A DNA stretch of 40,157 nucleotides from positions 1 to 40,157 of the forward strand of contig JAJRXM010000025.1 of NCBI GenBank assembly GCA_024276275.1, given 5' to 3'. The stretch comes from Candidatus Zixiibacteriota bacterium (GTDB lineage Bacteria; Zixibacteria; MSB-5A5; GN15; FEB-12). The translations under genes and the position numbers were made by a program. This document shows, piece after piece, positions 1 through 40,157 of the stretch. Position 1 is the stretch's first letter, and each line of letters begins with the position of its first letter. The notes under the pieces were generated by a model. It was not told the DNA's origin. It searched no databases and saw only the letters and a list, made by a program, of their open reading frames with translations.

Positions 1-76
1 ACTTTTTTCAACAATCCCTATATAATGGGCTTAAAGGTAATAAAATCAGAGAATTATTCAACCTAAATATATCAGA

Positions 77-511
77 TTAATATGCTTTTATGAGGTTGAT
101 AATGTCCTCGAAATTTCCCATTCCTCGTTCAGCATACATTATTTTACCGTCAGTATCTATAGCATAGACAGTCCTCAGCACACCTTTACCCTCAGGCTTT
201 TGGCTTTTATACTTCACCAGCACTTTTTCACCCGGGTCTGACAATATTGGAAAATTAAAGCCTTTTTTTGAGCAGTAATTTTGATGCGAGGTTATCGAGG
301 CAGAGTTTATCCCTAATACAACAGTATTTAATTTTTCAAATTTTATCCTCTGCTCTTCCAGAGCAGCAAGTTGGCGATTTCAGCCGGGGGTACTGTTTTT
401 TGGATAAAATACAAGAACAGCAAAACGGCCTTTTAAATCATCTGCAGAAAACATACCGCCCTCTGATGATTCCAATTTAAAGACCGGAGCTTTATTACCT
501 ATTTTTATCAT
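77..511 (-). CDS. Selenocysteine-containing BCP-type peroxiredoxin (UGA read as Sec)
   Basis: The minus-strand frame gives a 144-residue thioredoxin-fold peroxiredoxin if one in-frame TGA (380-382, codon 44) is read through. That codon falls exactly at the peroxidatic position: the protein reads FYPKNSTPG-U-NRQL, where the BCP/PrxQ family has TPGC. After the TGA the frame stays open and family-like (SDPGEKV, GVLRTVYAIDTDGKI) to a TAA at 77-79. A hairpin 20 nt after the TGA fits the bacterial SECIS layout. ATG 511 has AAAGGA 8-9 nt upstream. It is the last gene of a run with thiol peroxiredoxin, rubredoxin and ferritin-like protein, so it should reduce peroxides. There is no Cys five residues after U; the only later Cys is in HQNYCSKK. 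Selenoprotein peroxiredoxins are known. No selA, selB, selD or tRNA-Sec lies in this window, so decoding is inferred. Confidence 0.86.
350..366 (-). promoter_or_regulatory. Putative bacterial SECIS hairpin
   Basis: On the minus strand, CTGCTCT-GGA-AGAGCAG forms a perfect 7-bp stem with a GGA apical loop (or 6 bp with loop TGGAA). The loop begins 21 nt after the TGA of the peroxiredoxin. Bacterial SECIS elements lie inside the coding region just after UGA, with a small apical loop that starts with G about 16-37 nt downstream. This one matches. Confidence 0.75.
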
Positions 512-560
512 AATAACTTTCCTTTTTCAAACAAAATATTATGTACAATACGGGTTAATT

Positions 561-1043
561 TTACAGAATCGCAAGTTCTTTGAAAAGTTTCTCATTATCG
601 GGAAGGAGTTTATAATCCAGATAATCTATAAACTGAATTACTCCGTTTTTATCTATAAGAAAAACAGTACGGTCGGCATATCCTCTTTTATTTAATATGC
701 CGTATTTTGACGCTACTTCTCCATGTGGATAATAGTCAGACATAAGCGGGAAAAAGACCCCTCCGAAAGATTTTGCCCAGGCAATATGACATGCTACAGA
801 ATCAACCGAAATACCAAACAGCTTACAATCATACTTTGTAAATTCATCTATAAAATTATTATATGCGGGAATTTGACTAGAACAGACCGGAGTAAAATCT
901 CCAGGATAAAAAGCAAGCACAACATTTTTCCGACCCTGATACCAACCAAGATTGAGCTCTCCCTCGTTGTGGGTCTCAAGCGTAAAATCAGGAGCCTTGT
1001 CTCCTACTTTTAACTTCCTTTTAGTATTTTGCTGATCAGTCAA
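561..1043 (-). CDS. Thiol peroxiredoxin (AhpC/TSA family)
   Basis: A 160-residue cytoplasmic peroxiredoxin that reduces hydrogen peroxide or organic peroxides through a cysteine sulfenate cycle. The active-site loop FYPGDFTPVCSSQIP carries the peroxidatic Cys54. Downstream are the expected SVDS segment and the strand with TVFLIDKNGVIQF. The length is normal for AhpE/BCP-like members. The frame opens with TTG (1041-1043); no ATG lies upstream of the conserved core, so a TTG start is likely. It begins 4 nt after the rubredoxin stop and is followed after 49 nt by the selenocysteine peroxiredoxin. Tight spacing and shared strand suggest one oxidative-stress operon, with the rubredoxin as a possible electron donor (inference). 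Confidence 0.93.
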   Translation of the reverse strand: MTDQQNTKRKLKVGDKAPDFTLETHNEGELNLGWYQGRKNVVLAFYPGDFTPVCSSQIPAYNNFIDEFTKYDCKLFGISVDSVACHIAWAKSFGGVFFPLMSDYYPHGEVASKYGILNKRGYADRTVFLIDKNGVIQFIDYLDYKLLPDNEKLFKELAIL

Positions 1044-1047
1044 AATT

Positions 1048-1164
1048 TTATTTCTCTTCTTTATACACTATAAACCTAGACCTTGGTGCTGAACAAAGTG
1101 GACAAATTTCAGGTGCTTCGCCATCATCGTGTACATACCCACAAATCTCACATACCCATTGCAT
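1048..1164 (-). CDS. Rubredoxin-like small iron protein (38 aa)
   Basis: A 38-residue ORF encodes MQWVCEICGYVH, then EICPLCSAP: two CxxC knuckles (C5/C8 and C21/C24) with the WVCxxCGY signature of the rubredoxin domain found at the C-terminus of rubrerythrins. It should bind one Fe(SCys)4 centre and carry electrons. GAGGAG ends 6 nt before ATG 1164, which favours that start over the ATG two codons upstream (1170). It sits between the ferritin-like protein (36-nt gap) and the peroxiredoxin (4-nt gap). Rubrerythrin is often one polypeptide with diiron and rubredoxin parts; here the two parts are adjacent separate genes. It is short enough to be missed by length cut-offs. Confidence 0.87.
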   Translation of the reverse strand: MQWVCEICGYVHDDGEAPEICPLCSAPRSRFIVYKEEK

Positions 1165-1200
1165 ATTCATCTCCTCACTTAGACAATAATCCTAAAAAGT

Positions 1201-1701
1201 CTAATGTTCCATCGGAGAGCTATCATCATAACTAAACCAATGATAATTCCCGGAAATAGCTTCTCTTTCTGCCATTAACAGTTCATAGTGTCCATGCTCT
1301 TCTTTTGCAAGTTGATCAAATATCTCTTTAAAAGTAGGATCATCTATAAGATTCCGTTCTTCCTGATAATACTTTGTGGCAGCAAGTTCAGCCTCAATTG
1401 CCAAATTAATAAATTCGATTTCTGTTTTTCTTTCTTCTAAATGCCCTTTACGAAAAACTTCAGCTAATGCGTTAATGCCTTTATCAGGCATTTCACCTAA
1501 ATCTTCAGATATATGTTTTTTATAGAGAGCAACTAATGTCTCTTTATGACGGATTTCATCATCTCTTAATGTTTCCAACATTTTAATGGCAGAAGTATCT
1601 TTTGCTTTTTCAGCAAGTAAATTGTAAAAATAATATCCGTCTTCTTCACCTTTGATAGCTCTTTTTAAAACTTTTGCTATTTTAGCTTTTGTGTTTTCCA
1701 T
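1201..1701 (-). CDS. Ferritin-like diiron protein (rubrerythrin-type, no rubredoxin tail)
   Basis: A 166-residue four-helix-bundle protein. Carboxylate/histidine motifs of the ferritin-like fold are visible: GEEDGYYFY near residue 20, DDEIRH at 47-52, IEAELAATKYY around 101-111 and KEEHGHYELL at 132-141. These would coordinate two irons and support peroxide reduction or iron handling in the cytoplasm. The chain lacks the C-terminal rubredoxin domain of classical rubrerythrin, but a free rubredoxin-like gene follows 36 nt later. AGGA lies 6 nt before ATG 1701. It starts 23 nt after the glutamyl-tRNA synthetase stop, so it may be co-transcribed with it. Confidence 0.88.
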   Translation of the reverse strand: MENTKAKIAKVLKRAIKGEEDGYYFYNLLAEKAKDTSAIKMLETLRDDEIRHKETLVALYKKHISEDLGEMPDKGINALAEVFRKGHLEERKTEIEFINLAIEAELAATKYYQEERNLIDDPTFKEIFDQLAKEEHGHYELLMAEREAISGNYHWFSYDDSSPMEH

Positions 1702-1724
1702 TTCAAATCCTATATAAATAATTG

Positions 1725-3704
1725 TTATTTTTGTTGTATATATTCAGCTGCTTTTTTCATTCTCTCCACAACAACATCCTGCCCTAACACAAGAAGCAAA
1801 TCATATAAACCCGGTCCGCTGGGAACGCCGGAGACTGCCAACCTGGTCGGATGAATTAGTTTTCCTTTTTTAATATCTTTTGCAACAGCAAGTTCAGAAA
1901 GTGTTGTCTCTATTGTTTCTTTTGAATATGTTTCTAACTTTTCAAGTTGTTCGGCAAATTCATTTAGTATATCAATTGCTTCAGGTGTAAAATTCTTTTC
2001 ATCTGCCTGAGAATCATACTTGTAATCAAATTCAAAAAAGTATTTGCTCAGTTCAACAAAATCAGAAACTCTACGGACTCTTGTTTTCAAAATAGAAATC
2101 ACCGACCGTAAATAATCCCATCTTGTTTCAAGCCAGTATTTCGAAGTATACCCAGCATCTACTAATAAAGGTGCAACCATAGCTGCTAAATCATGGTCTG
2201 ACTTTAAGACAATATGTTCTTTATTAAATGCTTCCAACTTTTCTTCATTAAATACAGCGTTAGAATTATTAAAATGGTCAGGGTTAAATATTTTAATCAA
2301 CTCATCAACAGTATAAATTTCTCTATCAGTTTTAGGTGACCATCCGAGTAGACAAAGAAAATTAAACATTGCCTCAGGAAGAATTCCTTCCTCACGGTAT
2401 TGAGCAACATCTTTATCTCCCAAACGCTTTGATACTTTCTTTTTGTCGGGTCGTAAAATAAGTGGTACATGCCCAAACGTCGGCAATGTAAACCCTAAAG
2501 CTTTATAGATATGAATCTGTTTAAAAGTATTTGTAATATGATCATTCCCACGTACAACATGAGAAATCCGCATATCATTGTCATCAACTACAACAGCCAA
2601 GTTATAGGTAGCGGTTCCGTCAGAACGGGCAATGATAAAGTCTTCAATTTCTTGATTATCCCGTTTTAGTTCACTTGAAACTATATCATTAAAAGTTGTC
2701 TGACCTTCAGGGATTTTAATACGGGTAGCAAACTTTTCTCCGTCTGCTATCTTTTTATCTATCTCTTGCTGGGTCAGATTTAGACATCTACGATTATAAC
2801 GCAAAGGTCCTTTGTTTGCCATAGCTTCCTCACGGTCAGCAGCAAGCAACTCGGGAGAGCAGAAACAACGATAACCGTGACCGTCATCTAATATCTTTTG
2901 AGCAAATTTTTTATACATCTCTATACGGTCAGATTGATAGACAATTTTTTCATCGGATTCAATTCCAAGCCATTTTAATGCGGAAATTATCGGCTCAATG
3001 AGAGTGTCATCAGTACGGGCAGCATCGGTATTTTCTATTCGAATCAAAAACTGTCCGCCGGTATGTCTGGCATATAAAAAATTCGCTATTGCCATACGGG
3101 CAGTACCGACATGTAAATATCCTGAGGGTGATGGTGCTATACGTACTCTGACCGGTATGTCTGTCATTTTCTTTACTTCTTCTTTCTTTAGGGGTAATTC
3201 TTGTACTATATCTTTTTGTCTGATTGATTCAATCTTCTCTATTACAGGAGGTGGCGGAGGAGGAGGTGCATCTGTTCCCTGTTTATTTTTTTCTTTCGGC
3301 ATCAACGGCACTTGAGGTTTATTCTTTTGTAATATCGTCGGTTGAGGTTTTTGAGAAACAGGCACAATACTCTTACTATTTTCAGGTTCCAAAACAATTG
3401 AGAGACCTCCGATAAAACCGGCAAATATATTATAGATAAAAACGACTATAACTTCAAAAAGAGTCAGCAAAAATGCAAATACAAATGAAAGAATAAAAGG
3501 AGTGGCAATCATTACAGAATTTAGAGAATGACTAAAATCAAAATTAGTTCCCTGCAGCTGAAATAGAGAAACTAAAACAATTGACAACAGACCGACAAGT
3601 GGTGCCACAAAAATGCCGAGTATAAATCCCGCTACACAATTCACAAAAAAAGAAATCTTTAGAAATGCCCAGACAGGTATAGATTTTAATTCATATTTCA
3701 TCAA
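1725..3704 (-). CDS. gltX: Glutamyl-tRNA synthetase with N-terminal membrane domain fusion
   Basis: One uninterrupted 659-codon frame. Residues 180-659 are a full-length GluRS (480 aa): the HIGH-equivalent PSPSGYLHVGT, a CFC...RRC zinc-like segment, and the KMSKS-equivalent KKVSKRLGD. This enzyme charges tRNA-Glu (or tRNA-Gln in indirect pathways). Residues 1-106 hold at least two hydrophobic segments resembling the DUF3566 transmembrane family. Residues 107-179 are a Pro/Lys-rich linker with seven consecutive prolines. The join is at Met180 (ATG 3165-3167), preceded only by a weak GAAGAAG-type SD. Either the synthetase is membrane-tethered, or two products are made by internal initiation, or a stop between two genes has been lost. 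GluRS assignment is firm; the meaning of the fusion is open. Confidence 0.93.
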   Translation of the reverse strand: MMKYELKSIPVWAFLKISFFVNCVAGFILGIFVAPLVGLLSIVLVSLFQLQGTNFDFSHSLNSVMIATPFILSFVFAFLLTLFEVIVVFIYNIFAGFIGGLSIVLEPENSKSIVPVSQKPQPTILQKNKPQVPLMPKEKNKQGTDAPPPPPPPVIEKIESIRQKDIVQELPLKKEEVKKMTDIPVRVRIAPSPSGYLHVGTARMAIANFLYARHTGGQFLIRIENTDAARTDDTLIEPIISALKWLGIESDEKIVYQSDRIEMYKKFAQKILDDGHGYRCFCSPELLAADREEAMANKGPLRYNRRCLNLTQQEIDKKIADGEKFATRIKIPEGQTTFNDIVSSELKRDNQEIEDFIIARSDGTATYNLAVVVDDNDMRISHVVRGNDHITNTFKQIHIYKALGFTLPTFGHVPLILRPDKKKVSKRLGDKDVAQYREEGILPEAMFNFLCLLGWSPKTDREIYTVDELIKIFNPDHFNNSNAVFNEEKLEAFNKEHIVLKSDHDLAAMVAPLLVDAGYTSKYWLETRWDYLRSVISILKTRVRRVSDFVELSKYFFEFDYKYDSQADEKNFTPEAIDILNEFAEQLEKLETYSKETIETTLSELAVAKDIKKGKLIHPTRLAVSGVPSGPGLYDLLLVLGQDVVVERMKKAAEYIQQK

Positions 3705-3796
3705 CAGTTAAATCCATTTCTTTCATACTTTTTTTCTATTTTAGAAAGATACAGATAACAAATAAGAATTCAAGTTTTATTACAATTCATTTCTTA

Positions 3797-5902
3797 TTAT
3801 TTTTTAAGTATAAACCTCGCATCAACCGCTTTACAATTCTCCTTATTCGGAGAAACAATAAACGGGTTAATATCTATTTCTATAAAATCCTCAAAATCAT
3901 GAATTAATTGAGACACCCGCAGTAATGTTTCTTCCAGAGTTTTTAAATCTACTGGTTTAGCCCCACGAAATCCTGATAAGAGAGGATACGATTTAAGCGA
4001 ACGAATCATATCTCTTGCCTGTACATCTGTCAAAGGATGAATTTTAAATGAAACATCTTTCATTATTTCAACATAAATACCACCCAACCCAAACATAACT
4101 AAGGGACCAAATGATGGGTCAATCGACATACCGATTACCGTTTCGACACCCTCTGTAATCATCTCTTGTAAAGAAACCGAGAACTTTTCATTCGGTTTAA
4201 ACTTAACGATTTTTTTCTTTAAATCATTAAATGTTGTTTTAACTTCTTTTTCTGTTCTTAAATCAACAACAACTGCACCAAACTCGGTCTTGTGTAAAAT
4301 TTGCGGTGTATTGATTTTCATTACTACCGGATAGCCTAATTTAGTAGCAATTGCAGCAGCTTCGTTGGCAGTAGATGCATATTGATATCCTGCTGAACGA
4401 ATACCATACGCTTGTAAAATCTCAATTGCATCTTCACCGACAATAGCATCAAGCTTTTCCGACTTCGCTTTATTAAAAATAGATTTCACCTTATCTCTGT
4501 CAACCTTAAATGTTCTGTATTTCCCTTTCGGACTGGTAAGCCATTTGTTATAACTTGAAATCGTAGCAAGAGTCTTGGCAATTGCTTCAGGAAAAATAAA
4601 TACAGGGATATTATGTTCTTTTAAAAATGAAACCCCTTCAGAACCATATCCGGCCCCCATAAAGCATGCCAAAATTGTTTTGTTACTCTTTTTTACCGCT
4701 TCATAAATATTTTTTGCAACTTCAAGCTGGTCTATAGTTACGGGTGGAACAAATATAGGAATTATCGCATCATACCTTTTATCTTTTAAAACAGCATCTA
4801 ATGTCAGCTTAAACTCTTTTGCTCCGGCACCGGCAACCATATCCATCGGGTTTGAAAATGATGCTTCAGACGAGATAAATTTCTTTAAAGTTTTTATAGT
4901 CGCAGGAGAAAGTGTCGGCATTTCTAAACCGTTATTTATCAAGGCATCAGTAGCCAAAATACCGGGACCTCCGGCATTTGTTACTACACAAACTTTGTTT
5001 CCCTTAGGAACAGGTTGATTAGCAAGTGCCGATGCAACATTAAATAGTTCTTCAACAGTATCGACACGCATTACACCGGTCTGTTCAAAAAGGGCATCAA
5101 CACCGACATCTAATCCTGCTAAAGCTCCGGTATGTGATGACGCAGCTTTGGCACCAAGAGAAGTACGTCCTGATTTCACTACGACCATCGGTTTCTTACG
5201 GGAAATCTCTCGGGCAATTTGGGTAAACCTTTTTGGGTTACCGAAATTTTCCAGATATAATAAAATAATATCAGTATTCGGATCATTTTTAAAATATTCT
5301 AAAATATCATTTGATGATATATCCGCTTTATTACCGATTGATGCCACAACAGAGAATCCAATCCCAAGTTCTTTGGCAGTATTCATAATAGCCTCGCCCA
5401 TCGCACCAGATTGTGTGATAAACCCGATTCGACCTTGTTTTGGATATGTTTTCCCAAAGGTAGCATTCAGATTTACTTTCGGATCGGTATTAACAATACC
5501 AAAACAGTTCGGACCGATCATTCGCATACCGTACTCACGTACAATATTGAGAACTTCCTTTTCTCGCTTTTCGCCCTCTTTCCCTGTTTCAGAAAAACCG
5601 GCAGTAATAACTACAATACCTTTGACCCCTTTTTCACCACATTGGGTAACAACTTCGGCAACTTTTTCTTTTGGAACAATTATAATTGCTAAATCTACCG
5701 CATCAGGTACATCCAGAACAGTTGAGTACGCTTTAATAGAATGGATAACCTGAGCATTTGGATTAACAGGAAATACTTTTCCGTTAAATTCTGCTAACAA
5801 AATATTATGAAGTGTTTCCCTACCGATAGAACCTTTTCGACCTGTTGCTCCTATTATAGCAACAGATTTCGGTTTAAATATAGCATCTAATTCTTTTTTC
5901 AT
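3797..5902 (-). CDS. Acyl-CoA synthetase, ADP-forming (acetate-CoA ligase type)
   Basis: A 701-residue fused alpha-beta enzyme that interconverts acyl-CoA, ADP and phosphate with acid, CoA and ATP; in anaerobes it conserves energy from acetyl-CoA. The order is a CoA-binding Rossmann domain (SVAIIGATGRKGSIG near residue 13), succinyl-CoA-ligase-like domains with GFITQSGAMG, the phosphohistidine loop SSHTGALAG (His257), then an ATP-grasp part from about residue 480 (KLGYPVVMKINTPQILHKTE, ending ...IEIDINPFIV). Length is typical for the fused form. It stands alone between gltX and PPDK on the same strand. Substrate preference cannot be read from sequence alone. Confidence 0.93.
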   Translation of the reverse strand: MKKELDAIFKPKSVAIIGATGRKGSIGRETLHNILLAEFNGKVFPVNPNAQVIHSIKAYSTVLDVPDAVDLAIIIVPKEKVAEVVTQCGEKGVKGIVVITAGFSETGKEGEKREKEVLNIVREYGMRMIGPNCFGIVNTDPKVNLNATFGKTYPKQGRIGFITQSGAMGEAIMNTAKELGIGFSVVASIGNKADISSNDILEYFKNDPNTDIILLYLENFGNPKRFTQIAREISRKKPMVVVKSGRTSLGAKAASSHTGALAGLDVGVDALFEQTGVMRVDTVEELFNVASALANQPVPKGNKVCVVTNAGGPGILATDALINNGLEMPTLSPATIKTLKKFISSEASFSNPMDMVAGAGAKEFKLTLDAVLKDKRYDAIIPIFVPPVTIDQLEVAKNIYEAVKKSNKTILACFMGAGYGSEGVSFLKEHNIPVFIFPEAIAKTLATISSYNKWLTSPKGKYRTFKVDRDKVKSIFNKAKSEKLDAIVGEDAIEILQAYGIRSAGYQYASTANEAAAIATKLGYPVVMKINTPQILHKTEFGAVVVDLRTEKEVKTTFNDLKKKIVKFKPNEKFSVSLQEMITEGVETVIGMSIDPSFGPLVMFGLGGIYVEIMKDVSFKIHPLTDVQARDMIRSLKSYPLLSGFRGAKPVDLKTLEETLLRVSQLIHDFEDFIEIDINPFIVSPNKENCKAVDARFILKK

Positions 5903-6044
5903 CTTTACTTCTTACTTTAAGGATACAGCCCATAATCAGGACTAGATAACCCTACATTTCTATGTTAACCGTTTTATACGGTATTGATACCTTTGCTTGG
6001 CAATCAAGTATTTCTAATTAAAATGTCAAGTGAAAGTTTTTACA

Positions 6045-6080
6045 ACAAAAAAAAGACCGCCTGTTATGACAGACGGTCTT
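6045..6080 (-). terminator. Rho-independent terminator after PPDK
   Basis: On the minus strand, AAGACCG-T-CTGT / CATA / ACAG-G-CGGTCTT forms a long stem with one internal mismatch, followed by a run of eight T. It lies about 20 nt past the PPDK stop codon and separates it from the acyl-CoA synthetase gene. Confidence 0.9.
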
Positions 6081-6100
6081 AGATATATGATTACGAAAAT

Positions 6101-8863
6101 CTATTTTTTCTTCTTTGCTGTTTTCTTAACAGTTTTTTCCATAAGTGCAATTTGTGCTGCTGCCAATCTTGCTATCGGAACCCGAAAAGGTGAACAAGAG
6201 ACATATTCCAAACCAAGCTTATGACAATAATGAATCGAGTCAGGATCACCCCCATGTTCACCGCAAATACCTAGTTTGATATCCGGCTTTACGGCTCTTC
6301 CTTTTTTAACTGTCATCTCTATCAATTGGCCGACACCCGATTGGTCTATCGAGACAAACGGATCATGCTCCAGAATTCCACTCTCAACATAACTGCTTAA
6401 AAACTTACCGGCATCATCACGGGAGAAACCCATTGCCATTTGAGTAAGGTCATTTGTACCGAATGAGAAAAAGTCTGCCTCTACAGCAATTTCATCTGCT
6501 GTTAAAGCTGCTCTCGGTATCTCAATCATAGTACCAACAAGATATTTTAAATCTTTAGTTTTAGATTTACCGATTATTTCATTGGCAATTCGGGTAACGA
6601 CTTCTTTTTGATTTTTGAACTCATTGACATGACCTACCAGAGGAATCATGATTTCGGGATGTACTTCTGTCCCATTTTTTGCTACCTGACAGGCAGCCCA
6701 AATAATAGCACGAGTCTGCATCTCGGTAATTTCAGGGTAAATAATACCCAAACGACAACCACGATGCCCAAGCATAGGATTTAATTCGGCAAGTTCATCA
6801 ATTCGAAGTAATGTTCTTTTTAATTTTGCTTCATCTTCTTCAAATGTATCGCTCTTTACATCAAGCTCTTCTAATTTTTGACCAACAACATCTTTGTTAG
6901 GTAAAAACTCATGCAATGGAGGATCAAGAGTCCTGATAGTTACCGGTAATCCGTTTAATGCTTCAAAAATTGCTTTGAAATCTTTTTTCTGGAATGTAAG
7001 TAGTTTATCCAATGCCAAGGCACGTTCCTCGGCACTCTCAGCTAAAATCATATCCTGAACAATTGGAATTCTGTTGTCGGCAAAGAACATATGTTCTGTT
7101 CTACATAGACCGATTCCTTCTGCTCCAAACTTAACAGCTTCGATAGCATCACGAGGAGTATCAGCATTTGTTCTGATTTTTAAAGTTCTATAGCCGTCAG
7201 CCCATCCCATAAATTCTGTAAATTCAGCTGATAGTTCCGGATCTATAGTGGCAACCTTCCCCAAAATAATTTCACCGGTAGAACCGTTTAGGGTGATTAT
7301 TTCACCTTCTTTGATAATTAGTTTTCCAACTTGGAATTGTTTCTTTTTAACATTTACCCGTATAGATTCGGCCCCGGCAATACAACAGGTACCCCTACCT
7401 CTTGCTACAACAGCCGCATGAGAAGTCATACCCCCGCGAGAAGTTAAGATACCAACAGCAGTATTCATTCCCTCAATATCATCAGGATTTGTTTCATCAC
7501 GCACCAAAATAACATTTTCTTTTGCACCATGCTTAACAGCTTCTTCAGCAGTAAAATATACTTTACCGGAAGCCGCCCCGGGTGATGCAGGCAGTCCTTT
7601 GGATATTACTTCAACTTTCACCGTTGGGTCTAAAGATGGATGGAGCAATTGATTTAATTGTATAGGATCAATGCGTAAAAGAGCTTCTTCTTTTGTAATC
7701 AGTTTTTCTTTTACCATATCAACAGCTATTTTTACCGCAGCTTGGATAGTGCGTAAACCATTTCTAGTCTGCAGCATAAATAGTTTATTTTCTTGAACGG
7801 TAAATTCAAAATCCTGTATATCACGATAATGCTTTTCAAGTTTAGTAGTTATCTCTTGCAGTTCTTTATACACTTTAGGCATATCGTTTTTCAGCTGCTT
7901 TATAGGCTGAGGCGTACGAACTCCGGCAACGACATCTTCACCTTGAGCATTTACTAAATACTCACCAAAAAATTCTTTTGCTCCGGTAGAAGGATTACGA
8001 GTAAACCCGACTCCTGTTCCCGATGTATTACCCATATTACCAAAGACCATTGCCTGTATATTTACAGCAGTACCTATATCAGACGGGATATTATTCATCC
8101 GACGATATGAGATAGTTCTCGGATTATTCCAACTACGGAACACCGCATCACGTGACATTCTAAGCTGCACAAACGGTTCATCAGGAAACGGTTCACCGGA
8201 TTTTCGTTTAATGATAGATTTAAACTTTTTTACAATCTCTTTTAAATCATTAATTTGTAATGAGCTGTCCTGTTTTATTCTTCTCTCTGTTTTCTTTTTA
8301 GAAATAACAGCTTCAAACAATTCTTTATCTATAGAAAGAACTACGTTTCCGAACATTTGAATAAACCGACGGTAATTGTCTAAAGCAAATCTCATATTGC
8401 CCGATTTCACGCCCAACCCTTCGACGGTTTCATCATTCAGACCAAGGTTTAAGATAGTGTCCATCATCCCCGGCATAGAATACTTAGAGCCGGAACGCAC
8501 AGAAACCAGTAACGGATCAGATGGGTCACCAAATTTTTTACCGACAGATTTTTCTATTTTCGCTATATACGACTCAAGCTCTGCATCAATTGTTTTGGGT
8601 ACTTCAAGAGCATTCTCGTAATACAAACGACAAATATCGGTTGTAATTGTAAAACCGGGAGGTACCGGTACGCCCGCAGAACACATTTCTGCTAGATTTG
8701 CACCTTTTCCTCCAAGCAAATCACGCATTTCTACATGACCTTCAGCTTTGCCGTTGCCGAAAAAATAATAACTTTTTTTTGGTAAGGATATTTTGTTACT
8801 CATAGAATCAGATTTTGCCTTAGATGTGATTGTTTTTTTTGAGGATGTTTTTTTAACTGCCAC
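6101..8863 (-). CDS. ppdK: Pyruvate, phosphate dikinase
   Basis: The open frame gives about 920 residues. From SYYFFGNGKAEG onward it is a normal-length PPDK, which interconverts PEP, AMP and pyrophosphate with pyruvate, ATP and phosphate. Visible parts are the ATP-grasp N-domain (LLGGKGANLAEM), the swivelling domain with phosphohistidine loop GGMTSHAAVVARGRG, and the C-terminal PEP barrel (GTNDLTQMAMGFSRDD, GICGEHGGDP, CSPFRVPIARLA). The family tail is followed by a short Lys-rich end. Within this frame the first start codons are GTG 8863 and ATG 8803, neither with a good SD. A strong SD (GGGAG) and ATG at 9006 lie upstream in another frame (see the 8963-9006 entry), so the true N-terminus is probably a Lys/Ala-rich extension disrupted by one base. 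Confidence 0.95.
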   Translation of the reverse strand: MAVKKTSSKKTITSKAKSDSMSNKISLPKKSYYFFGNGKAEGHVEMRDLLGGKGANLAEMCSAGVPVPPGFTITTDICRLYYENALEVPKTIDAELESYIAKIEKSVGKKFGDPSDPLLVSVRSGSKYSMPGMMDTILNLGLNDETVEGLGVKSGNMRFALDNYRRFIQMFGNVVLSIDKELFEAVISKKKTERRIKQDSSLQINDLKEIVKKFKSIIKRKSGEPFPDEPFVQLRMSRDAVFRSWNNPRTISYRRMNNIPSDIGTAVNIQAMVFGNMGNTSGTGVGFTRNPSTGAKEFFGEYLVNAQGEDVVAGVRTPQPIKQLKNDMPKVYKELQEITTKLEKHYRDIQDFEFTVQENKLFMLQTRNGLRTIQAAVKIAVDMVKEKLITKEEALLRIDPIQLNQLLHPSLDPTVKVEVISKGLPASPGAASGKVYFTAEEAVKHGAKENVILVRDETNPDDIEGMNTAVGILTSRGGMTSHAAVVARGRGTCCIAGAESIRVNVKKKQFQVGKLIIKEGEIITLNGSTGEIILGKVATIDPELSAEFTEFMGWADGYRTLKIRTNADTPRDAIEAVKFGAEGIGLCRTEHMFFADNRIPIVQDMILAESAEERALALDKLLTFQKKDFKAIFEALNGLPVTIRTLDPPLHEFLPNKDVVGQKLEELDVKSDTFEEDEAKLKRTLLRIDELAELNPMLGHRGCRLGIIYPEITEMQTRAIIWAACQVAKNGTEVHPEIMIPLVGHVNEFKNQKEVVTRIANEIIGKSKTKDLKYLVGTMIEIPRAALTADEIAVEADFFSFGTNDLTQMAMGFSRDDAGKFLSSYVESGILEHDPFVSIDQSGVGQLIEMTVKKGRAVKPDIKLGICGEHGGDPDSIHYCHKLGLEYVSCSPFRVPIARLAAAQIALMEKTVKKTAKKKK

Positions 8864-8962
8864 TGTTTTTTTTGATGTAGAACTCTTAGCTGCTGTTTTC
8901 TCTTTAGGAGCAGGAATCGTTTTTTTAGAAGATTTTGAGACAGTTTTTGTCTTTGTTTTAGC

Positions 8963-9006
8963 TACTGTCGTTTTCTTTTTTTGTCAGCTGCTTTTTTGGC
9001 AGGCAT
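8963..9006 (-). other. Out-of-frame PPDK start with A7 slippery run
   Basis: GGGAG, five bases, then ATG at 9006 opens the frame MPAKKAADKKRKRQ-stop (TAG 8963-8965). Adding one A to the seven-A run (8976-8982) gives MPAKKAADKKKKTTVAK and joins smoothly to the Lys/Ala/Thr-rich stretch that leads into the PPDK frame. A homopolymer error, a real one-base deletion, or slippage on A7G would all explain it. Confidence 0.6.
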
Positions 9007-9145
9007 TTTAACTCCCTATATTCATATTTGTAGTGAATGTATTAAAAATAAACGTCAAAAGCAACCTAAATGCTAAGAAAATTGTGAATAATGTAACATA
9101 CAGCATATTACAAGCGCCTATCTCGCAATACGATATAGTTCTATT

Positions 9146-9188
9146 TAAAAAGGCGATTGTAAAAACTTGTTATTTTAACAATCGCCTT
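9146..9188 (-). terminator. Terminator after the basic 114-aa gene
   Basis: Inverted repeat AAGGCGATTGT / ACAATCGCCTT with A/T-rich extension of the stem. On the minus strand it is followed by TTTTT. It lies 20 nt after the stop of the gene ending at 9208 and ahead of the PPDK promoter region. Confidence 0.8.
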
Positions 9189-9207
9189 ACAAACCAAAGT
9201 TGTAGAC

Positions 9208-9552
9208 TTACATGGTGAAAAAACGTTCACCGTTGATGATTTTTTCTAAAATTCGAAGCGTCTTTTCAACCGGTGAATGCATAATATCGGTTGTGTTGTA
9301 CGTTGTACGTACTACTTCACGCGGAGCCACAAAACTTGCTTTACCACGACCGCCTCTTGCTTTTTTCTTATGGGTTAAGTTGTACTGCCGCTGATACTCT
9401 TTTGCTTTTTCCTTATGCATCTGGTAATAGCGACGTTGATACTCGCGCCGAGCTTCCGCAGTAGAAAGTTTTCCCTTTTTAGGAGAATTTTCTACGCTTA
9501 ATTCGGCAGCTTCGTTTGTTGCGGCTGGAGCGGCTTTAATTGGTCGAGCCAT
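9208..9552 (-). CDS. Small basic protein of unknown function with YQRxY repeats
   Basis: About 114 residues, rich in Lys/Arg. A central segment repeats REYQRRYYQMHKEKAK / EYQRQYNLTHKKKARG, a pattern seen in small phage- or plasmid-type basic proteins that may bind nucleic acid; this is not an assignment. The C-terminal part (VEKTLRILEKIINGERFFTM) looks helical and ordered. ATG 9552 is chosen over the GTG at 9564 because GAGG ends 6 nt before it. A promoter (TTGACA, 16 nt, TATTTT; 9643-9670) lies about 90 nt upstream and a strong terminator follows, so it is a single-gene transcript. No signal peptide or membrane segment. Function unknown. Confidence 0.6.
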   Translation of the reverse strand: MARPIKAAPAATNEAAELSVENSPKKGKLSTAEARREYQRRYYQMHKEKAKEYQRQYNLTHKKKARGGRGKASFVAPREVVRTTYNTTDIMHSPVEKTLRILEKIINGERFFTM

Positions 9553-9642
9553 TCCTGACCTCACTTTCCATGTGTTTACGTTGCTACCCTTTACCCTTGT
9601 GAATCAAAAATACTTGTACTACACTTTGGTTCCACCGCAATA

Positions 9643-9670
9643 AAAATAGGAAAATTTTACTGTATGTCAA
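9643..9670 (-). promoter_or_regulatory. Sigma70-type promoter for the basic protein
   Basis: TTGACA (9670-9665), 16-nt spacer, TATTTT (9648-9643) on the minus strand, giving a leader of roughly 85 nt before ATG 9552. Apart from this promoter and the terminator at 9904-9934, the 9565-9953 gap is AT-rich with nothing else recognised. Confidence 0.55.
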
Positions 9671-9903
9671 GCTAATTTTTTAATTATTTAAAAAAAAGTT
9701 TTCCTAACTAACAGTTGTTGAACAAGTTAATTTTTCTGCTATTTCCGTCGTCTCTATCCACCATAATACCAACAACTTACATAGCAATCAGAAAAACAGC
9801 CTAACCTATTACTACACAACTACAATCAAGACTCTTGCTTAATTTTAACATACAATCTTTTCTTGCAACTCAATTTATACATCTCAAACTGAGAAAAGTT
9901 TAT

Positions 9904-9934
9904 AAAAAAACCCGCTCATTAAGAGCGGGTTTTT
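9904..9934 (-). terminator. Strong bidirectional terminator ending the DUF6754 cassettes
   Basis: AAAACCCGCTC / ATTAA / GAGCGGGTTTT is a perfect 11-bp stem with A/T runs on both sides. On the minus strand it lies 20 nt past the last cassette gene (stop at 9954) and ends in T7. Confidence 0.92.
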
Positions 9935-9953
9935 AAATGTATGAAATATTTTC

Positions 9954-10754
9954 TTACACTTGTTTACTCTTTAAATGGCTGACTATTTCATTTATTATAT
10001 ATCCAACCACAAAAAGTACTAATAGCCAGAACACGATCTGATATTGTGCACCATAATGAGGATTAACAACCTCCGCATTGTTAAAAGCGGCAATTCCCCA
10101 ATCTTTAGTATCCTGCATTCGGTTAATAAACAGCGAAACACGAGCCATCACGGTATATCCAAATGATGCACCGAACCCTATCATCAGAATCCATATACCA
10201 AATGTTGCAACACCGCCAAACAAGCCTTTATGTTCTTTAGAGAAGAAGAAATAAATCAGAGCAGCAATAGCTCCTACAAAAATAAGCAGTTGTGCAAAGC
10301 CTGATGTTGTACTCAATATATTTCCACCAAAGAAATTTGCCCAATCTATTTCGATCATCATTGCATGAAGTTGTTTATTCACACGGTTAGACATTTCAAG
10401 AGGTATAGCAATACCGGTTGAAATACCTATATAAAGCCCCATCGGCCAGCGTGAGACCCAAGAGTATTCTTTTGAGAATCTGGTCCACATAAGGACACCC
10501 AACAGAGCAGGAATGATATACCACCACTCAGATGAGTTCAGCCATAACATATACCAGTCACCATCTTCAAGCTTTTGGAACAAGTTCGGCACCAAAGTAC
10601 CATGCCACAGCACAACGACAAAGAATCCGGCAGAGACACCAACTACTAGATGTTCAGCAAATTTATAAAACGGGTTATCTTTATATAAAAACGAAAATGT
10701 TGCCAGTGTTAAAAAGATACCGCAAGTCATCCATAGAAAATCTGAAAATTCCAT
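9954..10754 (-). CDS. Multi-pass membrane protein, cassette 1 (paralog of 14207-14857)
   Basis: A 266-residue protein with about six to seven hydrophobic helices and no enzyme motif I recognise. Blocks shared with its paralog are LYKDNPFYKFAEHLVVGVSAG near the N-terminus, and YFFFSKEHKGLFG followed by FGASFGYTVMARVSLFINR near residues 165-210. It has an extra C-terminal helix (QIVFWLLVLFVVGYIINEIV) that the paralog lacks. AAGGAGG ends 8 nt before ATG 10754, and the upstream gene stops one base before it, so translation is coupled. It is the last gene of cassette 1. Likely an inner-membrane subunit of a complex with its neighbours (inference from conserved order). Confidence 0.8.
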   Translation of the reverse strand: MEFSDFLWMTCGIFLTLATFSFLYKDNPFYKFAEHLVVGVSAGFFVVVLWHGTLVPNLFQKLEDGDWYMLWLNSSEWWYIIPALLGVLMWTRFSKEYSWVSRWPMGLYIGISTGIAIPLEMSNRVNKQLHAMMIEIDWANFFGGNILSTTSGFAQLLIFVGAIAALIYFFFSKEHKGLFGGVATFGIWILMIGFGASFGYTVMARVSLFINRMQDTKDWGIAAFNNAEVVNPHYGAQYQIVFWLLVLFVVGYIINEIVSHLKSKQV

Positions 10755-10755
10755 A

Positions 10756-11655
10756 TTAGTTGCCTCCTTCCATTCTTTTACGTCTACTCATAAAGAACCC
10801 TATATTACCGAGAACAATAAATAAGATAATTACATAATGAGCAAACAATTGAACTCTCATACCGTCTTTTGCTCTTCCCGGGTTATCGGCAAGCTCTTCA
10901 TATTGAGCCGCACCAAGCAGCCCGCCCATAATACCTGACACCTGACCGGAGCCTAGGAAAGGATAATACTGAGAAACCATTACGCCGGTCAAACCTAACA
11001 TAAGTGGAAAGTTGAATCTTCCCTGCCCGTACGAAATCCAGGCATCGGTTATATTACCGCCTGATAAATCTACAACACAGGCGACTTGGTCATAGTTAAT
11101 AACTCCCTGCATCATAGGTAAATCATCAAGAGGTGTTCCGTAATAATCACTCGGGAAATTGAGACGGAAATCTTGTCCCATCCCTAAAATAATAAGAGCG
11201 TAATACGGTTTAAATCCTAAGAAAGTATAATCAACACCGTTAACAATTTCCCGACCTTTAAAGTTATGTTCAACACCGTTATAATTATACGTTTTATCAA
11301 CTTTAAGTGAGTCGGAAATATCTCTTATCGCTTGGTCTGCCATTGCCGGTCCAAGCTGTGAAAGAGATGTAAATATTATTTTTACTTTTTTCCTCCAGAG
11401 ATGCTCTACAACTGCATAGGTCATCGGATGGAGTTCCGCTAAATTGTTCGGATCATAATCGATGGCGACTAACACAATATCACCTTCGGGAAGGGAATCT
11501 AAGAAGTTAAAAATAGATTCTACTTCCGCCTCTGTGTTAATCGGAATTGTAAAATCAGCAGTATAGGTTGCGACACATACAACAATAAGAAAAAGGAAAA
11601 TCCATCTTCTATCAAGAGACATCATACGATCAAATATATTTTTATGTTCAGTCAT
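10756..11655 (-). CDS. Membrane-anchored Rossmann-like protein, cassette 1 (paralog of 14869-15771)
   Basis: 299 residues: one N-terminal membrane segment (WIFLFLIVVCVATYTA), a soluble domain of about 220 residues and a C-terminal segment (YVIILFIVLGNIGFFMSRRKR). The soluble part begins like an alpha/beta domain (DIVLVAIDYDPNNLAELHPM, then KKVKIIFTSLSQLGP). Blocks shared with the paralog are DYDP/DFDP, NYDQV/NFSNID, DLSGG/NLSAG, and YPFLGSGQVSGIMGGLLGA. No catalytic motif is recognised. Whether the soluble domain faces the periplasm is inferred from the two flanking helices. AAAGGA precedes ATG 11655, and gaps to both neighbours are 1-3 nt. Confidence 0.8.
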   Translation of the reverse strand: MTEHKNIFDRMMSLDRRWIFLFLIVVCVATYTADFTIPINTEAEVESIFNFLDSLPEGDIVLVAIDYDPNNLAELHPMTYAVVEHLWRKKVKIIFTSLSQLGPAMADQAIRDISDSLKVDKTYNYNGVEHNFKGREIVNGVDYTFLGFKPYYALIILGMGQDFRLNFPSDYYGTPLDDLPMMQGVINYDQVACVVDLSGGNITDAWISYGQGRFNFPLMLGLTGVMVSQYYPFLGSGQVSGIMGGLLGAAQYEELADNPGRAKDGMRVQLFAHYVIILFIVLGNIGFFMSRRKRMEGGN

Positions 11656-11658
11656 GAA

Positions 11659-12471
11659 TTATCCTTTCCCCATATAACCGCGTTCAATGCCCAGTATAAC
11701 TTTCAGCGAGGTAGCGACAATACCGAGACCGATACCGATAACAATTGCCCGTTGAGCAGCTAAGTTTGGAACATTCATAAGCCAGCTTGATGTTTCCGCC
11801 ACAAGCTCCGGTAAACCGAAAGGCATATATGGATTAAAACGAAGCATCACAATTATAGCAGCAATCAACAGCAGAGATGCCAGCACATTTCTTGCCCTGA
11901 AAGCTCGGTAGGCAGCAGAAGCAATAAAAAATGCCAAGAGTGCAAACATAGTAGCAAGAATCGGAGTCAGCACAAAGTCAGCAAAGTTAGTAAACATTGT
12001 GTTTTTCAGACCTTCAGATGTCATAAAAGCAAGCTTCCAACTGTCGTCGAAAAAGGCAACTCCAAATGACACCGCAAGTGCCGCTCCTGAAAGCCCTAAC
12101 CAAAATCCTTTTGACCGTGAAATTGATGCATGTATTAAACAATACAACAAAGCCATAAGTGCTATTACAAAGAGCGGATACATCCCCCAACTATCACCTA
12201 CTTTGTAGGAAAACCCAAACACGACCATTATAAACAGACCGAAAAGGGTTACATAGGAATAAATCCAGTTTTCTTTTTTATGTTGTATCTTATCTACCGA
12301 AACATGATAGAGAGACCATATACCCAACGCAAGGGCAAATATCCCGATAATCATTGTCCAGTCAAGTAAGAATGTATAAACAAATTCAGATGATTCATGT
12401 GGAACATAGTACTGAATAGTCATGAAGGCACCGAATATGAATACTAATAAAAATGGTAATTGTCTTTTCAT
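11659..12471 (-). CDS. Multi-pass membrane protein, cassette 1 (paralog of 15774-16442)
   Basis: 270 residues with about seven hydrophobic helices. Conserved blocks shared with the paralog are MFALLAFFIASAAYRAFRAR, just after the middle, and a C-terminal IGIGLGIVATSLKVILGIER that ends in G-rich YMGKG. The paralog is about 48 residues shorter in the central region. AGGAGGT lies 8 nt before ATG 12471. It starts 13 nt after the DUF6754 gene stop and is followed 3 nt later by the Rossmann-like gene. No transporter signature is recognised; a structural or scaffold subunit is the most neutral reading. Confidence 0.8.
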   Translation of the reverse strand: MKRQLPFLLVFIFGAFMTIQYYVPHESSEFVYTFLLDWTMIIGIFALALGIWSLYHVSVDKIQHKKENWIYSYVTLFGLFIMVVFGFSYKVGDSWGMYPLFVIALMALLYCLIHASISRSKGFWLGLSGAALAVSFGVAFFDDSWKLAFMTSEGLKNTMFTNFADFVLTPILATMFALLAFFIASAAYRAFRARNVLASLLLIAAIIVMLRFNPYMPFGLPELVAETSSWLMNVPNLAAQRAIVIGIGLGIVATSLKVILGIERGYMGKG

Positions 12472-12484
12472 TTATCCATACCTC

Positions 12485-13939
12485 CTAATTCACTACTTCA
12501 AAAAGGTCAACGTAATAATGCCCAAAATCAAATTGGGCTACAATAACTCCGATAACAGCCAATATAATAATAGCAGCTTTGGCATAATCCTGTGCTTTTA
12601 AAGAACCTAACAAAACCGGGTCTTTACCCAAATATGCCGAGGCAGCGTAAAGCTCTTCGCCGATAAGTGTATAATCACAGGCTACAATAAAGAATGGAAT
12701 CTGAGCAATTTCATCGGTGCCGGAAATCTGAATTGAACCTGCCAAAGCACCCGTTTCAGCAAGAATAAGTGATTCAGCAAAGAACTTACCCATGTAGACA
12801 TTTGTGGCAGGAAGTTCACGAAGCATGATTCCGTTAACCGCTGCAACATAAGCAAACTGAGATTGCGTCACAAAGTGAACTGTATCTTCCTTGTACGCAT
12901 CAGGACGACCGGCATCAAGATAGGCAGATTTGACAACCTCTTGAGCAACAGTCATAACAATCGGGTCATAAGTCGGAACTAAAAGCTCTGTTTGATATTC
13001 AGCTACTTTTTTAGCAACACGTCCTAAAATAGTAAACGAAGCAATCGTCGCAATATCTGCCGCCGAACCGAGTCCTAAAACATATAAAATAGGTCGACCC
13101 ATTTCAGTCGCACGTCCGATAGCATCATCAACCGCTTCAATTCCCCCTAATGGACGAACATATAAGTCAGCACCTTGTTTGGCTCTCATTACATAAAAGA
13201 CAGTAAGTATCGTAAATAAGAAAACTGAAAAAACAACCGGGGTACGGTAAGTATTATACCATTGACCGCTTGATTGAATCGGTCCAAAAATTTCAGAACT
13301 TGCTTTTGCACCGGTAATAGTTACCGCATCGACTCTATAATAAAGATCCGCATAATCAGGGACAAAGCCCTTAGACTTAAATTCTTTACTGCCGATATGA
13401 TCAAATGTTTTTGTACCTGAAGGCTTTTTATCAATAAACAACCATGCTCCATTTTCAGGATATGATTTACTCGCTTCAGCAAGACCTTCATTTTCTGCTT
13501 TAATATGATCTGTTAGTCTGTTACGTATATCAAAAAGTTCATCTTTTGAAAACTTGCTGAAAACTTTCAACATACTGTCAGCCTGAGAACCTTCTTCAAT
13601 TCCGTCGGTTGTTTTTCTAATTATTTTTTGAATAATAATTATAGAGTCACGAACTAAATTGATATCCAACATCAGTTGCGGTACCCATTTATAAATATCA
13701 TACCGAAGTACAGAGTTAGACCCGCCGCCGTCGTCAGGAGACAGTTCCCAATCAAGAATAATCGCATGACCATGATCATTCGGTTTATCTCTTCCGCTTA
13801 GGTTTCCCGGTGGAGCAGGTAGACGTAGAGAATCTACAGAAATCGCTGTAGTATCACCTTCTGCTGTAGTATCCTGAGCATAACTATTCGAGCAAATAGC
13901 CAGCAGCAAGAACACAGCAAGTAACATTTTTACCTTCAT
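12485..13939 (-). CDS. DUF6754 membrane protein with Fn3-like N-terminus, cassette 1
   Basis: About 484 residues. Order: signal peptide (MLLAVFLLLAICSNSYAQ), an Fn3-like segment (PAPPGNLSGRDKPNDHGHAI...) interrupted by a charged insert, one membrane helix near residues 236-254, a DUF6754 domain (GADLYVRPLGGIEAVDDAIG, RATEMGRPILY, FFAESLILAETGALAGSIQI, YTLIGEELYAASAYLGKDP), and a C-terminal helix. DUF6754 has no assigned function that I know. ATG 13939 is preferred over 13945 because AAAGGA then sits 6 nt upstream. The paralog at 16465-17721 keeps the same layout with a cleaner Fn3 domain. The DUF6754 domain would lie in the cytoplasm if the signal peptide is cleaved (inference). Confidence 0.85.
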   Translation of the reverse strand: MKVKMLLAVFLLLAICSNSYAQDTTAEGDTTAISVDSLRLPAPPGNLSGRDKPNDHGHAIILDWELSPDDGGGSNSVLRYDIYKWVPQLMLDINLVRDSIIIIQKIIRKTTDGIEEGSQADSMLKVFSKFSKDELFDIRNRLTDHIKAENEGLAEASKSYPENGAWLFIDKKPSGTKTFDHIGSKEFKSKGFVPDYADLYYRVDAVTITGAKASSEIFGPIQSSGQWYNTYRTPVVFSVFLFTILTVFYVMRAKQGADLYVRPLGGIEAVDDAIGRATEMGRPILYVLGLGSAADIATIASFTILGRVAKKVAEYQTELLVPTYDPIVMTVAQEVVKSAYLDAGRPDAYKEDTVHFVTQSQFAYVAAVNGIMLRELPATNVYMGKFFAESLILAETGALAGSIQISGTDEIAQIPFFIVACDYTLIGEELYAASAYLGKDPVLLGSLKAQDYAKAAIIILAVIGVIVAQFDFGHYYVDLFEVVN

Positions 13940-13949
13940 AGGCATTCCT

Positions 13950-14171
13950 TTAATAACATATATTTATCTTATTATTTTTTTGATTGTTCGCTATGATTTG
14001 AGCAATAGAATTTAACAAAGGGTCAAGAACGTTTACAATAAGAAATTTCAGCGAAGTAACTTTCATAGTAATAAAATCTATAAATAGAAACAAGGCTGCG
14101 TTAACATTCTTTGCTTGAGTAGAGACTGATAGAGATACAAGAAGGATAAAAAAAATAGAAATACATTTCAT
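13950..14171 (-). CDS. Possible small exported protein between the cassettes
   Basis: A 73-residue frame starting with a signal-peptide-like stretch (MKCISIFFILLVSLSVSTQA) and followed by a second amphipathic or hydrophobic stretch (FLIVNVLDPLLNSIAQII). It ends a few bases before the DUF6754 gene, as if translationally coupled. No SD is visible before ATG 14171 and no family is recognised. It fills an otherwise unexplained gap between the two cassettes. It may be a real short gene or a remnant. Confidence 0.4.
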   Translation of the reverse strand: MKCISIFFILLVSLSVSTQAKNVNAALFLFIDFITMKVTSLKFLIVNVLDPLLNSIAQIIANNQKNNKINICY

Positions 14172-14206
14172 TATCTAAGTTTATTTATAGCTTACCTAAT
14201 TTTATG

Positions 14207-14857
14207 CTATTTTAACAGATGGAGCCAATCACGGAAAAGAAAGTCAATTCGCCCTATCAACAATGACATACGACTCATTACTGTATAGCCAAAATGAGCA
14301 CCGAATGTAATCATCAAAAACCAAATACCCACTCTTGCCGTTCGACCAAAAATACCTTTATGCTCTTTAGAAAAGAAGAAATACACCAGCCCTGAAACAA
14401 CACCTATTACAATAAGTATCGAGCCGACTGTTTCCCCCCATATAATAAGCTGTGTATCAGAATTAACAACTATAACATCTCTCATTGTCGAGGATACTTG
14501 ATTCATCGCATTTGATACAAAGTAAAGCATCATATATAGACCGGCAGTAGCACCTACAATAAATGCAAGCGGCCAACGGGCAATCCATCCGATTTTTGAA
14601 CTTAAACGCATCAACATAAGAACCCCGAGCAAAGCACCGAACCATAAAAAGTAATCAGGGTCCGAACCGTCAGTTGGAAAGACACCTATCCAGAATTTTT
14701 TATGTAAAGCATCAAAAAAGTTAGCTATAGCCCAATAACCGGCTGACACTCCGATAAAGATTGACTCACAAATTTTGTAAACAGGATTATCTTTGTACAG
14801 GAATGAAAAAATCCCTAAAGTCAAAAGAGCTGCTACCCAAATTCCTAAAAGTTCCAT
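14207..14857 (-). CDS. Multi-pass membrane protein, cassette 2 (paralog of 9954-10754)
   Basis: 216 residues with about five to six hydrophobic helices. It repeats the blocks of its cassette-1 paralog: LYKDNPVYKICESIFIGVSAG, RWPLAFIVGATAG, YFFFSKEHKGIFG and FGAHFGYTVMSRMSLLIGR. It stops where the paralog adds one more helix. AAGGA lies 6-7 nt before ATG 14857, 11 nt after the Rossmann-like gene. Same place in the cassette as its paralog (fourth gene), which indicates the whole set was duplicated together. Function unknown; a membrane subunit is inferred. Confidence 0.8.
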   Translation of the reverse strand: MELLGIWVAALLTLGIFSFLYKDNPVYKICESIFIGVSAGYWAIANFFDALHKKFWIGVFPTDGSDPDYFLWFGALLGVLMLMRLSSKIGWIARWPLAFIVGATAGLYMMLYFVSNAMNQVSSTMRDVIVVNSDTQLIIWGETVGSILIVIGVVSGLVYFFFSKEHKGIFGRTARVGIWFLMITFGAHFGYTVMSRMSLLIGRIDFLFRDWLHLLK

Positions 14858-14868
14858 GCTATTCCTTC

Positions 14869-15771
14869 TTATGCTTTCTTTTTCTTACGAGTTATAAAGA
14901 AAGCGATATTTCCCATAATAATAAAAGCTATTACCGTCGCATGTGAAATCATCTGAGCAAATATAAATGTACTTGCCTGACCTTTTTCATTTATTGCTTT
15001 TTCAAATTCAGCACCACCGCTCATACCACCGAGAAGTCCGGTCAATTGCCCGGAACGTAAGTATGGATATACTTGCGGAGCCTGTACTGCTGTATTACCT
15101 GCCCCGCAGGTCGCACCAAAACGGTCAACAGCAATCTGAATCCATTCAACTGTTCCGGGTTTACCTGCTGAAAGGTTGAAAATAAAATCTATATTACTAA
15201 AATTTGAAATGTCGTTCATAATCGGAAGTGAATCATAAGGTATATGTCGATCATCAAGAGGAAACATTCGTTTAAATTCAGACCCCATATACTGAATAAC
15301 AAATTCAGCACCTGATTGATATCCCAGATTAACATAATCGATACCGTATTGTAGATTTTTGGCAGCGATAATTTCATCTTTCATTGCTAATTCGATTGCC
15401 TGATTAGCCTGTTGAGGTCCCTGCGGCCAAAGCCCCATGACAATAACTTTGAAATCATGCTTAAAAGCATACTTCATAAAGGCAACACCCATCGGTTGTA
15501 ATTCGGGAGCTGAGGCAGGATCAAAATCAAATGCGGCCAATACTTTCGAACCGGGGGTAAGTTCATTTAAGGCATCGACTAACTGCTGAACATCGGCAGT
15601 TACCGGAACCGGAGCTGTTTTCCCCATCAGTAAAGGAAGGGATATTGTTAAGGCAATATATAAAAATACTACCCTTCTTTCTATAGGATGACCTTTTATT
15701 GTTCTATATAAAACATAAATCAATGAAAGACCTACACCCCACATAAGTACGGTTGCTATTGTGCTTACCAT
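14869..15771 (-). CDS. Membrane-anchored Rossmann-like protein, cassette 2 (paralog of 10756-11655)
   Basis: 300 residues. An N-terminal helix (IATVLMWGVGLSLIYVLY) and a second hydrophobic stretch (VVFLYIALTISLPLLMG) precede a soluble domain. That domain has VLAAFDFDPASAPELQPM, FKVIVMGLWPQGPQQANQAI and IDFIFNLSAGKPGTVEWI, then YPYLRSGQLTGLLGGMSGGAEFE. A C-terminal helix (ATVIAFIIMGNIAFFITRKKKK) closes it. The DFDP and SGQLTGLLGGMSG blocks match the cassette-1 copy despite overall divergence. GGGGGAG lies 6-7 nt before ATG 15771. No known catalytic motif is visible. Confidence 0.8.
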   Translation of the reverse strand: MVSTIATVLMWGVGLSLIYVLYRTIKGHPIERRVVFLYIALTISLPLLMGKTAPVPVTADVQQLVDALNELTPGSKVLAAFDFDPASAPELQPMGVAFMKYAFKHDFKVIVMGLWPQGPQQANQAIELAMKDEIIAAKNLQYGIDYVNLGYQSGAEFVIQYMGSEFKRMFPLDDRHIPYDSLPIMNDISNFSNIDFIFNLSAGKPGTVEWIQIAVDRFGATCGAGNTAVQAPQVYPYLRSGQLTGLLGGMSGGAEFEKAINEKGQASTFIFAQMISHATVIAFIIMGNIAFFITRKKKKA

Positions 15772-15773
15772 AT

Positions 15774-16442
15774 TTAAGCTCCCCCTCCGATGTGAGACCG
15801 TTCAATTCCTAAAATAATTCTCAAAGAACTCGACATAATTCCCAAAGCGATACCGATCATAATTGCTGTCATACCTGCAGTAAGAGGATATGCCATTATC
15901 CATCCGGCAAATTCAGAGAAATACGGTACATCTGTAAATGGTTTAAGTAACAAATGAAAAAGAGGAACCCGTCCGCCCATTACAAAGAAACCTGCTATAA
16001 GTAATAAAGTTGCTTCAAAATTCCGAGCTCTGAATGCTCTATAAGATGCCGATGCGACAAAAAAGGCAAGCATCGCAAACATAGTCGATGTAAGAGGTGT
16101 ATAAACAAAACGATAGATCCAATCAAAAGATGTTCCGGTATCTCTAAAAGAAGACTGAGGTCCGCCGGTAAATCCGTCATAAAATCCTACTGCTATTGTG
16201 AGGAGAAGACAAACAATAATAATTCCGGCATACAATGCATCTTCTTTTTTCCGATATATCTTTTCAAGAGAAACTTTTACGAGATTTAAAGCACCGAGCC
16301 AAATTGCAAATGCCTGTATAATTGCAACCCAATCACCAAAGATTGATTCTGCTTCTCCAAATGGCCAATGAGGTATAAAGTATGAGACAGCAAAAACTAA
16401 ACCGGCAACAGTTGTTATAATCAGTGGTATTTCGCGACGCAT
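15774..16442 (-). CDS. Multi-pass membrane protein, cassette 2 (paralog of 11659-12471)
   Basis: 222 residues with about six hydrophobic helices. It shares MFAMLAFFVASASYRAFRAR and a C-terminal MIGIALGIMSSSLRIILGIER ending in SHIGGGA with its paralog. The central region is shorter than in cassette 1. It begins 22 nt after the DUF6754 gene and is followed 2 nt later by the Rossmann-like gene. Position and sequence show it is the second gene of the duplicated set. No transport or enzymatic motif is visible. Confidence 0.8.
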   Translation of the reverse strand: MRREIPLIITTVAGLVFAVSYFIPHWPFGEAESIFGDWVAIIQAFAIWLGALNLVKVSLEKIYRKKEDALYAGIIIVCLLLTIAVGFYDGFTGGPQSSFRDTGTSFDWIYRFVYTPLTSTMFAMLAFFVASASYRAFRARNFEATLLLIAGFFVMGGRVPLFHLLLKPFTDVPYFSEFAGWIMAYPLTAGMTAIMIGIALGIMSSSLRIILGIERSHIGGGA

Positions 16443-16464
16443 TTTTCTTATCTATTCCCTTACA

Positions 16465-17721
16465 CTATTTCACTTTAAAGTATTGGCTTACATTATAATT
16501 TGTAAATGTCTCAATGATAACACCTATTATAATAGCAGCCATAAAAATAATTTTACCAAAATCCTGACCTTTTAAAGAACCCAATTGACGCGGCTCCTTT
16601 GAAAGATATGCAGAGGCAGCAAACAGCTCCTCACCTAAAAGAGTATAATCACAAGATGCTACAAAAAACGGAAGCTGCGACGGCATCGCCGTTCCTGCTA
16701 TTTGAATAGCTCCGGCAGCATTGCCTGTTTCTGCCAAAATAAGCGATTCAGCAAAGAAAGCACCCATATAGAATATTGTCGCAGGCTTTTCACGGACAAC
16801 CATACCGTCAATAGCAGCAGCATAACCAAACTGATCATCGGTTAAATAATGTACCTGATTTTGATTAAAGGCATCGGGACGACCTACTTGAGTATAAGCT
16901 TCTTTTAGAGTTTCACGTGCAGTAACCATTACAAGTGACTTAGACACAGGAACTTCAAGCCATGTTTCGTATTGAGCAGCCAATTGACCTACTCGTCCCA
17001 AAATTGCAATTCCGGCAATAGTCTGAACATCATTCATATCCTGAATACCGGGTATAAAAAATATCTTTCGTCCCATTTCGGTAGCACGCCCAACAGCTTC
17101 ATCAACCGCGTCAATACCGGCGATTTTACGAACATAAATATCCGCACCGCTTTTAGCCTTATTAATGTAAAAGATAATAGCACAGGAAATAAGAAGAACA
17201 AAAAATAGACATGATGCCCGAGTCATATAAAACCATTGAGCAGATGAAACAACCGGCTCGACTGTTGCCTGTAAAGAACTTACTGCCCTTACAGTATTAT
17301 CTGCTTCTAAAGTTGTCTTCATACTTAAGACTCTATAAAAATAAGATTTTCCGTCTTCAACTTTATTGTCTACAAAAGTATTGTTTCCTCGAACAGCTTC
17401 ACCGATTAATTCAAAACCGGCATCTTTAGATTCTGACCTTACTATTTGATATGCCTTCACTTCAGCATCGTCTACCGATAAATCCCAACTTACGATTATT
17501 GCCCCACCCTTATCATTAGGATTATCAACAGCTTGAAGCTTCATAACCGGAGCCGGCGGTATATCGGCTGCTTCAGCTTGACGAATTAAGGCCTGTACTG
17601 AGTCAAATACTTCCTGTTCTGTTTGTGCTTGGATTGATTGAGAAAAGATAATTAATGAGAAGAAAGATATAACTATTACAAACGGTACAATAGAAATCCT
17701 TTTGCTGTTTTTCTGTGCCAA
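16465..17721 (-). CDS. Fn3-DUF6754 membrane protein, cassette 2
   Basis: 418 residues. Order: signal peptide (IVPFVIVISFFSLIIFSQSIQAQ), one recognisable fibronectin-type-III-like domain at about residues 55-140 (PAPVMKLQAVDNPNDKGGAI through KSYFYRVLSMKT), a helix (ASCLFFVLLISCAIIFYI), then DUF6754 (GADIYVRKIAGIDAVDEAVG, RATEMGRKIFFIPG, FFAESLILAETGNAAGAIQI, YTLLGEELFAASAYLSKEP) and a C-terminal helix. Start is TTG 17721; AAGGA lies about 10 nt upstream and no ATG fits better. It is the promoter-proximal gene of the whole minus-strand block, divergent from the MutL-like operon. Confidence 0.85.
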   Translation of the reverse strand: MAQKNSKRISIVPFVIVISFFSLIIFSQSIQAQTEQEVFDSVQALIRQAEAADIPPAPVMKLQAVDNPNDKGGAIIVSWDLSVDDAEVKAYQIVRSESKDAGFELIGEAVRGNNTFVDNKVEDGKSYFYRVLSMKTTLEADNTVRAVSSLQATVEPVVSSAQWFYMTRASCLFFVLLISCAIIFYINKAKSGADIYVRKIAGIDAVDEAVGRATEMGRKIFFIPGIQDMNDVQTIAGIAILGRVGQLAAQYETWLEVPVSKSLVMVTARETLKEAYTQVGRPDAFNQNQVHYLTDDQFGYAAAIDGMVVREKPATIFYMGAFFAESLILAETGNAAGAIQIAGTAMPSQLPFFVASCDYTLLGEELFAASAYLSKEPRQLGSLKGQDFGKIIFMAAIIIGVIIETFTNYNVSQYFKVK

Positions 17722-18025
17722 ACTTATCTTTCCTTCTCTTAGTCTGTAAAAATCGTACTATATTAAAAACGAATCAATTGCTTAAACATCTAAAACAAAT
17801 TTCTAATATTTATCTTTTAAATAATTAGAGGACAATCTATATGCAGAGAATAGTGAAGTCAAGCGAAAAATACAATTATAAATTTTATACCCTTTCATCT
17901 CAACAGCTTAGAGAAATTTCGCAATTCAAAGTTAGTATTATTCCTGAAATAAATCAGTTTAAAATATATCACTAATACTTCAAACTTTCAAAAGGGAGGA
18001 GCTTTTAAAAACCGATAAAATCGGC

Positions 18026-18054
18026 TTTACAATGTATAATCTATATATTATACT
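18026..18054 (+). promoter_or_regulatory. Promoter of the MutL-like operon
   Basis: TTTACA (18026-18031), 17-nt spacer, TATACT (18049-18054), predicting a start near 18061 and a leader of about 100 nt. The 17722-18164 divergent gap otherwise holds a short CCGAT/ATCGG hairpin (18011-18024) and AT-rich DNA. Confidence 0.65.
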
Positions 18055-18063
18055 GGCAGTCTT

Positions 18064-18118
18064 GCGGTAAAACCGTTTAACGGCGTTTCCGTATAAAAGT
18101 TTATCTCTCGGTGAGATA
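18064..18118 (+). ncRNA. Candidate structured 5' leader with three hairpins
   Basis: Three consecutive small stems lie in the predicted leader: CGGT-aaa-ACCG (18065-18075), ACGG-cgttt-CCGT (18080-18092) and TATCTC-tcggt-GAGATA (18102-18118). No known riboswitch is recognised. It could be a regulatory leader or chance structure. Confidence 0.3.
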
Positions 18119-18164
18119 GCATAAAGTTTAAAAATAATATTTTAACGCATATAGGTGTTATTAC

Positions 18165-19697
18165 ATGGCAAAATTTGAAAATTCAGATGACATTAAAATC
18201 ATTGTTGCAACCGACTGCGGTTCGACAACTACCAAAGCGATTCTGATAGAATATACGAACGGCGAATATCGCCTGACTACCCGAGGAGAAGCTCCTACAA
18301 CAGTTGAAGCTCCCTTTGAAGATGTAACCATGGGTGTTTTAAATGCTGTTGCAGAACTTGAAGAACTCTCTGGTCGTAAACTTCTTGATGAAAACGGTAA
18401 ATTTATTTCTCCTGCTAACGGTAAAGACGGTACCGATGTGTTTATTTCTACTTCTTCCGCAGGTGGTGGATTACAAATGATGGTAGCGGGTGTTGTGCGT
18501 TCTATGACAGCAGAGTCTGCCGAACGTGCTGCTCTAGGAGCAGGTGCTATTGTTATGGATGTTATCGCATCAAACGACAAACGTCTCCCCCATCAGCAAA
18601 TCGAAAGAATCCGTCAACTCAGACCGGACATGATTCTTCTCTCAGGTGGAATAGACGGTGGCACTACAACTCATGTTGTAGAGATTGCTGAACTTATTGC
18701 TGCTGCCGACCCTCGTCCTCGTCTAGGTTCCAGTTACAAACTTCCGGTAATTTATGCAGGCAACAAAGATGCTGCTAAAAATGTAGAAGATACTTTAGGT
18801 GACAAAGTTGATTTAAAAGTCGTCGACAATCTTCGACCGGTCTTAGAACGTGAAAATTTACTCCCTGCCCGTGAAGAAATCCATGAACTGTTTATGGAAC
18901 ATGTAATGGCACAAGCTCCGGGCTATAAAAAACTTATGGATTGGTCTGATGCTCCTATCATGCCGACACCGGGTGCAGTCGGCCTCATCATCCAGACTAT
19001 CGCAGACCAGTACGGCATTGAAGCTTTAGGTGTTGATATCGGCGGTGCCACTACCGATGTATTCTCGGTCTTCCGCCCAGGAGGTAAAGAAGCTGTTTTT
19101 AATAGAACCGTATCTGCCAACCTTGGCATGTCTTATTCTATTTCAAATGTATTTGCCGAAGCTACCCTACCTAAAGTCATGCGATGGGTTCCGTTCAAAA
19201 TGGATGAACGTGACCTCCGCAACCGCGTAAAAAATAAAATGATTCGACCTACTACGATTCCTCAGTCAATGGAAGAACTAATTTTTGAACAGGCGATTGC
19301 AAAAGAAGCTCTCCGTTTGGCACATATACAACACAAAAGTTTTGCGACTGTTTTAAAAGGTGTCCAACAACAACGTACAATTGCCGATGCTTTCGAACAG
19401 TCATCATCCGGTTCATCTATTGTAAACATGATGACTCTCGACATGCTTATCGGTTCCGGCGGTGTTCTATCTCATGCCCCACGCCGTCAACAATCAGCTC
19501 TTATGATGATTGATGCGTTCTCTCCGGAAGGGATCACCCGTTTAGCGGTAGATTCTATCTTCATGATGCCGCAACTCGGAGTACTTACTGAGGTACAACC
19601 GAAAGCAGCAACCGAAGTATTTGAAAAAGATTGTCTCATTCATCTGGGTACTTGTATTGCTCCGGTCGGTGAAGCGAAAAAGGCGGTCCGTCAATGA
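18165..19697 (+). CDS. GlmL/MutL-like actin-fold ATPase
   Basis: 510 residues of the family named after glutamate mutase accessory protein MutL/GlmL (sugar kinase/Hsp70/actin fold, unrelated to mismatch-repair MutL). Phosphate-binding motifs are DCGSTTTKAILIE near the N-terminus and GVDIGGATTDVFSV in the middle; LLSGGIDGGTTTHV and LIGSGGVLSHAP are further conserved loops. No glutamate mutase (glmS/glmE) is in the window; the neighbours are a membrane system instead. AGGTG lies 7 nt before ATG 18165. Its last codons overlap the next gene (ATGA), which appears to encode the domain that is C-terminal in single-chain homologs. Confidence 0.87.
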   Translation: MAKFENSDDIKIIVATDCGSTTTKAILIEYTNGEYRLTTRGEAPTTVEAPFEDVTMGVLNAVAELEELSGRKLLDENGKFISPANGKDGTDVFISTSSAGGGLQMMVAGVVRSMTAESAERAALGAGAIVMDVIASNDKRLPHQQIERIRQLRPDMILLSGGIDGGTTTHVVEIAELIAAADPRPRLGSSYKLPVIYAGNKDAAKNVEDTLGDKVDLKVVDNLRPVLERENLLPAREEIHELFMEHVMAQAPGYKKLMDWSDAPIMPTPGAVGLIIQTIADQYGIEALGVDIGGATTDVFSVFRPGGKEAVFNRTVSANLGMSYSISNVFAEATLPKVMRWVPFKMDERDLRNRVKNKMIRPTTIPQSMEELIFEQAIAKEALRLAHIQHKSFATVLKGVQQQRTIADAFEQSSSGSSIVNMMTLDMLIGSGGVLSHAPRRQQSALMMIDAFSPEGITRLAVDSIFMMPQLGVLTEVQPKAATEVFEKDCLIHLGTCIAPVGEAKKAVRQ

Positions 19698-20014
19698 AGT
19701 ACACTATTGAACTTCCGACAGGAACTGTCAGCGGTACATTAAATCACCTAGAAATGAAAAAATTTGAACTAGGTGTTCAGGAAAACGGCTTACCTCAAAC
19801 GGCCAAAGCAACATTCGAACCGGAAAAACAATTTGACATCGGAGCAGGTAAAGGCAACCCTGTCACAAAAGAAATCCATGGCGGCATTGTTGGAATAATT
19901 TTAGACGGTCGCGGTCGCCCGTTTGATTTATCTACACTTTCAGAAGATGAAAGAGTAAAACACCTCAAAGAGTGGATGACTGAACTTGATATATATCCGG
20001 CAGGCAAATTTTAA
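19694..20014 (+). CDS. Small protein, probable detached C-terminal domain of the MutL-like ATPase
   Basis: 106 residues, mostly beta-strand by pattern (MKYTIELPTGTVSGTL) with a loop GGIVGIILDGRGRPFDLS and a final helix (EDERVKHLKEWMTELD). The IILDGRGRPF segment resembles the end of longer GlmL-like proteins in other phyla, as I recall them. The ATG overlaps the upstream stop by four bases, so the two parts are made together. No signal peptide. I infer that the pair forms one functional unit. Confidence 0.6.
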   Translation: MKYTIELPTGTVSGTLNHLEMKKFELGVQENGLPQTAKATFEPEKQFDIGAGKGNPVTKEIHGGIVGIILDGRGRPFDLSTLSEDERVKHLKEWMTELDIYPAGKF

Positions 20015-20779
20015 ATGAAAAAACTTTTCGTTCTTTTTGCTTTAATTTTAGGATACGGTCTTGTAACAGCAAGCGACCTTTCAAATAGCTACGTTAGCTT
20101 AAACGGTAACTTCTACATACAATACCCTGCTGACTGGAAACAAATTCCGTTTGCAGATGTAGATAGATACCTTGCTTCTAAAAAGGCTGGCCGACCTATC
20201 TATAATTACGATGCGGTCTTTGCTCCAAAAAATTCTGACCCGTATTATTCTGGCTCATATTTCATCATGACTGTTGATACCGTCGGAAAACTTTCTGACA
20301 AACAAATCGACTCTGTGTTAAATGTCCTGTCGAGTAACTTTGGTAAAGGCATCAAATATTTTCCGGTCTCCAATTTTATGGCTGACCTAAAAACCGACTC
20401 CCCAAACTATGACAAAAAAACAAAAACAGTTTCTATTTATAATAAAATTGTTCAAGATAACACATCGATTAAAAATTCACTCATAATGATTAAGTTTTAT
20501 GATTTTGGTATTGCAACTTTCTATTGTTATGCTTTAGGTGATGCGTTTGAAACCGACAAAGAGTTATTCAGTCAAATCGTCGCATCATTAAGCACCGAAG
20601 ATGTAAAATCAAAACTTCCGAAAGAACAAGTTAAAGTCGCAGACATCAAGACAACTAAAAAAAGTTATGGTGATACAGAAAACAAAAGCACATTAAGAAG
20701 TATCGCTATATTTTCCGGTATATTTATTGTACTCTATTTACTTTTAAGATACATTAGAAGAAAACGACAAAATAGTTAA
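20015..20779 (+). CDS. Exported protein with C-terminal membrane anchor
   Basis: 254 residues: signal peptide (LFVLFALILGYGLVTASD), a periplasmic domain of about 190 residues beginning YVSLNGNFYIQYPADWKQIP, and a C-terminal helix (IAIFSGIFIVLYLLLRYIRRKRQ). The start of the soluble part resembles the PsbP/photosystem-like or DcrB-like folds that begin with an FxIxYPxxW strand, but I do not assign a family. It starts directly after the stop of the 106-aa gene, so it is in the MutL-like operon. It would display a domain outside the inner membrane. Confidence 0.7.
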   Translation: MKKLFVLFALILGYGLVTASDLSNSYVSLNGNFYIQYPADWKQIPFADVDRYLASKKAGRPIYNYDAVFAPKNSDPYYSGSYFIMTVDTVGKLSDKQIDSVLNVLSSNFGKGIKYFPVSNFMADLKTDSPNYDKKTKTVSIYNKIVQDNTSIKNSLIMIKFYDFGIATFYCYALGDAFETDKELFSQIVASLSTEDVKSKLPKEQVKVADIKTTKKSYGDTENKSTLRSIAIFSGIFIVLYLLLRYIRRKRQNS

Positions 20780-20798
20780 GATATAGAAAGGTTTACGT

Positions 20799-21929
20799 AT
20801 GGCTCACGCATATACTCCGGGTCTGAAAGTGACCGAAAAGATATTAGTTAAAAAAGACAGAATCCTTCCGTTAAAAGGTGATGTTTTAGTCAAAGTCGGA
20901 GACAAAGTTACTCCCGATGATGTTGTCGCCCGCACACATCTTCCCGGCAATGTTGTCCCCTTAAATGTCGCCAACAAACTTTCATTACCACCGGAAGATT
21001 TATCGGAAGTAATGATTAAAAAAGAAGGCGATGATATTAAAGCAGGCGAACCGATAGCATTCAAAAAAGGTTTCATCAAAATGTTCTCATCAGAATGCAA
21101 TGCTACAATCGACGGAACCCTTGAATCTATCTCAACAATTACCGGCCAGGTTCTTCAACGTGGTATGCCGATTCCAGTTGAAGTTAAAGCATATATCACA
21201 GGTATTGTTACTGAAGTCATCGAAAACGAGGGTGTCGTTATCGACACGTACGCAGCTTTTGTACAAGGCATCTTTGGTATCGGCGGCGAGACTTCCGGTG
21301 AAATTGTCATAGCGACTCCTGACAACAAGACTATTTTATCTGATGACTTTATCACAGATGATATGAAAGGCAAAGTTGTTGTCGGCGGTTCTTTGGTAAC
21401 AGCCAAAGCGATGGACAAAGCAGGCAAAGTCGGTGTCAAAGGAATTGTTGTAGGCGGTTTTGATGATAAGGATTTACGAGACATCCTCGGATACGACATC
21501 GGTGTTGCCATTACCGGCAACGAAGATATAGAAACTACGTTAGTAGTTACCGAAGGATTCGGCGAAATCAGCATGGCTCACAATACTTTTGATTTACTCA
21601 AAGCGAATGTCGGAAAAAAAGCTTGTATCAACGGAGCTACTCAAATTCGTGCGGGAGTTATCCGTCCGGAGGTTGTCATTCCTAATGAAGATATTTCTAT
21701 TGAAAAAGGTGCAGGAGCTAAATCTGAAATTACAGGTATTACTATCGGCTCTCCTATCCGTGTTATCCGTCATCCGTATTTTGGCAGACTCGGCAATGTA
21801 ACCGGACTGCCTTCTCCTCTTCATGTTTTAGAGTCAGAATCCAAGGCTCGTATCTTGGAAGTTGAGTTTGAAGACGGCGAAAAAGCGATTGTCCCCCGTG
21901 CCAACGTCGAGATGATCGAGACTAATTAA
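20799..21929 (+). CDS. Barrel-sandwich/KOW-like protein of the MutL-DUF6754 locus
   Basis: 376 residues, soluble, Gly/Val/Ile-rich with many predicted strands. The N-terminus (RILPLKGDVLVKVGDKVTPD) looks like a barrel-sandwich hybrid (biotinyl/lipoyl or RnfC-like). A second similar block follows (NATIDGTLESISTITGQVLQ). The middle (KGKVVVGGSLVTAKAMDKAG) is alpha/beta, and the C-terminal part (IGSPIRVIRHPYFGRLGNVT...ILEVEFEDGEKAIVPRANVE) resembles a KOW motif. No lysine in an MKM attachment motif is seen, so cofactor carriage is unlikely. AAAGG precedes ATG. Last gene of the operon; function unknown. Confidence 0.72.
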   Translation: MAHAYTPGLKVTEKILVKKDRILPLKGDVLVKVGDKVTPDDVVARTHLPGNVVPLNVANKLSLPPEDLSEVMIKKEGDDIKAGEPIAFKKGFIKMFSSECNATIDGTLESISTITGQVLQRGMPIPVEVKAYITGIVTEVIENEGVVIDTYAAFVQGIFGIGGETSGEIVIATPDNKTILSDDFITDDMKGKVVVGGSLVTAKAMDKAGKVGVKGIVVGGFDDKDLRDILGYDIGVAITGNEDIETTLVVTEGFGEISMAHNTFDLLKANVGKKACINGATQIRAGVIRPEVVIPNEDISIEKGAGAKSEITGITIGSPIRVIRHPYFGRLGNVTGLPSPLHVLESESKARILEVEFEDGEKAIVPRANVEMIETN

Positions 21930-21930
21930 T

Positions 21931-21992
21931 CACCTTGAGTTTTGCCAAAGGGTAGTCTCTTATAACCGTCACCCTGAGCTTGTCAAAGGGTA
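21931..21992. repeat. Two copies of a 22-24-bp intergenic repeat
   Basis: CACCTTGAGTTTTGCCAAAGGG (21931-21952) and CACCCTGAGCTTGTCAAAGG (from 21970) are near-identical direct repeats right after the MutL operon. Motifs of this type are common bacterial interspersed repeats. Confidence 0.6.
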
Positions 21993-22044
21993 AACAACAC
22001 ATGTCATCCCGTACTTGATACAGAGTCCAGTCTTTAAATACTAC

Positions 22045-22097
22045 TGTCATTGCGAGGCAACTTGTCACACTTGTGACTTGTTGCCGTGGCAATCTCA
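22045..22097. repeat. Palindromic REP-like element, left copy
   Basis: Arms TGTCATTGCGAGGC and GCCGTGGCAATCTCAT enclose a second inverted repeat (CAAC...TGTGACTTGTTG). The arms reappear in inverted orientation at 25521-25559, on the other side of the accessory island. The 21930-22479 gap contains this element, the preceding repeats, the palindrome at 22219 and the promoter at 22417. Confidence 0.75.
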
Positions 22098-22218
22098 TGT
22101 TTTAAAATAAATGGGTTCGTTTCACATATAAAGGGAACCTAAAACCTAAATTTTCGCATTATTTCAAAGACAAACAATTTTGCCGCATGGAGTTACAGTG
22201 AAATGGCTTTGCCGAAAT

Positions 22219-22236
22219 AAATGGCTTAAGCCATTT
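22219..22236. repeat. 18-bp perfect palindrome
   Basis: AAATGGCTTAAGCCATTT is perfectly self-complementary. A half copy (AAATGGCTTTGCCG) lies just upstream at 22201. It could be an operator or a small hairpin. Confidence 0.5.
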
Positions 22237-22416
22237 TCGATAATATTTTTTGTAGTGATTTTGTGCATACGTAAAACTCTCTTATAAAATTAGTGTCTCA
22301 TGCATGGTGTGTGATGTGAAAGTAGTGAAAAGTTGTAGGGAAATTGTTACAAGATAATAGTCGGTTTAAGGAATAAATTCGCCAATGGGTAATTATCACA
22401 TATTTAACTATGTTTA

Positions 22417-22445
22417 TTGACTATTTAAAATTTCTAAGCTATAAT
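22417..22445 (+). promoter_or_regulatory. Strong promoter of the accessory island
   Basis: TTGACT (22417-22422), 17-nt spacer, TATAAT (22440-22445). AAAGGTGG and ATG 22480 follow, so the island has its own transcript. Confidence 0.8.
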
Positions 22446-22479
22446 AATTATTCATTCACATATATGAAAGGTGGAATAC

Positions 22480-23060
22480 ATGGAAAATGACTCAAAAAAA
22501 GAATTAGAGGTTCTTAATAATATTGTTTCGGGACTATCAAAATTTGATAACGAGACTATCTCGCACGAATATTAAGCTCTGTAATTTCTTTTCTCAATAT
22601 TAGTCATTTAGAAGAAAATTCAAGCAAAAACATACTTAATCCAACTAGCAACAATGTTCTTCTTCCATATTCTGAAGAAGAAGAAGAAGAGATTTCAGCA
22701 AAAGAATTTCTATTAAAAAAAGAACCTCATACAAGTATTGATAAAATTGCCTGTCTAGCATATTACCTCACACATTATAAAGACACAACTCAGTTTAAAA
22801 CTCTTGATTTGAGCAAATTGAATACAGAGGCAGGGCAAAGAAAAATTGCGAACCCCGCTAAATCAGCGAATAATGCTGTTACAAAAGGATTATTAATTTC
22901 TACTTCAAAAGGATATCGAAAAATTAGCGCTCATGGTGAAATGTACGTTGAAGCATTACCTGACTTAGAAAAAGCTAAGGAAATTCTATCAAAATTAAAT
23001 TTTAGAAAAAAAAATACTAAAAGAACAAAGAAAGTAGATTCAGGAAAAAATGATAGATAG
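22480..23060 (+). pseudogene. Unknown island protein A, interrupted by one frameshift
   Basis: ATG 22480 has a good SD (AAAGGTGG). The first frame (MENDSKKELEVLNNIVSG...) ends at TAA 22573-22575. The -1 frame is then open for 164 codons to TAG 23058-23060. The switch must lie in 22551-22572, because the downstream frame has a stop at 22548. The rejoined product is about 193 residues. Its second half (IDKIACLAYYLTHYKDTTQF...AVTKGLLIS) looks like a winged-helix-type segment followed by a Lys-rich tail; I do not recognise the family. It overlaps the start of the ParA-like gene. Confidence 0.6.
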
Positions 23061-24043
23061 ATCCAAAAGAATAACTATTTTTAATCATAAAGGGTGAAGT
23101 TGGTAAAACAACTTTAACTGTTAACATCGCGGCTGCTCTTGCGGAATTAGGATCAAAGGTATTGCTAGTAGATTCAGACCCACAATGCAACTTAACATCA
23201 TACCTAATACAAGATGATGTATTAGATGACTTATTAGATGGATCAGATTCTAATCGTGGTGAAACTTTGTGGTCAGCTTTAAAACCTGTTTTTGAAGCTG
23301 AAGGTGAGGTGAAAATAATTCCAATCAAACCTACTACGATAGATAATTTGTTTATTCTCCCAGGTGACGTAAGATTATCCGAATTTGAATCAGAATTGAA
23401 TGATTATTGGAGTGCTTGCTTTCAAAGAAAAGTTAAAGGTTTTAATGGCACAACTTCAATAAGTAATTTATTAGATCAATTGAATAATCAACATGATTTT
23501 GATTTTATAATTTACGATACTGGACCTAATATTGGAGCACTAAATAGATCAATATTATTGGATTGTGATTTTTATATCATTCCTGCAGCTTGTGATTTAT
23601 TTTCAATTAGAGCATTAAAAACATTAAGCCGTACATTAAGTAAATGGATTCTTGATTGGGAAACAATTTTAAAGATAGCGCCTGATGGAGTTAGAAAGCT
23701 TTCAGGTAAGCCAAAATTCTTAGGATATGTTCCTCAAAAATTTCGGATATACGGCGGTAAGATGGTTGAAAAGCAACAGGAATATCTAGATAAATTTGAA
23801 GAAAAGCTACAAAGTGATTTTTTAAATCAACTTAAAATGTTGGACAGGGGATTAATTGTAAAATCTATTCGTAAATACCAAATTGGAGAAGTTAAAGATT
23901 TTTCTAACTTGTTAGGTTCTGCACTAGAACAAGGAGTTCCGCTATGGCAGGTAGATGGAGGTGACAATTATCAAAAAAGCCTAGCTTTAGATTCGTTTAC
24001 CAAAATAGCTAACCAAGTGATTAATCGATCTGATAAGGTGTAA
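23050..24043 (+). pseudogene. ParA-like ATPase, frameshifted in the Walker A loop
   Basis: ATG 23050 opens RSKRITIFNHKG then hits TGA (23095-23097). In the +1 frame the protein continues EVGKTTLTVNIAAALAELG, VLLVDSDPQCNLTSYL and FIIYDTGPNIGALNRSILLD to 24043, about 331 residues in all. The family motif is FNHKGGVGKTT; the read-through would give NHKGEVGKTT, so one Gly is also Glu. Later parts (AACDLFSIRALKTLSRTLSK, GKPKFLGYVPQKFRIYGG) are well kept. ParA-type ATPases bind ATP as dimers in partitioning and in some defence loci. Decay, error or +1 recoding at GGG-TGA are all possible. Confidence 0.8.
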
Positions 24044-24045
24044 TT

Positions 24046-24760
24046 TTGAGTACGAAAAAAAATAAAATTGATAAGAAAATCAAAAAAACAATAGAAAACA
24101 TAATAATAGATTATGAAAAAAATCAAAATTTTCTATTAATAATTTTAAGAAACATTCATAATTCTATTTCAGAAACATCTTATATCAAAGAAATAATACA
24201 TTCGAACAAAGGCTCGCCTTAAAACAAAAACTAGTTTGGAAGATAAATTATATAGAAAATATCATGAGTACAAAGATGTTAACAAAAAATTTCCAATAAA
24301 TGTTGAAAACTACAATAACTATATTCATGACTTAGTTGGTGTAAGAATTTTACACTTACACAGTAATCAATTGGAAGATATTCATAATTCTTTGATTAAA
24401 ATTTTCAGAGAACATAAATATATCTTAAAAGGGAAACCTATTGGTTATACGTGGGATATTGAAAACAAAAATAAATATATAAAGTTAGGTATAAAACCAA
24501 AGATTAAAGAGTCATCATATACAAGTGTTCATTATATTGTTAAAAATAATGCAAAGACAAACCAACACATCGAAATACAAGTTAGGACATTGATGGAAGA
24601 GGTTTGGGGCGAAGTTTCACATTCAATCAATTACCCCCATGAGACAACTGTGCTTTCATGTCAAGAACAACTAAAAGCATTAGCAAGAATCGCATCTGGT
24701 GGGACTAGGTTAGTAGATTCAATTTACAATACATATAATCAATCAAAAGAAAAAACTTAA
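24046..24760 (+). pseudogene. RelA/SpoT-type nucleotide synthetase, frameshifted near its N-terminus
   Basis: TTG 24046 starts a Lys-rich N-terminus (STKKNKIDKKIKKTIENIII...KEIIHSNKG) that ends at TAA 24220. The +1 frame continues ARLKTKTSLEDKLYRKYHEY to 24760, which rebuilds the usual IHSxKxRLKTxxSLEDKL start of RelA/SpoT synthetase domains. Catalytic features remain: DLVGVRI, YTSVHYIV and EIQVRTLMEEVWGEVSH. The rebuilt protein is about 237 residues, with no HD hydrolase, TGS or ACT domain, like small alarmone synthetases and toxSAS toxins. The insertion lies in about 24196-24212 (AAAGGC). The ORF from TTG 24236 alone would lack the first basic helix. Confidence 0.78.
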
Positions 24761-25386
24761 TGAAATTACTTACTAATCCAGATATAATAAACTGTTCAAT
24801 AATAAAGACAATCAATAATTATATTATACATGATGATACTCAATTCATTTCAAGTGTTGAATTTCGTATAGTTATAGATGATAAGAATCTCTCAGTAAGA
24901 GATTTTAGTGCATTTTTCAAACTTTTAGATAATGTTTATGGCAGAATGCATAGAGCAGGTTTAAATTCGTATACAAAATTAGTAGACGACCATTTAAAAA
25001 TTAAAACTATTAAAAAAGGGTCTATTGAAGCCATAATCGAAGTAGGTCTTGCTGAATTAGAAGTACACAAAATAATTATTTTATATATAGCTATTAAATA
25101 CTTACCTGTTTATATGAGAGCTGTTTCAGGAACTGTTTCAGATTACATGGGGGCGTATCGTGATTATGAAGAGACTAAACTTCTAAAGATTCAAAGAAAA
25201 AATCTAGAAAGAAATATGCAAGATGACTCATTGTTAAAAACATTGCCTAAAAAAGAAAGATTAAAGCTCATAAAAGTTATTGAGTTATTATTGTCAAAGG
25301 ATGATAAGTTAATTAGTAGAGCTCAACGGTTCATACATAAATATGTAAAACTTATTGAACTAAAGATTAACAATAATAATCCTTAA
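24760..25386 (+). CDS. Unknown island protein D
   Basis: 208 residues, intact. The ATG overlaps the last base of the RelA/SpoT-like gene stop (TAATG), so the two are coupled. The N-terminal half has strands (SVEFRIVIDDKNLSVRDFSAFF) and an IKTIKKGSIEAIIEV segment; a hydrophobic stretch (VHKIIILYIAIKYLPVYM) may be a membrane helix or a buried one. The C-terminal third is charged and helical (ETKLLKIQRKNLERNM...). I do not recognise the family. Given its place after a single-domain alarmone synthetase, an antitoxin or sensor role is conceivable (inference). Confidence 0.7.
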   Translation: MKLLTNPDIINCSIIKTINNYIIHDDTQFISSVEFRIVIDDKNLSVRDFSAFFKLLDNVYGRMHRAGLNSYTKLVDDHLKIKTIKKGSIEAIIEVGLAELEVHKIIILYIAIKYLPVYMRAVSGTVSDYMGAYRDYEETKLLKIQRKNLERNMQDDSLLKTLPKKERLKLIKVIELLLSKDDKLISRAQRFIHKYVKLIELKINNNNP

Positions 25387-25475
25387 TAATTTCATTCCAT
25401 TTAAAACTTCATTTTTCCTACAAGTTCACATTAAAAAGTTATATCTCCCCCTGTTTTACACAACAATGTTGGTTC

Positions 25476-25588
25476 CCCGATCAAGTCGGGTATGGGGTGT
25501 GGGGTTAGGGATGACAAAAGATGAGATTGCCACGGCGATAAATCGCCTCGCAATGACAGATTATACTGGATTCCTGCCTTCGCAGGAA
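25476..25588. repeat. REP-like repeat cluster, right side of the island
   Basis: Three hairpins in a row: CCCGATCAAGTCGGG (25476-25490), the inverted copy of the 22045 element with arms ATGAGATTGCCACGGC and GCCTCGCAATGACA (25521-25559), and TTCCTGCCTTCGCAGGAA (25571-25588). Only the centre of the second element differs from its left copy. Confidence 0.75.
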
Positions 25589-25629
25589 AGGAGTTACTTG
25601 AAAATTGTAAGAATATTTAGGAGATGTAT

Positions 25630-26232
25630 ATGGCGGTATCGGAGAAACAGTTAAAAGCTAATAGGGAAAATGCGAAAAAGTCTACAGGTCCGAAATCATC
25701 TGAAGGAAAAATCGTATCATCACAAAATGGTCGTGTACACGGGTTGTATACCGACAAGTTGATACTCGATTCATCGCATCTTAAAGAAGACAGAGTCGAG
25801 TTTGAGTTACTGCTTGAGTCGCTCCGTTACGAGCTTGACCCTCAAACATTATCGCAGGATTATTTGGTACAGAAAATTGCAATCTGTTACTGGCGGAGTC
25901 GGCGGGTGATTGCTGCCGAAACGGCTCATATCAACAGTCAGTTAAACGCTCTCGACAACGATTGGAAATATAAGCAGATGCTTTCGGGATTGGTTCAGTC
26001 GGTAGTCGGCAAGTATGAAGTAACTGCTGAAGAAACAGATGCGTATATAGCAAATCGAATCGGGATGAATTCTATACCGAAAGATGAGTTTTCCAAAGTG
26101 ATATTGCGGTACGAGCTTCATTTGGATAGGCAGTTGACAAGATGTTACCGTCTGTTTCATCAGTTAAAAGAACGTGAAGAATTGGCAGAGGCAAAGAGGT
26201 TAAAAGCGAAGCGGAAAAAACTTTTAGAATAA
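25630..26232 (+). CDS. Unknown protein with N-terminal STGPKSSEGK motif
   Basis: 200 residues. The start, EKQLKANRENAKKSTGPKSS followed by EGK and NGRVHGLY, is the signature of a widespread bacterial family of unknown function (the KSTGPxxxxGK...N...HGL pattern). The rest is helical with a YLVQKIAICYWRSRRV segment and a basic C-terminus. ATG 25630 is preferred over 25624 because AGGAG then lies 6 nt upstream. Base composition is less AT-rich than the island genes before it. It sits between two repeat clusters, which suggests a link with mobile or repeated DNA, but no transposase motif is seen. Confidence 0.75.
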   Translation: MAVSEKQLKANRENAKKSTGPKSSEGKIVSSQNGRVHGLYTDKLILDSSHLKEDRVEFELLLESLRYELDPQTLSQDYLVQKIAICYWRSRRVIAAETAHINSQLNALDNDWKYKQMLSGLVQSVVGKYEVTAEETDAYIANRIGMNSIPKDEFSKVILRYELHLDRQLTRCYRLFHQLKEREELAEAKRLKAKRKKLLE

Positions 26233-26237
26233 AAAAA

Positions 26238-26770
26238 GTCAGAAGCAAAAGGCTCCTGCCCTACTAAATAAATTAGTAGGGAACTGGCCTGCCTGTTCCT
26301 AAAGTTTGTAGGTCGGCGTTCCAAGAACCACCGATAGGTGGATATGCAGAACCCGACTAATTGTTGATAGTGAGATTAAAAAACTAGAATGGTAGGAATA
26401 TGTTTCTGCACTAGACTCCGTGTCAAGCACGGAGAGGAGTTACAAAAGACCGGTGTAAAATTCAAAAGAAATAGTTTGTAGGTTAGTATAAATTCAAAAA
26501 AATAGTCAGGAACACAGGGCTCCTGACCTACTAAAATAATTAGTAGGGAACTGGCCTGCCTGTTCCTAAAATTTGTAGGTCGGCGTTCCAAGAACCACCG
26601 ATAGGTGGATATGAAGTACCCGACAAGTTGTTGATAGTGAGATTAAAAAACTAGAATGGCAGGAATATGTTTCTGCACTGGACTCCGTGTCAAGCACGGA
26701 GAGGAGTTACGATAGGTCGGTATAAAATTCAAAAAAAAGTCAGAAGCAAAAGGCTCCTGACTTACTAACA
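26238..26770. repeat. 267-bp tandem duplication plus partial third unit
   Basis: The segment starting GTCAGAAGCAAAAGGCTCCT recurs 267 bp later (26505) with few changes, and its first part returns a third time at 26739 (234 bp on; the second unit lacks about 33 bp). Each full unit contains hairpins: CCTACTAA/TTAGTAGG and CTCCGTG-tcaag-CACGGAG. It fills the 26233-26823 gap; frames inside it look fortuitous. Confidence 0.88.
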
Positions 26771-26823
26771 AAATTATTTAAACTAGCGAGAGTTTAATAA
26801 ACAACTTTATATCAAAATATCTT

Positions 26824-27039
26824 TTAATGATCGTGACCTTCGTGGCTGTCATCCTTGGCATCCATCATTGTGGAATCCATCATGTGCATACCTGAATCCA
26901 TCATAGTGGTATCCATCATCTCAGCCTTTTTGGTTTCGACAGGTGCTTTGTCTTTTGTTTCATCAGCTTTCTTACCACAACCGATAACAAAAGCAAATAC
27001 CATCACCGACATAACTGCGAGAAATAGTAATTTTTTCAT
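26824..27039 (-). CDS. Met/His-rich small lipoprotein
   Basis: 71 residues. A signal peptide ends in a lipobox (FVIGC, Cys21), so the mature chain is lipid-anchored. After a charged linker (ETKDKAPVETKKAE) the tail is almost only Met, Asp, Thr and His: MMDTTMMDSGMHMMDSTMMD, then EGHDH. Such Met/His-rich tails often bind copper or other soft metals, but this is inference. A shorter paralog lies upstream at 27132-27320 with the same linker. Confidence 0.8.
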   Translation of the reverse strand: MKKLLFLAVMSVMVFAFVIGCGKKADETKDKAPVETKKAEMMDTTMMDSGMHMMDSTMMDAKDDSHEGHDH

Positions 27040-27131
27040 TTGACACTCCTTGTGTGATTATACTCTATTTATTTTCCGTACCATAAACAACATTCTGTCA
27101 AGTGATGTCAAGTTTAATAATCAAATAATTG

Positions 27132-27320
27132 TTAATGTGTATCCATATATGTAGAATCATACTTGTAATCGGCAGCATCCAAACGAGTTGTATCTTTCAT
27201 TTCGGCTTTTTTAGTTTCAAGCGGGACTTTATCGGTCGCCTCATCTGACTTTTGAGAGCATCCAAAAGACAAAACCATAGCTACCACCATCACAGATATA
27301 ATAAATTCAATTTGTTTCAT
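27132..27320 (-). CDS. Small lipoprotein, paralog of the Met/His-rich one
   Basis: 62 residues with a lipobox at LSFGC and the linker EATDKVPLETKKAEMKDTT, nearly the same as in the 26824 gene. The tail is not Met-rich (DAADYKYDSTYMDTH), so the metal-binding feature is lost or was never there. The pair arose by duplication. Confidence 0.75.
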   Translation of the reverse strand: MKQIEFIISVMVVAMVLSFGCSQKSDEATDKVPLETKKAEMKDTTRLDAADYKYDSTYMDTH

Positions 27321-27557
27321 TTTTAAAACTCCTTTATATTTCGACCAAATAAGAATTGTATCTCATTTGAAGTCAAGATTTTAATTAAATAATAAGATTA
27401 AATCTGTTTTTGTTGACCCTCACGTTGAACAATCCTACATTAACAGCCGTAAAAGGAAAATTATTCTGCTTTTTTATTGAGTCAAAAAAACTCAATGAGA
27501 GTATGAATAAAAGAATAAACGACAGCAACAATTTAACAGATAGAGTGTATATATATT

Positions 27558-28274
27558 ATGACAGAACCAATTATTGCATCAGCATTTTCAGGCTCATTGT
27601 GGCAGATAATCAGCAACACCTCAACATTCGGAATTATTATCCTTCTAATTCTAGTAATAATGTCTTTTTTCTCGTGGGTAATAATATTTGTAAAATGGAA
27701 ACAATACAAAGAAGTCAGTGCCGATAACCTGAAGTTTGAAAAACAGTTTGCAAGGTCATCACAAATTGCCGACTCACTCGGACAAGCGAAATCATCGGCA
27801 AAATCTCCGGTATCAAAAATATATCTCGCCGGTTATAAGGAGTTGTTGGAGTTAAAAGAGCTGTCAAATCAAGGCGGTGCGATGCAAGCCAGTTCGCACG
27901 CTCTGACTGAAAATGATTATGAGCTTATCGAAATGGCGATGGAGCGGTCACTTTCTGAAGAGGTTTCACTGCTTGAAGAGTGGATTATATTTTTAGCCTC
28001 AACCTCGAACTCGGCACCTTTTATCGGCTTGCTCGGAACGGTTGTCGGTATCATGGATGCATTTTGGGCAATCGGTGAACGGGGTTCTGCCTCGCTTGCG
28101 GTTGTTGCTCCGGGAATTGCCGAAGCACTCCTTGCGACTATTGTCGGTCTGTCGGCTGCGATACCTGCGGTTATAGCTTTTAACTGGGCATCCAATAAAG
28201 TGAAAAACATGAATGAGTTTTCCAATAATTTTATTTTAGAATTTATCGCAAAAGCGCAAAAGGAAAACAGATAA
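27558..28274 (+). CDS. tolQ: TolQ/ExbB-type proton channel subunit
   Basis: 238 residues with three membrane helices: TFGIIILLILVIMSFFSWVI near the N-terminus, then APFIGLLGTVVGIMDAFWAI and APGIAEALLATIVGLSAAIP with the family Gly/Ala/Thr pattern. With TolR it uses the proton gradient to energise TolA. It opens a tol-pal operon: tolR begins one base after its stop, and tolA/tonB-like, tolB, pal and cpoB follow in the usual order. This context favours TolQ over ExbB. A weak promoter (TTGACC, 17 nt, TACATT; 27413-27441) lies upstream. Confidence 0.93.
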   Translation: MTEPIIASAFSGSLWQIISNTSTFGIIILLILVIMSFFSWVIIFVKWKQYKEVSADNLKFEKQFARSSQIADSLGQAKSSAKSPVSKIYLAGYKELLELKELSNQGGAMQASSHALTENDYELIEMAMERSLSEEVSLLEEWIIFLASTSNSAPFIGLLGTVVGIMDAFWAIGERGSASLAVVAPGIAEALLATIVGLSAAIPAVIAFNWASNKVKNMNEFSNNFILEFIAKAQKENR

Positions 28275-28275
28275 G

Positions 28276-28701
28276 ATGCGTCGGTCTCGATTACGAAAAA
28301 AAGAATATACTGCTCTTTCAGATATTAATATTGCCAACTTGGTTGATGTAGTGCTGGTGCTGTTGATAATCTTTATGATTTCAGCACCTCTGTTACAATC
28401 GGGGATTGAGGTGAAACTGCCTCAGACTAAAGCTGCCGCAGTTACAGAACAAGCCGAAGGGATTGTAATCTCGCTTGATTAAAAGGGCGGAATTTATATC
28501 AACGACAAATGGTCGCGTCTTGAAAACTTTGAATCCGAAATGCAAAAAGCAATTGAGCAGAAAAATACCAGTACAGTTTATCTGCGGGCTGACTCTATGG
28601 TCTATTATGGCAAAGCAATTGACCTTATCAGCAGATTAAAAGATATAGGTATTACCGACATCGGACTGGTAACGGCACATATCGAAAAAGTAAAAAAGTA
28701 G
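28276..28701 (+). pseudogene. tolR: TolR/ExbD with one in-frame TAA
   Basis: A 142-codon frame whose codon 69 is TAA (28480-28482). Before it: a basic N-terminus, SDINIANLVDVVLVLLIIFM with the key membrane Asp24, and the start of the periplasmic domain (KLPQTKAAAVTEQAEGIVIS). After it the same frame continues KGGIYINDKWSRLENFES, VYLRADSMVYYGKAIDLISR and DIGLVTAHIEKVKK, the normal second half of TolR. One base change (for example AAA to TAA) would do this. As all neighbours are intact, a consensus error or recent mutation is likely; an active Tol system would need the full protein. Confidence 0.88.
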
Positions 28702-28712
28702 CAGGATACAGT

Positions 28713-29423
28713 ATGAAACAAGGAATTATAATTTCTGCGGTGCTTCATATCCTGATTATTTCGGCAGTTCTTTTTTCGGCACCATTTTCAATCAAAAAAA
28801 AACCGTTCGACTATGAAGTTATAAAAATAAATGCAGTATCGGCACCTCAATCATTTGCCGAGACACTCTCCCCTATTGAAGATATTATTATACCTGAAGC
28901 TTTTCCAGATGAGGAGTCGTTTGATATTCCGATAGACGACCCGACTTCGGTAGACAAGCCTGTTGTGATAGATAAACCGAAACCGAAAAAGCCAAAGAAG
29001 CCTAAAGAGAAGAAAAAACAAACTCGCAAACCAAAAGGCAAAACAAAGACAAAACCTACTGAATCAAAAGCTGAAAGTGGTAAAGAGATAGATACGAAAA
29101 CAACCGATGCTGGCTCACCTTTTGCGGGAGCTACGGTAGATAATGAGTCTTTTGATTATCCCTATTGGTTTACACAGGCGTTTAATAAAATCAGCAGAAA
29201 CTTCAGACGTACTATTTCACTCGACGGCAATGTTATATGTGTTGTCTCATTTGAAGTAATCCGTTCAGGTCGTGTGCTTGAAGTTAAGATTGATCAATCC
29301 TCCGGTATCCCCGGAGTTGACCGAGATTGTCTTGCCGCTATTGAACGCTCGAAACCGTTCCCTCCATTGCCTGATGAGTTCCGAGATGAAATTATCAGAA
29401 TAACTATTCCTATAAAATACTAA
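28713..29423 (+). CDS. TolA/TonB-like energy transducer
   Basis: 236 residues: an N-terminal signal-anchor helix (IIISAVLHILIISAVLFSAPF) containing a His, a long Pro/Lys/Asp/Thr-rich spacer (KPKPKKPKKPKEKKKQTRKP) that can span the periplasm, and a TonB/TolA-type C-terminal domain from about residue 145 (RTISLDGNVICVVSFEVIRS, CLAAIERSKPFPPLPDEF). It transmits the force made by TolQ/TolR to the outer-membrane side. Its place between tolR and tolB argues for the TolA role, although the C-terminal domain reads like TonB. Confidence 0.88.
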   Translation: MKQGIIISAVLHILIISAVLFSAPFSIKKKPFDYEVIKINAVSAPQSFAETLSPIEDIIIPEAFPDEESFDIPIDDPTSVDKPVVIDKPKPKKPKKPKEKKKQTRKPKGKTKTKPTESKAESGKEIDTKTTDAGSPFAGATVDNESFDYPYWFTQAFNKISRNFRRTISLDGNVICVVSFEVIRSGRVLEVKIDQSSGIPGVDRDCLAAIERSKPFPPLPDEFRDEIIRITIPIKY

Positions 29424-29433
29424 AGAGGTCATT

Positions 29434-30744
29434 GTGAAATTAGCTTTTTTATTCTTACTATTATTTTCTACATCAATTCTCGCCCAGAACGATGACAATA
29501 TTCCGGGATATACTTTTGATACTTTAAATCCTATAGGATACGTTGAACCGACCCCTGTCGGCATAGATGAGATGAAATATATCGGCAATCAATATATCAC
29601 CCGTGACGATTCCACTCTGATGAATTATATAACACGTATTATTCAAAACGATATAGATTTTCATGCCGATTTTCAATTTGTCGGGATAGATTCATTTTAC
29701 ATGAAAATGTATGAGATTAAAGAGTTAGATATTCTAGGATGGCAACGCCTTGGTGCCGATTACCTGGTAAAACTCGAGGCAGAGTTTCCCTCGGATAAGA
29801 TACGGGTACGATGGAAACTGTACGATGCTATCCGTCAACAGATAATTACCAAGGACGTTGTTACCCGTAAAAAATCAAACTGGCGTGTGATGGGGCATGA
29901 GATTGCCAACCAAATAGTAAAAAACCTGACCGGTGAAGACGGTATCTTTTTAACTAAAATTGTTTATGTGAAAAAAATAGGTGACGGCAAAGAGATATTT
30001 ATTGCCGATTACGACGGTGCCTCTGAAATACAACTTACCAACACCGGCGTTATCAATCTTTCTCCCTGTTTCTCGCCTAAAAGCAATGAAGTCTTTTTTA
30101 CTTCTTATTTAGAAGGTAACCCTAAACTTTTTAAAGTGCATATCCAATCAAAAAAGATGACCAAAGTCGCCGATTATAAAGGCATTGTTGCGGCTCCCTC
30201 TATTTCTCCCGACGGCAACAAAATAGCCTGTGTACTTTCAAAAGACGGCAATTCTGAAATTTATGTATTAGATATTAATGGTAAGATTATAAAACGGCTT
30301 ACTAAACATCGTGCGATTGATTCAGCACCAACTTGGTCGCCCGACGGACAGATGATAGCCTTTTCATCGGACCGTTCCGGTTCACCTCAACTGTATATAA
30401 TGGATGCCGACGGTATAAACCTGCATCGGCTAACCTACCAAAGCAGATATAACGACTCACCTATCTGGTCAGCCCGTGGCGACCGTATTACCTTTGTAAG
30501 CCGAACAAAAGCAGGTCGGTTTGACTTAGCTTCGATAGACACATCGGGCACGCAGTATAAAGTTCTGACTGAAGTCGGCATGAATGAAAATCCTCATTTT
30601 TCGCCTGACGGGAAACATATAATTTTTACGTCAACTCGATTGAGTTCGGGAGATATTTACACAATGGATATAACAGGGCGAAATCAGCGTAGAATAACGA
30701 GAAACGGCAATACAACTAATCCAAACTGGGGACCGCTGAGATAA
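29434..30744 (+). CDS. tolB: TolB, Tol-Pal periplasmic beta-propeller
   Basis: 436 residues: signal peptide (LAFLFLLLFSTSILAQ), the N-terminal TolB alpha/beta domain (about residues 20-170, with RVMGHEIANQIVKNLTGEDG at its end), and a C-terminal propeller with repeated SPxGxxIxFxS...IYxMD blades (SPDGNKIACVLS, SPDGQMIAFSSDRSG, SPDGKHIIFTST). TolB binds Pal and TolA in the periplasm during outer-membrane constriction. Starts 10 nt after the transducer gene. Length is normal. Confidence 0.95.
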   Translation: MKLAFLFLLLFSTSILAQNDDNIPGYTFDTLNPIGYVEPTPVGIDEMKYIGNQYITRDDSTLMNYITRIIQNDIDFHADFQFVGIDSFYMKMYEIKELDILGWQRLGADYLVKLEAEFPSDKIRVRWKLYDAIRQQIITKDVVTRKKSNWRVMGHEIANQIVKNLTGEDGIFLTKIVYVKKIGDGKEIFIADYDGASEIQLTNTGVINLSPCFSPKSNEVFFTSYLEGNPKLFKVHIQSKKMTKVADYKGIVAAPSISPDGNKIACVLSKDGNSEIYVLDINGKIIKRLTKHRAIDSAPTWSPDGQMIAFSSDRSGSPQLYIMDADGINLHRLTYQSRYNDSPIWSARGDRITFVSRTKAGRFDLASIDTSGTQYKVLTEVGMNENPHFSPDGKHIIFTSTRLSSGDIYTMDITGRNQRRITRNGNTTNPNWGPLR

Positions 30745-30921
30745 TGATTGGTAGTACTGTTGGTGGCTGGTCTCAAAAGCGAGATATTCCCTACGAAACT
30801 AAATGGAACATGCGAGCGGTTTCCATACATAGTTTTATAAGATAATATCAGTTTTTATTCATCTGCTTTATTAAAAACTCGTATAAACTACATAAACGAC
30901 ATAAAAACATACATTTTTTAA

Positions 30922-30950
30922 TTGACCATCTCATAGAGACTATGTAGATT
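30922..30950 (+). promoter_or_regulatory. Promoter upstream of pal
   Basis: TTGACC (30922-30927), 17-nt spacer, TAGATT (30945-30950). A GGGGGA SD precedes ATG 31008. pal-cpoB may thus also be transcribed separately from tolQ-tolB. Nothing else is seen in 30745-31007. Confidence 0.5.
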
Positions 30951-31007
30951 AGTCAAACGAATGAAAAAATAATAACTTTAACTCCTTAGTAAGGGGGAAG
31001 ATAAAAA

Positions 31008-31529
31008 ATGAGAAAGTTTGGATTTTTAACCGTTGTTGGATTAGTCTTTTTATCCCTGATGCTACTAGTATCATGTGGACCACCTAAAGTGGATGACGTA
31101 GAAATTGTTCCTGTCGTAGACACTACTCCACCACCTCCACCTCCACCACCTCCGCCTCCACCACCTCCGCCTCCACCACCTAAAGTTACTGTTGAGCAGT
31201 TCAAAACAGTTTATTTTGATTTAGATAAACATATTCTTCGTTCTGATGCAAAGGCAGCACTTGATGTCAACTATGCCTTATTAGTTGAGTTCCCTGATGC
31301 TATCATGAAAATTGAAGGGCATTGTGATGAACGCGGAACAGTCGAATACAACTTATCGTTAGGTGAAAAACGTGCCAATGCGGTAATGGACTATCTGACC
31401 GGCCTTGGAATAAATCCTAACAGACTCTCTGTCATTTCTTACGGCAAAGAACGTCCTGTGGACACCGGTCATAATGAAGCAGCCTGGTCGAAAAACCGTC
31501 GTGCTGAATTCCGTATCGTGTCACAATAA
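31008..31529 (+). CDS. pal: Peptidoglycan-associated lipoprotein Pal
   Basis: 173 residues. A lipoprotein signal (FLSLMLLVSC, Cys23) anchors it in the outer membrane. Next comes a run of 18 prolines (31128-31181), then an OmpA-like domain: VYFDLDKHILRSDA, IEGHCDERGTVEYN, LGEKRANAVMDYL, SVISYGKERP and KNRRAEF. This domain binds peptidoglycan diaminopimelate. The polyproline linker is unusually long and would need EF-P for translation. It follows tolB and precedes cpoB. Confidence 0.95.
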   Translation: MRKFGFLTVVGLVFLSLMLLVSCGPPKVDDVEIVPVVDTTPPPPPPPPPPPPPPPPPPKVTVEQFKTVYFDLDKHILRSDAKAALDVNYALLVEFPDAIMKIEGHCDERGTVEYNLSLGEKRANAVMDYLTGLGINPNRLSVISYGKERPVDTGHNEAAWSKNRRAEFRIVSQ

Positions 31530-31548
31530 ATCATAAGGAGTAATACTT

Positions 31549-32336
31549 ATGATCAAACAAAAATCTTTTATAACCGCCGTCTTTTCGATGGCGGTTATCT
31601 TTATCGCTCTATCTTTTTCTGGTTGCGTTACATCACGTCATATTGACGAGTTAAAAGCGGAACATCGCGAAATCAAAACTCTGATTACCGACTCGGCAGA
31701 TAAAGTTGATAATATGGAAAAGGTTATAATTGAAAATGCGGAAGCATCTAAAAAACTCCGCAATGATATTTCGGGTTCAACCGACCAAATACAGGAGCAA
31801 ATAGACGCTCTTCTTGAGAACTACAACGAGCTGCTTCGTATTGTAAACCAAATGAGTGTTGAACTACGTACAAAGAGAGTTGTAAGAGGCTCTGTACCTG
31901 GTAATACAGTTGAGCAGAAACCGATAGAGAATAATAACCGACCGAAAGAAGTTATTAAGCCGTCTGTTGACTGCGGAAATTTGTATGATGATTCTTTTGT
32001 ACTTTTCCGAGGTGAAAAATATGAAGAGGCTATAACTAATTTTGAAAAATATATATCCGCCTGTCCTAGTCATGCATCTGTTGAAAATGCTCATTATTGG
32101 GTCGGCGAATGTTATTATGCTTTGGAAAAATATGTAGAAGCTTCAGAAAAGTTTGAGTATCTATTGAAAAACTTCAAAAGCACAATCAATGCAAGCAGAG
32201 CATTATATAAACTTGCCCGTTGCAAACAGGAGCTTGGAAAAAACAAAGAAGCAAAAAAACTGTTTCAAAAGTTGATTGATGAATATCCTGAAACTCTTGA
32301 AGGCTCTCAAGCGAAAGATTTAATCAAAGATTTATA

Positions 32337-32337
<1 letters not shown>
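31549..32337 (+). CDS. cpoB: CpoB/YbgF-like TPR lipoprotein
   Basis: 262 residues: lipobox LSFSGC (Cys26), a coiled-coil region (about residues 30-105, rich in Glu/Lys/Ile heptads), then TPR repeats from about 140 (YDDSFVLFRGEKYEEAITNF, AHYWVGECYYALEKYVEASE, RALYKLARCKQELGKNKEAK). This is the usual YbgF layout, which coordinates Tol with cell-wall synthesis. E. coli CpoB is a soluble periplasmic protein; the lipobox here suggests membrane anchoring. Its stop overlaps the ATG of the next gene. Confidence 0.9.
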
Positions 32338-34938
<2,601 letters not shown>

Positions 34939-34951
34939 TCTTTCTATTCCC

Positions 34952-34965
34952 TTGACATAAATCAA
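34952..34965 (+). promoter_or_regulatory. FNR/CRP-family operator
   Basis: TTGAC-ATAA-ATCAA matches the FNR consensus TTGAT-N4-ATCAA at nine of ten positions. It lies 70 nt before the ATG of the redox protein gene, with candidate -10 boxes TACTAT (34980) or TATGTA (34991) at activator-like spacing. Suggests control by oxygen or nitric oxide. Confidence 0.65.
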
Positions 34966-35022
34966 AGACATATTTAGCCTACTATCCGTTTATGTACCTA
35001 ACGTATATAAAAGGAGTTTTGT

Positions 35023-36000
35023 ATGTCATACTATATGAAAAGTTTTGTATTTGCTTCATTATTCTATTTAGGACTGGGTGTAATATTCGGTGTTTTGAAC
35101 GGTGTAGCAGAAATCGGTTATTTTGGTGTTTTTGCCCATACTCATTTTAATCTTTTAGGATTTATGTCGATGATTATTTTTGGTATCGGGTATTTTATAC
35201 TTCCAAGGTTTAACGGTGTTGAGTTGCGGTTCCCTAGTTGGGTTGCTATACATTTTTATGTCGGTAATATCTCTTTGATAGGAATGGTTTCATTTCGCGG
35301 AATGGAAATTAACAGCGGTGATGAAATATATAGGATATTATTTATTATTTTTGCAGCACTACAAGCAATATCTATTTTTATGTTTATCATCAACATCGCT
35401 CTTACCCTTAGTCCTCAAAAAGTCGATACTGTTGCTCCTGAGAAAAAAGAGCCGACTACTCCAAAAGATTCTGCCAAACCGATTGCTTCTAACAAACCGT
35501 CGTTTACAGTAGATGCTTCAACAATGCCGAATATGTCGGTGACACCCGAGACAAAAGTTTCCGATTTGGTCGATATACTACCGTCTTTACAGCAAGTCTT
35601 GATCGACTGCGGACTGTTATCACTTCAAATGCCCGGACATATTGACAAAGTCCGGAAGATGGGAATAACAATCGGCATGGCTGCCGCCAACCACTCTTTG
35701 GACATTGACTCAATGATATTAAAACTGGAAACTGAATTACAGAAAAACGGATTTTCAACAAACCCGGATTTTGACCAGATGACTAATACGATAGCCGATG
35801 TTTCACAGCTGGATACAAATACTTTAATCGGTGAAGTAATCTCAAATTATCCAAAATCAACCGAAGTCTTCCAGAAGTATTTTGGTGACGGTTGTTTTGA
35901 TTGTCCGGGACAGTCTTATGAATCAATTGATATGGCCTGTCGGATTCATAATGTTGATCCTGAACAATTTTTAAAAGAGATAAAAGAAGCATTGGCTTAA
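35023..36000 (+). CDS. Oxidase-subunit-I-like membrane protein fused to two DUF1858 domains
   Basis: 325 residues. Residues 1-130 form four membrane helices; HTHFNLLGFMSMIIFGIGYF resembles the helix of cbb3-type subunit I or NorB-like small proteins, with two His that may bind haem. A Pro/Lys/Thr linker follows. Then come two DUF1858-type domains: TPETKVSDLVDILPSLQQVL and NTLIGEVISNYPKSTEVFQK, the second with CFDCPGQSYESIDMACRIHN (Cys-x2-Cys), typical of the disulfide/hybrid-cluster-associated domain. The first lacks the Cys pair. Likely a redox sensor or electron-transfer protein. An FNR-type site upstream fits this. AAGGAG precedes ATG 35023. Confidence 0.8.
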   Translation: MSYYMKSFVFASLFYLGLGVIFGVLNGVAEIGYFGVFAHTHFNLLGFMSMIIFGIGYFILPRFNGVELRFPSWVAIHFYVGNISLIGMVSFRGMEINSGDEIYRILFIIFAALQAISIFMFIINIALTLSPQKVDTVAPEKKEPTTPKDSAKPIASNKPSFTVDASTMPNMSVTPETKVSDLVDILPSLQQVLIDCGLLSLQMPGHIDKVRKMGITIGMAAANHSLDIDSMILKLETELQKNGFSTNPDFDQMTNTIADVSQLDTNTLIGEVISNYPKSTEVFQKYFGDGCFDCPGQSYESIDMACRIHNVDPEQFLKEIKEALA

Positions 36001-36014
36001 TATTAATTTATAAC

Positions 36015-36052
36015 AAAAAAAACGGCAGACTGTAAAACAGTTTGCCGTTTTT
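36015..36052 (+). terminator. Bidirectional terminator
   Basis: AAAACGGCAgACTGT / AAA / ACAGTtTGCCGTTTTT: a long stem with one mismatch, flanked by A and T runs. It serves the plus-strand redox gene (stop at 36000) and the minus-strand gene ending at 36073. Confidence 0.92.
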
Positions 36053-36072
36053 CTGTATCTTGTTAAGAAGTG

Positions 36073-36666
36073 CTATGAAAGAGCATCTAATTTCTTTTCA
36101 ATACTTTTCATAGTTTTAGTAAGTTTATCAACTTTTTTCTCAATCTTTTGTAAATCGGTTTCTTTGGCAAGATTAAGTTTTTTGACAACTCCGACTACTT
36201 CCTTTTGAGTCTTGTCGGCACCTTTGGCAATTTTACTTCTAAGCTCCGATGTAGACTTTTCAGCTTTTTCAAGCATTTCCATTATTGCTTTTTTTCTATC
36301 TGATTTGTCTAAATCACCTCTTTTAATCAGATCATCAATAATTTTTTCTGCCTTTGATTTCGTAACTTGAAAGGCACCGATTGAGGCTAAAATTGTGTTT
36401 TTTAATACGGACATAGATTTATCTCCTCCTAAAGAGATTAATTGTTTGAACAAATTTTTAGAATCATTCTCATCTTTCCATGAACTTGATTCAGTCACTA
36501 ATATACGCCCAAGTACTTCAGTAGTTATATCATCTCCGGATGCTGTATCAATGACTTGAACTTCTACACCTTCTTTTACCATAAGACCAAGCTGAACCTG
36601 AGTAATTGTCCTGCTTTTTTCCATATCGTATAATCTTCTGTTTTTGTATCGTTTTATAAGTCTCAT
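36073..36666 (-). CDS. PHA-synthesis-regulator-like protein with coiled-coil tail
   Basis: 197 residues from ATG 36666. The N-terminus MRLIKRYKNRRLYDMEKSRT is the signature of the PhaR/PHB-accumulation regulator DNA-binding domain. After it comes a helical C-terminal half rich in Lys/Glu heptads (KAEKIIDDLIKRGDLDKSDR, LQKIEKKVDKLTKTMKSIEK) similar to phasin or polyhydroxyalkanoate granule proteins. No PHA synthase is in the window. A longer frame from TTG 36699 is rejected because that TTG is part of the -35 box TTGACA of the promoter. Confidence 0.82.
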   Translation of the reverse strand: MRLIKRYKNRRLYDMEKSRTITQVQLGLMVKEGVEVQVIDTASGDDITTEVLGRILVTESSSWKDENDSKNLFKQLISLGGDKSMSVLKNTILASIGAFQVTKSKAEKIIDDLIKRGDLDKSDRKKAIMEMLEKAEKSTSELRSKIAKGADKTQKEVVGVVKKLNLAKETDLQKIEKKVDKLTKTMKSIEKKLDALS

Positions 36667-36671
36667 ACTAC

Positions 36672-36699
36672 AATATAGTGCACCGCACAATTTTGTCAA
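36672..36699 (-). promoter_or_regulatory. Promoter abutting the PHA-regulator ATG (leaderless mRNA)
   Basis: TTGACA (36699-36694), 16-nt spacer, TATATT (36677-36672). The ATG at 36666 is only five bases after the -10 box, so transcription should begin at or next to the start codon. No SD is possible. Confidence 0.65.
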
Positions 36700-36723
36700 T
36701 AAAAAAAACAGCTTTTCAGCTGT
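36700..36723 (-). terminator. Terminator after the response regulator
   Basis: On the minus strand ACAGCT-GAAA-AGCTGT is followed by eight T. It lies 12 nt past the response regulator stop and immediately before the PHA-regulator promoter. Confidence 0.85.
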
Positions 36724-36734
36724 TTCTGATATCT

Positions 36735-37136
36735 TTAAAATTTACCTGTCGACATCAAAACAATGTTCACAATTTCTAAAAGTCGTTCACAGGAGAACGG
36801 TTTTTTAATAAACATATCCCCGCCCGACTTAAATGAACGTCCCATATCATCGGATTTATCTTTACCGGTTAAGAAAATAACAGGGGTATTATAAAACTTT
36901 GGATCTTCTTTTAATGTCTGACAAATCGTATATCCGTCAATACCCGGCATCATAATATCAAGTAAGATAACATCCGGTATATAGGTATGAGCTTTCGGTA
37001 TAGCTTGTTGTGGTGCATTTTCTGTCATAACCTGGAAACCGTGTTCGGTGAGAAAAGTATCAACAATCTCAGTAATTTCCGGTTCATCATCAACGATGAG
37101 TATTTTAGCAGTATTTAAATCGAGTTTATATGACAT
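36735..37136 (-). CDS. Single-domain response regulator (CheY-like)
   Basis: 133 residues, receiver domain only. Acidic pocket LIVDDEPE, phosphoacceptor Asp60 in PDVILLDIMMPGIDG, the Thr of VIFLTGKDK, and the conserved Lys in MFIKKPF are all present. No output domain or adjacent histidine kinase is seen, so it acts by protein contact or in a phosphorelay. A second receiver gene lies 64 nt upstream and is similar in length and layout. It ends just before a terminator. Confidence 0.93.
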   Translation of the reverse strand: MSYKLDLNTAKILIVDDEPEITEIVDTFLTEHGFQVMTENAPQQAIPKAHTYIPDVILLDIMMPGIDGYTICQTLKEDPKFYNTPVIFLTGKDKSDDMGRSFKSGGDMFIKKPFSCERLLEIVNIVLMSTGKF

Positions 37137-37200
37137 GTCAGAATTGATTACTTTCGTGTTATTATCTTTTTTTTAATTATCGACCTAATATATAAAAACC

Positions 37201-37599
37201 TTAATCAATATGAACAGTTTCAAGAATCAATTTAGTTAGGCTTATAAGTTGCTGGTTGGCAAACGGTTTACAAATAAATGAGACTCCGCCTTTTGCAAAG
37301 GCTTTGCCATTATCTTCTCCCTCAGATTGACCTGAGAGAAAAACTATCGGAATTTCAAACAATTCCTGTCTGCTTTTAATCGATTCGGTTGTTTCATACC
37401 CGTCTTGCCCCGGCATAGTAATATCCATAAAAATAAGATTCGGTTTTACTTCCATAGCCATTTTCAGACCATCGACACCGTTATTAGCGATATGGACTTC
37501 ATATCCTTCTTTTGTTAAGATAGTGTCTATTAAACTCGTAATCACCTCATCATCATCAATGATAAGGATAGACTTTTTTATTGTACTATCGGTAGTCAT
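37201..37599 (-). CDS. Single-domain response regulator (CheY-like), second copy
   Basis: 132 residues, receiver domain only: ILIIDDDEV acidic pocket, Asp59 in PNLIFMDITMPGQDG, IVFLSGQSEGED (Ser instead of the more usual Thr, which is allowed) and Lys in FICKPFA. It is related to the next gene in both length and the unusual GKxF(A/K)xGG segment after the switch residue (GKAFAKGGVSF versus GRSFKSGGDMF), which suggests tandem duplication. No kinase lies nearby. Confidence 0.93.
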   Translation of the reverse strand: MTTDSTIKKSILIIDDDEVITSLIDTILTKEGYEVHIANNGVDGLKMAMEVKPNLIFMDITMPGQDGYETTESIKSRQELFEIPIVFLSGQSEGEDNGKAFAKGGVSFICKPFANQQLISLTKLILETVHID

Positions 37600-37666
37600 T
37601 TTAAGTCCCCCGACATTTTCACATAATGTCTCTTTTAATCTTTCTTCTTATTATTAGTATCGGCAT

Positions 37667-37695
37667 TTGACAGTATTCTCTGAGTTGAATATTAA
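37667..37695 (+). promoter_or_regulatory. smpB promoter
   Basis: TTGACA (37667-37672), 17-nt spacer, TATTAA (37690-37695), with a predicted start about 50-70 nt before smpB. It lies in the divergent gap with the response regulators. Confidence 0.6.
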
Positions 37696-37748
37696 CTTTC
37701 TCATAAATAATGATTTAGCACGATTTTACGCTCTTTTTAATTGCGTAA

Positions 37749-38240
37749 ATGCGTGAAAAATCCTATTCTGTCGGTATGAATCAGTCAAAAGGTAATAAAA
37801 TAGTTGTTCGCAATCGTAAAGCGAGATATGATTATGAGATAACCGATACCCTTGAGGTCGGCATCTCTTTGCTCGGAAGTGAAGTAAAATCGCTACGGGA
37901 CGGAAAAGTGAATATTAGCGATGCTTACGCAGAGATTAGTAACGGCGAAGTTTTGTTGAAAAACCTCCATATTTCACCTTATAAGATGTCTTCTGACAAC
38001 AATCATGATCCTTTGCGAGTCAGAAGATTACTTCTACACAAACGTGAAATAAGGAAATTAAAAGCTAAAACTGAACAAAAAGGTATGACCCTGATTCCTC
38101 TTTCGATTTATATAAAAGGAAAATTATTTAAAATTGAACTCTCACTGGCTATCGGACGTAAAAAGTATGATAAACGGGAGGTCATCGCCAAAGCAGATGC
38201 CGCCAAAAAAATTAAATCTGCCCTAAAGAAAGATTATTAA
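37749..38240 (+). CDS. smpB: SsrA-binding protein SmpB
   Basis: Up to 163 residues; ATG 37776 (MNQSKGNKIVVRNRKARYDY) would give the family-typical 154. The barrel core IVVRNRKARYDYEITDTLEV, GSEVKSLRDGKVNISDAYAE and the C-terminal YDKREVIAKADAAKKIKSAL tail identify it. It delivers tmRNA to stalled ribosomes. Neither start has a clear SD. No ssrA gene is seen here. The amidase gene starts six bases after its stop, so they may be co-transcribed. Confidence 0.95.
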   Translation: MREKSYSVGMNQSKGNKIVVRNRKARYDYEITDTLEVGISLLGSEVKSLRDGKVNISDAYAEISNGEVLLKNLHISPYKMSSDNNHDPLRVRRLLLHKREIRKLKAKTEQKGMTLIPLSIYIKGKLFKIELSLAIGRKKYDKREVIAKADAAKKIKSALKKDY

Positions 38241-38246
38241 ATTTAT

Positions 38247-39731
38247 ATGCGTAAATATATTGCTCTTATTTTTTTACTATTCTTAATCCCCACGATTTCA
38301 GAGGCAAAAGATGTCAAACTGCTCATCTCGGGATCTGAAGAAAAAGTTGATTCTTTTAAAGAAAAAGAAATACACTATGTCTCATTTTCTGAGATAGTTG
38401 AACTGGTCGGCGGTACACTCGACTGGAAAATTCTGGGACATTCTATCCAATATCTGGAAGATACAAATAGATTTGAATTTGTTATCGGGTCTCCGTATAT
38501 CAAACGTAATGATTCTCTTTTTAACATGACCTATCCCTCTGTCTATAAAAAAGGAAAACTTTTTTTACCGGCAGAAACTTTTTTACGTTTTTGGGATGAA
38601 GTTATTTTTCAAAAAATCGTATGGGAACCTGAAACCGAAACAATTCGTATTAATTCTGAATACTTTAATGTTACCGATATTTCCTGCACGCAAAAAGCAA
38701 ACGGATTATTACTTGAAATTTTTCTAACCTCTGCATTGGCATATGATATATTTGTTACCGAGGGAAACTGGATAAATATTTCAATACGTGACGGAATGCT
38801 AAACCGTTCACAAATCCAGTCGCGGATGAATTCAAAATATATGTACAAATTGAAAACACATCAGCAGAACACAACCGGACAGGTCTCGCTACGATTAAAA
38901 AGAAAAATAAATAAATGGCATCATGAACTGCAGAATAATCCTCCCCGTATTCAAATTTCTATAGCTGATATAGATTTTGAGATGGATACTATCGACTCCC
39001 AACCGACTATCGGACCTGATAACAAGATTGATGTCATCGTTATTGATGCCGGACACGGCGGCGATGACTATGGAGCTATCGGACAGAAAAATGCTCGTGA
39101 AAAAAATATCTCTTTAGGAATAGCCAAAGAACTTGCAAAACTAATTCGGAAAGATAAACAGTTTAAAGTTATTATGACACGTGACAGAGATAAAACTATA
39201 TCGCTTGAAAAAAGAGCACAAATTGCCAATGAATCTGCCTGCGATTTGTTTATTTCGATCCACGCCAACGCCTCTCCTAAAAAACATGTCCGAGGATGGA
39301 ATGTTTTCTTTTTGGCACAGGCAAAAAATGATTCAGCCCGTTCGGTCGCCCAGTTTGAAAACTCCGCATTTTTAAGAGACAGAGAGCCGGAGAATTCTGC
39401 CGAATCAACACCAATGATTGATTTTAATGACCCTATTTTAGGAATTATTAATGAAATGATTATGACTGAGTTTCAAACCGAGTCGCATGATTTTGCAATC
39501 ATGGTTGACAGAGAATTTCGAAGAGAACTTAAGATACCATCAAGAGGTGTCGACCAGGCAGGTTTTTTTGTATTAAACAAAGTCTATGCACCGTCGGTAC
39601 TTTTGGAAACAGGTTTTATAACAAACAAGAAAGAAGAAAAACTTCTCAAAAGTAAAAAGTATCAAAAACAGGTTGCCAAAGCTGTTTACAAAGCTATTAA
39701 AAGATTTAGATCTAAATATGAAAGTAATTAA
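38247..39731 (+). CDS. N-acetylmuramoyl-L-alanine amidase (Amidase_3)
   Basis: 494 residues: signal peptide (IALIFLLFLIPTISEA), an N-terminal region of about 240 residues with copper-amine-oxidase-like and AMIN-like features (FSEIVELVGGTLDWKI, FLPAETFLRFW), and a C-terminal zinc amidase from about residue 260. Metal and catalytic motifs are VIVIDAGHGGDDYGA (zinc His), Glu of AREKNISLGIAKEL, LFISIHANAS (zinc His) and VLLETGFITN (catalytic Glu). It cuts the amide bond between MurNAc and the stem peptide in the periplasm. It is followed six bases later by murI, another cell-wall gene. Confidence 0.92.
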   Translation: MRKYIALIFLLFLIPTISEAKDVKLLISGSEEKVDSFKEKEIHYVSFSEIVELVGGTLDWKILGHSIQYLEDTNRFEFVIGSPYIKRNDSLFNMTYPSVYKKGKLFLPAETFLRFWDEVIFQKIVWEPETETIRINSEYFNVTDISCTQKANGLLLEIFLTSALAYDIFVTEGNWINISIRDGMLNRSQIQSRMNSKYMYKLKTHQQNTTGQVSLRLKRKINKWHHELQNNPPRIQISIADIDFEMDTIDSQPTIGPDNKIDVIVIDAGHGGDDYGAIGQKNAREKNISLGIAKELAKLIRKDKQFKVIMTRDRDKTISLEKRAQIANESACDLFISIHANASPKKHVRGWNVFFLAQAKNDSARSVAQFENSAFLRDREPENSAESTPMIDFNDPILGIINEMIMTEFQTESHDFAIMVDREFRRELKIPSRGVDQAGFFVLNKVYAPSVLLETGFITNKKEEKLLKSKKYQKQVAKAVYKAIKRFRSKYESN

Positions 39732-39737
39732 TTCGCT

Positions 39738-40157
39738 ATGAATAAAACAGAAATAGACACGAAAAATCCGATAGGCATATTTGATTCCGGAGTCGGCGGA
39801 TTGACTGTTTTAAAAGAGATCCTTGCACTGCTTCCGTTTGAGAATATTGTTTATTTTGGTGATGTCGGACGGACCCCATACGGTGGTCGTTCAAATGATA
39901 TTATAACCCAATTCACAAAACAGGATATAGCCTTTCTTAATGAACAAAACGTAAAGTTCATTATATGTGCCTGCAATACTGCCTCATCGGTTACAATGCC
40001 TGAGATACAAGACAACTACGACATTAAAATTATCGGAGTCATTGAACCGGGAGCAAAAGCTGCTGTTCAAAAAACTACAAACGGCAAGATAGGCATTATA
40101 GGTACAAATGCGACTATCAACTCTAATGCGTATGCAAGTTTTATACATGCTATTGAC
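39738..40157 (+). CDS. murI: Glutamate racemase (5' part, runs off the window)
   Basis: Starts at ATG 39738 and is open to the window end (140 codons). IGIFDSGVGGLTVLKEI, VYFGDVGRTPYGGRS and IICACNTASS (first catalytic Cys) identify MurI, which makes D-glutamate for peptidoglycan. The second catalytic Cys lies beyond the window. Adjacent to the amidase gene, consistent with a cell-wall group. Confidence 0.94.
   Translation, partial: MNKTEIDTKNPIGIFDSGVGGLTVLKEILALLPFENIVYFGDVGRTPYGGRSNDIITQFTKQDIAFLNEQNVKFIICACNTASSVTMPEIQDNYDIKIIGVIEPGAKAAVQKTTNGKIGIIGTNATINSNAYASFIHAID

Follow-up and report, generated by a model that had tools for sequence, protein, structure and literature searches.

The window, by which we mean the whole 40,157-nucleotide stretch of DNA that was analyzed, comes from a Candidatus Zixibacteria-type MAG and almost certainly contains a selenoprotein gene on the minus strand of positions 511 to 77. 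SelB-dependent insertion would place selenocysteine (Sec) at codon 44 of its product, a predicted peroxidase of the BCP/PrxQ-type peroxiredoxins. Translation of this strand gave one 144-aa frame that runs from ATG to TAA, with a TGA at 382-380 as its sole interruption. When the TGA is read as Sec, the protein is MIKIGNKAPVFKLESSEGGMFSADDLKGRFAVLVFYPKNSTPG-U-NRQLAALEE..., and the active site around the TGA is NSTPG-U-NRQL. The original prediction had described a hidden selenoprotein of the BCP type, and the conserved TGA, the machinery genes and the covarying hairpin described below indicate that this description is very probably right. Its account of the coding sequence also stood, in that the single in-frame TGA aligned with the peroxidatic Cys of BCP/PrxQ structures and the rest of the protein was intact, with an AhpC-TSA domain match. 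As it had further anticipated, table-11 ORF calling recovered only two sense-strand fragments, of 43 aa and 55 aa, together with a 70-aa antisense ORF at 268-480 (+). In a phylum that has been little studied, standard annotation would split the gene into two fragments and so miss it in 15 genomes or more.

Features of the selenocysteine peroxiredoxin locus (positions are those of the window)
Feature	Position	Strand	Basis or remark
Sec-containing BCP/PrxQ-like peroxiredoxin gene	77..511	-	144 residues; frame, PF00578 match, structure alignment
Codon 44, a TGA in frame at the peroxidatic position (TPG-U), read as Sec	380..382	-	Same codon in 15/15 clade members
bSECIS-type hairpin within the coding sequence	347..370	-	Fold, bSECIS rules, covariation
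Cys80 codon	272..274	-	Aligned with Cys84, the second Cys of Xanthomonas BCP/PrxQ
Second peroxiredoxin, AhpC/Prx6-like, with Cys here (FTPVC)	561..1043	-	Upstream, co-oriented
Small rubredoxin-like protein, RUBY_RBDX	1048..1170	-	Same strand, possible operon member
Rubrerythrin-like protein, PF02915	1201..1701	-	Same strand, possible operon member

Profile searches matched the protein to AhpC-TSA (PF00578, 3e-32) and also to Redoxin. With its AhpC/TSA domain and the active site PKNSTPGU, it fits the PxxxT(S)xxC/U pattern of TxxU/C-type peroxiredoxins. The best relatives of solved structure by sequence were BCP/PrxQ proteins, and BCP/AhpC peroxiredoxins ranked first when an AlphaFold model (pLDDT 95) was compared with the PDB by Foldseek. 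Residue 44 aligned with residue 48 of Xanthomonas PrxQ and Cys80 with its second Cys, residue 84, at equal spacing; in the Xanthomonas protein, Cys48 is the peroxidatic Cys and Cys84 the second one. Cys80 is a likely candidate for the resolving Cys in this genus, and it is replaced in the relatives G008, G032, G017, G012 and G009. The best NCBIfam model was thioredoxin-dependent thiol peroxidase, at 67 bits against a cut-off of 140, and the protein reached no curated BCP or PrxQ cut-off in NCBIfam, so we describe it as BCP-like rather than as a canonical BCP. In a phylogenetic tree, the Sec clade, with the sequence L053 nested inside it, was split from ordinary Cys PrxQ proteins and AhpC-like partners with support of 99/96. 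L053, from a MAG labeled as a cyanobacterium, was the only Cys-containing member of the clade that we saw.

A search of 132 genomes of the phylum found the gene in 15, this genome included, whereas an earlier search of relatives had given 12. Exactly one TGA was present in all 15 clade members, always at the same codon, and the site in the relatives was TGA rather than TGY; no Cys version of the clade was found among the 132 genomes. Among the 15 genomes are relatives from within the genus, the family and the order; in all, many genera in two families are represented, and the relatives' proteins are 42-73% identical to that of the window. The pN/pS values after the TGA (0.19-0.46) and before it (0.29-0.50) were much alike, and purifying selection, as estimated from these ratios, is acting both before and after the TGA. 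Two incomplete loci were also observed. At the end of a contig of a KSB1 MAG (L056:3019-3153), a truncated gene containing NNTPGUNRQL seems to encode this Sec peroxiredoxin in a genome from outside Zixibacteria. The genome G037 has a BCP-like gene (L049:2029-2376) from which some 25 residues surrounding the Sec site are missing without loss of the frame (..DSAF|RLAALE..), where a natural loss and an assembly deletion are both candidate explanations.

Published bSECIS rules specify a loop of 3-9 nt with a G within its first two positions, a stem of 4-16 bp, a distance of 16-37 nt from the UGA and an energy of at most -7.5 (quoted in PMC13188914). The original prediction of a 7-bp hairpin with a GGA loop at the right distance from the TGA was borne out. 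Nucleotides 366-360 pair with 356-350 (-) to form a 7-bp upper stem, beneath which there is a 3-bp lower extension, and the GGA loop at 359-357 (-) begins 20 nt after the TGA. With an energy of -10.7 kcal/mol for 366-350 (-), the 3-nt loop, the stem and the distance all lie within the bSECIS constraints. As a single fold the hairpin was unexceptional (z = -1.4), since equally good folds arose in 18 of 200 shuffles; a synonymous-codon null gave p = 0.03 for this gene alone. We therefore did not take its folding energy as proof and relied on covariation instead. Seven orthologues carry the GGA loop in one register, and 95.9% of their stem cells were paired compared with 81% in shuffles, although this percentage leans in favor of the hairpin because the seven were picked for their common register. 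More telling are the compensatory double changes at three stem pairs, for example UA, CG, AU and GC at columns 18-32, and the covariation score of 0.49 for the seven, where slid registers scored no higher than 0.11. When all 15 sequences were forced into one register, 67.6% of cells were paired, and the covariation signal was weakened by shifts of the hairpin in several of them: the stem is displaced by one or two bases in G040, G049 and G012, and in the same register the hairpin is weak or unrecognizable in G032, G017 and G075-G077. Local hairpins were also stronger after the TGA than after the Cys codons of homologues (p = 3e-7), in a comparison whose rows are related rather than independent and whose encoded peptides differ. 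The case beyond chance thus comes from the TGA conserved in 15 members of the phylum and the covariation in seven.

If the gene is expressed as a selenoprotein, the genome should encode the machinery for Sec, and a search for selA, selB, selD and tRNA-Sec found all four. The tRNA-Sec is at C3:46591 (63.7 bits) and was confirmed by ARAGORN with the anticodon tca. On the same contig, selA (1e-153) adjoins selB (1.7e-98) at C3:58071 and C3:59429. The sole selD of the genome, at C34:28860, is a Sec-type gene too (SCAG-U-ASK). The claim that the organism makes Sec accordingly stood as far as the presence of these genes is concerned, but it is qualified by an in-frame TAA at codon 199 of the assembled selD (L018:2065-2067, G000:C34), where relatives of the same genus have Glu or Thr. 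Counting this genome, 48 of 61 closely related genomes had a tRNA-Sec that scored above the cut-off, and Zixibacteria appear as selenocysteine users. The formate dehydrogenase homologues and the other AhpC/TSA genes of this genome contained no TGA, and the window held no second convincing read-through gene.

Three other explanations of the TGA were weighed. In a pseudogene, or through a sequencing error, it would be a Cys codon turned into a stop, either truly or only in the assembled sequence. TGA is indeed one base away from both Cys codons, and MAG assemblies do contain errors, the unexplained TAA in selD being a case in this genome. However, such a change would have to recur as TGA at one codon in all 15 genomes, across many genera in two families, with selection on both sides of it and with no Cys version found in the 132 genomes of the phylum. 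We consider this explanation very unlikely, and the conserved TGA led us to rule it out. Even less credible is a genome-wide reassignment in which TGA encodes, for example, Trp, Gly or Cys. TGA terminates only one of the 33 window ORFs that were counted (TAA 26, TAG 6), as reassignment would allow, but rare TGA stops are expected in an AT-rich genome that prefers TAA. Moreover, tRNA-Sec, selA, selB and selD are present, relatives of the same genus and of the same family use TGA as the stop of these very genes, and reading TGA through rescued no other gene of the window, in which there were also no conserved genes with an in-frame TGA outside active sites. Reassignment was rejected on the stops of the relatives and the absence of any other rescue in the window.

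The remaining explanation accepts the Sec peroxiredoxin of the lineage as genuine and places the defect in this strain only, where a broken selD would cause translation to end after 43 residues. A real TAA could leave the strain unable to produce selenophosphate from its only selD, and none of 16 other genomes searched had an extra stop in selD. Nevertheless, the remainder of the gene shows no damage and has about 82% identity with a sibling's, selA, selB and tRNA-Sec look intact, and a single-base assembly error in the MAG is at least as likely as a real break. A strain-specific loss is therefore improbable, albeit less so than the two explanations above, and we favor a selenoprotein gene with probable Sec insertion in this genome.

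We propose that SelB carrying Sec-tRNA-Sec would recognize the hairpin just 3′ of the UGA, resulting in insertion of Sec at codon 44. The subsequent steps follow the known chemistry of the peroxiredoxin family. Sec44 would attack H2O2 or organic hydroperoxides and be converted to a selenenic acid, which in this genus would probably be resolved by Cys80 to give a selenenylsulfide, for which thioredoxin or a comparable protein would serve as the reductant. Relatives without Cys80 would be one-Sec enzymes in which an external thiol resolves the selenenic acid.

The Sec peroxiredoxin gene sits 49 bp behind the gene for the second peroxiredoxin, and the two are probably co-transcribed. The rubredoxin-like and rubrerythrin-like genes are perhaps part of the same transcript, as a peroxide-defense operon. 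This tandem of peroxiredoxins was present at 11 of the 15 loci and absent only from genus g30. In four other Zixibacteria (G040, G049, G039 and G045), the peroxidatic codon of the partner is itself a TGA (WTPV-U; loci L029:2036-2428, L030:963-1376, L042:1504-1920 and L043:1501-1917). G040 and G049 have this TGA together with a Sec BCP, and G039 and G045 have it with no match to the Sec BCP. Sec is confined to the BCP-like member in family f1, occurs in both members in two f2 genomes and is found only in the AhpC-like member in two f4 genomes, and a tree of the BCP-like and partner proteins requires four changes between Sec and Cys. One tentative reading is that the tandem is a functional pair between whose members selenium use moves in evolution, forming a lineage-specific Sec peroxide-defense module. 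With their natural series of Sec/Cys exchanges, the two adjoining peroxiredoxins offer a way to study the benefit of selenium at a peroxidatic position.

Selenoproteome surveys have described Sec peroxiredoxins with TxxU, as COG1225 in the Sargasso Sea (43 sequences; PMC1088965) and as PF00578 in GOS (253 sequences; PMC2398784), and the family is included in a current list of prokaryotic selenoproteins (PMC13188914). Neighboring selenoprotein genes that include Prx, namely Prx/SelW and Prx/Prx-like, were also seen in GOS (PMC2398784). The TxxU family has therefore been known since at least 2005, which makes the find less surprising, and the window gene adds another example of it. The literature that we searched contained neither a previous description of this gene nor one of a Sec peroxiredoxin from Zixibacteria. 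The new detail is the tandem with a second peroxiredoxin that has Cys here and TGA in four other Zixibacteria.

Two other kinds of Sec-containing peroxiredoxin were also compared with the window protein. PrxU of Eubacterium acidaminophilum (NF040737), which has been studied at the bench, likewise has a peroxidatic Sec in an AhpC/TSA-domain protein, but it represents a longer AhpC-type family of which the window protein, scoring 43 bits where the cut-off is 270, is not a member. The Prx-SUH thiol peroxidase (NF045827) is also a Sec-containing member of the peroxiredoxin superfamily, but the window protein scored only 19 bits where 298 are required. The Cys BCP/PrxQ proteins, such as Xanthomonas campestris PrxQ (5iox/3gkk) and the Burkholderia protein (5enu), share the fold, the peroxidatic position and the spacing of the second Cys with the window protein, whereas they differ in having Cys in place of Sec, in an identity of only about 27-32% and in the sequence that follows the active site (TPGCTTE versus TPGUNRQLAALEE). 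By their published descriptions, the Sec peroxiredoxins of COG1225, which is the Bcp group, and of PF00578 resemble the window gene in the Pfam domain, the peroxidatic Sec, the TxxU motif and a bSECIS-type hairpin within the coding sequence, while the window gene differs in belonging to another phylum and in its tandem arrangement with a second peroxiredoxin.
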